Shown here: one piece after another, positions 1 through 64,000 of the stretch | Position numbering within the stretch: the first letter of the stretch is position 1 | Layout of the letters: each line of letters begins with the position of its first letter | NCBI GenBank assembly: GCA_018269005.1 | Contig: JAFDVK010000023.1 | Location: forward strand, 1 to 64,000 | Reading direction: 5' to 3' | DNA length: 64,000 nucleotides | DNA from: Acidobacteriota bacterium | GTDB taxonomy: Bacteria > Acidobacteriota > Blastocatellia > Pyrinomonadales > Pyrinomonadaceae | Notes under the pieces: generated by a model | Told to the model about the DNA's origin: nothing | The model's input: the letters and a program-made list of their open reading frames with translations, nothing else | Database searches by the model: none | Made by a program: the position numbers and the translations under genes

Positions 1-543
1 ACCTTCTTTAGTTGGACGGGCGGGACACCGACGGCCTCTGCTGCGAACACATCGACGGGAGTGTACGCAACGGGGCAGAACAACGGATTCCAGGTGACGG
101 TGCCGGCAGATACGACGGCCCGTACGTTGAAGCTCTACGTTGGGTTGTGGGCGGCCGGAGGGCGGTTGGAAGCGAGTCTTAGTGACGGCAGTGCTCCGGC
201 GTATGCAGACACCTCGATCTCGAATTCGGGCGGGACAAGCAATGGGGTTTACACGCTGAATTATCAGGCCGGGAGTGCGGGACAGACGTTGACGGTGAAA
301 TGGACGGCGAACACCACGTTCAGCCAATGGGGCAACGTGACCATCCAAGCTGCCACTCTTGCTAACGGCACCATTCCGTTCTCCGGGCTCAATAATAGTC
401 CCTTTGAACTGTGGGGAATCGATGGATTAGGCGGCCATAAAAGGGTTACGAACGATCCGAGCGGGGAGGGTGAGTTCGACACGCTCAGGATCCTTCGTCC
501 GGAGCTTTCGTTGGCGATCGGAATGGGCTTTCCTTACAGATAG
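1..543 (+). CDS. C-terminal part of a secreted Ig-like/beta-sandwich surface protein (5' end outside window)
   Basis: The frame is open from base 1 with no start codon before the window edge, so only the C-terminal ~180 residues are present. The visible part is rich in Thr, Gly, Ser and Asn and matches a beta-sandwich repeat often found in large secreted bacterial proteins, with phrases such as VTVPADTTARTLKLYVGLW, SDGSAPAYAD and GVYTLNYQAGSAGQTLTVKW. The last ~60 residues, after QAATL, no longer resemble that repeat, so the natural end may have been altered by a frameshift or the tail may be lineage-specific. A GTG at 61 is in frame but is probably not the start. Role: extracellular, function unknown. 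Confidence 0.6.
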   Translation, partial: TFFSWTGGTPTASAANTSTGVYATGQNNGFQVTVPADTTARTLKLYVGLWAAGGRLEASLSDGSAPAYADTSISNSGGTSNGVYTLNYQAGSAGQTLTVKWTANTTFSQWGNVTIQAATLANGTIPFSGLNNSPFELWGIDGLGGHKRVTNDPSGEGEFDTLRILRPELSLAIGMGFPYR

Positions 544-644
544 TAGCCTACGGATCCGAGTGCAAGGCTCGTTGCAAGACAATAGTGTCTGCGACACTCA
601 GGACTGTATGAAGTCCGCGGCAGGGACGAATCGAAGCGGGGTAA

Positions 645-2414
645 ATGGAGAGGTTGAGAAGGGCGTTCGGGCTCGGTGTTATTGTCGTCTCATTTTCGAC
701 ATTCTTGGCGCAGGTCTATCGGTTGCATCTGGAGCGATGGGATGATGCTTACATTACCTTTCGATTTGCCCGGCATTTAGCAAGCGGATTAGGGCTGGTC
801 TGGAACGTAGGCGGCGAGCGGGTCGAAGGATTCACAAGTCTTCTTCATGTCTTGGTAATAGCTCTTGGCTTTAAGCTCGGGATTGATCCATGGTTGTGGA
901 GTCTTCTACTCAGTGTTGGATGCGTTATTGCATCTTGCTTTGTGATGCTTGCGATCGTTTCCCGCCATGCAGGAGGGATCGATGCATTTGCTGCAATCGT
1001 CGTAGGTATATTTGTCGCAGATCCCCTAACCGCGATCCATTCAACTTCGGGTCTCGAAACGCAGCTTTTCGTCCTATTGTTGAACCTTGCCGCATTGGCG
1101 GCACTGGAGTTTTTTGACAAGCCTGATTTAGCGAGAAGCCTTTTTCTCGCTTTGGTCGTAATAGCGGCTTGTCTTACCCGACCCGAAGCGATCCTATATG
1201 GACTCGGAATCTACGCGGCGCTTGGCCTGTCTTTCATCCTTGCAAGACGGCGGAAAGAAGGCCAGCCGAAGAACCTTCAGAACCTTGGGCTTTCCGTCCT
1301 TGTCGCTGTTTTAGGTGGATCGCTGTATGTTCTTTGGAAATATTCATACTTTGGGTACCTGCTGCCTAACCCGTACTACGTCAAATCTGCGAAGTTCAGC
1401 CTTTCAGGGCTGCCGGAGGTCAGCGAGTACATTATCCATTTGTCGCGATGGTACTTGCCGCTCCTGCTCCCCGTTCTATTCGCCTATCTATTCGCTAGGC
1501 GGCGACGGCGTCGAGATCGTAGTGAAGACCCGGGGACGTCGGAGAGTTTTGCTGGAACCGAGACCGGGACGTATGCGAAGGTGTTGATCGTCCTTCTTCC
1601 CGCTGCAATGGGCCTTGCGTACTACACGACGATAATTCATGAGGTTGGCGGTGGTAGTCGATTCTCATATCCAACATATTCGCTCATTCTGCTCGGAGTT
1701 CTGGTAGCCCTTTCCCCCATTCTCCGACGGATTCAGGCGGGCGGCGGAGTACGTTTTGGAATGGTCGCGATGTCATTTGGATGGTTCGTCATCTTATTTG
1801 TGTCTTGTCATCCTTGGATGATAGGTCCAAGACCAATTGGTGCATTTGGGCAATTTCATACAAAGGTTGGTGATGCGTTAAAGGCGACAGGATTGGATTC
1901 GAAAGGAACCATCATTTGCGACGCTGCCGGTGTCATACCGTATGTAAGTGGTTTTGATCAGATCGATAGAGTCGGCTTGACAGATAACTTTCTGTCGGGC
2001 AGATCTGATCCGACACCATCCGAACGCGAGGCGTACCTGTGGAGCCGCTCTGCTGATGTTTATATTGGCGCGGAGCCGCCAGCGACGCCCGGTGCAACTG
2101 ATTCAGAATCGGATCCAAGAATGAGTTCCCAATATGTATCTAGAATTCTGCTTAAGCGCCCCCTCAGGCTGATCGAGTCCAGGATCTACTTGCAGGATCC
2201 ACAGTTACTATTCCGGAGGATGCAAGTTTTACGAGACGACTGGGAACTGGTCGGAGAGCTTGATTGGCCCGGTTGGGAGGCATGGAGGCTAAAGAGCTTT
2301 GTTTATGTAAACCGGAGTTCTCCATATAGGGAAATTATTCGCGAAAAGATCAAGCCGCTGGTTGAAAGCGGACCTGATCAGCTCGACCTTGAGGATGTTG
2401 ATCAAAATAATTGA
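645..2414 (+). CDS. GT-C membrane glycosyltransferase, AftB/ArnT-like
   Basis: A 589-aa polytopic membrane protein with about a dozen hydrophobic segments in the first ~400 residues and a soluble C-terminal part. Residues ~32-65 hold WDDAYITFRFARHLASG followed by GLVWNVGG and VEGFTS. An Asp pair in the first periplasmic loop followed by G.GLV.N.G..VEG.T is typical of polyprenyl-phosphate-dependent GT-C enzymes such as mycobacterial AftB (arabinofuranosyltransferase). It would add a sugar from a polyprenyl-phosphate donor on the outer face of the membrane. The DPPR-synthase-like gene at 4839 fits that donor type. Donor and acceptor are inferred; an ArnT/GT39-like role is the alternative. Confidence 0.7.
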   Translation: MERLRRAFGLGVIVVSFSTFLAQVYRLHLERWDDAYITFRFARHLASGLGLVWNVGGERVEGFTSLLHVLVIALGFKLGIDPWLWSLLLSVGCVIASCFVMLAIVSRHAGGIDAFAAIVVGIFVADPLTAIHSTSGLETQLFVLLLNLAALAALEFFDKPDLARSLFLALVVIAACLTRPEAILYGLGIYAALGLSFILARRRKEGQPKNLQNLGLSVLVAVLGGSLYVLWKYSYFGYLLPNPYYVKSAKFSLSGLPEVSEYIIHLSRWYLPLLLPVLFAYLFARRRRRRDRSEDPGTSESFAGTETGTYAKVLIVLLPAAMGLAYYTTIIHEVGGGSRFSYPTYSLILLGVLVALSPILRRIQAGGGVRFGMVAMSFGWFVILFVSCHPWMIGPRPIGAFGQFHTKVGDALKATGLDSKGTIICDAAGVIPYVSGFDQIDRVGLTDNFLSGRSDPTPSEREAYLWSRSADVYIGAEPPATPGATDSESDPRMSSQYVSRILLKRPLRLIESRIYLQDPQLLFRRMQVLRDDWELVGELDWPGWEAWRLKSFVYVNRSSPYREIIREKIKPLVESGPDQLDLEDVDQNN

Positions 2415-2569
2415 ACGGTGTTCCAGAGGGACAATGCGATAACCGAATGATGAAGATGGCCGGCCCTTGCCGGAATTCTGAAATATCGCTACCACCGACA
2501 ACTAGCATGCGCACTCGCCCCATTTGGGCCGGACCAGTTCTGATAGGCGCTCTGCGAGAGGTGTAAAAG

Positions 2570-3556
2570 ATGGTCAGCTATGTGCCAAATGAGAGCGGAC
2601 TATGTGCGGAGGGTATTTCTATCGGCAGATCGTCTATCATCTATCTCTCGCTTGCACTAATGCTGTCGTTCTATCATTTTGAAACTATAAATCTCCCATT
2701 CGCAACTCAACGAGCTGAGTTCCATCAAGGAATCATTCGAGGTGATTTCAAGGCGCCGTATCAGTACCGGGTGCTTGCACCGTGGCTCGTCGAACTTCCG
2801 GCTCTGGTCGTCGCGAGCGTGATCGACACATCGAGCGGAAACCGTGCGAGCCTCGTTCGAGAGGTGTTTTACTCTCTTCAGCGGGTGGTTGCCCTTTTCC
2901 TCCTGTTTGTTGTTTTCCATTTGTTCCTTTTGACATGGTTTCGTCCGGACATTGCGTTCGCGGGCACGTTGATTCTCGCAGGTTTGCATTTGTTCACCTA
3001 TCGAAGCTATTACTTTCAGCCTTCGTCGCCCCTCAATCTCCTTTTCCTAACGATCGGGGCATGGCTAATGGCTCGTGGCGAGTTCAAGGGGTGGCTCTAT
3101 CCGCTGACGGTGATCGGGGGTTTGACGAGAGAGACGTTCGGGTTGATCGTGCCGATTCATCTTTCATTTTTTGGCTTGAAGCGAACCACGTGGAAACATA
3201 CTGTCGGACTATTTTCTGTTTGGGCTGCCGTTCAGATCGGCCTTCGAGGCATCTTTGGGATGCGACCGTCATTCCCATCGCGACCCCTTAGCGTTAATTT
3301 TCACGAAGTGTTGTGGCCGTTGTTCTTGTTCTCGCTAATGTGGGTGGTTCCTTTGATTGGCTTCAGACGCCTACCACCCGAGCTTCGCTCAATGCTTTGG
3401 CTTTTTGCTATGCCGTTGCTACTTGCGAACTTCATTTTCGGGAAGGTGGAAGAAACAAGGCTGTTTTTGGATCTCGCGATCGTTCTCATCCCGTCGACTC
3501 TGTTCGTGCTTCTTGGTGACCAGAATAGAGCCGAGCTCTCGGTGGCTGATGTCTGA
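2570..3556 (+). CDS. Polytopic membrane protein, polysaccharide-cluster hypothetical
   Basis: A 328-aa protein with roughly eight hydrophobic segments. The ATG at 2570 is preceded by GAGAGG at a good distance. An N-terminal loop carries PYQYRVLAPWL, seen in many uncharacterised membrane proteins near glycan genes, and the middle has GGLTRETF, where a charged Arg/Glu pair sits in the membrane region. No catalytic signature was recognised. Position between a GT-C transferase and a sugar epimerase suggests a part in polysaccharide assembly, perhaps as a GT-C-like enzyme, but no reaction can be assigned. Confidence 0.55.
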   Translation: MVSYVPNESGLCAEGISIGRSSIIYLSLALMLSFYHFETINLPFATQRAEFHQGIIRGDFKAPYQYRVLAPWLVELPALVVASVIDTSSGNRASLVREVFYSLQRVVALFLLFVVFHLFLLTWFRPDIAFAGTLILAGLHLFTYRSYYFQPSSPLNLLFLTIGAWLMARGEFKGWLYPLTVIGGLTRETFGLIVPIHLSFFGLKRTTWKHTVGLFSVWAAVQIGLRGIFGMRPSFPSRPLSVNFHEVLWPLFLFSLMWVVPLIGFRRLPPELRSMLWLFAMPLLLANFIFGKVEETRLFLDLAIVLIPSTLFVLLGDQNRAELSVADV

Positions 3557-3661
3557 AAGCCAAAGACAAGATGCGTTTCTTTATGCAAAGTGTGTGTTAG
3601 GGCACTCACCTATATTGCTGCCGATCGGATCCGCAGTAGACAAGGAGGGAAAGCAATAGTT

Positions 3662-4720
3662 ATGAAATCAGAACTGGAGAATAAAAACTGTCTTATAACC
3701 GGTGGAGCCGGTTTCCTTGGGATAAATCTCATTCGGCATCTGCTCAAAAAAAATTGGAGCCTTACCTCGTTCGACAAGGCAGAATTCAAGTTCGCAGATG
3801 TTACGGATTCGATTACCGTCATATGCGGAGATATTCGTGATCGCGATCAACTGAGTAGGGCAATGTTGGGTATGGATGTCGTTGTTCATACTGCGGCCGC
3901 CCTACCGTTGGACAAGAAGGTTGACATCCTTTCGACCGAGGTCGAAGGGACGCGAAATGTACTCAGCACCGCCTTTGACGCAGGGGTTGAGCGGGTTGTT
4001 CATATTTCATCGACGGCTGTTTATGGGATTCCTGACCATCATCCGCTGGTCGAAGGAGACCGGCTCCAAGGTGTTGGATCTTACGGAGAAGCAAAGATCC
4101 TAGCTGAGAACATCTGTCGAGAATATCGGGATGCGGGCCGCTGCGTACCAATTCTTCGGCCAAAGAGCTTTGTTGGGCCCGAGCGACTCGGCGTGTTTGC
4201 GTTGTTGTACGAGTGGGCGCTCGAAGGGCGAAATTTTCCACTGCTTGGACGGGGAAACAACAAGTATCAACTCCTTGACGTTGAGGATCTTTGCGATGCG
4301 ATCTATCTCGCACTCACCGTCGATGCAGAACGTGCGAACGAAACGTTCAATATTGGAGCAAAGAAGTATGAAAGCCTTTCGACCGATTTCCAAGCCGTCC
4401 TCGATCACGCCGGGTACGGCAAGCACATTCGGAAGCTGCCGGCCGGTCCTGCCGTTGCGGTGCTGAAGCTCCTTGAGAAGCTTGGGTTATCGCCGCTTTA
4501 CAAGTGGATATACGAAACTGCGGACAAGGAATCATTTGTGTCCATCGAGAAAGCTGAGGCGAGATTGGGATTCGAGCCGAGGTTTTCCAATGAGGAAGCT
4601 TTGCTTCGCAACTTTGACTGGTATCGCGAAAACGAATCTCGATTTCGGAATACATCAGGTACGAGCCATACCGTCCCTTGGAGCCAAGGGGTCCTGAGGT
4701 ATGCGAAGCTATTTTTTTGA
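3662..4720 (+). CDS. NAD-dependent sugar epimerase/dehydratase (extended SDR)
   Basis: A 352-aa extended short-chain dehydrogenase/reductase acting on nucleotide sugars. The ATG at 3662 follows an AGGAGG at 3643-3648. The longer in-frame start at 3590 has no such site and adds 24 unalignable residues. Residues 13-20 are the Rossmann TGGAGFLG, followed by VVHTAAA, HISSTAVYG, and the catalytic Tyr and Lys in GSYGEAK. The middle keeps the substrate-loop pattern RPKSFVGPERLG. Likely substrates are UDP- or dTDP-hexoses; the exact reaction (4-epimerase, dehydratase or reductase) cannot be read from sequence. It lies upstream of the UbiA-like gene and is separated from it by a hairpin. Confidence 0.75.
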   Translation: MKSELENKNCLITGGAGFLGINLIRHLLKKNWSLTSFDKAEFKFADVTDSITVICGDIRDRDQLSRAMLGMDVVVHTAAALPLDKKVDILSTEVEGTRNVLSTAFDAGVERVVHISSTAVYGIPDHHPLVEGDRLQGVGSYGEAKILAENICREYRDAGRCVPILRPKSFVGPERLGVFALLYEWALEGRNFPLLGRGNNKYQLLDVEDLCDAIYLALTVDAERANETFNIGAKKYESLSTDFQAVLDHAGYGKHIRKLPAGPAVAVLKLLEKLGLSPLYKWIYETADKESFVSIEKAEARLGFEPRFSNEEALLRNFDWYRENESRFRNTSGTSHTVPWSQGVLRYAKLFF

Positions 4721-4741
4721 CCTCTAGATTAGTTTTAGCGA

Positions 4742-4776
4742 AACGGACGCTATTCCTCATGGAGTCAGCGTCCGTT
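4742..4776 (+). terminator. Stem-loop after the epimerase gene
   Basis: A perfect 10-bp inverted repeat, AACGGACGCT (4742-4751) and AGCGTCCGTT (4767-4776), with a 15-nt loop, lies 22 nt past the epimerase stop. It is followed by ACTTTATG rather than a long T run. It is therefore a weak or factor-assisted terminator, or an mRNA-stabilising end, separating the epimerase from the next gene. Confidence 0.5.
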
Positions 4777-4838
4777 ACTTTATGCGAGCAAACTCCTTCC
4801 ACACTCGCCGCTTTCTTGCGACCCGATAGGAGTAACGT

Positions 4839-5804
4839 ATGAACGAACAAGTATCAGCCCTTCTTACAGATAAGGCTGTGGCGGTCCCGCATTCCAAGTT
4901 TAGCTGGCCCGCGCATATTGTCGCAGCCGCTCGGCCGCATCAGTGGACAAAGAATCTATTCATTCTTGCGCCATTGTTGTTTGCCGGCCTTCTAACGGAC
5001 CCCGTTTCACTCGGGCGCGCGGTCTTGGCATTCTCTGCATTTTGCTTGCTATCGAGCAGCCTATACATTTTCAACGATTGGACAGATCTCGACGAAGACC
5101 GAGCACACCCCGAGAAGTGCAAACGACCGCTTGCGTCCGGGCAATTGCCGGTTTCAACTGCTCTCGCGGCCGCAGCGTTGCTTGCAGCGACAGCTTTCTT
5201 CCTTTCCTATTTCCTAGGGCTGTACTTTTTTCTTGTTGCACTGCTGTACTTCGGGCTGGTCTTAGCGTACTGCCTTGGCCTAAAACGGATGATGGTACTG
5301 GATTGCATGATCATTGCATTGGGATTTGTCCTGCGGGTGGTTGCCGGCGCAGTTGCGATCGCGGTCACCGCCTCTCATTGGCTCATCGTTTGTGCGTTCT
5401 TATTGGCGCTTTTCCTTGCCTTCTCAAAGCGTCGTCAGGAACTTATTGCACTATCCTCCGATGCGGGCAGTCACCGCTCGGTCCTTGACCTCTATACCGT
5501 CGGATATCTTGGGCAGGTAAATGTTGTCCTGGTTGCCGCCTCGATCGTTTGCTATGCCTTATACGCAGTCGCTCCTGAAACGGTAGAAAAATTCCACACG
5601 GACGCCCTTATATATGGGACCGTCTTCGTCATTTACGGGATGTTGCGCTATTTAGCGCTGATCGAGGATCCAAAAACGGGTGGAAATCCAAGCAAAGTGC
5701 TGCTCGAGGACAAACCGCTTCTTCTGACGCTGGTGATCTGGGCGGCGTTCAATGCTGGGATCATCTACTACGAAACTTACCAACATCTGATTCCAGGTCA
5801 ATGA
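4839..5804 (+). CDS. UbiA-family prenyltransferase, decaprenyl-phosphate phosphoribosyltransferase-like
   Basis: A 321-aa integral membrane protein with about eight to nine hydrophobic segments. Residues 34-39 read HQWTKN. The first Asp-rich motif is N79-D80-x-x-D83-x-x-x-D87 followed by AHPEKCKRPLASG. The combination HPxKxxRP(L/I)ASG is characteristic of DPPR synthases, which transfer phosphoribose from PRPP to polyprenyl phosphate, rather than of quinone or haem prenyltransferases. A second polar motif is around LKRMMVLDC. The product would feed decaprenyl-phosphoryl-ribose or -arabinose to GT-C enzymes such as those at 645 and 13955. The epimerase pair that makes the arabinose form (DprE1/DprE2) is not seen in the window. 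Confidence 0.8.
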   Translation: MNEQVSALLTDKAVAVPHSKFSWPAHIVAAARPHQWTKNLFILAPLLFAGLLTDPVSLGRAVLAFSAFCLLSSSLYIFNDWTDLDEDRAHPEKCKRPLASGQLPVSTALAAAALLAATAFFLSYFLGLYFFLVALLYFGLVLAYCLGLKRMMVLDCMIIALGFVLRVVAGAVAIAVTASHWLIVCAFLLALFLAFSKRRQELIALSSDAGSHRSVLDLYTVGYLGQVNVVLVAASIVCYALYAVAPETVEKFHTDALIYGTVFVIYGMLRYLALIEDPKTGGNPSKVLLEDKPLLLTLVIWAAFNAGIIYYETYQHLIPGQ

Positions 5805-6181
5805 AGACGACCTGAGGACTAGGTGCGGTATAGACCAAAAGTACTACTGTATTCGGTCGTTTCTTCCGATTCACCGCGTACCCTGGGTTGCTATCATTCG
5901 TTAAATGTTCAACTTGGCTTAGTTGAAGGTTAGAGGGTCTGTCGGGTGAATCGGCAAACCGTGAGCGATCCACGAATTCGCTCGACAGACGCTCGGCACT
6001 TCTAGAGTCTTCCTTACGGGTAAATTGGTAGTTTGGCCTCAATATGCTGACGGTCTTGCTTCCAAGGGGTTTCTTGTTGGTCTGATTTCAAGACCACTAA
6101 AAAAGCCCGGTTTGAGAGCTGAAGGCTCCGATCGGAAGGCTTGCCGACCCCGCCAAACAAACCTTTCTGCAGGAAAATCAG
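5805..6181 (+). other. Gene-free interval upstream of the small membrane protein
   Basis: A 377-bp interval with no convincing ORF on either strand; the antisense frames here lack ribosome binding sites and family features. It contains a small stem-loop, TGGTCT (6078-6083) and AGACCA (6091-6096), with no T tract. It most likely carries the promoter for the 6182-8475 gene trio, but no clear -35/-10 pair was identified. Confidence 0.35.
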
Positions 6182-6574
6182 ATGAAATCAAGATCGAATG
6201 TTGAAGTTGCAACCCGGTCATCCGATTCCGTGGATCGAATGATAGTAGATTCGCTGGCCAAGCTTGATGGGGTTGCACTCGGGATCTCACTTGCCGTTTT
6301 GTTCGGACTGATCGTTTTCGCTGCCACTAATATCATCATTCTGAAGGGTGGCGATGTCGTTGGCCCCAATCTCTCCCTCCTCGGACAGTTCTTTATCGGC
6401 TACGACGTTACGTTCTCCGGCAGCATCGTGGGATTTGTATACGGCGGTATCGTCGGGTTTATTCTCGGCTGGCTGATCGCTAGTCTTCGAAACCTCGTCG
6501 TCTCGGTTTACATCCACTACCTGAAGGTAAAGGGAAGTATGTCCGCGGTTAACGACTACATTGACAATCCATAA
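6182..6574 (+). CDS. Small membrane protein, paralogue A flanking the flavoprotein
   Basis: A 130-aa protein with two or three hydrophobic helices and an AGGAAA ribosome binding site. The core motif is KGGDVVGPNLSLLG, then a Gly-rich helix with GSIVGFVYGGIVGF. The gene at 8092 encodes a gap-free paralogue, and the two bracket the FAD enzyme at 6574. Its stop codon overlaps the next start (TAATG), so the two are translationally coupled. Function unknown; a membrane partner or anchor for the flavoprotein is a reasonable inference. Confidence 0.7.
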   Translation: MKSRSNVEVATRSSDSVDRMIVDSLAKLDGVALGISLAVLFGLIVFAATNIIILKGGDVVGPNLSLLGQFFIGYDVTFSGSIVGFVYGGIVGFILGWLIASLRNLVVSVYIHYLKVKGSMSAVNDYIDNP

Positions 6575-8088
6575 TGATGGCGAATCCAAATAACGCAAAA
6601 GCCGAGAAAAAGAAGGTCGTGATTATTGGAGCCGGGCCCGCGGGGCTTACGGCCGCCTATCAGCTTTGCAAGGAAGGTGTCGAGTCCGTCGTCCTCGAGA
6701 AAGATGATGTTGTTGGCGGCATCTCACGAACTGTAAACTACAAAGGCTATCTCTTTGATATCGGCGGTCACAGATTCTTTACAAAGGTCAAGGCCGTTGA
6801 CGATATGTGGCGAGAAGTTCTTGGAGAAAAGAAGTTCCTCCGCCGGTCAAGGCTCTCGCGGATCTATTATCAAAAGAAGTTTTTCTTTTACCCGCTAAAG
6901 GCTTCGAATGCTCTGCTTGGCCTCGGAATCTGGAACAGCATAATGATGGTCGTCAGCTATCTGCGGGCGCAGATGTTTCCCGTCAAGAATGAATCTACGT
7001 TTGAAGATTGGATAAGCAATCGATTTGGCAAACGACTGTATCACACGTTCTTTAAGACCTACACAGAGAAAGTGTGGGGAATTCCATGCGACAAAATATC
7101 GGCCGATTGGGCTGCCCAGCGAATCAAGGGACTTTCGCTTGTGACGACCATAAAAAATGCCTTGCTTCCAACTGAGGTCAAGGACAAAGGCGAGATCATC
7201 AAAACCCTGATCGATGCTTTCGACTATCCGGCCAAAGGCCCAGGCATGATGTGGGAAATGGTCGCCGATAGTATTCAGAAGGATAGATCATCGCTAAAGA
7301 TGAAATCGGACGTAGAGTGTATATACTGGCAGCAAGGTCGGGTTATGGCGCTTGAGATAGAGCACGCCGGCAAACGCGAGGTCATTGAAGGGACCGACTT
7401 CATCAGCAGTATGCCAATGCAGGAACTCGTTAGAAAGATGTCGCCTGAGCCACCGGCAGAAGTGCTTGCTGCCGCGGATAAGCTAGGCTACCGCGACTTC
7501 CTTACAGTTTCGCTGGTCGTCAACAAAGAGAAACTGTTCGAGGACAACTGGATCTACATCCACGACCCGGATGTGAAGGTTGGCCGAATTCAGAACTTTA
7601 AGAACTGGAGTCCCCACATGGTTCCCGACCAAACTCGAACGTGTCTCGGCCTCGAATATTTCTGCTTCGAGGGTGATGGTTTGTGGAATATGGAGGACAA
7701 GGATCTGATCGCCCTTGGAACCAAGGAACTCGGCATGCTCCAGTTAGTTAACCCCGCGGATGTTGAGGACGGTTCGGTCGTCAGAATGCCGAAAGCCTAT
7801 CCCGTTTACGATGCGGTCTATGCCGACGCGGTCGATACTATCAGGGACTTCTTGCGGCAAGTCCCAAACATATACCTCGTCGGTCGGAACGGGATGCATA
7901 AGTACAACAATCAAGATCACTCAATGCTAACGGCGATGCTCTCGGTCAAAAACATTCTTGGTGCGCATTATGACGTGTGGGGCGTAAATGTTGACAATGA
8001 ATACCACGAAGAGATAACGGCACAAGAGGAATCCGAACTAGGTGTGGTATCTTCTACGCAGCCGCTGGTTCCAACAAGGATAGGCTAA
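6574..8088 (+). CDS. FAD/NAD-dependent oxidoreductase, UDP-galactopyranose-mutase/amine-oxidase-like
   Basis: A 504-aa flavoprotein. Residues ~15-45 hold the dinucleotide-binding VVIIGAGPAGLTAAYQL and the Glu-terminated strand VVLEKDDVVGG, followed by FDIGGHRFFTK, a pattern of the UDP-galactopyranose mutase/HemY group. The C terminus has the FAD-closing segment YLVGRNGMHKYNNQDHSM. In polysaccharide clusters such proteins are usually assigned as sugar-ring mutases or related redox enzymes. Coupled to the small membrane protein before it (TAATG overlap) and followed 3 nt later by its paralogue, so the three form one unit. UDP-Galf formation would suit a cluster containing arabinan-type enzymes, but the substrate is inference. 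Confidence 0.75.
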   Translation: MMANPNNAKAEKKKVVIIGAGPAGLTAAYQLCKEGVESVVLEKDDVVGGISRTVNYKGYLFDIGGHRFFTKVKAVDDMWREVLGEKKFLRRSRLSRIYYQKKFFFYPLKASNALLGLGIWNSIMMVVSYLRAQMFPVKNESTFEDWISNRFGKRLYHTFFKTYTEKVWGIPCDKISADWAAQRIKGLSLVTTIKNALLPTEVKDKGEIIKTLIDAFDYPAKGPGMMWEMVADSIQKDRSSLKMKSDVECIYWQQGRVMALEIEHAGKREVIEGTDFISSMPMQELVRKMSPEPPAEVLAAADKLGYRDFLTVSLVVNKEKLFEDNWIYIHDPDVKVGRIQNFKNWSPHMVPDQTRTCLGLEYFCFEGDGLWNMEDKDLIALGTKELGMLQLVNPADVEDGSVVRMPKAYPVYDAVYADAVDTIRDFLRQVPNIYLVGRNGMHKYNNQDHSMLTAMLSVKNILGAHYDVWGVNVDNEYHEEITAQEESELGVVSSTQPLVPTRIG

Positions 8089-8091
8089 GTA

Positions 8092-8475
8092 ATGACATCA
8101 GAATCGATCGATCCGCAATTTTCCGAGAGAACTATCAGCGAGGAGCGAGCACAAGCCATCCGTGAGGAGCAGTTGCTCAAACGAGCGGTGGTTCGGCTTA
8201 ATGGCCACGTTCTTGGGTTCGTTATTGGGACGATAGGTGCGATCGCGTTATTCACCGCCACGATATGGCTTGTTATAAAAGGAGGCGAGGTGGTTGGTCC
8301 GCATTTAGGGCTACTTGATAATTACCTTTTCGGCTATTCCGTTTCGTATCTTGGGAGCCTTGTCGGAGCTGTGTATGCGTTTGTTATTGGCTATGCCAGC
8401 GGATACCTGATCAGTTCGGTTTATAACTTTTTCGCTCTACTACGGTCGAACTCGCACAAACCGAAGACCCGCTAG
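8092..8475 (+). CDS. Small membrane protein, paralogue B flanking the flavoprotein
   Basis: A 127-aa protein with a charged N terminus (~residues 1-38) and two or three hydrophobic segments. The motif KGGEVVGPHLGLLD and the later FGYSVSYLGSLVGAVY align without gaps to the product of 6182 (GGxVVGPxLxLL, GYxV, GSxVGxxY), with roughly 40% identity over ~80 residues by eye. It starts 3 nt after the flavoprotein stop. No known family was recognised. The duplication on both sides of one enzyme suggests a hetero-oligomeric membrane component. Confidence 0.7.
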   Translation: MTSESIDPQFSERTISEERAQAIREEQLLKRAVVRLNGHVLGFVIGTIGAIALFTATIWLVIKGGEVVGPHLGLLDNYLFGYSVSYLGSLVGAVYAFVIGYASGYLISSVYNFFALLRSNSHKPKTR

Positions 8476-8562
8476 GCTGTCTAACCCTTTGCATCACCGA
8501 ACAGAACTCACGAATCGGGCAGATTCGTTTCGTGAACGTGCATGCGTGGTCTTTGAGAATAT

Positions 8563-9738
8563 ATGCGAATAGGAGTTGACGCGAGTTGCTGGAGCAATAA
8601 GCGCGGCTTTGGTCGCTTTACGCGAGAACTTCTGAGCAGTTTGTTAGCGGCCGACACTCGTGATGAGTTCGTCTTCTTCGTTGATTCGCAGGCTGGTTGT
8701 GAAGCCGAATTTCCGTCTTCGGCAGAGGTTGTTGTAGCTCGTACAAATGCGTCGGCGGCTGAGGCGGCATCTGCTTCCGGGCGGCGTTCTGTACCTGATG
8801 TATTGTCCATGTCAAAGGCCGTTTGGCGGCATAAGGTCGACCTATTCTTCTTTCCGACGGTATATACTTTCTTTCCGATCTTTAATAGGACAAAGATCGT
8901 GTTGACGATCCATGACGTGATCGCTGAACATCATCCCGAATTGATCTTTCCAAATTCGCGTGCTCGGTTCTTTTGGAATCTAAAACTGAGAGTAGCAACC
9001 CGACAGGCGGACCTGCTCGCAACAGTATCGGAATTCTCGAAGACGGAGATTGCCGATTACTACAATTATCCGGCTTCAAAGATCCGGGTCATTACCGAGG
9101 CGGCCAAATCCGAGTTCAAAATGGTCTCTCGGGAGGCGCCAGCCCTGCTACCGGCAAAGAATGGAACTTCCGGTTCGGATGGATTCCTGCTCTACGTCGG
9201 CGGAATCAGCCCGCATAAGAATCTTAGCAAGCTCGTCGAAGCCTTCAAACAATTTCGGGATTGCGGTAAGGGGCAGCCGGTCAAACTGGTCTTAGTCGGC
9301 GACTATAAAGATGACCCCTTTTATTCGGCCTATCCAGGATTGATAGAACAGATTCGTGAGTATGGTATGGAGGACGAGATCGTCTTTACCGGGTTTATCC
9401 CTGACGATGAGTTGGTTCGACTCTACAATGAAGCGATCCTTCTCATCTTTCCGTCCATTGAAGAAGGGTTTGGTCTTCCTGCGATCGAGGCGATGGCTTG
9501 CGGCACGCCGGTAGTTGCGAGTCGGACGGGATCCCTTCCCGAGGTGGTTGGGCAGGCAGGACGATACTTCGATCCACACGACTCCGACGATATGGCGCGA
9601 GTGATCACGGATGTGGTGAAGAGTGAAGGCGCACGACGCAAGATGAGTTCTGACGGTATAGCTAGGGCTCGGCAGTTCAGTTGGGAAAGAGCGGCAAACG
9701 ACACTTTAGCGATATTTGAAGAGCTACGCACAAATTGA
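8563..9738 (+). CDS. Glycosyltransferase family 4 (GT-B)
   Basis: A 391-aa cytosolic GT-B enzyme. It begins MRIGVDASCW with the acceptor-side Gly-rich loop (NKRGFGRF). Around residue 205 is LLYVGGISPHKN, the usual start of the C-terminal nucleotide-sugar domain, then FTGFIPDDELVRLYNEA and the retaining GT4 EX7E signature in EEGFGLPAIEAMACGTPVV. It adds one sugar from an NDP-sugar to a lipid-linked glycan on the inner face of the membrane. Its stop overlaps the TTG start of the next GT4 gene, indicating a common transcript. Confidence 0.85.
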   Translation: MRIGVDASCWSNKRGFGRFTRELLSSLLAADTRDEFVFFVDSQAGCEAEFPSSAEVVVARTNASAAEAASASGRRSVPDVLSMSKAVWRHKVDLFFFPTVYTFFPIFNRTKIVLTIHDVIAEHHPELIFPNSRARFFWNLKLRVATRQADLLATVSEFSKTEIADYYNYPASKIRVITEAAKSEFKMVSREAPALLPAKNGTSGSDGFLLYVGGISPHKNLSKLVEAFKQFRDCGKGQPVKLVLVGDYKDDPFYSAYPGLIEQIREYGMEDEIVFTGFIPDDELVRLYNEAILLIFPSIEEGFGLPAIEAMACGTPVVASRTGSLPEVVGQAGRYFDPHDSDDMARVITDVVKSEGARRKMSSDGIARARQFSWERAANDTLAIFEELRTN

Positions 9739-11012
9739 GTTTTGTGGAAGACCGTCCGTTAAGATTTTGTATGGTGTCGACGTTCTATCCGCCATATAAC
9801 TTTGGCGGAGATGGGATGCACATCTACCGCCTTTCGAATGAACTTGCTCGACGCGGACATTCAGTCGATGTTTTCTATTGTGAAGATTCATTCGTGATGC
9901 TGAATGGAGGAGAACCGACAGGCTCCTTCCCTAATCATGACAACGTGAATTTGCACCCGTTGCGGAGCGGGTTCGGGATGCTTTCGCCGCTAGCCACTCA
10001 GCAGACGGGAATTCCGCTGTTTAAGAGCAAATTGAAGAGAGCTTTGTCGGAGGGCGACTACGATGTGATCCATTACAACAATATGTCGTTGATCGGGATA
10101 GCGGCATTGAGTTATGGCTCCGCGATCAAACTCTATACCGCTCACGAGCATTGGCTGGTATGTCCGATGCATGTGCTTTGGAAGCTCAACCGAGAGGTCT
10201 GCAAAAAAAAGAGCTGTACAGCCTGCCAACTTTCCGGAAAGAGGCCACCTCAGTTATGGCGTTATTCCGGGATGATGGATCGCAATCTGAAGCATATCGA
10301 TCGTTTTCTTTCGCCGAGCAGATTCTCTATCCGGAAGCATCTTGAATTGGGCTTTGATGCTCCGATCCAGCATCTTCCGTACTTCCTACCCAAACGTCCA
10401 GAGTCAAACGCTGTTGAAAGGGCTGTGGATAATGGAGGGCGGCCATATTTCCTATTTGTCGGTCGGCTTGAATATATAAAGGGTGTTCAGAATCTGATCG
10501 AGCCGTTCCGCAAGAACCCAGCGTTCGACCTTCTTGTTGCTGGTGATGGAGTTTTCCGGGAATCGCTTGAGGCTCAGGCAGCCGATTGCCCGAACATTAA
10601 ATTCCTGGGTCGACAGGATCAGGATTCGCTTAGTTGTCTCTATCGAGGTGCGAAAGCGGTCATTGTTCCGTCGATCTGTTATGAGACGTTCGGCATCGTT
10701 GTAATCGAGGCTTTTTCGCACAAGACACCGGTAATTGTGAATGACCTTGGAGCTCTACCAGAGGTTGTTCAAGACAGCGACGGCGGAATTATCTACAAAA
10801 CTGAACAAGAGCTTATCTCGGCGATAAATATGCTCGCAGGCGATCCTGAAAAGCGAAATGAATTTGGCGAGAATGGACATCGAGCGTACCTGAAATACTG
10901 GTGCGAAGAGCCGCACCTCGAAATGTATATGAAGTTGATCGAATCGGTCGTGGAAGAAAAGGAGCGAAAGGGACCTTATATTGCTGAACGGCAAGTCGCG
11001 AGAGCCTGCTAA
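9735..11012 (+). CDS. Glycosyltransferase family 4 (GT-B)
   Basis: A 425-aa GT4 enzyme. The start is a TTG overlapping the preceding stop by 4 nt; an in-frame GTG at 9744 is an alternative. The N terminus has FYPPYNFGGDGMHIYRLSNELARRGH, the acceptor-domain loop. The middle has a Cys-rich insert (CKKKSCTACQ), perhaps a metal-binding knuckle. The C-terminal domain has FLFVGRLEYIKGVQNL and the EX7E motif in CYETFGIVVIEAF. Overlaps the next gene by 32 nt. Sugar specificity is unknown. Confidence 0.85.
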   Translation: MSFVEDRPLRFCMVSTFYPPYNFGGDGMHIYRLSNELARRGHSVDVFYCEDSFVMLNGGEPTGSFPNHDNVNLHPLRSGFGMLSPLATQQTGIPLFKSKLKRALSEGDYDVIHYNNMSLIGIAALSYGSAIKLYTAHEHWLVCPMHVLWKLNREVCKKKSCTACQLSGKRPPQLWRYSGMMDRNLKHIDRFLSPSRFSIRKHLELGFDAPIQHLPYFLPKRPESNAVERAVDNGGRPYFLFVGRLEYIKGVQNLIEPFRKNPAFDLLVAGDGVFRESLEAQAADCPNIKFLGRQDQDSLSCLYRGAKAVIVPSICYETFGIVVIEAFSHKTPVIVNDLGALPEVVQDSDGGIIYKTEQELISAINMLAGDPEKRNEFGENGHRAYLKYWCEEPHLEMYMKLIESVVEEKERKGPYIAERQVARAC

Positions 11013-11766
11013 GTTTCGCGTTCCTATCATCACATATCATTCGATCGATGAGAGCGGCTCTGTCATCTCGACGGCTCGAGATGTGTTTGCGAGGCAGATC
11101 TCGACACTGGCAAACGCCGGATACGCTGCGATCACGCTTCGCGAGCTTGTATCTAGGATGAACAACAGAAGCTCGTTGCCGGAACGAGCGGTCGTCTTAA
11201 CCTTTGATGACGGTTTCAAGAATTTTTACTCCGAGGCATTTCCGATACTCAACGATCATGGTTACCGAGCGACAGTTTTTCTCGTTACCGATTTCTGCGG
11301 AAAACATAACGATTGGGCGGGAAATCCGCCGAAACTTCCACGAAGCGAGATCCTGAAATGGAGCGAAGTACGAGAGCTTAGCGGGAACGGTGTTGAGTTC
11401 GGCTCACACACGAAAACGCATCCGGACCTGACGCGAACATCTGCCGCAGTCCTGGAGGACGAGATCCTTAACTCCAAATCGGCACTTGACGATGCGCTCG
11501 GCACTGAGACAGTGTCATTTGCTTATCCGTTCGGGAGAATGAGCGAGGCCACAAGGGCAGTGGTTGCGGACAATTTCAAGGCTGCAGTTTCTACTGTGCT
11601 CGGTAAGGTAACTCCGCGCAGCGATCTATTCGAGTTAGAAAGGGTCGATGCTTACTATTTGTCAGATCAGCGTATTCTCGATCGGATAGAGACCCCGCTT
11701 TTCGACAACTATATGAGGGTTCGTCAGATTCTGCGAAAGGCAAAGTCCTTTGCTGCCAAGGTGTAG
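10981..11766 (+). CDS. Polysaccharide deacetylase (NodB/CE4 domain)
   Basis: A 261-aa carbohydrate esterase 4 protein that removes N-acetyl groups from amino sugars. Metal- and catalysis-related residues are visible: TFDDG at 74-78 (two Asp) and the H143-x-x-x-H147 pair in [14 protein letters not shown] follows near the end. It lacks a signal peptide and is therefore probably cytosolic, acting on an oligosaccharide intermediate. It starts (TTG) inside the end of the GT4 gene, so the two are likely co-translated. Confidence 0.8.
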
Positions 11767-11795
11767 CCGATCGGAAGGCAACAACAAGGAAGAAT

Positions 11796-12890
11796 ATGAA
11801 CATCGTTTCAAGAGTTACTCGTCACACAAAGCTTTCAGTAAGGGCGGTAAAGCATAGAACCATGCAAACACCACCTTTCATGATCATTTTTATCAATTCG
11901 ATCTGCAACCTTACTTGTGAGCATTGTTTCTATTGGAAGGAACTGAACAAGCGCAATGACTTGACGTTTGAGGAGTTTGAAAAGCTGTCGCTTGAGCTTG
12001 GTGACTTCGAGAACCTCAATCTGTCGGGTGGTGAGCCATTTATCCGAAAAGAGTTTGCCGAGATCTGTGAGCTGTTCATTAAGAACAATAACGTCAAGAA
12101 CATTTACGTCCCGACAAACGGCTACTTTACCGATCGAACCGAAGCGGCCCTGCGAAAGATACTCGAAGACAAGAATCTCAAACTTTTCGTCTGCGAGATA
12201 TCGCTCGACGGAATGCCCGACTATCACAATAAGTTTCGCGGCAATGCACAATCCTTCAAAAAGGCGATGGAGACGTATCAGATGCTGGCTCGTCTTCAAG
12301 CGGAGGATCCACGATTAAGAATTCACGCCAATACGGTCGCGATGAGCGAGAATATGGATGAGATCTGGAAGTTGACGGAGTATCTGCACGATAACTGTCC
12401 TGCGATGGAGCATCACAACCTAGCGATAATTCGCGGGGATCGAAAGAATCCCTCGCTGCAAGGGCCTCACCTTACGAAATACAAGGACCTTTATCGTCAT
12501 GTTGCCGAAGTGTGGAGCGACCGCGAAAAACGTCGTTTCGGAGCAAGTGTCGAACCGATGCTTCAATGGGCAAAGGTTAAAACGATCGAATCTGAAAGCC
12601 AATTTATACCTTGCAAGGCAGGCATCTTGACCGGCGTTGTGTATGCCAACGGCGATGTTAGCGTCTGCGAGCAGCATCGTCCGATCGGAAATCTGCGGAA
12701 GAATAGCTTCTTTGAAATCTGGGACTCCGAGAAGGCTGAAACGCTCCGGCAGGGGATCGCGGCCAAGGAATGCTACTGCACCAATGAAATATTCTTGTGG
12801 TCAAGCATTGTGTTTCAACCGGTACAACTTACAAGAGCTATGGTCGGCGCGCGTAAAGAGCGGACGGCGGTGGTAGTAGCTGACCGCTGA
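11796..12890 (+). CDS. Radical SAM protein with C-terminal SPASM-type cysteines
   Basis: A 364-aa radical SAM enzyme. The [4Fe-4S] motif CxxxCxxC is C37, C41 and C44 in [10 protein letters not shown], followed by the SAM-contacting LSGGEPF. The C-terminal part has a second cysteine set (FIPCKAG, VSVCEQH, CYC) like SPASM domains that hold auxiliary clusters. A strong AAGGAAG ribosome binding site precedes ATG 11796. Family members modify peptides or sugars. Flanked by a deacetylase and glycosyltransferases, it most likely acts on a sugar or is a cluster-associated oxidoreductase; no RiPP precursor is next to it. Confidence 0.75.
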
Positions 12891-12924
12891 AACGACTGGC
12901 TAACGGCTTCCTCACAAACTTCTC

Positions 12925-13968
12925 GTGTCAAGCTTTATACCCTTCATCACGGTCATAATTCCGGTTTACAACGGGCGCGATTTTCTGGGAAAGTGTCTTG
13001 GAGCACTTTTCGCGTCGAGCTATTCTTCTTTCGAAGTGCTTGTTGTCAACGACTGCTCTACGGATGACAGCCCCGAACTCGCACACGAGAAGGGGGCTAG
13101 AGTTATCTCAACTGCTGAGCGGTCAGGGCCCGGTGCCGCGCGCAATCTTGCTGCCGGAGCAGCAGCTGGGGAAGTGCTCGTGTTTGTCGATGCGGATGTA
13201 GTCGTAAAGCCGGATACGCTTGAGAAGATCGCAGCGAGATTCGAGGAAAGCCCGGATCTTGCCGCTTTATTCGGTTCTTACGACGATGAGCCTGCTGAAC
13301 GTAATTTCTTATCCCAATATAAGAATCTACAGCATCATTTTGTCCACCAACATTCGAATCCCGTGGCATCGACGTTTTGGTCGGGGCTCGGCGCAATGCG
13401 CCGCAAGGTATTCCTTCAACATCATGGCTTCGATCACGAAAAATTCTCTGAGCCTTCGATCGAAGATATAGATCTCGGCTCTCGGCTTCGAGCGGCAGGG
13501 CAACGAATACTTCTCGATCGTGACATTCAAGCAAAGCACCTGAAAAAGTGGACAGTCCGCTCGCACCTGCGGACTGAGATATTCTGCCGAGCCCTTCCGT
13601 GGTCCCGGCTAATTGTTGAAAAGCAGACCCTTATCAACGACATGAATTTGAAGACTGCGGATCGCTTGAGTGCGGTCCTAGTAGGGCTTCTCTTGGTCAT
13701 GCTACCGTTCATCTTTTGGCGGCCGTTGATCGGCGTACTATCGATCTGCATAGTTGCGGCATTTCTGTTTCTAAATCGGGAGATACTTCTTTTCTTCTGC
13801 CGTAAGAAGGGTCTTATGTTTGCAACAATGACCATACCGTGGCAAATGCTCTACTTCCTCTACGGCGGAGCAACGTTTGTATTGTGCTGGGTCTGGTACA
13901 GGTTGTTACGCCCCATGTCGATCGACAAGAGCACTGTCCAACAGGAGAAAATGAATGCCGGGAACTGA
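12925..13968 (+). CDS. Glycosyltransferase family 2 with C-terminal membrane segments
   Basis: A 347-aa GT-A enzyme starting at GTG. The N terminus has the family opening TVIIPVYNG, NDCSTDDSPE and the metal-binding DxD in FVDADVVV. The middle has GLGAMRRKVF, DIDLGSRL and AGQRILLD, typical of inverting GT2 enzymes. The last ~100 residues contain two to three hydrophobic helices, so the protein is membrane-bound. It overlaps the start of the next gene by 14 nt. Acceptor and donor are unknown. Confidence 0.8.
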   Translation: MSSFIPFITVIIPVYNGRDFLGKCLGALFASSYSSFEVLVVNDCSTDDSPELAHEKGARVISTAERSGPGAARNLAAGAAAGEVLVFVDADVVVKPDTLEKIAARFEESPDLAALFGSYDDEPAERNFLSQYKNLQHHFVHQHSNPVASTFWSGLGAMRRKVFLQHHGFDHEKFSEPSIEDIDLGSRLRAAGQRILLDRDIQAKHLKKWTVRSHLRTEIFCRALPWSRLIVEKQTLINDMNLKTADRLSAVLVGLLLVMLPFIFWRPLIGVLSICIVAAFLFLNREILLFFCRKKGLMFATMTIPWQMLYFLYGGATFVLCWVWYRLLRPMSIDKSTVQQEKMNAGN

Positions 13969-15628
13969 GGAGCGAGAAGGCTTCGTTCGGTTGGGCCCAC
14001 TCCGCATTACTCACGATATGGTGCTGGTGGCCATCATGGTGATTTTAGCCTTTGTGATCCGGCTGGAATCTATTCCGTCAAAGGCCGTACTAAATGGTGA
14101 CGGAATCTATTATACGATCCTTGGCGAAAAATTCTTCTCGGGAGACTTTGCCGGTGGGATCAGCGCATACTGGTCCCCCCTTTATTCTATTCTAACGGGT
14201 ATAGTAGAGTTTATTGGGGCAAACCGAGAGTTCGCCGGCAGGCTCGTCTCACTGCTCTCCGGCGCATTCGTTCTCGTCCCGTCCTTTCTCCTGATTCGTG
14301 ATTTCTACGGCCGGCGTGCGGCAATATTAGGAACTCTTCTCCTAATATTTGATCCTTCGTCAATAAGGGCGTCGGGCTGGGTCATGACCGAGTCGCTCTA
14401 CACTCTCGTCTTTGTCGGATTCATCCTTACAGGCTGGAGGGCAATACAGAACGACAGCAATAGATCGTTTTTCGGGACAGGAGTACTCATCGGAATCTCA
14501 TACCTAATTAAACCCGAGGCGATAGCATATGTGATCTTGCTTCCGCTTGTGTTTCTCGGACTCAGCATACTCCAACGTCGCCTAGTCCTTCGCAAGATTT
14601 TTACCAGCTGCCTCATTACCTTTGCGGGATTCTCAATCTTCTTCTTGCCTTACATTCTCTTTGTCCACGCCAAAACCGGAATTTGGACGATAAGCCAAAA
14701 GGTCACTATCAATCTTCCGGCTGCTGACTTCGATGGAGAACTTTTGAAGATCCTCAACGGGGAAAGGAAGACCATGAAGGATAAGGTTTGGGGTGATGAT
14801 TACGGTTCGGTGACACTCCAGCCGCAACCTGCACTTGCTCGCAACGAATCGGTGCCGTCGGATTCGCCCGGCTTACTTTCGGGCATAGCTGTGCTTGCGA
14901 AGAAAGCGATGTCGCAGCTTATTTGGCAGATCAGACGTTATTTACCTGCGATTTTACCGATCCCTCTTCTGTTTGTTGCCATCGCAGGATTCTTCAGCAA
15001 ACCGTGGACAAGAGAGCGGTTCTTTCACGACGCGTACCTTGCTTCTTTTGTTCTGGCGACGTTGACCGGTTATGCGATCTCGGCCGTCGAGCTTAGATAT
15101 CTCTTTCCCTTGATACCGATCGCAGCAGCTTGGGTCGGGATCGGAGCCATCGACCTTAGCGAGTGGGCGGCCAATTCAGCTCGCGCGATCCGGAACGGAA
15201 GAGACTTGCTTAGACCGATATATTTCCAAATCGGCCTTACGGTACTTCTCGTGTGCTCATTTGTCCCATTGTACGCGGCTTACATGCGGGCTGACACGAT
15301 CGACAATGTCCCGTATGAAGAAAAGGAAGCTGGGCTCTGGTTGAAAGACCATTCAGCTGTACCTAATCCTACGGTTATGTCGGCAAATATAACGGTTGCA
15401 TTCTACGCTTGCGCCAAACATATCTATCTTCCCGATGAAACACTTCCGACGATCGTGGCGTATGCAAAGGAGCGGAACACGAACTATCTAGTAGTCAGTC
15501 AACGAAGGATAAAGGATATGGTGTCTTCCGAACTCAGCGGCGTTGATGAAATCGCCGGACTAAGAGAGGTTTATCGAGACCAGCGTTATCCGGACCATCA
15601 AGTAGCGATATTCGAAGTGACGTACTAA
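13955..15628 (+). CDS. GT-C/GT39-like membrane glycosyltransferase (ArnT-like)
   Basis: A 557-aa polytopic membrane protein. After the first helix, NGDGIYYTILGEKFF supplies the acidic residue of the first periplasmic loop, then YWSPLYSI and WVMTESLY, all typical of dolichyl-phosphate-mannose/ArnT-like GT39 enzymes. The C-terminal ~120 residues are a soluble domain. It would use a polyprenyl-phosphate sugar on the outer face of the membrane. It is the last gene of the rightward block and converges on the leftward genes. Confidence 0.75.
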   Translation: MPGTEEREGFVRLGPLRITHDMVLVAIMVILAFVIRLESIPSKAVLNGDGIYYTILGEKFFSGDFAGGISAYWSPLYSILTGIVEFIGANREFAGRLVSLLSGAFVLVPSFLLIRDFYGRRAAILGTLLLIFDPSSIRASGWVMTESLYTLVFVGFILTGWRAIQNDSNRSFFGTGVLIGISYLIKPEAIAYVILLPLVFLGLSILQRRLVLRKIFTSCLITFAGFSIFFLPYILFVHAKTGIWTISQKVTINLPAADFDGELLKILNGERKTMKDKVWGDDYGSVTLQPQPALARNESVPSDSPGLLSGIAVLAKKAMSQLIWQIRRYLPAILPIPLLFVAIAGFFSKPWTRERFFHDAYLASFVLATLTGYAISAVELRYLFPLIPIAAAWVGIGAIDLSEWAANSARAIRNGRDLLRPIYFQIGLTVLLVCSFVPLYAAYMRADTIDNVPYEEKEAGLWLKDHSAVPNPTVMSANITVAFYACAKHIYLPDETLPTIVAYAKERNTNYLVVSQRRIKDMVSSELSGVDEIAGLREVYRDQRYPDHQVAIFEVTY

Positions 15629-15679
15629 TAGGCTCCAACCGCGTCATTCCCATAAACACGACATATTTTCCGGCTTTCA

Positions 15680-17407
15680 CTACCGACCGTAGATCGTGAT
15701 CACGCCGAAGGCCGGGATGCTTGCCGAGAGTGCTTGGCCTGGTGTGACGCTCGCGTCCGGTAGGGCTACGCCATACTCGTTCGCCGTTGTGTATGTAATT
15801 CCATAGGTGCCTGGCGGTAACCCTTGGATCGAGAATGACCCGCCGGATCCCGCCTTCACAACCACCACATACTTTCCGTTCGCGTTTACGAATCCTAGCG
15901 GATCAAAATTCTGATTTCCCGACAGAGCCTGGATGCGTCGGGATCCTGCTCGGATGAACTTAAAATACTGAGTTAGGAATTTTGTCTTGCTTCCCATCGT
16001 GATGACTGGGCTGGCCGGAACTGAATCGTCGATGACGAAGTATCTGTCCCCGCTATCAGGCCCCCAACTGATCGGACCCGCTAGGCAGAATTGTTGCCAC
16101 GAAGAATTTCTGCCTTGCTTGATATCCTGGTGGAGGGCGACATAATCCGCCCCGATCCATTCGAGCATTCCTACCCGCTTGTCATAAAGGATCGCCCTGT
16201 CAGAGATCTGCTGCAAGATCGAGCCCGATGCTCCCGTGTATCGATGATAAGAAAATTCGGAAACATACGACATTGCGCCGTTTGTTTGTGAGATCTGGTC
16301 AATATAACTTGGTGCATTCGATGCAGACGTTACTGACGGGGCCGTGAACGAGGGCGTGAAGCCATTGGCAACAAGTTTGTCTCCCGCAGTTTTGATCGCG
16401 GCGGCTACTTGGACGGCAGACCAATTTGCGGTAGATGTGTCCGGTTCGAGTACGACCTCCCAGGTGTCAGGAACGAATCCAAATACGGATTGCATATGCT
16501 GATACGTGGCGAGCACAAATTCTGCATACTCTGCCGGCGACGTCTTGTGCTCGAATGTCGATGATCCAAAATCAACGTAGTTCAGATTTACCCAAAGGCG
16601 TTCGCCACGAGCGGCCAACCGCTGCTTCATCGGCAGCACGACGTTGTTAATGCTGCTGTCCAGCTGCGAAAACTTAAATCCTGACGGATTGATATGGTTT
16701 GGGTCGGCATCGTCATTGATTATTTCGTAACGTTTCGCATTGTACTGACTCTCAGTAATTTGTCCTGCACGCCACTGTGCGAAATAATCAACGGGATTCT
16801 CGGCGCCGCTAAGGAGTTCAAGTCTGATCCGGTTAATTCCTAGATCATTCACTGCTGTATCAAATAGAGCGTCCTTGTAGTTATTCCAAGCCGGTGAAAA
16901 AAGCTGGCCTGCTTGGTCGGTCGCTTCCCATCCTCTCATTGTTTGGTACTTCACGTATGGGTTGAGGGCGATCGTGTTCCCGGTTGGCGTATTGATCGGG
17001 AAGTTGCGCACTACGACCGGCCGATCGATCGTGGTCTGAGCTCCGCCGGAGTTCACAGCTTTCGCCCGGAGAATGTGCTTTCCATTAGCCAAAGATGAGG
17101 TGTCCCATGCGAAATATACGACCGAATCAATAACGGTCGGTGAGACCGGGATACTTCCGATCTGCACGTTGTCGCACAGCAGGTCAACACGACTGATCCC
17201 GGACGGGTCGTTTGAATGGATAGCGACTGAGACTTGGCCTGACACTCGTCCGAGCTCTTTTGTTCGCAAAAAACTGACCGACGGAGAACTAAGGGTGTAT
17301 GAACCATTTGTACCAACATGAGCGCGACACGGCGTAACGAAAGTCGTGGCAAACGCGACTATAAGACCAAACGCAAAGGTCTTCGGCAATCTTGTGTAAT
17401 ACTTCAT
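15680..17407 (-). CDS. Secreted glycoside hydrolase, GH30/clan GH-A-like, with N-terminal Ig-like domain
   Basis: A 575-aa exported protein. Residues 1-29 form a signal peptide ending in CRA. Residues ~38-125 are an Ig-like domain (SGISRVDLLCD, WDTSSLANGKHILRAKAV). The catalytic (beta/alpha)8-like part begins at YQTMRGWEAT and contains GINRIRLELLSG. Candidate acid/base and nucleophile glutamates are in VVLEPDTS and MLEWIGADY. A beta-rich domain follows at the C terminus. It lies directly downstream of the polymerase fusion and may trim or degrade the exported polysaccharide. The family call rests on motif order only; GH39 or GH5 are alternatives. Confidence 0.7.
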   Translation of the reverse strand: MKYYTRLPKTFAFGLIVAFATTFVTPCRAHVGTNGSYTLSSPSVSFLRTKELGRVSGQVSVAIHSNDPSGISRVDLLCDNVQIGSIPVSPTVIDSVVYFAWDTSSLANGKHILRAKAVNSGGAQTTIDRPVVVRNFPINTPTGNTIALNPYVKYQTMRGWEATDQAGQLFSPAWNNYKDALFDTAVNDLGINRIRLELLSGAENPVDYFAQWRAGQITESQYNAKRYEIINDDADPNHINPSGFKFSQLDSSINNVVLPMKQRLAARGERLWVNLNYVDFGSSTFEHKTSPAEYAEFVLATYQHMQSVFGFVPDTWEVVLEPDTSTANWSAVQVAAAIKTAGDKLVANGFTPSFTAPSVTSASNAPSYIDQISQTNGAMSYVSEFSYHRYTGASGSILQQISDRAILYDKRVGMLEWIGADYVALHQDIKQGRNSSWQQFCLAGPISWGPDSGDRYFVIDDSVPASPVITMGSKTKFLTQYFKFIRAGSRRIQALSGNQNFDPLGFVNANGKYVVVVKAGSGGSFSIQGLPPGTYGITYTTANEYGVALPDASVTPGQALSASIPAFGVITIYGR

Positions 17408-17669
17408 TTTTGACTCGTCGGAACTACCAGAGTTTGTGTTCTGAATTATCTAAGATAAGAGCGGCTGATCACGCAGAACGGCTTTGACTCTTTGGGAGGC
17501 GGGGACTAAAACAACTAGCGGAAAATTCCGTAATAGTCCTAGTTTAACCTTTTTGGTCGCCGAATTGTCAAGTAAAGTTTCGGCGGTGCAGAATTCGCCG
17601 AGACGGATTCGATGAGCTGGGGAAGAGCAAAGGATGGAGGGTGTGGCTATCTTTATGAAAGATAGGCAC
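17408..17669 (-). other. Intergenic interval between glycosidase and polymerase fusion
   Basis: A 262-bp interval with no supported gene; the antisense and sense short frames have no family features. It probably holds the promoter of the secreted glycosidase. No strong hairpin or T tract was seen. Confidence 0.3.
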
Positions 17670-20390
17670 TTACCGGTCAACGAGAGAAAAGTCGTCAAGT
17701 GAAAGCTCGCCGAAGATCGGACAAGGATTGGAATTGCAGGAGGGTCGCAAAAGGGCGATATTAACGGCCGGGGTTTGGGTTGACTTGAAGTCTACGGTGG
17801 CTTCGATCCAGGCATTCTGTGTTGAATTTAGTGTCTCAGAACGTCCAAGCTCAACGCCATTTTTCGAGTCGGTAACGATAACGATCGGATTTGACGCAGA
17901 CAAAAGTTCCGAGGAACGATAAAAGAAATGCAGCCTATAGGTCGAAGTTGGGCGAACGTACGCACGCTGCGTCACGACACGCCTCCCTAGTTCGACCGCA
18001 CCTGCGAAGCTTAGGTGGAGGGAATAGGTGCCTGAATGAACGTCCTGTTGCGTTCGCGAACTCGTTACTCCTGGAAACTCCTGGTCTATCTGCCAACCGA
18101 ACGCCCCCTGATTGGCGCCCTTGGTATGCTCGAAGCCTCCGTCGAAGATCAGTTCGTTATTTGGTTCACCGTTTGCAGCGATAGTTGCTGTCCAGAGCGT
18201 GTGAGCCAAGGAATAGTCTTGTCGGACGATAAGATCATTTATGATCTCATATTTGTCGAGTCCAGGCAGTTCGTCGCTAAGGAGAAACGCGAGCGATTTG
18301 TCGGTCATTAGTGAACGGCTGATGAAGTACCTCGCAAGGTAGGTTCTAGCTTCGGTTGTGGCCGGCCTAGCAGAACGTTCGATCTCGATCGCGTCATCTG
18401 GGTGGCGCCGGGCAGCAAGTTCAACGACTTGCGGATAAAGAGAGAAGTCATTCTCGGCAGCCTCAGAAAGAGCATTGAAGCCTTCCCGCTCACGACCGCC
18501 TTGTAGGAGGATCAGACCGTACATAAACTTAGGCTGTGAGTAGCTTGGTGCGAGCTCAATGGATCTGAGGAATGAGTCTTCCGCTCCGTAGAGGTCGCCG
18601 GACGTGTACCTTGCCGAACCGAGTAACTGCCAAGCGCCGTAGCTCCCCGGTCTCGCGCGCGCAGCCCGTTCAAGGGCAAGAAGGGCCTCATCGTATTCGC
18701 CCCGATCGAGAAGCAAAAGCCCCAAGACCCTCTGAGCGTTTGGATCTGCACCAAAAACCCTTGTCGCGAGTTGAGCTTCCGCGATCGAGGCCGATGTTGA
18801 TGCCGAGATCGCGAGGTATTCGGCGAGGGATTGTCGCCCGGCATAGAGCCCCACCGCTATAATGACCAAAACGTACGCAAGCGGAGCAAGCCACCGACTT
18901 GCCCCAAGAATAACGAATCCGAGTTCTTTCCTTGAGGCAACATCTGTCTTTGACTGCGGACTATAGGTTGCTATCAATACCAACACCAACAATATTGCGG
19001 CGTTTATCGGTACATGCAGTCCAAAATCTACGAGGCTATGAATTAGAACACCAAAGATCCCGACTACTGCGCCAAAACAAGCGGAACGAATCGCCCGATG
19101 CTCCGAGCGCAAAATCCGAAGAGCTCTTTTGCTCACCAAGAAGCCGACGGTGCCAAACAAAGTGAGACCGACTATTCCGCTATTTGCAAGGATTTCGAGG
19201 TATTCATTATGAGCTTGCTCTAACTCCCATGACCCGTTCGAACGATCATACCTGGTGATCGCATCCGCATAAGCACCAAAACCGGCGCCGGTAATGGGAC
19301 GTTCTTTAATTAGATCGAGCGTAATGCTCCAGATGGTGCCGCGGTTCATGCGTTGTGCAGAACGACTTTCGACCTCATCCCGAACTAGCTCTAGGCGGCT
19401 CACCACTTTGTCACCACCTATTAGAGCAATCGCCGCCAGGGAGACGAGTGTGGCCAGAATGCAGGCTGCAGCAACTCCAAATATCTTTCGTGACCGATTC
19501 CAAGAACGCCTCGCGCCAAGGCTCAACGAATTTGTATCCCTTCCGGCCACAAACGGATACAGGAGCAAAGAGAAGAGAACCATCGCGAGAAGACTAAGGA
19601 CCCCTCCGCGTGACCCCGCCGTAAGGAGCGAGTAAACAATTACCCCGACCAGAAGGCAGCCGACAAAGCGGACCGCTTTTGACAAATGTCCTCCCGTGAG
19701 TGCTCCGACAAGCAGGGCAGTGGACATTTCGGCAAGTAGTGCAAAATGGTTGCGGTTGATAAATTGTGCGTACTGTTCGCTAGGTGGGGCTGCATACGCA
19801 CGAAATATTCCGTAAGCGGCAGAGCATGCGCCAATTGCGATCACTATTCCGACAAGGTAGTGCAAGCGTCGAGGGCCGGTGACGAGATAGCTAAGCGATT
19901 CCGCTGCAATGATCAATGCGGAAAAAAAGACGATGAAGCTTTTTGTATCGAACGGATCTTCGCTGTGGAAATAGCTTAAGTATGTAATAGGAACGATCTG
20001 TAGGATCGCAACAAGCACGATCCCTGTTAGGGCAGCGATGATCGGCAGAATGGACAAACGAAAATTATCTTTTAGAAGGCTGCCAATAACCCTAAGCAAG
20101 CCGAAGCTGCAGAAAAGCAAAGCTAGAAGCGACTTGGCGGATTCGCCCGGTCGGCCCTCAATGAACGCAAAGAGGCACAGCATTCCGAGGAAAAAGCAGA
20201 ACGCAAATAGCTCGATCCTTTCGCCAAGCGAATGCGTACGGCTAACAGGAAAGGATCTGTCGGACCGATCGGCCAGTACCGACGATTTTGGAACTACGGA
20301 GGTTATCATTCCGCGTCGTGTCGGGCTTGATTCTGGAGGGATCGCTTTGGGTAATTTGTTAAGAGGGAAGGGGTCCACACCATTCTTCAA
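17670..20390 (-). CDS. O-antigen ligase/polymerase-type membrane protein fused to TPR and carbohydrate-binding domains
   Basis: A 906-aa protein in three parts. Residues ~60-520 are a Wzy/WaaL-type membrane region with about a dozen helices and the large periplasmic loop containing TAGSRGGVLSL and RPITGAGFGAY plus QAHNEYLEILANSG, the conserved signature of that family. Residues ~540-680 are tetratricopeptide repeats (YDEALLALERA, YGAEDSFLRSIELAP). The last ~150 residues are a beta-sandwich like CBM4_9 (NELIFDGGFEHT, GWQID, YRLHFFYR). The start is a TTG; an ATG at 20309 is an alternative. It would join repeat units or ligate the finished polymer at the outer face of the membrane. Confidence 0.8.
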   Translation of the reverse strand: MKNGVDPFPLNKLPKAIPPESSPTRRGMITSVVPKSSVLADRSDRSFPVSRTHSLGERIELFAFCFFLGMLCLFAFIEGRPGESAKSLLALLFCSFGLLRVIGSLLKDNFRLSILPIIAALTGIVLVAILQIVPITYLSYFHSEDPFDTKSFIVFFSALIIAAESLSYLVTGPRRLHYLVGIVIAIGACSAAYGIFRAYAAPPSEQYAQFINRNHFALLAEMSTALLVGALTGGHLSKAVRFVGCLLVGVIVYSLLTAGSRGGVLSLLAMVLFSLLLYPFVAGRDTNSLSLGARRSWNRSRKIFGVAAACILATLVSLAAIALIGGDKVVSRLELVRDEVESRSAQRMNRGTIWSITLDLIKERPITGAGFGAYADAITRYDRSNGSWELEQAHNEYLEILANSGIVGLTLFGTVGFLVSKRALRILRSEHRAIRSACFGAVVGIFGVLIHSLVDFGLHVPINAAILLVLVLIATYSPQSKTDVASRKELGFVILGASRWLAPLAYVLVIIAVGLYAGRQSLAEYLAISASTSASIAEAQLATRVFGADPNAQRVLGLLLLDRGEYDEALLALERAARARPGSYGAWQLLGSARYTSGDLYGAEDSFLRSIELAPSYSQPKFMYGLILLQGGREREGFNALSEAAENDFSLYPQVVELAARRHPDDAIEIERSARPATTEARTYLARYFISRSLMTDKSLAFLLSDELPGLDKYEIINDLIVRQDYSLAHTLWTATIAANGEPNNELIFDGGFEHTKGANQGAFGWQIDQEFPGVTSSRTQQDVHSGTYSLHLSFAGAVELGRRVVTQRAYVRPTSTYRLHFFYRSSELLSASNPIVIVTDSKNGVELGRSETLNSTQNAWIEATVDFKSTQTPAVNIALLRPSCNSNPCPIFGELSLDDFSLVDR

Positions 20391-20422
20391 GATAGGAGTC
20401 GAGTGGGAAACAGGATTGGCGG

Positions 20423-21097
20423 TTACTTATATGAGCCCGTTTTACTGTATGACAGCTGCATTTCTTCTCTGGTTGGTAGAATAGCGGTCGTTGGGAAGAC
20501 GATCGCCCGCAACGTCCGACCAATAATGCGCAGGTCGGTCTTCCAACTCTTATCACCAATGAATCTCGCGTATCCCCGTAGCTTATAGGGCTGCACTACT
20601 TCGAGATAGTATCGCTCTGTATCAGAAACTTTTGCTAACAATTGCTCTTCGTTTCGCAAGCGTAGAGTGACCGGATCTGTAATGCCTGGACGATGCTCAA
20701 GGACAAATTGCCACAGAGGATCGCTCGGATCAACGAATTTCGGAACTTCTGGGCGTGGACCGACGAAAGACATGTCCCCGCGAAAGACATTCCAGAGCTC
20801 AGGCAGCTCATCTATCTTAGACTTGCGGAGGAACCGGCCTATAGATGTAACTCGCTTGTCATTCGATGCCGTTACAAGCGACCCTCTTGAGGAGTTGGTC
20901 ATAGTCCTGAACTTATAGATGGTAAACTCTGAGCCATATTGACCAACTCTTTTTTGACAAAAGAATACGGGGCCTCTCGAGTTGAGCTTGATCAGAATCG
21001 CAACAACAGCCATTACCGGGGCGGCAAACACCAGCCCTACTAAGGACAAGATGACCTCTGCTGTTCGTGGCAGCCCTCTTCTACGTAATTCTTTCAT
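20423..21097 (-). CDS. Priming sugar transferase (undecaprenyl-phosphate sugar-1-phosphate transferase)
   Basis: A 224-aa bacterial sugar transferase (WbaP/PglC type). One N-terminal hydrophobic helix is followed by the catalytic core: KRVGQYGSEFTIYKFRTM, then DELPELWNVFRGDMSFVGPRPE and HRPGITDPVT. It transfers a sugar-1-phosphate from an NDP-sugar to undecaprenyl phosphate, starting the repeat unit. Its start lies 2 nt after the aminotransferase stop, so the two are co-transcribed. That pairing suggests the primer is a 4-amino-4,6-dideoxy sugar. Confidence 0.88.
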   Translation of the reverse strand: MKELRRRGLPRTAEVILSLVGLVFAAPVMAVVAILIKLNSRGPVFFCQKRVGQYGSEFTIYKFRTMTNSSRGSLVTASNDKRVTSIGRFLRKSKIDELPELWNVFRGDMSFVGPRPEVPKFVDPSDPLWQFVLEHRPGITDPVTLRLRNEEQLLAKVSDTERYYLEVVQPYKLRGYARFIGDKSWKTDLRIIGRTLRAIVFPTTAILPTREEMQLSYSKTGSYK

Positions 21098-21099
21098 AG

Positions 21100-22413
21100 T
21101 TAAACTGCCACTGACATTGGTGCCTTCGAATATGTTGTACAGATCTTCCGTATCGTCTTGACCACGTGGGACATCTCCTCGAGCGTCATCATCGAGTACA
21201 TCGGCAGGCTGATTATTTGCGTCCAGAGCTTTGAGGCCGCCGGAAAATGGGAATCGATCCAGCCAAAGCGTTCCGCATAGAGCGGGTGCAGATGTAAGGG
21301 GCGCCAGTGCACAGAAAAGCCTACTCGGTGGCGTTTCAGTTCCTCGATAAACTCATTTCGGTCGATTGAGAGCTCTTCAAGATTCAGCCGAATCGGGAAC
21401 AAGTGCCACGAATGGTATCGGTCTGAATCACAAGGCGGCAACGAGATCTCTTGGATATCGGCCATTGATGAGAAATAGAATCGCGCGACCTGCTCTCGTT
21501 TCTTTCGCATCTCTTCGGCTCTCGCCAACTGTTGACACCCGATAGCAGCAGCGACATCCGTCAAATTGTACTTATAACCCGGCTGAACGATCTTGTAATC
21601 CCAAGTTCCCTCCGCCGTATATCGACCCCAAGCGTCGTGAGAAAGGCCATGAAGAGACATCAATCTGATCTTATTTGCAAGTATTTCATCGTTAGTTACG
21701 GCCATTCCGCCTTCGCCGGTGGTTATTGTCTTATTTGCATAGAACGAAAAGCAGGTCACAGACGCCGTGTCTTCACCGCACATTTTCCACCTGCTGTCTG
21801 AGTTTGGCCTCCACGCTGAAGGAAATGCATGAGCTGCATCTTCGATTACCCACAGATTGTGCCTTGCGGCAAACGACTTGACCGCTCCTATATCCATCAT
21901 TAGCCCACCAACGTGTACCGGGATGACGCCGACAGGCTTTAATTCTCGCCCACGGAGATACGGTAAAGTCCGCTGCTTGATTTTTTCGATCTTACGTTCT
22001 GCGTCCGCAAGGTCCATATTCCCCGTCACCGGATCGCAGTCAACGAGTACAGGGACAGCCTTCTTATATAGAACGATCTCAGCGGTAGCTGCAAAGGTCA
22101 TCGTTGGAATCAGGACTGCCTCGCCTTCCTTTAGTCCAATGGCCTCGACCGCAAGGTGAAGTGCGGCCGTGCACGAATTAACGGCAACCGCGAATCGTGC
22201 GTTGACCGCACGTGCGAACTCCTCTTCAAATGCTCTCACTTTTGGACCAGTTGTTAGCCAGCCACTCCTAAGTGTTCCAACAACTTCCATGATCTCGCTC
22301 TCGCCGATATCGGGCCTAAAGAACGGTACGGTTAGAGATGAAGAGAATTCGTTATCCTCGTTGGGGTTTGTATCGATTACTCGATCGATCTCGGCGGTTC
22401 GTATCGTTTGCAT
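21100..22413 (-). CDS. DegT/DnrJ/EryC1 sugar aminotransferase
   Basis: A 437-aa PLP-dependent enzyme. The AAGGAAG site 5 nt before the ATG supports the start. The cofactor-binding features are visible: NSCTAALHLAV at 79-89, EDAAHA at 191-196 and the Schiff-base lysine K228 in SFYANKTITTGEGG. These enzymes aminate 3- or 4-keto nucleotide sugars. Directly upstream of the priming sugar transferase, it likely makes the amino sugar transferred first. The matching 4,6-dehydratase may be the SDR at 3662 or lie elsewhere. Confidence 0.87.
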   Translation of the reverse strand: MQTIRTAEIDRVIDTNPNEDNEFSSSLTVPFFRPDIGESEIMEVVGTLRSGWLTTGPKVRAFEEEFARAVNARFAVAVNSCTAALHLAVEAIGLKEGEAVLIPTMTFAATAEIVLYKKAVPVLVDCDPVTGNMDLADAERKIEKIKQRTLPYLRGRELKPVGVIPVHVGGLMMDIGAVKSFAARHNLWVIEDAAHAFPSAWRPNSDSRWKMCGEDTASVTCFSFYANKTITTGEGGMAVTNDEILANKIRLMSLHGLSHDAWGRYTAEGTWDYKIVQPGYKYNLTDVAAAIGCQQLARAEEMRKKREQVARFYFSSMADIQEISLPPCDSDRYHSWHLFPIRLNLEELSIDRNEFIEELKRHRVGFSVHWRPLHLHPLYAERFGWIDSHFPAASKLWTQIISLPMYSMMTLEEMSHVVKTIRKICTTYSKAPMSVAV

Positions 22414-22798
22414 AGTTGCTTCCTTTACCCTGAATCGAAGGTCGATTCTATTCGAAATCAGAGGCGGTCGGGGTTGTAGATCACAGTTCGATGGCCGACA
22501 AAAAAGGCAAAAAATACTGCCGAAAAGGGAGGCGGCAAGCGGCCGTTCTCCGAGACGAAAAATAGCTCAAACGTAGTTGGTCTAGTTAACGTTACCAATT
22601 GTCAGACCTGAATAAATTCGAATATAGAGATAGTTTTTTGTGGCACTAAAAGACTAGATTTTAGCTACACAACAGGCCAAAGATCCTCAACAAGACCACA
22701 GAAGCACACACAATTCATCATTCGGCGACCCTTTCGGTATTCGCTCGGTACCAAGACCCGAAAGTAGCCAATGGATAGACTGTCTCCAGTTCCACGGG
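22414..22798 (-). other. Gene-free interval between the lasso locus and the aminotransferase operon
   Basis: A 385-bp interval between two leftward genes. It contains an AT-rich stretch at ~22570-22670 that likely holds the promoter of the aminotransferase/sugar transferase/polymerase operon, but no confident -35/-10 pair. A distant 6-bp GACCCG/CGGGTC repeat near the end of the nucleotidyltransferase gene is too weak to call a terminator. The change of function across this gap marks the downstream boundary of the lasso locus. Confidence 0.35.
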
Positions 22799-24070
22799 TC
22801 AACCGTGTCTTGGCTTGCTCGTCCTGGGTCTCAACGCGTATTTATAGAACAGTCTTATAGGTCGCGTCACGTAGTGCAGCGGGGCCAATGCTTGTGGCAG
22901 TGCAAGAACGTTACGATCCGCCTCATTCGGCGTAAAAATGATCCTCAAATACCAGCTTAAGTAGTGGAAGTGCAACTTTATTCGATCGAACGCACGCTCC
23001 TTCAAACGTAAGTGGTCTAAATATCTGTCACCGATCGCAATGTGCTGGGCTTTTGCCGCGAACAAACGATTCTTTGTCTCGGCAGACATCTCGGCAAACA
23101 TCGGACTACTGATTACTGTCTTCCACCGTTCGTCGGGAACCTCAAACTCAAAGAGATCAGTTATCAGCCTCAGGCCAAAGGCGACAACATTCTCGGTGCC
23201 AGCCCTTCTCGACGCGATAAAGAGCTGATCCCAATCGATGCATTCTTTGGAAAGAATGAGCTCATGAACATCACAGACCCAGCCGAATCGCTCCCAACTA
23301 TGTCGTGACCCGTGCAAGCACAAATAGATAAGAAGATCCGTGATGCCGAGGGTTCGCACCGGCGTCCCGGCCAGGATGATCGAGTCGAGTCGATCCCAAA
23401 GCGTGTTGATCTCCATCGGGAGACCGAAATGAGAACCCGACAGTTTCCAATGCAGCTCGAGATTTACATTCCGTTCAGGGTTAACGAAATAGATATCTTT
23501 CTTTCGGCTGATATTCCAGTTTCTCTTTGTCAGCCAGCTTACGCTTGTAAGAGGCTCCCAACCTTTCCCGGTTAGGAGGGTGACGGCCTTATGAAATTGT
23601 TTTGGTTGGACAAGGACATCGAGATCGTTGAATTTTCGATATGAAGGGTCGCCGTAGGCTTCGATAGCGAGCATTGGCCCCTTGAACGGCAAGACGGTGA
23701 TACCATTTGCTCCGAAGAACTTTACCATCTCGAGCAACTCCCGCGTCTGAAGCAAATTGTGACGCAGGTGACACTCTTGCTCCGATTCGAGAGAAGCTTT
23801 GATGTCGGCCGGCAGCTGTTTTGAAAAGCCTTGGATCAAGGTCCTTCCGAGCAATGGCAGAACGGCATTACGCTGAGCAACATTGAGTACGAACTTCCAG
23901 TCAATAGGTTCGGCTAGGGCGGCCGAAATTCGACTTGCGGCCGCTTCCGGGACCGCCGTACGGGAGCAGTCGATGATGAACCGGATCTCGCGGGAATGAT
24001 CGGACGCATCGGGTCCCAGCTGACTTTTTGACTCGTTCTCAGACATTAGATCATCGGAGGATCGCTTCAT
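22799..24070 (-). CDS. Nucleotidyltransferase-family protein of the lasso locus
   Basis: A 423-aa protein starting at ATG 24070, chosen because GGAGA (24077-24081) lies 7 nt upstream; a longer frame to 24127 has no such site. The centre has LPFKGPMLAIEAYGDPSYRK and then NDLDVLV, where D149 and D151 form the metal-binding pair of the polymerase-beta-like nucleotidyltransferase fold. Homologues of this uncharacterised family occur in lasso-peptide loci that also carry an HprK-like kinase, as in the paeninodin type. It may nucleotidylate the peptide or a phosphate on it. It overlaps the ABC gene end by 20 nt. Confidence 0.8.
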   Translation of the reverse strand: MKRSSDDLMSENESKSQLGPDASDHSREIRFIIDCSRTAVPEAAASRISAALAEPIDWKFVLNVAQRNAVLPLLGRTLIQGFSKQLPADIKASLESEQECHLRHNLLQTRELLEMVKFFGANGITVLPFKGPMLAIEAYGDPSYRKFNDLDVLVQPKQFHKAVTLLTGKGWEPLTSVSWLTKRNWNISRKKDIYFVNPERNVNLELHWKLSGSHFGLPMEINTLWDRLDSIILAGTPVRTLGITDLLIYLCLHGSRHSWERFGWVCDVHELILSKECIDWDQLFIASRRAGTENVVAFGLRLITDLFEFEVPDERWKTVISSPMFAEMSAETKNRLFAAKAQHIAIGDRYLDHLRLKERAFDRIKLHFHYLSWYLRIIFTPNEADRNVLALPQALAPLHYVTRPIRLFYKYALRPRTSKPRHG

Positions 24071-25895
24071 ATGACTTCTCCGAAGCAACGAGCATTTGAG
24101 ACTTCCAAGAACTCGCGTAGAAGCCATCTAGGTCCAATAGCTCCTTATGCGTACCTGACTCGATCAACCGCGAATCGCTCATAACGTGGATGATGTCGGC
24201 CCGCATCGCGATCGTGAATCGATGGGTAATTATCAATCCCGTCCGGTCCTTGGCAAGACTAGAGAATCTGTCATACCAATCTGCTTCACCCCAAGAGTCC
24301 ATAAAACTTGTTGGTTCATCAAGAACAAGTATTGGAGACTGTCGAAAATAGGCACGGGCAAGAGCTATCTTTTGCCATTCGCCTCCGCTTAGTTCACAAC
24401 CGGCTTCGAACCATCGGCCAAGCAGGGTTTGATACGTGCTCGGCAGCCCGTCGATAAAGCCGTCCGCCCCTGCGAGTTCTGCCGCGGTCTCGACCTCTCT
24501 GGGCTCGGGAGTCTCTCGCTCATCTCCTAGGCTGATATTACCCGCGACCGTATCCTGAAAATGCAGAGGAAATTGAAAAAGGACCGAGACGTTCCTACGC
24601 AGTTCTTTCACATCAAATTTCCGAATGTCTATGCCATCTACTTGAATGGAACCGGTATCGGGATCATAGAAACGGCAGAGAAGTTTGATCAGCGTACTCT
24701 TCCCGGCGCCATTTTCCCCTACGATGGCAACTTGAGTGCCCGCGGGGACGAACAGATTGAAATCAGAGATTGCCGGCGAATCTGATCTGGGATAATGGAA
24801 TGTAACATCTGTGAATCGGATACCTTCGACAATATCAGTCGGGAACGGAAGCGGCTTTTGCGGAGATACTACACTTGCCTTGAGGTCGAGAAACGCAAAT
24901 AGGCTTTCGAGGTAAAGAGTATTGCTAAAGGTTTTACCAATTGCCCCCAATAGCGCAAGGATGATCGACTGTCCGCGGCTGAAGACTTGATAAAAAACGG
25001 CGAGATCGCCGAGGGAGGCCGTATTGTTGTAAACGCGAAGAGCGATCCAGCCCATCGCGACCGTGCCGGCGGCCAGAGCTAGGAAGTTTGCAGCGATCTT
25101 CCCGCCGGTCTGTTCTCTAAGATGTTTGAGCTTTTCCAGCCGAAGGGTCTTTCGAATCCGTTGGTAGGCACTGCTGAACTTCTGTCCGATCTCGAAGAGG
25201 CGGATCTCAGCAGCCGCATCACTGTGAGATAGCATTCCATCATAATAAAAGAGCCATCGACGCTCCGTAGCGGTCTTACGCCACCAACGAAAATATCGGC
25301 GATCGAACGAAAATGAGATCAAGAGGCTCGGTAGAGAGCCCACGACAAGGAGAATTGGAACGGCCCAGCCGTACACCGTAAGCAGAGCTGCGAAGGAGAC
25401 CAATGTGATCGAGCTTTGGATCACGGTCCCGAAGTTGTCAAGAAGCGCGAGAGGTTTTGATTGTGACTCGCCGCCGGCCTGCTCTCTTAGATCGTGATAC
25501 TCCGGCGAATCATAGTACTCGAAATCAACGTCGACCGCCTTCGAATGCACCAAATTCTTAAGAGTGTCCGCGAAATGCTCTGCCTGCGCGTTCTTAATCC
25601 ATTCAGTTATGTAACGCAGCGAGTCCGCCGCCAAAAGTGTTATACCGGTAAGGACGAACAGCAATACGGTATGCTGCAGGTCAAAGAAGCTCCTGGAAGT
25701 TGTCGATGCTACGAAACTGTCGATCGCAAGTTTTGAGAAGTAAACGGTCGCACCCGGAAGGAGGCCTTGAAAGATGAGCAGAATCGCCCATGCCGTTGTG
25801 TATCCGGGAACGGAATTCCATATCAGAGAAAAGCTCCGCTTCCACAGGCGGCCTTGGCTGCGCAAGTTCTTCAAATGATCTCGAATGTCAAACAT
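24051..25895 (-). CDS. ABC exporter (fused permease-ATPase) of the lasso locus
   Basis: A 614-aa half-transporter. Residues ~25-330 form a six-helix type-1 exporter membrane domain. The ATPase domain has Walker A GENGAGKST around residue 398, the signature LSGGEWQKIALARAYF and Walker B ILVLDEPTS, then the H-loop TGLIITHRF. There is no N-terminal C39 peptidase domain, as expected for lasso exporters, where leader removal is done by the separate B2 protein. It likely exports the mature peptide and gives the producer immunity. Confidence 0.85.
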   Translation of the reverse strand: MFDIRDHLKNLRSQGRLWKRSFSLIWNSVPGYTTAWAILLIFQGLLPGATVYFSKLAIDSFVASTTSRSFFDLQHTVLLFVLTGITLLAADSLRYITEWIKNAQAEHFADTLKNLVHSKAVDVDFEYYDSPEYHDLREQAGGESQSKPLALLDNFGTVIQSSITLVSFAALLTVYGWAVPILLVVGSLPSLLISFSFDRRYFRWWRKTATERRWLFYYDGMLSHSDAAAEIRLFEIGQKFSSAYQRIRKTLRLEKLKHLREQTGGKIAANFLALAAGTVAMGWIALRVYNNTASLGDLAVFYQVFSRGQSIILALLGAIGKTFSNTLYLESLFAFLDLKASVVSPQKPLPFPTDIVEGIRFTDVTFHYPRSDSPAISDFNLFVPAGTQVAIVGENGAGKSTLIKLLCRFYDPDTGSIQVDGIDIRKFDVKELRRNVSVLFQFPLHFQDTVAGNISLGDERETPEPREVETAAELAGADGFIDGLPSTYQTLLGRWFEAGCELSGGEWQKIALARAYFRQSPILVLDEPTSFMDSWGEADWYDRFSSLAKDRTGLIITHRFTIAMRADIIHVMSDSRLIESGTHKELLDLDGFYASSWKSQMLVASEKSYEAILR

Positions 25896-25920
25896 TGACG
25901 ATGCCAGGATGATTACAGCT

Positions 25921-26889
25921 CTAGATACCCGAAAATATTGGTTGGCGGAGCGATTTCGTACGTTTCTGATCTAAAATATGCTGCTCAAGGCGAGAGCACA
26001 CGTCATCAATTGTTGTGAAGTCGTGAGGCCGGCTGATCTGGAACGAAGGGACTGCTCGAACAAGTTCCTGACATTGGCGAAAGTGCCTCTCCTGAGCGTT
26101 CAATCTTACAAGATGGTGACCTGCGTGAGTATTCGTTATTAACTCGACAAATGTGCGGCTGCGATCAAGGTCTTCGATCCTGGTGCTATCGTCCTTGTCG
26201 AGAATGTAGAGTGCTCCCAGTTCGACCGCCCCTAGAGGGCTATCGCTCGGACACGAGAACGAATGCTTTTCTATCAATCGGTGTATGAACGGAAGACGAT
26301 CCGGATCGCGTCCCGCCGCGACGACGGAGTCGGGATAGAGTTTTATTCGCGGGTAGCCGGGCAGCGTCCACGCGGTCCCGCCCGCAAAATCGACGGGAAC
26401 GATGTCGTCACTTATCAGTGAGTGTCCGCGGGCGTAAAGGCAGGCCGCTAGGGTCGATTTTCCAAATCCCTTTGCACCCAAGAAGGCGGCGGCGATCCCG
26501 TTTACAACGACACAGCTCGCGTGAAGGACCAAGTATCCCCGTTGGTGGAGCAACGCGATCATTGCCGGGCCAGTAAGAAAGGGCAGCAAGTCTTCCTCAA
26601 GGGCAGCAGGTGCAGGCTCGACGACGACGGTTCGGCCCTCCGTGATCAGGAATCTCCCAATTATCGGCCAATCGAACGACATCGCATGCTCGGATATGCG
26701 TACGCGACATCCGGGAGTTTCGATAACGGGTGTTCGAACGATGCTGTCAAGGTAGTCGTCGGGCAGTGTTCCGAATCGAACGGTGACATCACTTCCATCT
26801 CCACCGGAAATAAGGTCCGGAATTCGTATCGAGGAGTCAATATTCATTCCGTACGCGACGTATGTTGACCTGTTGAAGTTCGAGAACAT
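25921..26889 (-). CDS. HprK-like kinase, lasso-peptide tailoring type
   Basis: A 322-aa HPr-kinase-related protein (ATG 26889; a GTG at 26916 would add nine residues). The N-terminal phrase TYVAYGMNIDSSIRIPDL is typical of the RiPP-associated branch. The core has LHASCV, the P-loop GAKGFGKST at 138-146 and LISDDIVPV with the metal-binding Asp pair. Lasso kinases of this family phosphorylate a serine near the peptide C terminus. The precursor encoded just upstream has Ser52 and Ser53 four and three residues from its end, so it is a plausible substrate. Regulation of HPr is unlikely given the context. Confidence 0.82.
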   Translation of the reverse strand: MFSNFNRSTYVAYGMNIDSSIRIPDLISGGDGSDVTVRFGTLPDDYLDSIVRTPVIETPGCRVRISEHAMSFDWPIIGRFLITEGRTVVVEPAPAALEEDLLPFLTGPAMIALLHQRGYLVLHASCVVVNGIAAAFLGAKGFGKSTLAACLYARGHSLISDDIVPVDFAGGTAWTLPGYPRIKLYPDSVVAAGRDPDRLPFIHRLIEKHSFSCPSDSPLGAVELGALYILDKDDSTRIEDLDRSRTFVELITNTHAGHHLVRLNAQERHFRQCQELVRAVPSFQISRPHDFTTIDDVCSRLEQHILDQKRTKSLRQPIFSGI

Positions 26890-26952
26890 GGATCTTGGAT
26901 TCAAAAGCGAAACCACTGAACTGCTGAGTTAGTGGTCCCGCTTCTGTCATAG

Positions 26953-26990
26953 TGGGCCGCGACTCTCAAGGTTGTTGGAGGTGCGGCCCA
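26953..26990 (-). promoter_or_regulatory. Stem-loop between precursor and kinase genes
   Basis: An 8-bp inverted repeat, TGGGCCGC (26953-26960) and GCGGCCCA (26983-26990), with a 22-nt loop, lies 43 nt beyond the precursor stop. No T tract follows on the minus strand. A hairpin here may protect the short precursor mRNA from decay or reduce read-through into kinase, exporter and nucleotidyltransferase, giving more precursor than enzyme. Confidence 0.5.
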
Positions 26991-27032
26991 TCAGTCGACC
27001 TGGTATGTCAAAGGACGTACCGATGAGTAAAG

Positions 27033-27200
27033 CTAGGGAATTGAAGAGATACCTGTGTTTACCACTTGCAAAATATCGTCTCCAAAACCCAGGTTTTTAC
27101 CTGTGCCTTGAGGACTACCTTGTGTAAGTGAGGCTACATCGCCGTACACGGTAACGTCCGGTTTTTCCCAAGCTAGCTTGGTATCGACTTTTTTCTCCAT
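27033..27200 (-). CDS. Lasso-type RiPP precursor peptide, 55 aa
   Basis: A short gene between cyclase and kinase. ATG 27200 has a perfect AAAGGAGG (27207-27214) six nt upstream. The leader matches the lasso RRE-recognition pattern (Y/W)xxPxLxxxGxxxxxTx with conservative changes: W11, P14, V16, G20 and penultimate T26, giving cleavage after Q27 and a 28-residue core starting at G28. The core begins GSPQGTGKNLGFGDD and ends ISSIP. Core positions 7-9 are Gly, Lys and Asn, so the usual Asp/Glu ring acceptor is absent; the only acidic residues are D41 and D42. Cleavage before G34 would put these at ring positions 8 and 9. Ser52/Ser53 are candidate kinase targets. Confidence 0.85.
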   Translation of the reverse strand: MEKKVDTKLAWEKPDVTVYGDVASLTQGSPQGTGKNLGFGDDILQVVNTGISSIP

Positions 27201-27224
27201 TTTTATCCTCCTTTCTCTGGTTTC

Positions 27225-27243
27225 TGCAAAACGCTATTTTGCA
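27225..27243 (-). promoter_or_regulatory. Small hairpin between cyclase and precursor genes
   Basis: A perfect 7-bp inverted repeat, TGCAAAA (27225-27231) and TTTTGCA (27237-27243), with a 5-nt loop, sits 10 nt upstream of the precursor's ribosome binding site. It could be an RNA processing or stability element that separates the precursor message from the upstream enzyme message. It is AT-rich, so it is weak as a terminator. Confidence 0.4.
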
Positions 27244-27320
27244 AGCGCATGGATCTGACAAGTCCGCGAACGGCAAACCGGGCCGCCTTTCGGAGCATTA
27301 TCAAAACTTCAGAAGGATGA

Positions 27321-29297
27321 TCAAGAACCAGCAAACGCGACGCGGTGGTCCTCTTGTGCAAATCCAGAGTGCTCAAGCCACTTGATCAAATACATACTTG
27401 TCAAAAGCAAAAGGGCCTCAGGGTCCTTTCGATTGGCATCCATTTTGAACTCGTTGTATGCAGATCGTAACTGGTCCGTATCCAGATACTTTGCGATCAT
27501 CCACGAGTCGCGGCCGATAGCGGCCTCGATCTCGTCGCTCCCATATTTAAGAAGATTCATCTTGATATGGGCGCCAAGATTAGCTTTATCGACCCGCCAT
27601 TGAACGGCTTCGGGTAGGATCCCTTCCATTGCGAAACGAAAGATCGACCGTGTCCATCCCTTATATATCCGTTGACCAGGAGGAAGCGAGACACAGAACT
27701 CGATTAGACGTCGGTCAAAAAATGGGTGCCGCGGCTCGACCCCGAAAGCGGCCGACAACTTTTCAACCTGTTCGTGCATATTCGAAAAGAGTCCCGTCGT
27801 CAGGGAGTTCCAGTGGTGCTCCGCCGGAGTTGGCCATTTTCGAGACGTTTCTTCCCATAGAGCATCGGTTCTCCGGACCAATTCTTCCTGAGTTCTGAAT
27901 GCTGAGTTGACCGAACTCAAGTGCAATGGATGACTGATCTTTGAATCATCGACAATGCTTTCTTTCCAGAATCTAGCAAATCGCCACGCCTTAACGATCG
28001 CTGTCGGAATGGCGGGCTTTAAGCCTTTATGCCAAGCAAGACGCTTGACGGAATGCATTCTTGACGGAATATTCTTGCTCATCGCCCGAGCTTCTCGCAT
28101 CATCCGTATAAACCTGCCGCGCTTTGCCAACTGCTCGAACTCCTGGTATCCGTAGGTAACAGTGGTATCCCCGTCGTGACCCGTAAGCAGACTTCGAACC
28201 CCGTCTGCTTCGCAGCTCTTGAAGATCTGCGAATCCATATAGACGTTAAGGTAGCCGACCGGATGGTCGGTGTGCCAAACGATCTTGTCCATATTTTGGA
28301 GCGGACTCGCGTCGTCGACATTGACAAAGTGAGGGTTAACCTTCGTCTTTTCGATGATCGCCATCATATAGGCAGATTCGTCGATTCTTGGATCCATCTT
28401 CGCCAGCGTTGGAAAGATGGCCGAATACGTGTTCAATGGGTCACGATTCTGCGAGCGAAGGGATCGGTCGGCCACACAAACAACCGCAGATGAATCCAAC
28501 CCGCCAGAGAGCATTGCCCCGATCGGAAAGGCACTGCGAAGGCGGCAATTTACAGCCTGCGAGAATTTTTCGAGAAATGCTTCCTGGTAGTCGGCATCCC
28601 TTCGGAGCTTCAGTTCACTGAATCTCGGCTCCCAACTTTGGGAGATCTTCATGCCGGCCGACGTCACCCTCAAGGAATGGTTTGATGGCAATCGATCGAT
28701 CCCTTTATAAAACGTCGACACCTTATCTTCCGATCTTAGGATCAAGTAGTCTGCAAGGTGTGCCTCGTTGAGTTCCTTCGGCACTTGTTCGATCTGAAGC
28801 AAAGCCTTGATCTCGGAGGCCAAAGCGAAGATCACGCCGGGTCGGTAGTAGTAATAAAAGTGCTTCAACCCGAGCGTATCTCGAGCACAGAAGAGCTTCT
28901 TGTTTGTCGCGTCCCAGATCGCAAAGACAAAATCTCCGATCAGGTGGTGTGGACAGTCTTCACCCCATTTTTCATAAGCCCGAAGTACTATCTCGCTGTC
29001 CGTGACCCTTGAAACTGAGGTGCGGTCAAATGCCAGCTGCTTGAGCAGGTCTTCCCGATTATCAATGCGTGCATCACACGTGATCACGAGTCTGCCGTCT
29101 GCCTTCTGAAGTGGCAATTCTTCGTTCAGCGACTCGGGAGTCGTCCATCTCATTCGATGACCAAGTCCAACATTTCCGCCGATCCAAATACCACGGTCAT
29201 CCCGACCGCGGTGTACAAGCGTATCTAGGGCTTTACTTAGAAGCCGCTCTGAAACAGGTCGGCTATCAGGGTAGAATATTGCGACAATTCCGCTCAT
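27321..29297 (-). CDS. Lasso cyclase (asparagine-synthetase-like, C protein)
   Basis: A 658-aa two-domain protein. The N-terminal glutaminase-like domain starts MSGIVAIF: the position-2 cysteine nucleophile of AsnB is Ser, so glutamine hydrolysis is unlikely, as is common for lasso cyclases. The C-terminal domain keeps the ATP-pyrophosphatase loop SGGLDSS around residue 265, needed to adenylate the side-chain carboxylate before isopeptide bond formation. Its ATG overlaps the B2 stop (ATGA), tying it to the RiPP operon. Contrast the true AsnB at 44636, which starts MCGI. Confidence 0.88.
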   Translation of the reverse strand: MSGIVAIFYPDSRPVSERLLSKALDTLVHRGRDDRGIWIGGNVGLGHRMRWTTPESLNEELPLQKADGRLVITCDARIDNREDLLKQLAFDRTSVSRVTDSEIVLRAYEKWGEDCPHHLIGDFVFAIWDATNKKLFCARDTLGLKHFYYYYRPGVIFALASEIKALLQIEQVPKELNEAHLADYLILRSEDKVSTFYKGIDRLPSNHSLRVTSAGMKISQSWEPRFSELKLRRDADYQEAFLEKFSQAVNCRLRSAFPIGAMLSGGLDSSAVVCVADRSLRSQNRDPLNTYSAIFPTLAKMDPRIDESAYMMAIIEKTKVNPHFVNVDDASPLQNMDKIVWHTDHPVGYLNVYMDSQIFKSCEADGVRSLLTGHDGDTTVTYGYQEFEQLAKRGRFIRMMREARAMSKNIPSRMHSVKRLAWHKGLKPAIPTAIVKAWRFARFWKESIVDDSKISHPLHLSSVNSAFRTQEELVRRTDALWEETSRKWPTPAEHHWNSLTTGLFSNMHEQVEKLSAAFGVEPRHPFFDRRLIEFCVSLPPGQRIYKGWTRSIFRFAMEGILPEAVQWRVDKANLGAHIKMNLLKYGSDEIEAAIGRDSWMIAKYLDTDQLRSAYNEFKMDANRKDPEALLLLTSMYLIKWLEHSGFAQEDHRVAFAGS

Positions 29298-29686
29298 CGA
29301 AGGATGTGTGGACGGGAAGTCATTACTGAGAAGCGTGCCTGTTCAGCAACCCGTCCAAGTACTATCTTGTCTTCAACTTCAAGCCAGGCGTGAGCTTCAA
29401 TGCTTGAATCCTTAGCGGCTACCCCTATCTTAACCCTTGACTCCATGCCGTATGATCTCAATATTCTCTTTGCCGCCAGAGCTTGCGTTAGGCAGGACGC
29501 GAAGGGCACATATCGACTGCATCTTCGAATAGACCGGACGATCTCGGACAACAGTGCTTTGTCGATCGTTTGCCTCGGAAAAACATCATCGGCACCGTCA
29601 TCTATCGCTCGCTTTGTCACGCCTGAGGGGCTCACCCAAAGGCCAAATCGATAGTATGCGAGCCAAAACAGTGAAGTGAGTATCAT
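29294..29686 (-). CDS. Lasso leader peptidase (B2, transglutaminase-like)
   Basis: A 130-aa protein of the lasso B2 family, which cleaves the leader from the precursor. The catalytic Cys65 is in YVPFASCLTQALAAKRIL and His99 in EAHAWLEVED, the usual spacing for this circularly arranged transglutaminase-like fold. A hydrophobic N terminus (residues 1-20) may touch the membrane. Overlaps the cyclase by 4 nt and follows the B1 gene by 37 nt. Confidence 0.87.
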   Translation of the reverse strand: MILTSLFWLAYYRFGLWVSPSGVTKRAIDDGADDVFPRQTIDKALLSEIVRSIRRCSRYVPFASCLTQALAAKRILRSYGMESRVKIGVAAKDSSIEAHAWLEVEDKIVLGRVAEQARFSVMTSRPHILR

Positions 29687-29723
29687 CGTTCGTTCTCAGA
29701 TGGTCGAACCTAACCTCGAAAAC

Positions 29724-30062
29724 CTATTCTTCATCGACTTCTATCAACTCTTCGTCGAGCATCGTTGCCAAGAAGGTTGTTACTTCGTGGTGGCAAGTTG
29801 CTTCGTCAACATCGTAGAGCTGCAACAGAGATGTCTCTATCTCGGCGATCGTGGACGGGGTCTGAATCAGCTTCCATATTGCAAGGCCAACACTGTTAAG
29901 ACCGTAATACTTTCCGTTGACCAGGCTCAGGATAACCGCCCTGGAATCGAGATCCGATATAAGATGCTCGCGAATGGCCTTATACTTTTGCCCACACGCC
30001 CCGTTTTGTGAGGAACCGTTCATTTCAACATCAATAGCTTGTTTTGCTCTAAAACTATCCAT
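29724..30062 (-). CDS. PqqD-like RiPP recognition element (B1)
   Basis: A 112-aa protein whose residues ~30-110 match PqqD-type RRE domains: AVILSLVNGKYYGLNSVGLAIWKLI followed by two helices ending DEELIEVDEE (shown here as separate parts of one domain). In split-B lasso systems it binds the leader and delivers it to B2 and the cyclase. The start is uncertain: ATG 30062 or ATG 30023 (Met14), neither with a clear ribosome binding site. It is the first gene of the lasso operon. Confidence 0.85.
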   Translation of the reverse strand: MDSFRAKQAIDVEMNGSSQNGACGQKYKAIREHLISDLDSRAVILSLVNGKYYGLNSVGLAIWKLIQTPSTIAEIETSLLQLYDVDEATCHHEVTTFLATMLDEELIEVDEE

Positions 30063-30332
30063 AAGAAAGTGAGGAATGAAAATCGCAGTCGGTCAAGGGT
30101 TTCATTGACGCGACGGACAACAGAACGACCTTTCGAAATTTCTCCGAGAAATTGCAGGTAAACAGCTCTGAAAGCATCTAATTTGAGGATGTCACATATG
30201 CCGCAACCAAACATCGTCGGAATGTGCCACGCCAAAGGGGCGCATATATCCAAGCCTTCGAGATTTCGTCAGCGTTTTCATACATTGGTCGTATTTCTAT
30301 AGTTGCTTTACCACCAAAATCGATGTGTCGGA
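30063..30332 (-). promoter_or_regulatory. Probable promoter region of the lasso operon
   Basis: A 270-bp gap between the end of the GT2 gene and B1. No protein gene is supported. It is the only sizeable gap upstream of the lasso genes and so probably contains their promoter, though I could not pick out a convincing -35/-10 pair. Confidence 0.35.
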
Positions 30333-31355
30333 TTACGTTCGCCAGCGATCCCGGAACACGGTCAGCCCGACTAGAGAACCGCATCCGTACGCAAAATGAA
30401 GAATACAGAAACTTAACGAAACGTAGGCAAGACTTCTTATCCTTGCCTTGGTTGCAATAAGCGATGCCGCCAAATTGGCCGTCACATACGCGCTAACAAC
30501 ACCGGCCAACACAAAAAGGAGCGGACCAAAGAACAAAGCAGAAACGGTCAGGACAAGAATGGAAACAACAAACCCGAACGGAACAAACTGACGGAGACTC
30601 ATTTGCCTTGGGTGAAGCTGCAGGACTCGGACCTTCCAATAGCCGTACTGGAAGTATTGCCGCCATAGGGAGCTAAAGGTTCCCCGGCTAAAATATCGGG
30701 ATCGGATCGTTGGGGACAGAAGGATTCGTCCCCCAAGTTTCCTGATTCGAAAATTGTATTCGTCATCCTGATTTCGCACGAGTTCCTCATTAAATGGACC
30801 GGCCCGCTCGATTATGTTGCGGGTGTATGCGGGAAAGGCGACGGTGTCAGTGAACACTTCGCGGTCCATTACAGTTCGGAAGGCGGACCCACCAACGCCG
30901 AACTTTGAGCTCATCGCTTTCGATATGGCAGCAGCTTTGGCCGTCTCGCCGATAGTCTCTATTGGCCCGCCTACACCGTCGGTCCGGTCCGACTCGAGCA
31001 GGATGACGCAGTTTGTGACATAATTCGGGTCAATCTCACAATGTCCGTCGACGCGAATGATCACATCGCCGGCCGCTTGTTCGATTGCCCGATTGAGGCC
31101 AGTCGGGGCGATCTTCTGAGGGTTGTCCACGATCCTGAACGGGATCTTTGATGTTGCAGCGATCTTGCGAATCATCGTGCGAGTATCGTCAGTTGACATT
31201 CCATCGGCAACAATGATCTCGATCCGATTCTTTGGATAGGTCTGATCGAGTATCGAAGCCAGACAGCGATCGATATAGGCGGCTTCATTTCTAACCGGAA
31301 TAATGATCGATACCAGCGGTTTTTCGCTATTGTCGCTCACCAATGGCCTCCGCAT
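30333..31355 (-). CDS. Glycosyltransferase family 2, ExoA-like
   Basis: A 340-aa enzyme. Start ATG 31355 has GGAG six nt upstream; the longer frame to 31391 runs further into the neighbouring gene without a site. Motifs: VSIIIPVRNEAAYIDRCL, ADGMSTDDT, KIAPTGLNRAIEQA and the DxD-type VDGHCEI. PxKxxxxGLNxAI is typical of ExoA (succinoglycan) glycosyltransferases. Three to four C-terminal hydrophobic segments anchor it. Overlaps the end of the CapK-like gene by 29 nt, so it is part of the same transcript. Confidence 0.83.
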   Translation of the reverse strand: MRRPLVSDNSEKPLVSIIIPVRNEAAYIDRCLASILDQTYPKNRIEIIVADGMSTDDTRTMIRKIAATSKIPFRIVDNPQKIAPTGLNRAIEQAAGDVIIRVDGHCEIDPNYVTNCVILLESDRTDGVGGPIETIGETAKAAAISKAMSSKFGVGGSAFRTVMDREVFTDTVAFPAYTRNIIERAGPFNEELVRNQDDEYNFRIRKLGGRILLSPTIRSRYFSRGTFSSLWRQYFQYGYWKVRVLQLHPRQMSLRQFVPFGFVVSILVLTVSALFFGPLLFVLAGVVSAYVTANLAASLIATKARIRSLAYVSLSFCILHFAYGCGSLVGLTVFRDRWRT

Positions 31356-32721
31356 CTTCGCTCCGAAGATCGAGCTTACTGATAACTGCACGGAACTTGC
31401 CCCTAGAAGTCCGTGGAATCATGGACATTCGCGTAAAATCAATGTCAATATCCCCAAGACGCTCTAGAATCCGTCCTCTTAGGTCTCCAAGAGCGGAGTC
31501 TTCGAAGTCGGCCGCCGGCACGTAGTTGACCGTTATTCTCGACAGGGATTCCTGGACGATCTGGGCTTCCTTGATCGGCAGGTCGCCTTTGAAAACCGGA
31601 TCCATTCGCCCGACTCGCCGACCGTCCTTGGTGAACAATGTGTCATCCGTCCGACCGGAGATGTTGTCGATAACCGGAAGGGTTCGCCCGCACTCACATT
31701 TGATCGATGATAGCCTGCCGCTATCGCCAACCCTGTATCGAACAAGGGGCATATCAGCATTCAATAGGCCGGTACAAATGAAATCAGAGGTCTCGTCATC
31801 GCCGGTTGCTTCGATGATCCCAACTTCGGGCCATTGGTGTAGCCGCCCAATTTCACACTCGCCAGCAGCGGCCACTACCTCTGCCAAGCCGTAAGTCTCT
31901 CGAACTGGACACCCGAAGGCCGTTTCGATAACATCTCGCTGAAATTTGTAAACTGGTTCGGCGTTAAGAATTACTACCACGAGACCCGATATCCTTTTCC
32001 CTAGTCGGATGGCATCTGAGGCAAGGGCATAGATAGAGGACGGATAGCCCAAAAGATATCGGATGCCATGCTTTTCGATTGCGTCTATGTACGCTGGTGT
32101 GTTGCGGGCCGTCAGGTGGTATGAAGACATGTACAGCTGATTGAGCCCGGAGTTCCAAACCCAGAAAGGCGGCTTGGTTTGATGCACTGGCGCGACCAAT
32201 TGTCCGCCAAAGATCGCCCACCTGTCATGTCTTGAAACACCATACCACTCTCGCGACCGAGCCTCGAAAAGGGAATACCACTCCCTTACCGTCTCCTTTT
32301 TTATATAAAGCGACAAGGATGTTCCTGTCGTGCCGCTTGTGTGGTCATGAAACATTCGGCTCGGATTGCAATCATCAGCAACAAAAGCGAGTGGGTCGAC
32401 GCGAATTGCTTCTTTCTCCAGAACATCCCAGTTCTCCAGGACTTCCCACGATGACCGGTCTCCGCGCTCGCGACGTTTTGCCCATTGCCGGCGATAAAAT
32501 GGAACTTGCGTCGCCGCTCGATGGAGCACGAACTTGAGGCGCTCTGATCGCCATTCATCCCAATCACGTTCGCTCCAGATCTCGCGCTCAAGAGCGGCCT
32601 TTACCAAAGAATCCGTTTCATTGCCATAACGCCAACGATTTAGATAATGGCCGCGAAGGCTCGCAGCCAAAGATCTCGCCGGTGGCGGAAGAAGCTTATA
32701 CAAAGTGTATGCCGCAGACAT
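31327..32721 (-). CDS. CapK/PaaK-like AMP-dependent ligase
   Basis: A 464-aa adenylate-forming enzyme of the phenylacetate-CoA ligase/CapK family. The nucleotide-binding P-loop is HTSGTTGTSLSLY. Later motifs are ETYGLAEV and the zinc-ligand-like segment IKCECGRTL before DNISGRTDD. CapK-type proteins are common in capsule loci, where they are presumed to activate a carboxylic or amino acid for attachment to sugar. It shares one base with the preceding GT4 gene. The activated acid is unknown. Confidence 0.8.
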   Translation of the reverse strand: MSAAYTLYKLLPPPARSLAASLRGHYLNRWRYGNETDSLVKAALEREIWSERDWDEWRSERLKFVLHRAATQVPFYRRQWAKRRERGDRSSWEVLENWDVLEKEAIRVDPLAFVADDCNPSRMFHDHTSGTTGTSLSLYIKKETVREWYSLFEARSREWYGVSRHDRWAIFGGQLVAPVHQTKPPFWVWNSGLNQLYMSSYHLTARNTPAYIDAIEKHGIRYLLGYPSSIYALASDAIRLGKRISGLVVVILNAEPVYKFQRDVIETAFGCPVRETYGLAEVVAAAGECEIGRLHQWPEVGIIEATGDDETSDFICTGLLNADMPLVRYRVGDSGRLSSIKCECGRTLPVIDNISGRTDDTLFTKDGRRVGRMDPVFKGDLPIKEAQIVQESLSRITVNYVPAADFEDSALGDLRGRILERLGDIDIDFTRMSMIPRTSRGKFRAVISKLDLRSEDAEAIGERQ

Positions 32722-33806
32722 TATGCTGACGTCCTCCCGGCGACCGCAGATGAGACACGAGCAGACCGCGGAAAGCCAAGTTCGCCGAATAGCTTTACCC
32801 AGCTCGGTCTGACCGATTCCCAGGACGATCTTTCCGCTAACGATCGTCCGTTTTGTGAGATATGTTCCGTGAGGTCAGTGTCATCGAGTAGCCGATCGAC
32901 GGCCTCGGCGATCACCTGAGCATTATCTCTTGGGACGAGGATCCCTTCAGTTCCGTTCTTCAGGAGTGAACTGATGCCGCCAACATCCGTTGCAATGACA
33001 GGAAGTCCGAATGCACACGATTCCACGACTGCGACCGGCATGTTGTCGATGTCATTTGTATTCAAAAAGATATCCGCTTGGGAGAATTCGAGCACCTTTG
33101 CTTTGCTGTCGAGAAAGCCCGGGAAACGGACCTCTTTTTGCAAACCTAGGTTACGCACCAATTGTTTGATGCTCGACTCCATTCCCTTATCCACGCCGGC
33201 CATTACGAGCGTCGCATTCGAATGTTTTTCGCGAACTAGGGCAAAAGCCTTGATCGCAAGTTCTGGGTTATAGATGTTGTGGAAAGCGCGCATCCAAATC
33301 AACTTTGGGGCGATGTCCCGTCTTAGTTTGAACGGATAGGCTTTCAGATTGATCACGTTAGGGATAATCCTTACATTAAATCCGAGCTTATTCACAACGT
33401 GTTTAAGGAACGATGATGGGGCCACGAGTACTGTGAACCGCCGAAACACGCGCGCACTCCAATTCGGATACTTTGCGGCAAATTCAGGCAGGCTGCCGCC
33501 GTGCAGAACACCTATCGTTCGTAGCCCGAGGCACTTGCCAAGAAGGCTGACAAGATCGGCAATAAAAAAGCTTGCACCGCTATAGACCTCAACGATCGTA
33601 ATGTCGATTGTTCTCCTTCTCCATATCAAGGTGAATCCGATCTCAAGTATTCTCAGCAAGCGGTTTAGCTTAGAGGATACGGCGACGACATCAAATCCTT
33701 CCTTGAGGAGCAGATCTGCAAGAATCTGCCCCTGCGTCGAAATCTTTCCCGGATGTCTACCGACCAAGCTTCCAACAATACAAATTTTCGGCTGATTGGT
33801 TTTCAT
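32721..33806 (-). CDS. Glycosyltransferase family 4 (GT-B)
   Basis: A 361-aa GT4 enzyme beginning KICIVGSLVGRHPGKISTQG, the acceptor-side glycine loop. The C-terminal domain has VRFPGFLDSKAKVLEFSQADIFL and a weak EX7E-type segment around VVESCAFGLPVIATDVGGI. ATG 33806 leaves a 13-nt gap to the upstream polymerase-like gene; a frame to 33857 overlaps it. Cytosolic. The sugar is not assignable. Confidence 0.82.
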   Translation of the reverse strand: MKTNQPKICIVGSLVGRHPGKISTQGQILADLLLKEGFDVVAVSSKLNRLLRILEIGFTLIWRRRTIDITIVEVYSGASFFIADLVSLLGKCLGLRTIGVLHGGSLPEFAAKYPNWSARVFRRFTVLVAPSSFLKHVVNKLGFNVRIIPNVINLKAYPFKLRRDIAPKLIWMRAFHNIYNPELAIKAFALVREKHSNATLVMAGVDKGMESSIKQLVRNLGLQKEVRFPGFLDSKAKVLEFSQADIFLNTNDIDNMPVAVVESCAFGLPVIATDVGGISSLLKNGTEGILVPRDNAQVIAEAVDRLLDDTDLTEHISQNGRSLAERSSWESVRPSWVKLFGELGFPRSARVSSAVAGRTSA

Positions 33807-33819
33807 CGGGATCAACAGA

Positions 33820-35280
33820 TCAGTTGGGAACGAACTCCGAAAACTCCAAAACACCATTTCGAAGAGACTCTTCTATTGGGATCGGTCGAAGAATACGGCG
33901 CCTTGTCCGACGCATGGGTTCCGCGATGGTTATGAACGTCATTCCAAACAACGCGGACGGAGCAGCCAAACGCATGCCAGCATTCAACATAAAGAGAATG
34001 GACCAGGCTGCGGCTCCGATGATGAGTGCTCGCTCGAGTCGCGGCCGAGATCGTCTGAAGTTCACGGCTACCATTGCGGTCAACATAAGTATGGCGATAA
34101 CCCCAAACGCACCGTGCTCGGAGAGCAGCCGCGAGAACTCGGTGTGGCTGACCGCCTTATAGCCAAGTATTTGACTTCGTTCGCTATACGCGGCGCCAAC
34201 CCCAACGCCGAGAATGGGATGCTCAAGAAAAAGGTCAATATCTGACTCAGCGATCTCGGCACGATGGGTCGATTGTGTGTCTTGGAAGCGCTCCTCGAGG
34301 CCGCCTCCGGTAAACTCATTGAGGACCGGAAAGACGAAAATCATAAAGAGCAGGATGAGAGCAGCAACCGGGACGATTCTTTTGGTAGCCTTAAGAGGGT
34401 CGCCGAATTCAAAGAGTGCGACGAGGAGCAAAGCTCCGCCGGCATTGTAAACACCACCGCGGGAGAAAGTCATCATGCTTTGAGCTGCAAAAAAAAGCGC
34501 GGAAATGGCGAAAAAGACTTTGCTCTTTCGGTCATTCTTCAAAGCAAGCAGGGAGAATGTGGCTAAGAAGAGGCCGAGCCCCAACATTGCCGAAACCTGA
34601 TTAGGTCCAAAGCCGCCACTAGTGGCAAAGTTCGATTCGTCCGAGAATTGAATGTCTTTGATCGACATCGTAAAGAAGAAGGTCACGAACGCGACGCTCA
34701 GCAAAGGAATGATAAAGGCCGTAAATAGACTTCGAAGCTGGTTTTCATTCAATGTTAAGTTTGAAAAGAACCAGCAGCTCACCATCAAGAAGAGCGGGCC
34801 CGAGAGACTGAAGCTCAGCGTATCCTTAGCGCCTAAAAGATCGAACTGCATGAATGTCAATATCGAGGCTGGGATAAGTGCTGCAAAGTAAATGAGCGGC
34901 AAGGCCGGAATAGTACGCCGGCCGCGCTTCAAAAGAGCAACGACCATTATCACCGACGAGCCATATTTGCCGAATTCCCAAAATATGGGGACCTGCGCCA
35001 TTCGCCAAAGGATCTCGACACCGACAAGATAGCCGACGGCCAAAGCTACCTTTTGCAGTCTGACCTTTTTCTGCAGTGCCCAGTAAAGCCCAACCCCAAA
35101 AGCGGCAGCCGGATGTAGCAGAGCAGCAGGGCCCGCATAATAGTCGAAGAGCCCAAGGGGGAAGTGCAGGATGACGAGTCCGATGAGAAGACGAAAATTC
35201 GGCTTCCGGAGAATGTTCTCGGCTCGACGTTCAACGGGACGAGGCAATGCGATGTAGTTCATCCGTTTAGCTGGGATCAT
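33820..35280 (-). CDS. O-antigen ligase/polymerase (Wzy/WaaL-type)
   Basis: A 486-aa integral membrane protein with about ten to twelve helices. The diagnostic part is SMMTFSRGGVYNAGGA and, in the large periplasmic loop, EHPILGVGVGAAYSER and then SHTEFSRLLSEHGAFGV, matching the RGG...G.G....HN.(F/Y)...L...G pattern of the family. It polymerises repeat units or ligates the polymer to its carrier. Its start overlaps the stop of the GT4 gene before it (ATGA). It is the second such protein in the window. Confidence 0.85.
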   Translation of the reverse strand: MIPAKRMNYIALPRPVERRAENILRKPNFRLLIGLVILHFPLGLFDYYAGPAALLHPAAAFGVGLYWALQKKVRLQKVALAVGYLVGVEILWRMAQVPIFWEFGKYGSSVIMVVALLKRGRRTIPALPLIYFAALIPASILTFMQFDLLGAKDTLSFSLSGPLFLMVSCWFFSNLTLNENQLRSLFTAFIIPLLSVAFVTFFFTMSIKDIQFSDESNFATSGGFGPNQVSAMLGLGLFLATFSLLALKNDRKSKVFFAISALFFAAQSMMTFSRGGVYNAGGALLLVALFEFGDPLKATKRIVPVAALILLFMIFVFPVLNEFTGGGLEERFQDTQSTHRAEIAESDIDLFLEHPILGVGVGAAYSERSQILGYKAVSHTEFSRLLSEHGAFGVIAILMLTAMVAVNFRRSRPRLERALIIGAAAWSILFMLNAGMRLAAPSALFGMTFITIAEPMRRTRRRILRPIPIEESLRNGVLEFSEFVPN

Positions 35281-36356
35281 TGCCTCGGCAGCAGGCTGTT
35301 GTATATTTCGGTCAGCCGTCCTCCTAGATAGTTCAACGAATGGTTCTCTGCAACATACTTTTGTCCATTTGTCCCGAGCGTTTGTCTGAGCTGTTGGCTG
35401 GCGATCAAATGCTTCACGGCGCCAACAAGTCCATCAAAATCCATAGGGTCAACCAGAATACCCATCTGATCAGATAAGACCTCCGAGACGCCGCCAACGT
35501 CCGTTGCAACAACTGGGACGGCGTTACTCAATGCCTCCAAGATAACGTTCGGAGTTCCTTCGTGCTTTGATGTGAGTACCAGGATATCTAGCGAAGAATA
35601 TACGGCAGACATATCTGAACATTCACCGGAAAAGCAGAGAGTTTCGGCCGAGAGGCCATACTCAGCGGCAAGTGTTTCGAGTTCCGGCCTTAATGGGCCG
35701 TCACCGACGATCTGGAACTTCAACCGCTGCTCTCTCACTGTTTTTTTTAGTTCGTACGCAAGTTTCACAAAAAGCTCCGGTCGCTTTTCCTTTCCGAGAC
35801 GGCCGACAAAGGCGATGTTGGTCGTGCCGCTTGAATTGTCATTTGGATGTTCGAGCGCATTTCCAAACGCCACGACATTTCTTACGAGGTCGATCTTCTG
35901 CTTTTTGATCCCGAAAGCTATTGATCTCTTGATGGCGCGCTCCGAGTTCGCGATCAAGTGTTTAGGCAGGGTGAGCTGGTACCTCCCATATATTCCATTT
36001 GCTGCAAGCTCGTAGTCCAGATCGCTTCGAATCGCACCAATACTCTCAGTGCCGATGATCCTGCCGGAGACCGCCGCGTAGATATTGGTGTAGAAATGAG
36101 AACTCTGAACAATATCAGTTGATTCGCGACGAAGTTCTCTGATTACGCCCCGTAGTGTCGCGATCCTTCCTCTACGAGTGTCGATCGGTCGAACATCGAT
36201 TCCGAGATCCCGAATCTCCTCCTCGAGGGCCTCACCCTTAGTTAGGCAGAGCAAGCGCGGATTGACTCCGTTGCCCATTAGCGAGCGAAGCATGTAAACC
36301 AGCTGGCGTTCTGCTCCACCTCGCCCTAAAGTGCCTGCTAGGAACGTTACTTTCAT
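35277..36356 (-). CDS. Glycosyltransferase family 4 (GT-B)
   Basis: A 359-aa GT4 enzyme. It begins MKVTFLAGTLGRGGAERQLVYML, the classic N-terminal loop. The donor domain has TNIAFVGRLGKEKRPELFV, IVGDGPLRPEL and the EX7E motif in KHEGTPNVILEALSNAVPVVATDVGG. Overlaps the following polymerase gene by 4 nt. Retaining sugar transfer at the cytosolic face is the family role; specificity is unknown. Confidence 0.88.
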   Translation of the reverse strand: MKVTFLAGTLGRGGAERQLVYMLRSLMGNGVNPRLLCLTKGEALEEEIRDLGIDVRPIDTRRGRIATLRGVIRELRRESTDIVQSSHFYTNIYAAVSGRIIGTESIGAIRSDLDYELAANGIYGRYQLTLPKHLIANSERAIKRSIAFGIKKQKIDLVRNVVAFGNALEHPNDNSSGTTNIAFVGRLGKEKRPELFVKLAYELKKTVREQRLKFQIVGDGPLRPELETLAAEYGLSAETLCFSGECSDMSAVYSSLDILVLTSKHEGTPNVILEALSNAVPVVATDVGGVSEVLSDQMGILVDPMDFDGLVGAVKHLIASQQLRQTLGTNGQKYVAENHSLNYLGGRLTEIYNSLLPRQ

Positions 36357-36390
36357 CGCCGCCTTTACACCTGTTTTTCTGCGGCGACCA

Positions 36391-37569
36391 TCAGGTAATA
36401 TTCTCCAATTCGCGCAATGACTTCACGTTCCATGCCGAACTCAGTTTCTTTCCAATTAACTCCTGCCAACTCTCAAGCGTGAAGCCTTTAGCTTTCTCGA
36501 TCGCGTTTGCCGAGAGTGTGCGGTATCTCACATGGTCTGAACAAAGCTCGACGATCGCCCTTGCGAGTGTCGATGGTTCCGCTTTATCAAGGAGGATTCC
36601 ATTGGATTCGCCGATCAATTGTGACAGGACCGAAACCGGTGTGGTTATCACCGGGAGCCCGGTGGCCATAGCTTCGAGTACAACTTTTGGAAATCCCTCG
36701 GAGGCCGAAGTCGGATAACAGAAGATGTGAGCATTCTTCAACAACTTGATCACATTGTCATGAACCACTTTGCCGTGGAACCTAATCCGATCATCAACCT
36801 TGAGACGGACGGCCTGCTTCCGAAAAGGCTCGAGTTTCGATCCTCCGCCGACTACGTCAAGGGTCACATTCGGCAGGGTCCTGAGAACGTTGGGCAAACT
36901 GTCGATCACAACGTCGGTCCCCTTCCGGTCCTCTTGCCGACATACGATGATCAGTTTCACCGTGCCTTTTGCAGGCAATTCGCGAGGGGCATTCGGTTCG
37001 ATCTCTGCCTTACGGAGAGAGGTGGCGAATATCCACTCAACGTGGGGATTTCGTTTGGAAGGGGGTTCATTTGAACCGCCCGTTGCCAGCATTGCATTCC
37101 TCCCGCCGGCAAAATACTCCATCGACCATCGCCAAATCTTCTCAGCGAGGGTCCGCTGGATCATCCAATTTCCGCAATGGCGAACGAAAAGTGGTTTTCG
37201 CAATAGGATCGCAATTGCCATTCCGATCGTTCCAACGTCCCCAGGGATAGGCGAGTGGACAGCATCTGCCTTTCGAACCTCTCGCAGTATCGTTAGGCAA
37301 TTCTTAAAAAGCCAGAATGGAATATTTACCTTGCGGCCAATTCCCGTACCCTTCGGCTCCGAGAGCGGTATCACCTTGATCCGTCTTCCGATCAGCGGAG
37401 AAAGCCCAGTTGTGTCGCCCTCACGCTTGCATGGCACAACGATCTTTGTTTCGTCAAAGAGCTCCGAGATCGCCCCCATTTGCTGGGGAAATCCGCCGTC
37501 CGTGATGTACCCGCTGGGTGAATCGGAGGAAAGCCAGCATACCTTGTGTGAAATGACCACAAGCTTCAT
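36391..37569 (-). CDS. Glycosyltransferase family 4 (GT-B)
   Basis: A 392-aa GT4-like enzyme. N terminus MKLVVISHKVCWLSSDSP; the middle has RHCGNW. The donor domain has VKLIIVCRQEDRKGTDVVIDSL, VVGGGSKLEPF, IRFHGKV and the EX7E segment ASEGFPKVVLEAMATGLPVITT. It lies in the leftward series of transferases 35 nt from its neighbours on both sides. Sugar unknown. Confidence 0.85.
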   Translation of the reverse strand: MKLVVISHKVCWLSSDSPSGYITDGGFPQQMGAISELFDETKIVVPCKREGDTTGLSPLIGRRIKVIPLSEPKGTGIGRKVNIPFWLFKNCLTILREVRKADAVHSPIPGDVGTIGMAIAILLRKPLFVRHCGNWMIQRTLAEKIWRWSMEYFAGGRNAMLATGGSNEPPSKRNPHVEWIFATSLRKAEIEPNAPRELPAKGTVKLIIVCRQEDRKGTDVVIDSLPNVLRTLPNVTLDVVGGGSKLEPFRKQAVRLKVDDRIRFHGKVVHDNVIKLLKNAHIFCYPTSASEGFPKVVLEAMATGLPVITTPVSVLSQLIGESNGILLDKAEPSTLARAIVELCSDHVRYRTLSANAIEKAKGFTLESWQELIGKKLSSAWNVKSLRELENIT

Positions 37570-37604
37570 ACAACCTCAAAAATCGAGCATCACAGCGATC
37601 TGAG

Positions 37605-38597
37605 TTAGAACGCTGATGTTAGGATCTTCCAAACACCTTGTGCCCTGCCGCGCAGGTCGGCGATATCTGATGCGTTCATCCGGCGGAGAGCCGATGACAT
37701 TATCCGGATCGCCTCGAACGCCTGAAACCGCCAGAATCGAAATTTCTGCGAACGACTTAGCGGACCGCTAATGTCTCGAAAGACGTAATAGTAATTGACC
37801 ACCGACTTGAAGCCGATCTTGGTTCTGTCCTCTCGTCCGTTCGGCGAATGCAACTCAATACAATGAGCATCGCCGCACTGAAGCAATCTCCATTTTCGCC
37901 GTGCCCGAAGGGCAAAGTGAGCATCTTCAAGGACACCAAAGTCTCTGAAGAACTCGTCGAACCTTAGTCCGGAGTCAAACACCTCTCGGCGCCAAACCGC
38001 ACATGCAGTCGTCATTATGTCCACCGCTCGGACTCCGGTGAATGGTGGCTGAAGGCCAGCGTTTATCGGATAGCCGCACTCGAAATCATAACGGCCGGGT
38101 TCGAAGAGCGAGAGAAGTCCCAATCGTCGATACCAGCGCCATCGCGGCGACCGTTCAAGTGCGAAATGACAATTTGTCCGAAACCCTACAACACCGCCTA
38201 CATCCGCATTTGAGCTTTCCTTCAAGACGTTGACCATTTGCTCGAAGAATTGCGGCCCCAAGCGAACATCGTCGTCGATCAATGCAATAAGATCCCCGGT
38301 AGCAACTTCAATTCCAATATTGCGTTGTATTGCCGTTCCCCCGCCATGGCGTATGAACTTGATCGCGAAAGGTAGGTCGGTACGCAGTTTAGAGACAACG
38401 CACTCTGTTTCACTTTCAGTGTCAGGAATTCCGTCAACAAGGATGACTTCGCTCGGCAGAACAGTTTGGAGCGAAAGGTTGTGAAGTAGAGCTCTTACCT
38501 CTTCCGGACGTTTCAGAGTCGGCGTAACGACCGACAACTTAGCTATTGGTCGCGTTTTCGTCTGAGACAAATGTGGGCTCTTTGTTGAATCCGCCAT
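37605..38597 (-). CDS. Glycosyltransferase family 2 (GT-A)
   Basis: A 330-aa enzyme opening with LSVVTPTLKRPEEVRALL. It keeps VILVDGIPDTES, the GGGTAIQRNIGIEVATGDLIALIDDDV stretch that carries the metal-binding Asp residues (seen here as parts of one segment), and FRDFGVLEDAHFALRARRK as the acceptor-side acidic loop. No membrane segment is obvious. Resembles rhamnosyl- or galactosyl-type GT2 enzymes of capsule loci. The start is 7 nt past the next gene's stop. Confidence 0.83.
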   Translation of the reverse strand: MADSTKSPHLSQTKTRPIAKLSVVTPTLKRPEEVRALLHNLSLQTVLPSEVILVDGIPDTESETECVVSKLRTDLPFAIKFIRHGGGTAIQRNIGIEVATGDLIALIDDDVRLGPQFFEQMVNVLKESSNADVGGVVGFRTNCHFALERSPRWRWYRRLGLLSLFEPGRYDFECGYPINAGLQPPFTGVRAVDIMTTACAVWRREVFDSGLRFDEFFRDFGVLEDAHFALRARRKWRLLQCGDAHCIELHSPNGREDRTKIGFKSVVNYYYVFRDISGPLSRSQKFRFWRFQAFEAIRIMSSALRRMNASDIADLRGRAQGVWKILTSAF

Positions 38598-38604
38598 ATA
38601 TTCT

Positions 38605-40095
38605 TCAAGCGTTTGACGCTAGATCTTTGGATCCGGCCAGATCGATTAGCTTAGCCGCGATCCGGTCGGCGGCATGCCCGTCGAGGGCTTCGCCGAACAT
38701 TTGATCGATCAACTGGCGTCGTTCCCCTTGGCTCTTTTGTGGCTCTCTCAGCTCATCTCGTAAGAGGATACGCATCTCCTCGATCGAATAAGCGACTTGA
38801 ACGGCCCCACTTTCAACCAAGGGACGATAATGTTCGTAGGAATAGAAAAGTGCGTTTCTCATTTCGCGATCATTTTGTTCAAGAGCATCGAACCCGACAT
38901 TGATGACGGGCTTATCGAACATACAAAGCTCGAGCGAAACCGTCGACGCAATATTGATTCCGACGGAAGCGTGCCGCAGGGCATTAACGAGGGCAAATGA
39001 ATCCTCGGGAGTCGGGGTGAGCCATTCGGCATCCCATCGAACCTTTTGAAATAAAATATCTCGTCGCCGCTTTTTCAGATCGTCGAACCTGCCAGTTCGA
39101 TCCTTGGCGTATACGCGGACCAACAACTGCGGACGGCCCTTTTCCGGATATTCGAGCAGAAGATCGGCGATAGACTCCACAATCTCGGGTTCTAGCGGCA
39201 TATGGTTCGCCATTCCGGTCGAATAGAGAACAACAGGCCGATCAGCGTCGGCACCAACTTCCTCGCAGAACTTCTCACGACTCCAATAGAATTCGGGCCG
39301 GAAATGAAAATCAAATTGAGGCGAGCCAGTGACAAATACGTTCTCGGCTTTTATCCAAGGGTACATTTCGATCAGTTGCTGCCTCAGACTTTCGTTCCAA
39401 ACTAGAAAGTAATCGTAAGGCAATAGAATTCGGCCCTGTGACGTTAGATTGTCCCAACTAAAAATGAAGGTGGCCGTCGGGATCCCGAGCCACTGCGCGG
39501 CTTGAACGGCCGGAGTCGCGATCGCACTATGGATATGAGAACCATTGAAAACGAGCGATGGACGGATCGACCTATAGAAGTCTGCATACTGATCGACCGT
39601 CATAAAGATCCGGCTTGAAAGACGTTCCGACCTTGACAGCACCCTCAGTCCGAGTGGGTTTGCAAAAAGCATTGCCACCACTTTTTTTACCAAACGGACC
39701 GCCTTGTCACGCATGGAACGAGCCTCTAGGTCTCGGATTCGCCAACGCTCCCTTGCGGCAGCTGACCATAGCCACCGGCCGTGGGCCATATCCAGTATTT
39801 CGCGTTGGAAACGTACCGGCCAGCACTCAACGACCGGATCAAGCGAGTACTGCGTTGCATAAGCTTGGCCGGTAGCTTGCGAGATCGCGGTCCCTTGAAC
39901 GACAGTGAGGAGGGACAGATCACAAGATTCAGCGATCTTCTCAAAACATCCGGAGTGGACAAAATTACGTATGACCTCACCACGTGGTACGATTGCGACC
40001 ACATTGCGGCGCGCTTTCTTTGCGGTCGTTTTTCGGTCGGGCAGAGATTCGGAAGAATGGTCCCTTCTTATTACTGCTGCGGGTAAAGCGGTCAC
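38605..40095 (-). CDS. GT-B-fold transferase-like protein, tandem paralogue 1
   Basis: A 496-aa soluble protein of uncertain family. Conserved-looking blocks are SWDNLTSQGRILLPYDYFLVWNE, VFVTGSPQFDFHF, VVLYSTGM and, near the C terminus, ASTVSLELCMFDKPVINVGFD. They recall GT-B enzymes of the CDP-glycerol glycerophosphotransferase/UDP-GlcNAc 2-epimerase superfamily. The neighbour at 40092 carries the same blocks in the same order, so the two are tandem paralogues and overlap by 4 nt. Expected to add a polyol phosphate or sugar to the repeat unit; substrate unknown. Confidence 0.65.
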   Translation of the reverse strand: MTALPAAVIRRDHSSESLPDRKTTAKKARRNVVAIVPRGEVIRNFVHSGCFEKIAESCDLSLLTVVQGTAISQATGQAYATQYSLDPVVECWPVRFQREILDMAHGRWLWSAAARERWRIRDLEARSMRDKAVRLVKKVVAMLFANPLGLRVLSRSERLSSRIFMTVDQYADFYRSIRPSLVFNGSHIHSAIATPAVQAAQWLGIPTATFIFSWDNLTSQGRILLPYDYFLVWNESLRQQLIEMYPWIKAENVFVTGSPQFDFHFRPEFYWSREKFCEEVGADADRPVVLYSTGMANHMPLEPEIVESIADLLLEYPEKGRPQLLVRVYAKDRTGRFDDLKKRRRDILFQKVRWDAEWLTPTPEDSFALVNALRHASVGINIASTVSLELCMFDKPVINVGFDALEQNDREMRNALFYSYEHYRPLVESGAVQVAYSIEEMRILLRDELREPQKSQGERRQLIDQMFGEALDGHAADRIAAKLIDLAGSKDLASNA

Positions 40096-41501
40096 TTTGT
40101 ACCCCCCTTTTTTGTACGGCTGACAAAATCTGCGATTGCTTCGGCCATCCTTTCACCGCAACGGCCGTCAAGACTGCCGCACACATACGCGGCGATCCAT
40201 TTACGGTCAGCCGCGTGCAAGCTGGGATTCGCTAGGTACGTCTTGATCGCATTCTCCAACTCATCAAAATCGTTCACAAGCCAAACCCCGCCAGACTCCG
40301 CGATCGGCTTAAAATGACTCCATTTGTGATTGACGTCATTGATAAGAGCTTGATCGAAGCGGCCGGGCTGGGGATCAAAATCTAGATTGACGACCGGCGT
40401 ATCAAAGATGGCTGCATCGACCGTAACAGTGGATGACAAGTTGACGACGACATCAGCATGGCGAAAGGTATTTACCCAATCGATTATCTGAGCTTCATCC
40501 TGCGTTCGTTTTATGAGATCTTTTCCCGCATTTGGTGTGCGCTGAAGCCGTACGTTCGGACCGAATCCAGAGAAGATCTCCCGCATTTCGGCATTATCGT
40601 GAATCGGATGGGGACGGACGATCAGCTGGGCGTCACCAAAATGTCCGATCTTGACCCGACGGGCTATTTCGATCGCACCGTGATGCTCTTTAAGGAAGTT
40701 TGGTGACCCAAGTGAATATACGATGATCTTACTATCCGGTCGCAGCTGTCGTTCGGCGCAATAGGATTCGCGATCGATCTTGAAGCGGTTCGAATAGAAA
40801 ACGTCAAACTGCGGAGCTCCAACGACATAGGACGGTACGTCTCGTGCGTGCGGATAAAAGTCCAAGAGCTCTGCTTTGTTCTGTTCGTTCCAGACGACAT
40901 AGCCATCGTACTTAAATACCATTCTGTTCTTGGTAGAAACATTGTCCCAAGATGGAATATATGCAAGGGTCGGGATACCGAGTCTTTTTGCCGCCGCGAA
41001 CACACCAGGCTGCTCGAATTGGAATGGGCCGGTGGACACGAGGACGCTCGGCCTCTTGACGCTCAGTCGGGCGGTCGCTTCAGTCGATCGAGGATATGAC
41101 ACGAGAAGCCGTTCCAAGGCATTTTCAAAGATCGTTTCGGAGCCGCTGTATGCCAACAACTTCGCTGGAAGCTTTAGTGCGCGGATCTGACCGGGCAACC
41201 TTTTGTCCCTCACGTGTTTTTGCATACTGACGCGGCTTGGAGCCATCAAACGATAGTCCCAAACGAACTCATTTAGTCTCCGAAGATAGTTGTACGGCCT
41301 TTCGCGAAAGGGCCGGACGACAGGGAAAGCTTCAACCGTCGCCTCAACTCCGGCCCAGTCAGACAATGACGCATGGTCGTCGAGGGACGACGTCCATACA
41401 CACACGTCGCCATGCTTCGCTAAAGCTCTGATCAGCCCAGTGTATTTGAACACGCGGTCGACGAGGAGCGAGGTGGATAGTAAGAGAAAGCTGGGTCTCA
41501 C
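40092..41501 (-). CDS. GT-B-fold transferase-like protein, tandem paralogue 2
   Basis: A 469-aa protein with the same motif order as the product of 38605: LAYIPSWDNVSTKNRMVFKYDG, VVWNEQNKAEL, VVGAPQFDVFYSN, IIVYSLGS and SSTVTVDAAIFDTPVVNLDFD. By eye the pair shares perhaps 25-30% identity. The HPIHDNAEM segment may contribute a substrate-binding histidine. It is the first of the pair in transcription order. Function as for its partner: probable transferase in repeat-unit assembly. Confidence 0.65.
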   Translation of the reverse strand: MRPSFLLLSTSLLVDRVFKYTGLIRALAKHGDVCVWTSSLDDHASLSDWAGVEATVEAFPVVRPFRERPYNYLRRLNEFVWDYRLMAPSRVSMQKHVRDKRLPGQIRALKLPAKLLAYSGSETIFENALERLLVSYPRSTEATARLSVKRPSVLVSTGPFQFEQPGVFAAAKRLGIPTLAYIPSWDNVSTKNRMVFKYDGYVVWNEQNKAELLDFYPHARDVPSYVVGAPQFDVFYSNRFKIDRESYCAERQLRPDSKIIVYSLGSPNFLKEHHGAIEIARRVKIGHFGDAQLIVRPHPIHDNAEMREIFSGFGPNVRLQRTPNAGKDLIKRTQDEAQIIDWVNTFRHADVVVNLSSTVTVDAAIFDTPVVNLDFDPQPGRFDQALINDVNHKWSHFKPIAESGGVWLVNDFDELENAIKTYLANPSLHAADRKWIAAYVCGSLDGRCGERMAEAIADFVSRTKKGGTK

Positions 41502-41530
41502 TTGGTCTTCACGACGCGGCCGTTTGACCG

Positions 41531-42457
41531 TTAGTATCCGAGAGCGGCTTTCTGGGCTCGCTCGAAGTTCGAGAACGTTGCATCGTCAGGGTATCGGATC
41601 AGATTCTTTGATTCGGAAGCTGGCGATGTAAACATGCAAGTGAACATTAGCCGGTCGCCGGTCCTTGCCTCTCCGCCCTTGTGAAAGCCGCGTGTATCGG
41701 CAAGAATTACCGAGCCTTTCTTCCCGGTGCACACGCGCCAGTTCTCTCGCGGATAAGCGTTCGACATTTGCTCGTCAGTTGTTCGTCGCACACCATCCTC
41801 ATCAAAAAACGCTGGTGAGATCGACGAGAAGGAGCCCTTCTTATGTGTTCCTGGTGCGTACGTGAACGGTCCTGCTCCACGATCGACATCACTTAGATAC
41901 ACAAAGATCTTCAGGATAAATCGGTCTTCACGATCGAAATGCCAAAGTTGTGATTCCCGAGCAGCAGACACTGATGCCGATGTGTACCAAACATTGTAGT
42001 ATCGCAGACGAGTTTGCATTCGGAAGTAGCAATCGGCAATGTTAAGGAATGACTTGTTGAGTGCAAGCCGAGAGAAAATACTATTGGGATCAAAGGTTAC
42101 CTCGCTGCCAAACATTTCGAGGTTAAAGGTTTTTCGTCCAACAGAATGGTCGGTATTCGCCGATTCCTTTATATTCAGAATCGCCGGCATCTGATCTTCG
42201 ACCAAGCCGCTTACCTCTTTTTCAACGTCAGAAAAGCTAACTCCCGTATCCAACGATTCAAACGGCACGACGGCCACACCGTTCTTGTCCAGATCTCTAA
42301 GTATCTCTACCTCACTCCCAACGGGCCTTTTTCCGCCAAGCAAAAACCGAATGGTTGGTCGCAGATTTGAACCATACCGCCATCCCAATTCCGTGTTCCT
42401 CGCAGATCTAACCAGCTTTCGCAGCATTGTTCTTAATCTGTCGCGATTCGTTACCAA
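41531..42457 (-). CDS. Phytanoyl-CoA-dioxygenase-family 2OG-Fe(II) oxygenase
   Basis: A 308-aa non-haem iron oxygenase. The iron facial triad is visible: H173-x-D175 in WHFDRED and the distal H259 in DTRGFHKGG, with R269 (TGDRLMF) placed to bind 2-oxoglutarate. GAGPFTYAPGTHKKGS is a typical PhyH loop. It lies between transferases and the ABC export genes, so it may hydroxylate a sugar, an acyl substituent or a lipid carrier component of the polysaccharide. The substrate cannot be inferred further. Confidence 0.8.
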   Translation of the reverse strand: MVTNRDRLRTMLRKLVRSARNTELGWRYGSNLRPTIRFLLGGKRPVGSEVEILRDLDKNGVAVVPFESLDTGVSFSDVEKEVSGLVEDQMPAILNIKESANTDHSVGRKTFNLEMFGSEVTFDPNSIFSRLALNKSFLNIADCYFRMQTRLRYYNVWYTSASVSAARESQLWHFDREDRFILKIFVYLSDVDRGAGPFTYAPGTHKKGSFSSISPAFFDEDGVRRTTDEQMSNAYPRENWRVCTGKKGSVILADTRGFHKGGEARTGDRLMFTCMFTSPASESKNLIRYPDDATFSNFERAQKAALGY

Positions 42458-42477
42458 GAACTCAATATTAGAAACAA

Positions 42478-43743
42478 CTAGACCAGCAGAGCCTTCGCCT
42501 TGGCTTCTTCCGGGTGCATACTCCAGGTCACACTTGGGTTCATAAATGCCTTTCCGCTCGCCTCTGCCTGTCCGGCTACTTCAACAGAGATTCGTTCGGA
42601 GAATGCACGACCGGACCAACCGGTCGCTGGTGCGATTGTCTTAAAGTACATCGTATAGATGCCCGGGCTGATCCAAAGTGTGGGGATCTTTACATGAAGT
42701 CTGAACTCTCCGTCGATTACCGAATGACCGATCTCGGCACTGGACACTCGCTTATGGACCACTGACTGGCCGAAAGCATTTTCAACTATAAAAAAGAGCG
42801 TGGCGTTCGCAATATCTTTTGCGGCGAGGTGCACAGTCACCTCGAATGGTGACGAATTGTCGATCTGATATGAATACTCGTTGTTGATCGAGATGCGGCC
42901 TAAGTCGAGAAGTCCGTTCTTGTCGCTCCTTTCGGACGGTTGTCGATGTTTGTCCCTTTCCAGAAAAGAAGCAACGCAGGTTCCAACGTCCGAGTCTCTT
43001 ACAATTTGGCCCGTTTCAAGCAGCAACCCTCGTTTGCACAACTCAAGGATCGCGCCCATATTGTGGCTGACGAAAAGGATCGTTCTCCCATCCCGCTTGC
43101 CGATCTCTTCCATCTTCCCAAGACACTTCTTTTGAAACTCTGCGTCACCGACGGCCAGCACCTCATCCACGATAAGAATCTCGCTTTCCAAATGCGCAGC
43201 AACTGCAAAAGCGAGACGTACATACATCCCTGATGAAAAACGCTTTACCGGAGTGTCGATATACCGTTCGACGCCGCTGAAATCAATGATCTCATCCAGC
43301 TTTTGATCGATCTCTTTCTTCCGCATTCCAAGGATCGAGCCGTTCAGATAAATGTTCTCTCGACCTGATAATTCAGGGTGAAAGCCCGTTCCTACCTCAA
43401 GCAAACTCGCGACTCGCCCTTTCAGTTTGATAGTTCCCTTGGTCGGGGATGTCACTCGTGAGAGGAGTTTGAGCAGCGTGCTCTTACCCGCACCGTTCTT
43501 GCCGATAATTCCTACAGTTTCACCCTTTTCGATCTCGAAACTTACGTCTTTCAGGCTCCAAACGAAACTGCTGTCTCCCTTTACGGCTCGGTGGTTAGCT
43601 TCCGCTAGTTTCAAGAATGGATCCGGCTTACGCAATACCCTCGTAACGAACCAACGCTCCATATCGAGGCTGATCGTGCCTGTTCCGATCTGTCCCAACT
43701 GATACATTTTGGACAACGCCTCAACACGGATCGCAATACTCAT
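42478..43743 (-). CDS. wzt: Polysaccharide ABC exporter ATPase with C-terminal cargo-binding domain
   Basis: A 421-aa protein. Walker A is GKNGAGKST at 81-89, the signature RFSSGMYVRLAFAVA, and Walker B LIVDEVLAVGD, then FVSHNM. The last ~150 residues form a beta-sandwich domain like that of Wzt proteins, which recognise the finished polysaccharide or its terminal cap. Its start overlaps the Wzm stop (ATGA). It powers export of a lipid-linked glycan across the inner membrane. Confidence 0.9.
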   Translation of the reverse strand: MSIAIRVEALSKMYQLGQIGTGTISLDMERWFVTRVLRKPDPFLKLAEANHRAVKGDSSFVWSLKDVSFEIEKGETVGIIGKNGAGKSTLLKLLSRVTSPTKGTIKLKGRVASLLEVGTGFHPELSGRENIYLNGSILGMRKKEIDQKLDEIIDFSGVERYIDTPVKRFSSGMYVRLAFAVAAHLESEILIVDEVLAVGDAEFQKKCLGKMEEIGKRDGRTILFVSHNMGAILELCKRGLLLETGQIVRDSDVGTCVASFLERDKHRQPSERSDKNGLLDLGRISINNEYSYQIDNSSPFEVTVHLAAKDIANATLFFIVENAFGQSVVHKRVSSAEIGHSVIDGEFRLHVKIPTLWISPGIYTMYFKTIAPATGWSGRAFSERISVEVAGQAEASGKAFMNPSVTWSMHPEEAKAKALLV

Positions 43744-44600
43744 ACGGTGTCCACGAAATTCCTTTCTGTCTTGTTGAATATCAATATTCCGCCGATGAGG
43801 ATCGCCAAAGTGACCGCGCCGCTGTATCCAAGGCTCGTCGCGGTAAGGGTGCCTTGTCCGAGGAATGCAAACCGAAATGCCTCGATAATGCCAGTCATGG
43901 GATTTAGCTGGATCAAATGCTTATAGCGTTCCGGAGCCGCACTGAGCGGATAGATGACTGTCGTCATGTACATCAGCAACTGCACTCCAAATGTCACGAG
44001 GAAGCTAAGATCTCGGTACTTGGTCGTCAAGGCTGTGATCATTAACCCGAGTCCGAGGCCAAGACATGCCATCAGCAGGACAAGGAATGGAAAAAGAACA
44101 ATCGCCCATGTGATTCGAAAAGAGCCTCCCGCAATTGCGTAATATGCCATCATTCCAGTGAACAACAACATCTGAACGCCGAATCGCACCAAGTTGCTTG
44201 TTACGATGCTCAGTGGAAGGATAAGTCGTGGAAAATACACCTTGCCGAAGATCTGCGAATTGTCCTTGAAAACTGTGCTCGTCTTTGTAATACACTCGGC
44301 GAAATAGTTCCATGCGGTTATTCCAGCCATGTAGAACAAAGGCTGCGGCAAACCGTCGGTGCTCAGGCCAGCCAAATTACCAAAGACAAATGTGAAGATG
44401 ATGGTTGTAAAGAGCGGTTGAATAAAGAACCAAAGCGGACCAAAAACCGTTTGCTTATAAAAGCTAACAAAGTCGCGTTTGACGAACATCAGAAGGAGGT
44501 CACGATAACTCCAGACCTCAGAGATCTTTAGGTCAAAGAGTGGGCCGTGACCTTCTATCACCAGGTCCCACGCCTCATTTTCCGAAATGGTCTTCATCAA
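43740..44600 (-). CDS. wzm: Polysaccharide ABC exporter permease
   Basis: A 286-aa ABC-2 type permease with six hydrophobic segments. Motifs include YRDLLLMFVKRDFVSFYKQTVFGPLWFFIQPL near the N terminus (start of the family domain), YFPRLILPLS, and YPLSAAPERYKHLIQLNPMTGIIEAFR in the C-terminal half. It pairs with the Wzt ATPase encoded immediately after it. The two form the export channel for a carrier-linked polysaccharide. Confidence 0.9.
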   Translation of the reverse strand: MMKTISENEAWDLVIEGHGPLFDLKISEVWSYRDLLLMFVKRDFVSFYKQTVFGPLWFFIQPLFTTIIFTFVFGNLAGLSTDGLPQPLFYMAGITAWNYFAECITKTSTVFKDNSQIFGKVYFPRLILPLSIVTSNLVRFGVQMLLFTGMMAYYAIAGGSFRITWAIVLFPFLVLLMACLGLGLGLMITALTTKYRDLSFLVTFGVQLLMYMTTVIYPLSAAPERYKHLIQLNPMTGIIEAFRFAFLGQGTLTATSLGYSGAVTLAILIGGILIFNKTERNFVDTV

Positions 44601-44635
44601 GAATTAACGGTCGCTGTTGCCACTCGAAGCTCAAC

Positions 44636-46390
44636 TCAGCCCGATGCGCCTAACGGTCTTGCCGTGTGCGTCCCTATAAGCCCAAGGCTTATCCACTGCC
44701 AAATAAAGAAGCTGTTATCAAAGCCGCCATCGAAGAATGCCATTGCTTCTTTCCTAACCAATCGCCGATCCAGATACGATCCAAGCGGTCCCGAAAGGGA
44801 AGTGTTGATCATCGAGCCGGCCCATTCACGCAACGGCCCGCGAAGCCATTCACGTTGGGGTGTCTGAAGCGGCCTTTTGGGCGGATCTGCTACTGCCTTT
44901 GGCAGGTAGTTCCCAGCGATCTCCCTTAGCATCTTCTTGCGTACGCCGTCCTTGATCTTCCGATCGTCTGGTTGCCGCATTGCGATTTCGAAAAGGCGAT
45001 GGTCCAGGAACGGCTCGCGGAGTTCTGTTGCCGATCGCATCGAGATCCGATCGTTAAAACGCATCGCCCGAGGGATCTTTGTAAAGCGGATATCCCGGTA
45101 CTGGAGATTTCGCAGTCGATCCGGGAAAACGGTCGGCGAGTCGATTTGTTTCGCAAGAGATCGAAGTTCCCGGACGAGGCATTCCGGCCGAACGGGGCGG
45201 TCCTTTATGCCCTGCACTAGGCCGGCAGAATGCCCATTGTTCGCAGCGTCGTAGTAGTCGTAGCCCGCCCATTGCTCATCCATTCCGTTGCCGTCAAGAA
45301 GCACCGTAACTCCGTTTTGCTTGGCAAATTCAAAAAGGCGGGCGTAAGCCAAGGTTGGAAGGCCGCCGAAAGGTTCATCCTGGTGTGCTTGGACATCTGC
45401 GGCGAGAGTCGGGACGTCCGATGGAGCCAATTGGCATACAACAAGGGGATGCCGTGTCTGCGCAAGCATTTGTTCGACCCATTTCAGCTCATCATAAGCA
45501 TCGTCACCGGTAGTAAAGGTAAAGGTCTTTACATCGCTCTCGTCGCCCTGAACTTTGTGGACCAAGCCAAGAAGACTTGATGAATCGAGACCGCCGCTTA
45601 AATTGATCCCGACGGGCACATCCGATCGGAATCGGAGAGTTACGCTCTCCTTCATCAGTGTGAAATACTCTTCTCTTACCTCATTCTCGGGCCTGTCGTC
45701 GAACTCAACCCCTACTCTTTCCGCAAGGTCATACCATTTCCTGATCTCGATCTTTCCGTCTCTGATCTGAAGGCAATGGCCGCCCGGCAGCGAAGTTATT
45801 TGCGCCCAGAAAGTTCGCTCCGCATGGTCGTAAAGGCCGTGAGCAAGATACGTCGCCCACGTTTCGTCGTCAGGCGTCGCAGGTATGCCCGCCGCGTGCA
45901 GAGCCTTGATCTCACTGGCAAGAAGGACCGTTCCATCGACCTCTTGGTGGTAGTAGAGAGGCTTAACTCCAAAACGATCTCTCGCTGCAAATGCGGTCTT
46001 CTCTACCGTGTCCCAAATAACGAAAGCGAACATCCCTACGAGGCGATCCAGACAATCCACGCCCCATTTGGTGTAGGCTGCCAGCAGAACCTCTGTATCC
46101 GAACTTGTTCGGAAGGAGTAATCGCCGGCAAGCTCGTGTCTGAGTTCTAGGTAGTTGTAGACCTCGCCATTCTGGACTATCACGAACCGCCCGTCAGAGC
46201 TGATCATCGGCTGATCCCCGCCCGCGGATAAGTCGATTATGCTCAGCCGATTATGTCCAAGCACTGCTTTCCGTTCTGCGTCGACGTACAGGCCGACACC
46301 ATCCGGGCCGCGGTGCGCTTGACTGGCTCTCATCGCCAACAGTCGATTACGGCTGCAGCCATTTCCGATGATCGCGCTAATTCCGCACAT
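44636..46390 (-). CDS. asnB: Asparagine synthetase B-type glutamine amidotransferase
   Basis: A 584-aa enzyme. ATG 46390 gives the required MCGI start, freeing Cys2 as the glutaminase nucleophile; a longer frame to 46501 overlaps the NRPS gene. Residues include QAHRGPDG and QNGEVYNY in the glutaminase domain and SGGLDSSSL (~265) in the synthetase domain. In polysaccharide loci such enzymes (WbpS-like) amidate uronic acids or related carboxylates rather than making asparagine. It follows the NRPS gene by 22 nt and precedes the export genes. Confidence 0.85.
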   Translation of the reverse strand: MCGISAIIGNGCSRNRLLAMRASQAHRGPDGVGLYVDAERKAVLGHNRLSIIDLSAGGDQPMISSDGRFVIVQNGEVYNYLELRHELAGDYSFRTSSDTEVLLAAYTKWGVDCLDRLVGMFAFVIWDTVEKTAFAARDRFGVKPLYYHQEVDGTVLLASEIKALHAAGIPATPDDETWATYLAHGLYDHAERTFWAQITSLPGGHCLQIRDGKIEIRKWYDLAERVGVEFDDRPENEVREEYFTLMKESVTLRFRSDVPVGINLSGGLDSSSLLGLVHKVQGDESDVKTFTFTTGDDAYDELKWVEQMLAQTRHPLVVCQLAPSDVPTLAADVQAHQDEPFGGLPTLAYARLFEFAKQNGVTVLLDGNGMDEQWAGYDYYDAANNGHSAGLVQGIKDRPVRPECLVRELRSLAKQIDSPTVFPDRLRNLQYRDIRFTKIPRAMRFNDRISMRSATELREPFLDHRLFEIAMRQPDDRKIKDGVRKKMLREIAGNYLPKAVADPPKRPLQTPQREWLRGPLREWAGSMINTSLSGPLGSYLDRRLVRKEAMAFFDGGFDNSFFIWQWISLGLIGTHTARPLGASG

Positions 46391-46412
46391 GCTGAAAAAA
46401 AAGAAACCCCTG

Positions 46413-49400
46413 CTAGGCTGCTGCGCTCCGGGCGATATCTCGCGACCAAGCATCCTTTCTTGATTCGACTTCTTCGAATTTCGCCGCCAGGTCGGCTGCA
46501 TACGGATGGACCGTCAAAGCTCCATGGGATCCTTTCACAACTTCCGTTACGACATCTCCATCGACAAGCTCTGCCCAGCCAAGACTTGGGTCAAACTTTG
46601 TGTTCTTGGGCTGTTCGCTCGCTCTGAAGATCGTAATGTCACCCGCATAGCGTCCGGGTCTATAGGCGTCGAGAGCCCGCTGAATCGCTTCGTGATTCCG
46701 CATAACGTTGACCGGGAGGTCACGGCCTGTTGCCCGGTTGTACTCGATCGCGAACTGGTTTTTTTTCCAGATCACTTTTCTCTTCAAGCTCTTCTTCACT
46801 TTCTGTCCTTTGCTGATGACAAAGTAAACGCGGTCCTTCGTTGACTTGATCTCCCGCAGCTGGGCAATAATGGTTCGAATGTGAGCGATGAACCGTCCCG
46901 TACCCGCACCACCGGCCACGGCGTGTTCGTCCAAATAGCCGGGAGCATAAGTATCAAACAAGCCTAGAGTCTCTACTTTCTCCCCTAGGCGCTCGAGCTG
47001 AACTGCGATCTCAAATGCGACCAATCCCCCAAACGACGAACCACAGACCCGGTATGGGCCGACTGGTTGGAGTTTTCGCATCTCATCGAGATAATCGGCG
47101 GCCATGTCCTCGACCCTATCGTGGGCTGTTTCGGCCTTGTCGGCGACACCACGCGCCTGTAATCCGTAAACCGGCTGGTTCGCCCCCATCTCCCTCGCCA
47201 GATCTCGATAGAACAGAACATTCCCGCCAGCAGCATGAACCAAAAAGATCGGTGTCCTCGCTCCCATTGTCTGAAGGGGAACAATATACTTCCACGAGGC
47301 CTTATGTTTTTCTTCACAAATGAACTGTGCGAGCTGCTTGATCGTTGGAGCATTGATAAGGGTCGAAAGTGGCAAGTCGAGATGAAAGGTTTCTTCGATC
47401 TCAACGAAGAGGCTGACCGAGATAAGAGAATCACCGCCGAGATCAAAGAAATTGTCCGCAACTCCGATCGGGCTGAGATCCAGCAACTTTTCCCAAATAT
47501 TTATCAGCTTGGCCTCCACCTCGTTCTTAGGTGCTTCGAGTCTCCGTGAAGCTTCGAGAGGCACAAGACTTGGAGCCGGGAGTGCCTTTCGATCAATCTT
47601 TCCGTTCGGTGTGATCGGGAGCGCGCCGAGCTCGATGAAGGCAGTCGGTATCATATATTCGGGGAGCTTTGCCTTTAAGAAGCTGCGCAGCGAGTTTGCC
47701 TTTACGGAACCTGGCGAATCTGCGACAAAATAGGCGGTAATGCGTTGCGAGCCGCGTTGATCCTTGATCGCCACTACGACTGCTTCGATGATCTCGGTGT
47801 GTGAGACGATCGCGGTCTCGATCTCACCCAATTCGATTCGAAAGCCTCGGATCTTAACCTGTTCATCTATCCGATCAATGAAGACGATACTCCCGTCCTG
47901 CAGATACTTTGCCCGATCACCTGTCCGGTAGAGCCGGAGGCAGCCTCTTCCTTCAATTTCGTGGTTAATGAATCGTGCTGATGTTAGGTCAGGTCGATTC
48001 CGATATCCACGCGCAAGGCCAACACCTGCAATGTAGATCTCACCGGGGATGCCGATCGGCACCGGCTGCATCTCTTGATCCAGGATAAACACCTCTGTAT
48101 TGTCTATTGGGCGTCCGATCGTCGGAGATTCTGAGCTTTCTGGATCGACTATCTCGCATGTCGTTACCACCGTGCTTTCAGTCGGTCCGTAATGGTTGAC
48201 GAGGTTGAAAGAGATCGGTTCACCGCCAAAGGCATGAAGCCGATCGCCGCCTGTTAACAAGGTCCGCAATCTCAGGTCAGCCGGCATGACGGTCGTGAGC
48301 AAGGCTTCGGCCAATGGGGTCGGAGCAAATGCAATCGAGATACTGTTGTCAGAGAAGTACCTGAGCAATTTTGACGGTGTTCTCCGTGTATCGTCGTCGG
48401 GAACATATATGCAGGATCCTATACAAAGGTACGGCCAAAGCTCCCACACTGATGCATCGAATGCGGGCCCGGCCAACATCGTTGCTCGATCTTCGGAAGA
48501 TATTTTATAGCTCCGTTGGTGCCACGCAACCAGATTCATGAGCGAGCGATGTTCGACCTCAACTCCTTTTGGTTCGCCGGTCGAGCCGGAGGTGTAGATC
48601 ACGTAGGCCAAGTTGTTCGGGCGTGCGGTCAATTTGTTGTCCCAAGTGACTTGATCTGAAAGTGAGTCCGAAAGGGATTCCGCAAAAATAACCTCACATT
48701 TGGTCTGTGGGAGGCGTTCCAGCAGATGTTCTTGAGCTATCAAAACTCTTGTTCCGCAGTCGCGGATCATAAAGTCCAGCCGTTCTTTCGGTTGGGCAGG
48801 GTCCAGCGGAACATAAGCTGCGCCTGACTTTAGTATCCCAAGCAATGCAGTTACCATATCGACCGAACGTTCCATAAAGACTGCAACAAGAGATTCTCGC
48901 TGTACGCCGATAGCATTTAATCGACACGCCAGCCGGTCGCTTCGCCGATCCAATTCCGCATACGTTAGCTCACTGACGTCCGAAACTACGGCATTCTTGT
49001 CAGGGAATCTTCGAGCCACGTCTGACACAAGCCGATGCACGCAAAGATCTTGTGGAAAATCTCGTGAGGTGTTGTTCCACTCGACCAACTGCCGTTTCCG
49101 CTCGTCCGGCTGAAGTAGAGGCAGCGTCGCAACCGCCCTTTCCGGCTCGGCCACGATCGACCGTAGCAAGGAATTGAAATAACGATCCAGACGCAGAACC
49201 TCGTCAGGCTTGATCATGGCGGAGTTGTACACCCAGTAACCCTCTCCATTGTCAGAGATCAGCATCGAAAGAGCGTTTGCCGACGTAGGATGATACTCAG
49301 GCAGATCAGGGTTCATTGAGATAGTTACGGGTATCCCATTCAAGAGCATATCGGCCGCGAGCGGACGGATCTGCGGATATCTCCAAAAGATATCAGCCAT

Positions 49401-50804
49401 GAAAAAGGGGACGGTCCGAATCGACTCGAATTCGCGTTTGGTCGAATCCAGCAATGTGTCAAAACCCTCTCGCGCGTCGATGTCAAAATGGAACGGTAAG
49501 TTTGTTACGAAGAGGCTTTCCTCGTTTGTGACTTTCGGTGCTATCGATGATGCGTCAAAACCTACTAAAAAATTGAAGCTTCCGTTAAGCCGGGCCAAGA
49601 GCACGCCAAAAGCGGAACACACCACATCTGGCAAGGACATGTCAGCCCGTTTTTGGTGAGAAAAAGCAGCAAATACTTCTGGTACCCTAAACTTTAATGA
49701 GCCAAAGCTTCCGTCGTTCACCGGGCCTGTATTTGAAGCAAGAGGCACCGGTGCCGGTTCAATTGCGTGAAGCTTGTGGACTAATGCGGACTCAACCTTG
49801 ACGGCCGACATGAAGCGGGCGTCTAGCGGCTGGCACGTTTCCGATAAAGGCTGCCCGATCTTCCGGCCAAGCCTTTTGACGAGTTCTGTCAGATCGACCA
49901 CTTGACCCGCGAGCGAGTGAATCTTAGTTAGTCGAAGATTCTTATCCGCGGTCGAGACGTCAATATTTGTATCACCGATTCCGCATATCACGCCGGCCGG
50001 CGAACTTGAATGCTCGTCTAGGATCTCAACCTCAGAAACGATGAAATACTCTCCCGCAATATCAAGTTTTGGTGTGCCAAGCGGGTTTGGATGTCGGCCA
50101 AATGACAAGCCCCGTACGATCGACGATATCTTATCGGCAGATGTATTCCAATCGATCAAGCCGCCATTAGGCAAACGCTTGAAGCGCGGAAAGAATGTTC
50201 GTTTGGTCAGATCCTGCGGCGTCCGCTCATATGACTCTACAGCGAGGCTGTCAACAAGGGTCCCGAATGATCTGATCGCCGCTTCAAAACACTTTGTGTT
50301 TAGCGTGAATGCAGTATCGCCGGCTCCGATCTCAACGGACTGTTGTTCCAAAATGTCTCCTGCATCCACACGCTCTGCGACGCAATGCCAGGTTACGCCG
50401 TGCTGAGTCTCACCATTGATTATCGCCCATGAAGTTGCATGAGTACCGGCGTATCGAGGCAGAAGGGCGTCATGGTAGTTTATCGCCAACTTATTAGGTA
50501 ACTGCAGGATATCGCCGCTTAGAATGTGGTCGTTTACGATGCTGAAAAGATAGTCGACGGGCTCTGTGATTTTTTCCGAGAGCGTGTCGTTCGGAGCGTA
50601 GCATGGAACGCCTTTCTTGGCGGCCCATCTTGAAACACTCATATCTGAGGAAGCGACTGCGACCAAGCGATGACGGAGGTTTAAGAGGATCTCTGCGCAC
50701 TGTATGGCCAGAGTCCCGGAGCCGATGATCATTGCGCTGAAGGTCTTACGGCTTCCGTCGGAAAATGGATTCGCTCCAAGGTCTTTCAAGTTTTGCTCAG
50801 CCAT
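46413..50804 (-). CDS. Formyltransferase-NRPS fusion: F-(partial C)-A-T-TE
   Basis: A 1463-aa protein. ATG 50804 lies 5 nt past the methyltransferase stop; the longer frame to 50993 overlaps that gene. Order: N-terminal formyltransferase (~20-330) with the catalytic triad N109, H111 (NYHDALLP) and D147; a C-terminal half of a condensation domain (~380-590) with no HHxxxDG motif; adenylation domain (~600-1110) with YTSGSTGEPKG, GGDRL, HYGPTE and PNGKIDRKAL; carrier protein with FFDLGGDSL; thioesterase with CGSSFGG and a C-terminal SHGALTVHP. Hand-read specificity residues are D-A-W-F-L-G-H-V-V-K, close to a leucine code. It probably makes or transfers an N-formyl or aminoacyl group for the neighbouring nonulosonate or glycan. 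Confidence 0.85.
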   Translation of the reverse strand: MAEQNLKDLGANPFSDGSRKTFSAMIIGSGTLAIQCAEILLNLRHRLVAVASSDMSVSRWAAKKGVPCYAPNDTLSEKITEPVDYLFSIVNDHILSGDILQLPNKLAINYHDALLPRYAGTHATSWAIINGETQHGVTWHCVAERVDAGDILEQQSVEIGAGDTAFTLNTKCFEAAIRSFGTLVDSLAVESYERTPQDLTKRTFFPRFKRLPNGGLIDWNTSADKISSIVRGLSFGRHPNPLGTPKLDIAGEYFIVSEVEILDEHSSSPAGVICGIGDTNIDVSTADKNLRLTKIHSLAGQVVDLTELVKRLGRKIGQPLSETCQPLDARFMSAVKVESALVHKLHAIEPAPVPLASNTGPVNDGSFGSLKFRVPEVFAAFSHQKRADMSLPDVVCSAFGVLLARLNGSFNFLVGFDASSIAPKVTNEESLFVTNLPFHFDIDAREGFDTLLDSTKREFESIRTVPFFMADIFWRYPQIRPLAADMLLNGIPVTISMNPDLPEYHPTSANALSMLISDNGEGYWVYNSAMIKPDEVLRLDRYFNSLLRSIVAEPERAVATLPLLQPDERKRQLVEWNNTSRDFPQDLCVHRLVSDVARRFPDKNAVVSDVSELTYAELDRRSDRLACRLNAIGVQRESLVAVFMERSVDMVTALLGILKSGAAYVPLDPAQPKERLDFMIRDCGTRVLIAQEHLLERLPQTKCEVIFAESLSDSLSDQVTWDNKLTARPNNLAYVIYTSGSTGEPKGVEVEHRSLMNLVAWHQRSYKISSEDRATMLAGPAFDASVWELWPYLCIGSCIYVPDDDTRRTPSKLLRYFSDNSISIAFAPTPLAEALLTTVMPADLRLRTLLTGGDRLHAFGGEPISFNLVNHYGPTESTVVTTCEIVDPESSESPTIGRPIDNTEVFILDQEMQPVPIGIPGEIYIAGVGLARGYRNRPDLTSARFINHEIEGRGCLRLYRTGDRAKYLQDGSIVFIDRIDEQVKIRGFRIELGEIETAIVSHTEIIEAVVVAIKDQRGSQRITAYFVADSPGSVKANSLRSFLKAKLPEYMIPTAFIELGALPITPNGKIDRKALPAPSLVPLEASRRLEAPKNEVEAKLINIWEKLLDLSPIGVADNFFDLGGDSLISVSLFVEIEETFHLDLPLSTLINAPTIKQLAQFICEEKHKASWKYIVPLQTMGARTPIFLVHAAGGNVLFYRDLAREMGANQPVYGLQARGVADKAETAHDRVEDMAADYLDEMRKLQPVGPYRVCGSSFGGLVAFEIAVQLERLGEKVETLGLFDTYAPGYLDEHAVAGGAGTGRFIAHIRTIIAQLREIKSTKDRVYFVISKGQKVKKSLKRKVIWKKNQFAIEYNRATGRDLPVNVMRNHEAIQRALDAYRPGRYAGDITIFRASEQPKNTKFDPSLGWAELVDGDVVTEVVKGSHGALTVHPYAADLAAKFEEVESRKDAWSRDIARSAAA

Positions 50805-50809
50805 TCGAG

Positions 50810-51586
50810 TTAGATGGTGTTTGGCAATACGGGAACAGTCATTTCGTCCGACCCGACGGTCTTCTCCGCAATTGCTATCAAATGATGCGTGCCGATCGCT
50901 CTCTCGGAAATCCCAACCTGTCTTGATTGCACGGAATTCACAAGATTTCCAAAGATACTCAAGATCGTGTGATGGGGACGAGAGATCGACCATGATCTCA
51001 AGCCGATCTTGCGGTAGAAGCCTCCGGCAATTGCATATTCGACATGTACCTTATCGAAGTATCTTGATAGGAGCTCGGCCAGCTGTTCTTTCTTATAGTG
51101 CCGTTTATGATCAGGATTTCTATTTTCGACAAAATCGCCATTCGGAGTTGTCATTATGAACTTGCCGCCCGGGACGAGCACCCTGGATACCTCGCTAACG
51201 AACTGCTCATCTTCGAGGACATGTTCAAGCACTTCAACAGCTATAACCGTATCGTATGCGGCGGATGGAAGATCCGACTTCGTCATATCGCCAATTATCA
51301 CGGCGTGGATATTACTGCGTCGCTTCTTTATCTCGCTTGCGATCTGTTCGCTCAGGCCTAAATGAAGGTCCCTTTGGACTTCGGTATCACGAGGAAGATC
51401 GATGATCGTAATATCCGCCGGCACACCGATGGTGTACGGTGACTTACGCCCGCCGACGTCCAGGATCGACAATCGTCTCTCGCTTTGTTTTACCTCCTGC
51501 ATTGTTCGGTGGCGAACCTTTCGATTAAGCGGCGGGAGTAGCGGGTCGCAACTTCGCCGTAGTATTTCGTAGATTGTTGAACTCAC
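50810..51586 (-). CDS. SAM-dependent class I methyltransferase
   Basis: A 258-aa methyltransferase with GTG start and GAGGAAG eight nt upstream. SAM-binding features: LSILDVGGRKSPY (motif I), VIAVEVLEHV (motif II region) and VLVPGGKFIMTTPNGDF. Placed between neuA and the formyltransferase-NRPS gene in one leftward run, so the likely acceptor is a sugar hydroxyl/carboxyl or the amino-acid substituent. The exact site is unknown. Confidence 0.8.
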   Translation of the reverse strand: MSSTIYEILRRSCDPLLPPLNRKVRHRTMQEVKQSERRLSILDVGGRKSPYTIGVPADITIIDLPRDTEVQRDLHLGLSEQIASEIKKRRSNIHAVIIGDMTKSDLPSAAYDTVIAVEVLEHVLEDEQFVSEVSRVLVPGGKFIMTTPNGDFVENRNPDHKRHYKKEQLAELLSRYFDKVHVEYAIAGGFYRKIGLRSWSISRPHHTILSIFGNLVNSVQSRQVGISERAIGTHHLIAIAEKTVGSDEMTVPVLPNTI

Positions 51587-51607
51587 TCTCTTGCTTCCTC
51601 GACACAG

Positions 51608-52297
51608 TCAAAGGCCGATCATTCGCTCGGCCATTTCCCAGTCGCTATCTGTGTCAATATTGACGGCAAATTGTGGATCCATCTCGAAGCTTTGGACCTT
51701 ACGTCCATAAAGACTTCCTTGATCTCGCAGCACGTTCGTTCGCGTTACATAGACCGAGCCATCTCGATAGAATGCTCTCGGGAGCTCTTGCCTTCTTACG
51801 GTCGGTTCAGTCTCGCCGGACGTGAGTTCGATCGTGCCATCCTCGTTCTTCCAGAATGTCCACATTGGGTTGAAAGTATCGGGCACCGGTAAAACGCTGA
51901 CCACTGAGTCAGAATCGGTCTGCTTCAAGAGCTCTATACACGCGTCTATGTGCTCAGGCCGCCGCAGAGGATTCGTTGGCTGCAAAAGACAAACAGCATC
52001 AAATGACTCACCGTGGTTCTCGAGTTCCTGCATTGCGTGAAGCACGACCGGTATTGTCGGCGTTGAATCTTTAGCGAGTTCGATCGGGCGTATAAACGGC
52101 ACGCAGAGACCGAGTTCCCGGCCGATCGTCGCGATCTCTTCATCCTCCGTGCTGAGGACGACCTTTGATAGCCCGGACGCGGCGAGGGCACTCTCAGCCG
52201 TATAGGCAAGGAGGGGTTTGCCGCAAAGAAACTTGATGTTCTTTCGCGGAACGCCCTTGGAGCCTCCGCGTGCAGGAATGATTCCAAGGACCTTCAT
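51608..52297 (-). CDS. neuA: CMP-nonulosonate (sialic/legionaminic-type) cytidylyltransferase
   Basis: A 229-aa NeuA-family enzyme. It begins MKVLGIIPARGGSKGVPRKN, the CTP-binding signature, followed by PIELAKDSTPT and LLQPTNPLR. It couples CTP to a nine-carbon 2-keto acid to give the CMP-activated donor. Twelve nt downstream of neuC. The nonulosonate could be Neu5Ac-, legionaminic- or a novel derivative type. Confidence 0.9.
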   Translation of the reverse strand: MKVLGIIPARGGSKGVPRKNIKFLCGKPLLAYTAESALAASGLSKVVLSTEDEEIATIGRELGLCVPFIRPIELAKDSTPTIPVVLHAMQELENHGESFDAVCLLQPTNPLRRPEHIDACIELLKQTDSDSVVSVLPVPDTFNPMWTFWKNEDGTIELTSGETEPTVRRQELPRAFYRDGSVYVTRTNVLRDQGSLYGRKVQSFEMDPQFAVNIDTDSDWEMAERMIGL

Positions 52298-52309
52298 AGC
52301 TGCCGTGAT

Positions 52310-53464
52310 TCAATAAGTTAGACGCTTCTCGATCTCGAGTGCGGCGTCAGCGAGTACGTGCGAAATCTGCTCTCCCGCATGTCCATCACCGTAAAGACTG
52401 TCCTTCAAATACCTGCCGTTCCCAAGTTGCTTCTCGATCGCCGCTCGGATCTCATCTTTCGAATAGCCGACATCAATGACGTTCTTACCGCGCTCCCGAC
52501 CTTGCTGCCGCGTGCCGATATTAACCACCGGCACTCCAAGAAAGGAGCACTCGCGGATGCCAACGCTCGAATTTCCGACTAGGCAACGGCTGCTGTATAG
52601 GAGCCGAAGAAAGTCGGTCGGAGCCATATTCTTAAAGAAATTAATGTTTTCCGGCTTATATTTTTCTCTAAAGGAACGTATTCCGTTCGACGTGCCGTCC
52701 GAGCCCGCGTCAACATTCGGCCAGAACCAAAGGGTCGGCATATTGATCTCACGGACCGCCTCGAGCGTCTCGATTACGTGGGCCCGAGCCATTTCGTGCT
52801 CGGTAGTCACGGGATGCTGCATGACGACAAGATATCCGTTCGTTAGTTCGTGAAGTTCACCAACACCGCCATACCGCTCGAAAGGGTTAAAGTTGAGCGA
52901 TGGGTCATCTGCGATCTCGGCCGCAAGATCTATTGAAGGACATCCGGTCACGAAGACCTTGCGGTGTTCCTCGCCCATCCGTTCAACTCGGTTGCCCGCA
53001 CCGGTGGTCGAGACCAAATGAAGGTCGGAGAGTTTGGTTACAGCATGACGAACCTTTTCATCGATCGAGCCCGTTACCTCGCCGCCCTGAATATGGGCGA
53101 CCGGAATATTCATATACGATGCCGCGACGGCCGTCGCCAGCGTCTCGAATCGATCCGCAACAGTAACCACAATATCCGGCTTGAGATTGTCAAAAACCGT
53201 CGCAAGTTCGATCATTCCAAGTCCGGTCGTCTTTGCCATCGAAGCCGGATTTTCGCCTTCGAGTACCATATAGACCCGGGCAGCGATCGGGAAACCGTCA
53301 TTTTCGATGTAGTTCACAGCCGTTCCATAGCGGTCAAGCAAAGCTGATGCTGCCACGACCAACTGAAGCTCGAGATCCGGGTGCTCCATTATTGCCCGAA
53401 GAGCAGTCTTGATCCGGCTATAGCTCGGCCGTGCAGTTACAACAACGCAGATCTTTCTGGGCAT
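52310..53464 (-). CDS. neuC: UDP-GlcNAc 2-epimerase (hydrolysing), NeuC/LegG-like
   Basis: A 384-aa enzyme. N terminus KICVVVTARPSYSRIKTAL; active-site region VTVADRFETLATAVAA, HIQGGEVTGSIDEKVRHAVTKLSD and VTGCPSIDL; late block VGNSSVGIRECSFLGVPVVNIGTRQQGRERG. All are characteristic of hydrolysing UDP-GlcNAc 2-epimerases. It releases ManNAc, or a 4-amino-6-deoxy analogue if it is of the LegG type, for condensation by NeuB. The subtype cannot be told from sequence by eye. Confidence 0.88.
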   Translation of the reverse strand: MPRKICVVVTARPSYSRIKTALRAIMEHPDLELQLVVAASALLDRYGTAVNYIENDGFPIAARVYMVLEGENPASMAKTTGLGMIELATVFDNLKPDIVVTVADRFETLATAVAASYMNIPVAHIQGGEVTGSIDEKVRHAVTKLSDLHLVSTTGAGNRVERMGEEHRKVFVTGCPSIDLAAEIADDPSLNFNPFERYGGVGELHELTNGYLVVMQHPVTTEHEMARAHVIETLEAVREINMPTLWFWPNVDAGSDGTSNGIRSFREKYKPENINFFKNMAPTDFLRLLYSSRCLVGNSSVGIRECSFLGVPVVNIGTRQQGRERGKNVIDVGYSKDEIRAAIEKQLGNGRYLKDSLYGDGHAGEQISHVLADAALEIEKRLTY

Positions 53465-53492
53465 ATAAGGAAATTGGTTGCGGAAACAAGCC

Positions 53493-54554
53493 TCAAGCGT
53501 AGAGATGTTCTTCCTGGAGCATCTCGTTCGCTAGAACAGCCTGCTTGATCTTTCGTCCGATCAATTTGTGAAGGTCGCTCGCAGGAATACCAGTTCCAGG
53601 TTTCTTTAGTTTAAGATCCTCGGCGACGATCGTAGTCCCGGCCGGCAGGGCTCGACTAGCCACAACGCTCTTCGTAAATATCGAACGAAGCTCAGACATA
53701 TCTCTGGCGGCCAGATCTTTATCGACGGGTGCCGCCTGCATTCGCTCAATTTGGCGGGTGCCGTCCACCAGTTGACGGAGTTCGGCTGTTGTCAACGATG
53801 CCGGCACATCCGGCCCGTACATTTCACGGCTTAAAGTTACATGAACCTCGACGACCTCCGCACCGAGAGTAACGGCCGCAAGTGATGCGAAGATATTTCC
53901 CGTATGATCCGAAAGTCCCGTTGCGACACCATATCGGTCTCTCAAGGAAGCTAGCACATTCAATCCCACTTGTTCCGGCGGACATGGGTAGGCTGATGTG
54001 CATTGAAGCACCGCTAGCGGGTTTCCAGCGTCTCGGATCGCCGAAACGGCCATATCCAGCTCACTCCAGTCGCTCATCCCTGACGAGAGAATAACGGGAC
54101 CCTGCGAAGCAATTATCCGCTTTAGCAAAGGGACGTTTCCGACTTCGCCGGAAGCGACCTTCCAAACGCGCATACCGATCTCCGCGAGCATTTCCGCCGC
54201 TCTCTCTGAAAAAGGCGTGCTCATAAAAAGGAGATTACGTTCGTCGGCGTGCACTTTAAGCCCCCGCCATTCATCTTTTGTAAACTCCATTCGCTTCCAG
54301 TATTCAAAGCGCGACTCATCCTTTGGGCTGAACTTCACACGCCAAGGTTCTTCGGTCGTACTCTCTTCTTCGGCTATGTGAGTCTGAAACTTGACGCCGT
54401 CAGCTCCGGCGTCCGCGATAGCATCAATGAACGCATGGGCGATCCCTAGACTTCCGTCATGAGTTTGCGCCACTTCTCCAATCAGAAGGCATTTTCCAGG
54501 TTCTGATCTTCCTGGTATGCTCCGAAGGCATTCGTGTCGGAAGCTTTTGGTCAT
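53493..54554 (-). CDS. neuB: Nonulosonate synthase (NeuB family)
   Basis: A 353-aa protein with the N-terminal TIM barrel and C-terminal antifreeze-like SAF domain (~285-350; SRALPAGTTIVAEDLKLKKPG). Visible motifs are IGEVAQTHDG, KFQTH, FMSTPFSE, KVASGEV and GLSDHTG. The metal-binding region reads EVHVTLSREMYGPDVPASL rather than the usual EKHFTL...GPDHxxS, so it belongs to a divergent branch and may use a modified ManNAc. It condenses the six-carbon sugar with phosphoenolpyruvate. First of the neuBCA run. Confidence 0.85.
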   Translation of the reverse strand: MTKSFRHECLRSIPGRSEPGKCLLIGEVAQTHDGSLGIAHAFIDAIADAGADGVKFQTHIAEEESTTEEPWRVKFSPKDESRFEYWKRMEFTKDEWRGLKVHADERNLLFMSTPFSERAAEMLAEIGMRVWKVASGEVGNVPLLKRIIASQGPVILSSGMSDWSELDMAVSAIRDAGNPLAVLQCTSAYPCPPEQVGLNVLASLRDRYGVATGLSDHTGNIFASLAAVTLGAEVVEVHVTLSREMYGPDVPASLTTAELRQLVDGTRQIERMQAAPVDKDLAARDMSELRSIFTKSVVASRALPAGTTIVAEDLKLKKPGTGIPASDLHKLIGRKIKQAVLANEMLQEEHLYA

Positions 54555-54606
54555 TAAGCGGCTGTCAATAGCAGAGAGTCGAATACGGTAGAGAAAGGCT
54601 ATCTGC

Positions 54607-57078
54607 CTAAATATGAAGGACGTTCCCGTCTTCGGGCTCGGCCTCCTGCGCGATCAGCTGTTTGTAATACGTATGGTTGTAGTACTTAAAGCTGTTTAGT
54701 TGTATATCGTTCAGGACCACCCCGACGACATTTCCGCGGACATCCTGCATTTTTTGACGCGCACGGAGCAGGACATCGCGGGAGCTGAAGTCCGATCGTG
54801 CTACAAGAACGACGGCATCTACCTCAGTAGAAAGGATCACGCTATCAGCGAAATAAAGAAGAGGCGGCGAATCGATCACAATGTATGTATATATTGCGCC
54901 AAGTCGCTCGATGAGTGACCTCATTTGGACGGACGAAAACAAATTTGCCGGATCCGGAACACGCGGCCCCGAGGTCATAATATCCAAGTTCGGCGCAACA
55001 TCTTTTTTGATCGCCTCATCGAGTTGAGGCTGATCCAAGTCTTTAGCGGTCAACGCCGTACTTAACCCGGATGAGTTGCTAAGGCGATTGATCAAATGCA
55101 TCTTGGGGCACCTGAGGTCGGCATCCACAAGGAGGACTTTCTCTCCAAGTTGAGCAAGGCTCTTTGCGAGATTCAATGAAGTTATTGTCTTTCCTTCGGA
55201 CGGTTCACCCGATGTAACCAATACGGTTTTTGGCGACCCGCCGGCGGTCGACAGAAGCAGGGAAGTTCGAAGCTGATAGAAGGCTTCGGTTATCAGCGGA
55301 TGATTAAAGCTCTCGCTGTAAGTCGAATCTTCTGTGTCGTCAATGCTCCCATTCCCATTGCCATTTTTAAATGTTGAGAATTTTGCAGGGAATCGCCTTC
55401 GGCCGCCGTTGTGCCCGACTTGCGGGATCATCCCGATGATCGGTACCCCAAGCTGAGCCTGAAAGGTAATAGGAATGCGGATCGTATCATCGAGCCAGTT
55501 GAGTCCAAAGGCGATGGCCATACCACCAAGAAGGGACACAAAGAAGGCCAGGACTACGTTCTTTGTTCTTTGCGGACTACTTGGAGACCCGGGAACAAGC
55601 GCTCGATCAACCACATGGACGTTGTTCGGTGTACCGTTCAGAACGACCTCCGTCTCGCGCGATCTCTGAAGAAGGTTGTTTAGAAGGCTCTTGTTGGTAT
55701 CGATCTCTTGTTGGATGATCCGATAGTTGATGGCCGCCTCATTTTGGCTTAGCACAGCGCTTCTTTGCGTATCAAAGTTCTTTCGCAGTTCACTTTCCCG
55801 CGACGCGGCCTCACGGTATGTCTGTAAAAGCGTTGACATCTGCGTATCGGCGGAACGTTTTCGGTTCGACTGAAGTTCCTTCTCGATCGCCGCTATCTGC
55901 TTTTCGACCTTTTTCACCTCTGGCCAAGCATCGGTATAGTCAACTTTCAGCTGAGCTAGCTGTTGTTTAAGGGTCGTCAATTGAGATTCGAGCCCGGTCG
56001 TCCTCGCATCCTTCGTTTCGGCAGATGTGCTCGCCAAAGGATTCTGGAGCGCCGCCTTGTAAGCAGCTTCGGCTGTTATTCTATCGTTTTCGGCTTGGCT
56101 GAGTTTCGTATTTAGGTCCGACAGCCTTTGCACAACAGTGTTCTGATTTGCATCTAACGACAGGATCTGGTTGTTTTTTGCATAGTTGATCAGACTTTCC
56201 TCGCCGGAGCGGATTTGCGACTGGAGCTCAGCGACGCGCTTCTGTAGGAAGTCGCTCGCAGAAGCATTCGTTTGTACCTTTTGCTCAAGGTTTTGTAGGA
56301 CGTATGTATCAGCAATGGCGTTTACTACCTTTGTGGCAACTATGGGGTCGTAGTGTTGATAGCCTATCTGTATCAACCTCGTCTCTTTTGTGGCCGTCCT
56401 AGAGTCTTTTACCGGTGCGACCTCTAGGTTTCGTTTGATGTATCCAACGTATGGAGCCAAGGCCTCGGCTTGGCTGTCAAGATCGACCGTTGGGTCGGTC
56501 TTGAGTTCAAGTTTATCGTCAGTCGAGGATAGGCCCGCAGATTGAGACCTTACAGGTTGTTTATATAGTCCGAACATGCGTAGCACGTTTTGCCAAACCG
56601 TCGTCTCCTGATCCTTGCCAGGTCGGAAGAACGTTGGGTTGTGCTCGAGGTCCAAGTTCTTTACTACTCGCCTCAAAAGCCCCGGGCCTTCCAGAATCTG
56701 TAGCTGCGTTGCGAAGTATGTCGGATCGCTTCCCTGATTTAGAATGATCGAACTTGCTCCGCCCTCGCTCGCCGCCGGGTTCGATTCATTGTTCACCTGA
56801 ACCCGGACCGAGGCCTGATAGATATCCGGCTTCTGCGCTTCATAAACGATTACCAGCGACGTGCCAAGGATCGTGATCAAAGCGATCAAGAGCCAGTGTT
56901 TTTTAAGTATCGAGAGGATGCTGAAGATCTGCTGCTTTTCGGTCGAGTCATTTACCGAATCGCCATAATAGCTATCTGCATACGGATAAGCTTGGTCGTA
57001 GTAATCGATCGACTCGGGATCGTTCCGCAAACCTCTTTTTACGACCTGCTGGTTGTTTTGCATCTTTAGATCTACCAT
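54607..57078 (-). CDS. wzc: Polysaccharide co-polymerase with BY-kinase domain (Wzc-like)
   Basis: An 823-aa protein. Two transmembrane helices (~70-90 and ~515-535) bracket a periplasmic Wzz domain with long coiled coil (~270-480). PGSPSSPQRTKN precedes the second helix, the usual PxxPxxP motif. The cytosolic tyrosine-kinase domain has Walker A SGEPSEGKTITS, Walker A' VLLVDADLRCP and Walker B YIVIDSPPLL. The C terminus has a tyrosine cluster, YYNHTYY, for autophosphorylation. It controls chain length and export together with the Wza-like protein encoded 11 nt upstream. Confidence 0.9.
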   Translation of the reverse strand: MVDLKMQNNQQVVKRGLRNDPESIDYYDQAYPYADSYYGDSVNDSTEKQQIFSILSILKKHWLLIALITILGTSLVIVYEAQKPDIYQASVRVQVNNESNPAASEGGASSIILNQGSDPTYFATQLQILEGPGLLRRVVKNLDLEHNPTFFRPGKDQETTVWQNVLRMFGLYKQPVRSQSAGLSSTDDKLELKTDPTVDLDSQAEALAPYVGYIKRNLEVAPVKDSRTATKETRLIQIGYQHYDPIVATKVVNAIADTYVLQNLEQKVQTNASASDFLQKRVAELQSQIRSGEESLINYAKNNQILSLDANQNTVVQRLSDLNTKLSQAENDRITAEAAYKAALQNPLASTSAETKDARTTGLESQLTTLKQQLAQLKVDYTDAWPEVKKVEKQIAAIEKELQSNRKRSADTQMSTLLQTYREAASRESELRKNFDTQRSAVLSQNEAAINYRIIQQEIDTNKSLLNNLLQRSRETEVVLNGTPNNVHVVDRALVPGSPSSPQRTKNVVLAFFVSLLGGMAIAFGLNWLDDTIRIPITFQAQLGVPIIGMIPQVGHNGGRRRFPAKFSTFKNGNGNGSIDDTEDSTYSESFNHPLITEAFYQLRTSLLLSTAGGSPKTVLVTSGEPSEGKTITSLNLAKSLAQLGEKVLLVDADLRCPKMHLINRLSNSSGLSTALTAKDLDQPQLDEAIKKDVAPNLDIMTSGPRVPDPANLFSSVQMRSLIERLGAIYTYIVIDSPPLLYFADSVILSTEVDAVVLVARSDFSSRDVLLRARQKMQDVRGNVVGVVLNDIQLNSFKYYNHTYYKQLIAQEAEPEDGNVLHI

Positions 57079-57089
57079 CCCGTATCGGC

Positions 57090-58133
57090 CTATGGGATAA
57101 CTGACACCGGAAACCGGGTTATCGTCGGAATGATCGAACGGAAAATATCACCAAGGATCTTTTTGCTTCCAGTTGGACCGGGTACGTTGATAATGTCGTT
57201 CGGTTCTAATAGCACGTCGTCGCGCTTGCCTTGATTGATCTCTTTGACGTTAACGACCATTTCATTGCGGTTTATCGACCCGGCTATCTGTCGCCTGATG
57301 GAAACTTTGTCGAGTTGTGCCCCGGAGGTTGTCCCTCCGGCCATTGCGATTGCCTGCGTGAGGGTAACCGGATCCGCAAGATTTATCGCGAGTGCGCTAC
57401 GAATGTTTCCTTGAATATAGGCATTAACCTTATCGGCCTCAGCAATCCGAACGACATCGCCTGCTTTTATGAGCGGGTTGGTTTGTTCCCCGCCGCGGAA
57501 CACATCATCCAGCCGAAACGACAAGAGTTCCTCTCCAGTGGCGATCGGCCTTTCAAGTTTAGGTCCATCGCAGAACGGATGTGATGGGTCGCGAATTATC
57601 TCGACCGTTCTGCCGGCGCTTGTGCTCGGCCCGTTGACGAACGTGAGGAGTTCGGCAAGTCGGATCGGACGCTGCATTTGGAATCGTCCGGGTGAGTTTA
57701 CCGCCCCAATGACGGCGACCGGGTTTGAATTGAATTCACGAACAGAAACATTTACCGATGGCGAAACAAGATATTTCCTGTAAGCTTCCTCAACCCGTTC
57801 TGCTAATTGTCCTTCAGTGAGACAGGCTGCCGAAATATCGTTATCGAGCATCGGCAACTGGATTGTGCCTTGGCTATTTACGCGAACACCGGTACGAGAC
57901 AACGCCTCGTTCTTTGTTACGAGTACGTCGATCACGTCGCCCGGCCCGATCCTATAGTTCATCGCAGCAACAGGACCCTTCAGTTCTGGGGTGGCATTCG
58001 GCGACTGGCCCAACGTCATTTGCGGAATACATACGCAAAAGAGGATCGCAAGAGCGAAGATCAACTTATTCGAAATGATTCCCCCCATATAAGTCCAGCA
58101 GCTTGTCCGGTCAATATGCTTTTCTTCGGGCAT
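57090..58133 (-). CDS. wza: Polysaccharide export outer-membrane protein (Wza-like)
   Basis: A 347-aa protein with a late N-terminal hydrophobic segment (~residues 21-42, ending near TLGQS) that looks like a signal peptide; a shorter start at 58088 (Met16) is possible, but GAGG six nt upstream supports ATG 58133. The Poly_export domain starts YRIGPGDVIDVLV and contains DNDIS and VSVREFNSNPVAVIGAVNSPG, followed by SLBB domains with TLTQAIAMAGG and NDIINVPG. No lipobox cysteine was noted. Forms the outer-membrane/periplasmic export channel. Confidence 0.87.
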   Translation of the reverse strand: MPEEKHIDRTSCWTYMGGIISNKLIFALAILFCVCIPQMTLGQSPNATPELKGPVAAMNYRIGPGDVIDVLVTKNEALSRTGVRVNSQGTIQLPMLDNDISAACLTEGQLAERVEEAYRKYLVSPSVNVSVREFNSNPVAVIGAVNSPGRFQMQRPIRLAELLTFVNGPSTSAGRTVEIIRDPSHPFCDGPKLERPIATGEELLSFRLDDVFRGGEQTNPLIKAGDVVRIAEADKVNAYIQGNIRSALAINLADPVTLTQAIAMAGGTTSGAQLDKVSIRRQIAGSINRNEMVVNVKEINQGKRDDVLLEPNDIINVPGPTGSKKILGDIFRSIIPTITRFPVSVIP

Positions 58134-58404
58134 ACAGAGCCTCGCTTAGATGGTTCGGGCACTTTAAGTTTAGAACCGTATTGCCGATAACAACGTTGTA
58201 CTCTTCGTTCTGACGGATGAACTGGCCTCTAAGTGGAGCATCGCTCACCTTTCGTACTACACAGCTGCGCACCCATTGCCAAAACTCAGTCTGGGTCGTC
58301 CAATACTCCTTTCCGTCATGGCACATTATCAGGGCGTTCTTTTTCTTCTTTCGGCGTTGAAGCTTCTTCAACTTCTTGTCAATCTTTTCCTTTTCGCTCG
58401 ACAT
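58111..58404 (-). CDS. Small basic protein, unknown
   Basis: A 97-aa protein with an AGAGGTG ribosome binding site eight nt before ATG 58404. The N-terminal third is very lysine-rich and predicted helical (DKKLKKLQRRKKKKN). The rest has WTTQTEFWQWVRSC. It overlaps the start of the Wza-like gene by 23 nt, so the two are probably co-translated. No known family was recognised. The basic N terminus could bind nucleic acid or a phosphorylated partner. Confidence 0.6.
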   Translation of the reverse strand: MSSEKEKIDKKLKKLQRRKKKKNALIMCHDGKEYWTTQTEFWQWVRSCVVRKVSDAPLRGQFIRQNEEYNVVIGNTVLNLKCPNHLSEALYARRKAY

Positions 58405-58573
58405 TTTCTTACACCTCTATCCTTACGATCTGTTCCAATCAGACGTACAAACCCCGCAGGGAAGCCTGAATCCAGGCAGTTGAAAATTTAGAAAATCTGC
58501 AGGTAGCCCATGGCCACATACGTGCGATCCTTGTTCCTAGGCCGGCAGACTTACGACCTAAGTTAAGAGACCG

Positions 58574-59296
58574 TCAGGCTCCCAACGAATCCGTCGTGTT
58601 CCTGGCGTAGCCGTTCATTGGATAGAAGCTGCTTTCGTTCAGTTTCTTTACCAGGTTGTTCTCGAACGCATAAACAACGAGTTCGAGACGGCTGGTTATA
58701 TCCAGTTTGTTGAAGATCGAGGTCAGGTGATGCCGGACCGTTGTTTCAGAAATGAAGAGAGATTCTGCGATCTCCTTATTCTTCATTCCTTTGCAGATCA
58801 GACCTATCACTTCGCGTTCCCGATCGGTCAGCGCGGACGCGACCGGACTGAGGGGAAGGGAGTGAAGCATTTGCATTTCTCCGATCAAATGACGAATGGT
58901 GTCACCCATTACGATCCGATCGAACCAGATCTCACCTGCATGGATCTTTTCAATTGCCTTGAACAGAGTGTCCGCGCGCTCCTGCTTTAGGACGAGGCCG
59001 CGGATGCCGATTCTCAGGCATTGCTTATAGATCTCAACGTCAAGTTCATCGATGAGCAGCAAGACGGGCAGTTCCGCGTCTTTGAGAAGAGGAAGCAGTT
59101 TGGCAACATCGTTGTCGGGAAGGTCAACCAAGATAAGGTCCGGCCTCTCGTCATCGATAATTTGCAGTGCAGATTCAGGATTCTTAGCTTCGCCTATAAC
59201 GCGAAACTTGGGGTCAGTTTCGAGGAGCATTCGCAATGCTCCCCTAAAGATCGAATATTCTCCGATCATGACCAGCTTGATGATTGGGGATGTCAT
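58574..59296 (-). CDS. NarL/LuxR-type response regulator with degenerate receiver
   Basis: A 240-aa two-domain regulator. The receiver keeps a candidate phospho-acceptor Asp in DLILVDLPDND and the Lys in LVLKQ, but the acidic pair after strand 1 is Gly-Glu (VMIGEYSIFRG) and the conserved Thr is Ile (LLLIDE). The DNA-binding domain is a clear LuxR helix-turn-helix: LTDREREVIGLICKGMKNKEIAESLFISETTVRHHLTSIFNKL (described as one domain, residues ~155-200). It sits next to the export genes and likely controls them. No sensor kinase gene is nearby. Confidence 0.85.
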   Translation of the reverse strand: MTSPIIKLVMIGEYSIFRGALRMLLETDPKFRVIGEAKNPESALQIIDDERPDLILVDLPDNDVAKLLPLLKDAELPVLLLIDELDVEIYKQCLRIGIRGLVLKQERADTLFKAIEKIHAGEIWFDRIVMGDTIRHLIGEMQMLHSLPLSPVASALTDREREVIGLICKGMKNKEIAESLFISETTVRHHLTSIFNKLDITSRLELVVYAFENNLVKKLNESSFYPMNGYARNTTDSLGA

Positions 59297-59433
59297 AGAT
59301 TTCCTACCTTAATTTATTACTTCAACTCGTCGCTCCTTCCGCATTGATTCGGCTTAACAGGTGGGAAAAATATTAAACTCAAACCAACGATCAGATTGGT
59401 ACGTTTCGGGTCGAACACGCGGCCGTCTCTCAA

Positions 59434-59451
59434 CCGGATCAACTTATCCGG
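59434..59451 (+). terminator. Short stem-loop in the regulatory region
   Basis: A 6-bp inverted repeat CCGGAT/ATCCGG with a 6-nt loop, followed by ATTTT on the plus strand. It is weak, but has the form of a small intrinsic terminator for any rightward transcript starting in this region. Confidence 0.3.
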
Positions 59452-59878
59452 ATTTTCTGAGCCGCTGATACGTATTTCCACATGGCCTACCCATACAGCA
59501 TTCTATAGACACATATTCATTCGAGACTCAGACCAGCTTTCAGTTTGAATCCCAACAAGAGGAACTGGCAGCGATCACTCGTTCCTCGTTCTGGATTGAA
59601 TATGGGATTAATGTTAAGGCCGCACAGGCACACACATCATCGGCTAATTCGATATATTTCGTGATACATATGTCCCTCTGGCCTGATATAGGGCCATTGG
59701 ACATCTGACCAATAGGCAGATAGCGCATTTCGATATTTTCGGTCAATATACGTAGGCCAATCCTCCGATTACTATGCTAAGCAGCCAAAACCACTGCACT
59801 TCTTGGGCTGTTGGAAGGTGTGCGTCAAGGCAAAAGCGATAACTAGGGTGCGTCTAATAGATGTGTGAAGGAGCACGA

Positions 59879-59959
59879 ATGCTGAGAAAAGTTGAAAATA
59901 CGCAAGTTTTTCTACTTTCTTTAGGTGGAATCCGTCTTAGGTATGGCGACATTTCATAG
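59879..59959 (+). CDS. Possible 26-aa small protein or leader ORF
   Basis: ATG 59879 has an AAGGAG (59868-59873) five nt upstream, much better than that of the regulator gene downstream. The frame encodes 26 residues starting MLRKVENTQVFLLSLGG and ends at TAG 59957-59959, about 200 nt before the LuxR-type gene. No family is known. It could be a regulatory leader peptide or chance. Confidence 0.25.
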   Translation: MLRKVENTQVFLLSLGGIRLRYGDIS

Positions 59960-60165
59960 ATCACAAATAAGCGGAATTGTCCTTCGTCGAAGCTAACGTG
60001 TCGGAACGATGGGCGTTTGTGTTAAGAGGGTGCTGTATATTTGCGCTATGCAAGATTGGACAAATGATGTAGGATTCGATGTGGGAAACTGGACTCAGCC
60101 GGTTCCCAGCGTTTTCCTTGCAGATACTATTCAGCTTTAAAATAGAAGATTGCAATTAGATCCCC

Positions 60166-60897
60166 ATGAGTAGAAGTAAACATATCGGTGTCCTCCTTGT
60201 CGGTAAGTACGAGATCGTGCAGGAGAGCCTTAGGCATCTTATCGAGTCGAATGAGGGCCTCTCTGTCACGGGGCTATACACTTTCGACCACACAAAAGGC
60301 AGTACATCCAGCGTCTTAAATGCCGATGTTGCTGTCGTCTATTTGACCGCAGAAGATCAGGTTGATGTCGTTGGGCATCTATTGAACGAGAATCCGGCGC
60401 TTCGGGTTGTTATCCTCGTTGCCGGAGCGGATCTGGACTCGCAGGCTCGTGCTCTGAAAATGGGTGCTGTCGGCATCGTTCAGATCGAGCAGAGTGCAAA
60501 ACTCTTGGTCGAGGCTATCCGCCAGACCTATGCCGGCGAAACCTGGTTGAATCAAACCGTCCTTCACAAGATCCTTGAGAGGGAGAAACACCCAAGCGAG
60601 ACTTCGGCAAATCATTCTAGGGCAACCGACGCGGAATCTTTGACTCCTAGAGAACTTGAGGTAATAAAGCTTTTGGCGGCCGGTCGAAAGAACAAGGAAC
60701 TCGCCCGTGAACTCGCCGTCAGTGAGGCGACGATTCGGCACCATCTAAGTTCGATCTACGGAAAGATCGGTGTTGACGACAGGCTTAACCTGGTGATCTA
60801 TGCCTACGAGAACGGGCTTGTCGAAGCGCCGGGGAGTCCTGCCCATCATCCGGCTTATCGCCCTTCGACCAACGGAGAGGAACTGAACGGGAATTGA
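60166..60897 (+). CDS. LuxR-type regulator with pseudo-receiver domain
   Basis: A 243-aa paralogue of the 58574 regulator. The receiver-like domain lacks every key residue: the acidic pair is Gly-Lys (LLVGKYEIVQE), the phospho-acceptor Asp is Tyr (VAVVYLTAED) and the conserved Lys is Gln (GIVQIEQ). The HTH is intact: LTPRELEVIKLLAAGRKNKELA and SEATIRHHLSSIYGKIGV. It therefore probably acts without phosphorylation, by ligand binding or by pairing with its paralogue. Confidence 0.85.
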   Translation: MSRSKHIGVLLVGKYEIVQESLRHLIESNEGLSVTGLYTFDHTKGSTSSVLNADVAVVYLTAEDQVDVVGHLLNENPALRVVILVAGADLDSQARALKMGAVGIVQIEQSAKLLVEAIRQTYAGETWLNQTVLHKILEREKHPSETSANHSRATDAESLTPRELEVIKLLAAGRKNKELARELAVSEATIRHHLSSIYGKIGVDDRLNLVIYAYENGLVEAPGSPAHHPAYRPSTNGEELNGN

Positions 60898-60948
60898 GGG
60901 GGCAATTCTAGCCCTGATAAGATCGGCTCTTAGGGCAAGACATAAAAA

Positions 60949-60989
60949 CGGCGTACCGACTCAGAGAAATTTCTGTTGGCGGTACGCCG
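60949..60989 (-). terminator. Intrinsic terminator of the surface-protein gene
   Basis: A 10-bp inverted repeat, CGGCGTACCG (60949-60958) and CGGTACGCCG (60980-60989), whose loop contains a further AGAAATTTCT palindrome. On the minus strand it is followed by five T, about 90 nt after the stop of the gene at 61082. Rightward transcripts meet no T run after it. Confidence 0.75.
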
Positions 60990-61081
60990 AAAAAATGGCA
61001 AATGCGTGACGGCCCGAGCGACCTACTAGATGATGGATCTAGGTTTCACTCCGCAAGCCGTCGACCACGGCCAAATTCAAC

Positions 61082-64000
61082 TCATTCGCGCGGTGTGAGG
61101 TCTGCGTCAGTGATATTGTCGCCCACTGTGATGACCCGAGTATCAAAAGCATACCGCTTAGAAGTAGCTCCTAAGGCGTACGTCGCGCCTGTCGGCACAT
61201 TGTCTATACGATAATATCCAAAGGAGTTCGTCAACGCTCTACGGACTACACCGTCAACACCGGTCAGCGTAACGACGGTATTTCCAAGTCCTCGACCATC
61301 ATTCGTCCTTACTTGCCCGCCAACCGAAGACTCCGCCGCCGTTGGATTGAGCATGATCTCAACAATACCGTCGTTCCAGTTTGGAAATAGAGAGTCGCCA
61401 TCAACATTTGTCAGATCTCTTGGGATGAGGTTTCCCGTTAGTGCGATCGGTGTTGTAGTGCCAACCACGGCTGACGGATTCACTGAGAAAGTTGCGTGTA
61501 TGATCTGTTTCGGTCCCGCAGGAGTTAGAGCTAAAGCGGGATTTGTTGCATACACTATGCCGACCCTACCGGACGAGACCTGCGAAGTATTCACGGTGAA
61601 GAAGTTTGAATAAGCCGCAGCGTCAGTTCCTAGTGTGACCAAAGGGTTACTAAGGACACCGGTATCGAACTCAAGCGTGAACGAGAAACCCGCCTCAACA
61701 CCCTGACCTTCAAGTTCAATGTCAATTGCGGCTGTGCCACCGGGAGTTGCACGTGCGCCAAGTACACTAACATCTCCAGGCGCCAGCATCAACGACCGGA
61801 CCCGCGGTCCATTTCCGTTTGGAAACTGAGTCTGACGAAGACCTGAACCAGGCCCCGCTGCCGGATTGCGAACACCGATCAGATCTCCATTCGCGTACCG
61901 TAAGGCAACCGTAATATCCCCCGACGTCAGAATCCCGTTTCCGAAAGTTCCCGTCGGTGCACAATCGGCTCGCTGATACTCATTGACGTTAGGATTCGGG
62001 GTTGCATTATGTGCAACGAGATTGAGAATCCTAGTGATGTCTCCGGACGTGATCAGGCCATTCGGAATTCCCGAACCGCCGGGCTGACCACCAGCCACGT
62101 CACCTTCAAAGCCACCAGCAAAGGTGATCGTGCCATCGATCCAATCTGCAGGAATCGCATATCCACTCAAGTTACTGACGGATTTGGAGGCGGGAGCTGA
62201 GTTGAAAGTAAGGGGAGTCGTCGTCGAGGACCCCGGCGTCGCCTTGAAGGTGACCAACAAGGCCGTTGCCGGCGAGGCTGATGCCGGCAGAACAGCTCCG
62301 GGCTGTAAGGCCATCGTCAAGGTCGTCGGCGAGCCGCCCGGCCCGGGCTGAGTAATGCCGCATCCCAACGATGCCAGAGAAGGGTCGCATGCGGCCGATA
62401 AGAACTGCAGCTTACTCGAGTCATAAACAAGCGTAAATGCCATTGCATTCTCGGTGCCTTGGCTTGCGATCTGAATCGGCACGGTAATATTGGCGCCCAC
62501 TCCGGCCGGCTGTCCCGGAAGAACAGGCGTTTGAGTTGTGTTCTTGATCACCACATCTCTTGGATTATCTCCGTTATAGCCAACAAAATCCGCAGTCGTT
62601 ACGCTACCGGCTGGGTTGAGATAGTCTCGCTGGGAAGCATCAAAGGTGAAAGCAGAGCATTGCGGATCACTCGGACACGAAGGAACGATGGAGTAGGAGC
62701 CATTAGCGGAAAGACCGCCGCTGAACGCGAAGTTCCCGCCGGACGCTGTGGTTGTCGAAAGGCTGACCGGACTGCCGCTGCTGTTTCCAGTTAGGGTTAC
62801 AGTTACCCCGTCAATTCCGGCGCCGCCCGTATAGGCCGTGATCCGACCGCCGATGGAGATTCCGCCTGATGGATCTAAGATCGTGATCGGCGTTGTGATG
62901 GTTTGATTGTCGAAAATGGCACCGACGTTCTCGACCTGGTTGCCGACGATCGGACCGCTCGTGGCGGTGAATGTGGTGCCCGCAGCAACACCTGTAGTGA
63001 ACGCACCGCTTGCCGGAGCAACTGAACCGTTCGTGCCCGGCGACGAGGTGTAAGCAACGCTGAGGCTATCAAGAGTGTGATTGGCAGGACTGCACACGCT
63101 TGCCGAGGCCGAGTTTGTGCACAGGTTTACACCGCTAATCGCTGAGGGCTGTGAATAATTTAGACTTACAGGCGAAGCAGTTATCCCACTGAGAGTTAAC
63201 CACGGATCACTGTCGACAATTCCGGGGCTTGTTACGACGACTATGTCGCACCCGGCAGCACCCGGGCCGGCATTGCATCCCCACCAATTATTTTCAGCAT
63301 TGACCGAACTGGCAGAGTCGTTTTGTAGGCCCACGAGGCCGCCCGTGCCGTTGCTCGAGAGTCGGTTAAAGTTCGCGTTGATCGTCGCCAATGTTGTGTT
63401 GACCGAACTGCTGAAGTCGTTGAAAAAGATCGCAACGCTGTTGGCTCCCGTCGCGTTGGTGATCGAGTTTCCCGTCACTGTTGACGTTTGATTGTCCGCA
63501 ACAAATCCGGCGATGCCGATATTGCTCCCGGTGATGAAGTTGTTTGTGATCGTCGGGCTTGCGGCCGCTGAATAAACGATGCCTGCTCCGGGATTGTTCG
63601 TGAACGTGCAGGCCGTCGTTGAAAACGTTGAAGGGGTAAGCGGAAGGGCCGAATTGTACTGGTAGATCGCGTAGCTATTTCCGCTGAATGAACTGCCGGT
63701 AACCGATACAGCGCCGGCATCCGCAGTGAGAATTCCCGTAGCGGCTCCTGAATTCAATGAGTACAGATTATCGTTTATGGTCGAGGTGGAGATAGCCCCT
63801 GACGCTCCGCCATAGATCTGGATCCCGCTCTGTGCTATTAAGCTGGTAGGTCCCGTGCCGGTTACCGTGGTATTTGCGATGGTTGCGGAAGAGCCTGCAC
63901 CGCCAACGAGAATGCCGTTCTCCTGATATCCATCGACCGTAACCCCATCAAGATCAAGCGAGCCCGCAGTGCCAAATGTCGTATCACCCGCAACAATACC
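61082..64000 (-). CDS. Large secreted surface protein: beta-helix, cohesin-like, dockerin-like and carboxypeptidase-regulatory-like modules (5' end outside window)
   Basis: The frame is open to the window edge (>970 residues seen), so the N terminus with signal peptide lies beyond it; the TTG at 63757 is not the real start. Order: right-handed parallel beta-helix repeats (VTGTGPTSL, ISTSTINDN, ITNNFITGSNIGIAG); beta-sandwich linkers; a regulatory-like domain (ISIGGRITAYTGGAGIDGV); a cohesin-like domain (TENAMAFTLVYDSSKLQFLSA); two dockerin-like repeats (GLITSGDITRILNLV, GILTSGDITVALRYANGD); a second cohesin-like domain (AGFSFTLEFDTGVL); and a C-terminal carboxypeptidase-regulatory-like repeat (SFGYYRIDNVPTG). 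Extracellular, probably adhesive or scaffold-like. Confidence 0.85.
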   Translation of the reverse strand, partial: GIVAGDTTFGTAGSLDLDGVTVDGYQENGILVGGAGSSATIANTTVTGTGPTSLIAQSGIQIYGGASGAISTSTINDNLYSLNSGAATGILTADAGAVSVTGSSFSGNSYAIYQYNSALPLTPSTFSTTACTFTNNPGAGIVYSAAASPTITNNFITGSNIGIAGFVADNQTSTVTGNSITNATGANSVAIFFNDFSSSVNTTLATINANFNRLSSNGTGGLVGLQNDSASSVNAENNWWGCNAGPGAAGCDIVVVTSPGIVDSDPWLTLSGITASPVSLNYSQPSAISGVNLCTNSASASVCSPANHTLDSLSVAYTSSPGTNGSVAPASGAFTTGVAAGTTFTATSGPIVGNQVENVGAIFDNQTITTPITILDPSGGISIGGRITAYTGGAGIDGVTVTLTGNSSGSPVSLSTTTASGGNFAFSGGLSANGSYSIVPSCPSDPQCSAFTFDASQRDYLNPAGSVTTADFVGYNGDNPRDVVIKNTTQTPVLPGQPAGVGANITVPIQIASQGTENAMAFTLVYDSSKLQFLSAACDPSLASLGCGITQPGPGGSPTTLTMALQPGAVLPASASPATALLVTFKATPGSSTTTPLTFNSAPASKSVSNLSGYAIPADWIDGTITFAGGFEGDVAGGQPGGSGIPNGLITSGDITRILNLVAHNATPNPNVNEYQRADCAPTGTFGNGILTSGDITVALRYANGDLIGVRNPAAGPGSGLRQTQFPNGNGPRVRSLMLAPGDVSVLGARATPGGTAAIDIELEGQGVEAGFSFTLEFDTGVLSNPLVTLGTDAAAYSNFFTVNTSQVSSGRVGIVYATNPALALTPAGPKQIIHATFSVNPSAVVGTTTPIALTGNLIPRDLTNVDGDSLFPNWNDGIVEIMLNPTAAESSVGGQVRTNDGRGLGNTVVTLTGVDGVVRRALTNSFGYYRIDNVPTGATYALGATSKRYAFDTRVITVGDNITDADLTPRE

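Follow-up and report, generated by a model that had tools for sequence, protein, structure and literature searches.

In the definitions that we consulted (for example PMC10368454), the ring of a lasso peptide closes on the N-terminal amine and uses an acid at core position 7-9. In a 64,000-nucleotide stretch of a Pyrinomonadaceae (Acidobacteriota) genome, hereafter the window, we find a precursor with a lasso leader whose core holds no Asp or Glu at these positions. This locus raises the question of which bond, if any, its cyclase would form.

The precursor and its gene cluster

The precursor is encoded by a short ORF (27200-27033, minus strand) and reads, leader then core, MEKKVDTKLAWEKPDVTVYGDVASLTQ / GSPQGTGKNLGFGDDILQVVNTGISSIP. 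Its parts are as follows.

27033..27200, minus strand: precursor gene A, 55 aa (ORF, NF033521 match at the cut-off, same-genus orthologues)
27120..27200, minus strand: leader, residues 1-27, with W11, P14, V16, G20 and T26; predicted cleavage after Q27
27036..27119, minus strand: core, residues 28-55, under strong purifying selection
27207..27212, minus strand: ribosome binding site AGGAGG

The original prediction, made from the DNA letters and their translations, held that the leader fits the lasso pattern and that the ribosome binding site is good, and we agree on both counts. The leader scores 19.4 bits against the NCBIfam model NF033521 (lasso_leader_L3; curated cut-off 19), it contains the lasso signature [YW]xxPx[hydrophobic] as W11-x-x-P14-x-V16 together with a Thr at -2 (T26), and AGGAGG lies 6 nt 5' of the ATG. 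Across 23 precursors the W/Y, P, G and T of the leader are invariant or nearly so. With a cut two residues past the conserved Thr, core positions 7-9 are G-K-N and the acids fall at 14 and 15, exactly as had been read from the translation; close relatives likewise lack Asp or Glu at positions 7-9.

The precursor protein is 100% identical in two other genomes of the same genus, and in two further genomes the precursors are 85-87% identical and the cyclases 76-77% identical to those of the window. Over the whole core, the window and L034 differ by 11 synonymous changes at 21 sites and by 2 non-synonymous changes at 63. Among five genomes the amino acids of residues 28-48 are constant while their codons vary; for instance, residues 28-34 and 35-42 show zero amino-acid changes, with 7/15 codons varying. 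Because codons vary and amino acids do not, we conclude that the core is under strong purifying selection, including the part that precedes Lys35. This selection and the orthologues rule out a chance ORF or a degenerate precursor. Homologues with another start or frame had been named as grounds for rejecting the gene model; the Shine-Dalgarno sequence, the leader match and the codon-level selection all support the present frame and rule out an alternative. These data confirm the 55-aa ORF as a lasso-type precursor that lacks the customary ring acid.

With the window sequence as query, we found no second precursor in its genome. Viral contigs contain matches to the pattern, but none of them encodes a relative of the precursor. 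A search of the phylum with the leader-rich profile A1 returned, besides known precursors, mostly canonical precursors or noise.

The surrounding genes run in one direction, in the order AMP-binding protein, glycosyltransferase, B1, B2, LasC, A, HprK-like kinase, MsbA-like exporter and PF14907 nucleotidyltransferase. Those that make up the lasso cluster, besides A, are listed here.

29724..30062, minus strand: B1, PqqD-like leader-binding protein (NF033536, E 1.7e-23)
29294..29686, minus strand: B2 leader peptidase (NF033537, E 1.3e-22)
27321..29297, minus strand: lasso macrolactam cyclase LasC, 658 aa (NF033535, E 2.7e-207; Asn_synthase)
25921..26916, minus strand: HprK-like kinase, presumed peptide Ser kinase (TIGR04352, E 4.6e-10; PF07475, E 1.9e-7)
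24051..25895, minus strand: MsbA-like ABC exporter (D)
22799..24127, minus strand: nucleotidyltransferase (PF14907, E 1.6e-56)

B1, B2 and an asparagine-synthetase-like cyclase, the set that marks a lasso cluster, are all present, and A is followed by the HprK-like kinase, exporter and nucleotidyltransferase that mark the paeninodin type; the kinase matches, both to general HprK models, are under the curated cut-offs, and the gene occupies the same place in relatives. With B1, B2, the cyclase, A, the HprK-like kinase, the ABC exporter and the nucleotidyltransferase, the paeninodin-type cluster is complete. The annotated start of the nucleotidyltransferase (24051-24127) overlaps the exporter gene by 77 nt, and a later start is likelier. 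The AMP-binding protein (31327-32721) and the GT2 glycosyltransferase (30333-31391) keep their position before B1 in most Blastocatellia relatives. The flanking genes encode glycosyltransferases, O-antigen-ligase-like proteins, a sugar transferase and an aminotransferase, and therefore we place the cluster in an exopolysaccharide locus. Paeninodin-type clusters and the linear LPP peptides are likewise reported from polysaccharide loci (PMC13381572, 2026). The same locus holds a second asparagine-synthetase-like amidotransferase (44636-46501) that is apparently unrelated to the lasso step.

Lysine, glycine and aspartate in the cores

Two segments of the core bear on the question of the bond.

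27099..27119, minus strand: residues 28-34, GSPQGTG, predicted to remain as a free N-terminal tail; of differing length from family to family, sequence unchanged in 5 close relatives
27075..27098, minus strand: K35-N-L-G-F-G-D41-D42, predicted ring from the K35 side chain to the D41 side chain; K at D-6 and G at D-3 conserved

In nine Blastocatellia precursors, all of which adjoin the same set of cluster genes, K35, G38, D41 and D42 never vary. The number of residues from the leader Thr to the Lys is not constant, which places the first D of the DD pair at core position 11, 14 or 16. The homologue search suggested by the original prediction, which asked after D41, D42 and G34, gave a divided answer: D41 is the conserved acid, G34 is not conserved, and outside Blastocatellia the place of D42 is taken by Gly, Ser, Thr or other residues.

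For a comparison beyond this group, we started from a cyclase alignment, gathered 78 loci by cyclase similarity, blind to their precursors, and only then read the precursors. Asp or Glu occurs at core 7-9 in 79 of the 100 distinct cores, canonical cores having Asp at 8 or 9. Outside Blastocatellia, a Lys six residues before the Asp is found in 14/15 cores without Asp or Glu at 7-9 versus 8/76 canonical cores, and in a scan of all residue/offset pairs this was by far the best separator. The full motif KxxGxxD occurs in 12/15 versus 4/76 (Fisher p 2e-9, also outside Blastocatellia), and shuffled cores yield a mean of 0.26 of 15 with a maximum of 3. That Lys at Asp-6 sets these cores apart suggests that the Lys side chain closes the ring.

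The motif is found in hosts of at least six phyla, among them Acidobacteriota, Cyanobacteriota, Chloroflexota, Rokubacteria, Sumerlaeota and a deltaproteobacterium. In a total of 26 motif cores, Lys lies at D-6 in 26/26, Gly at D-3 in 24/26, and the Asp anywhere from core 8 to 20 behind a pre-Lys segment of 1-13 residues; the Lys count is only descriptive because these cores were chosen by motif or cluster membership, the real test being the comparison outside Blastocatellia, and the motif-core counts overstate independence because the cores share ancestry. In four of them the Asp sits at a canonical position, at exactly 9 in the cyanobacterial L091, L092 and L115 and at 8 in L081, and here ordinary N-terminal closure fits as well as Lys closure.

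The position of the Asp is not diagnostic by itself, since a few cores whose Asp lies at 11 or further on also adjoin canonical-type cyclases. In the first example, the Aphanothece core GGGLNSSQPLDADFTTYLPLSGT (L151:8208-8438) has its first Asp at 11 and a residue other than Lys at Asp-6; an 11-residue ring or a shifted cut is possible. In a second, the second precursor of L207 (ORF frame at 3866; RGAGRTPGAGDGQFRSAA) has Asp at 11 and Arg at Asp-6, and it lies next to a canonical-type cyclase and a precursor with an ordinary Asp8 core. In a final example, Rubrobacter taiwanensis (L084:7878-8087) has a long Gly/Pro-rich core with K..S..D and its first acid at 33.

Cysteines occur in several motif cores. 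L148 (5409-5654) has the longest pre-Lys segment, 13 residues, with Asp at 20 and four Cys, and is possibly a disulfide-rich relative. Two conserved Cys in the pre-Lys segment of L078 (8055-8306) and L037, within QCxPPxCKPK, suggest a small disulfide loop inside a free tail. A pre-Lys Cys is matched by a partner Cys near the C-terminus in L077 and in the upstream core of L093, a hint that the front segment is retained in the product.

A cyclase insertion that accompanies the motif

A scan of alignment columns identified a feature of LasC that accompanies the precursor motif.

28386..28400, minus strand: LasC residues 300-304, an insertion confined to cyclases with Lys-motif precursors

All 23 Lys-motif cyclases carry 4-5 extra residues between TFSAIFP and a conserved DE, and the insertion is absent from the canonical lasso cyclases that we checked and from four more distant outgroup cyclases; some distant AsnB-like proteins have other, unrelated loop lengths at this site. 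With the insertion, the region reads FPxLxxxxxRxIDE. L206 had been left out of the discovery of the insertion; its cyclase has it and its precursor has the motif (EGSIPDKVYGSSDG), which brings the count to 24/24 complete motif-paired cyclases. Residue 529 is also distinctive, being Arg in 23/23 Lys-motif cyclases and mostly Lys in canonical ones. L093 has a complete canonical-type cyclase followed by a canonical precursor, and a Lys-motif precursor that follows a second, incomplete cyclase at the contig start. Since the Lys-motif precursor belongs behind this partial cyclase, L093 is not a true exception.

Precursor type tracks the cyclase tree, with 4 changes over 85 rows and 2 once the insertion columns are removed. 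Throughout the cyclase alignment the PP-loop SGGLDSS and Lys571 of LasC are invariant. A search for a solved structure of a lasso cyclase from the LasC group found only AsnB-like relatives. On balance, we take the insertion to lie in the ATP-binding synthetase domain and to mark a dedicated cyclase subfamily.

Proposed ring closure and its relation to known systems

Based on the precursor and cyclase sequences, we think it probable that this cyclase subfamily closes a ring between the Lys35 side chain and Asp41 and leaves residues 28-34 as a free N-terminal tail. The chances also lean toward a wider picture, that of a widespread and distinct lasso branch in which insertion-marked cyclases join a Lys side chain to the Asp six residues on, behind a free N-terminal tail of variable length. 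In the scheme that we propose, B1 would bind the leader via W11-x-x-P14 and B2 would cut after Q27, the site that we infer from the conserved Thr position two residues before. LasC would adenylate the Asp41 side chain, and attack by the Lys35 epsilon-amine on the activated Asp41 would give a Lys35-Asp41 isopeptide. Residues 42-55 would form the loop and tail, presumably threaded. By analogy with paeninodin and the Bsf lasso peptides, which are phosphorylated (PMC10368454), the HprK-like kinase probably acts on a tail serine, with S52 and S53 as candidates.

The predicted ring comes to 26 atoms (7 from Lys, 3 from each of five residues, 4 from Asp), within the range of 25-29 given by N-terminal closure on Asp8 (25), Glu8 (26), Asp9 (28) or Glu9 (29). 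A Lys-Asp bond accounts for a Lys that never varies and keeps its distance, and for a pre-Lys segment that is free to change. Counting against it, B2 and the Thr at -2 are retained, though a Lys-initiated ring does not strictly depend on a free N-terminus, and the Lys might serve for recognition and not as the nucleophile.

Recognition is the role left to the Lys if the N-terminus is displaced, which we regard as unlikely but as the most serious alternative: a second cut before G34 (or T33), after or instead of that by B2, would allow an 8- or 9-residue ring to D41 or D42. The original prediction had put cleavage before G34 first. Such a ring would be of canonical size, and the three cyanobacterial motif cores in which a cut set by Thr(-2) places the Asp exactly at 9 speak for it. 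However, the residue that would have to begin the ring is variable both at Asp-7 (N, G, T, P, L, M, R, I and others) and at Asp-8 (K, V, Q, I, P, F), G34 itself is not conserved, and the Thr at -2 is kept. Among close relatives residues 28-34 vary no more than the ring does, the paired Cys of L077 and of the upstream L093 core suggest a product that still includes the front segment, and among homologues of the window's cluster genes, which the search covered, no extra peptidase was seen.

The same Lys35-Asp41 lactam could also form with the tail unthreaded, giving a branched-cyclic product with a single amide ring, graspetide-like but made by a lasso-type cyclase. It rests on the same evidence as the threaded form, as sequence cannot reveal threading, yet we give it still less weight: the remaining lasso machinery is unaltered, the ring has as many atoms as threaded lasso rings do, and the 13 residues past D42 suffice for threading. 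A linear phosphorylated peptide without any ring, as in the LPP family (PMC13381572), is very improbable. The HprK-like kinase, nucleotidyltransferase, MsbA-like exporter and polysaccharide locus are common to LPP clusters, but those lack a cyclase, whereas here a well conserved cyclase with an intact PP-loop and Lys571 adjoins A in relatives. Least probable of all is an enlarged ring of 14-15 residues from the G28 amine to D41 or D42, also put forward originally, which requires neither a new nucleophile nor a second cut but would have one enzyme subfamily make rings of 8 to 20 residues; a one-residue change in ring size is reported to cut production strongly (PMC13352647, 2026 review), and the invariant Lys would go unexplained.

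With the Lys35-Asp41 ring as the preferred reading, the third suggestion of the original prediction, that the product is not a classical lasso, came nearest; its expectation of unusual chemistry is probably right, although it overlooked K35, the residue whose spacing sets these cores apart. Because the definitions consulted call for N-terminal closure and an acid at 7-9, mining rules built on them would miss or misread Lys-motif precursors. In the open-access literature we found no report of a Lys-initiated lasso ring. If true, such a ring would mean that leader removal and ring closure are no longer coupled, would leave the N-terminus free to carry tags, fusions or a second function, and would amount to a new substrate rule, one that goes with an insertion visible in the cyclase.

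Graspetides carry side-chain lactones or lactams made by ATP-grasp ligases. The bond predicted here, side chain to side chain, is of the same kind; the enzyme fold differs, the window cyclase being asparagine-synthetase-like, and a Pfam scan found no ATP-grasp ligase among the cluster proteins. LPP clusters (PMC13381572) share the kinase, nucleotidyltransferase, exporter and leader recognition; they differ in having no cyclase and a signal-peptidase-like protease in place of B2, whereas the window has both the cyclase and B2. Metanodin (PMC12670498) is alike as a reported lasso peptide with an unprecedented ring residue, but this is an Asn at position 1 with N-terminal closure at the normal distance and no Lys side chain involved. 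Cyanobacterial and Chloroflexi Asp8/Asp9 clusters with NF033535-like cyclases share the gene order and cyclases that are ~40% identical, whereas they pair cores that have the Asp at 8 or 9 with cyclases that are free of the insertion. Closest are the paeninodin-type lasso clusters (PMC13381572), which have the same genes (B1, B2, C, A, kinase, exporter, nucleotidyltransferase), the Trp in WxxP and the polysaccharide setting; the window differs from them in its lack of Asp or Glu at 7-9, its Lys-Gly-Asp motif, its seven pre-Lys residues and its cyclase insertion.
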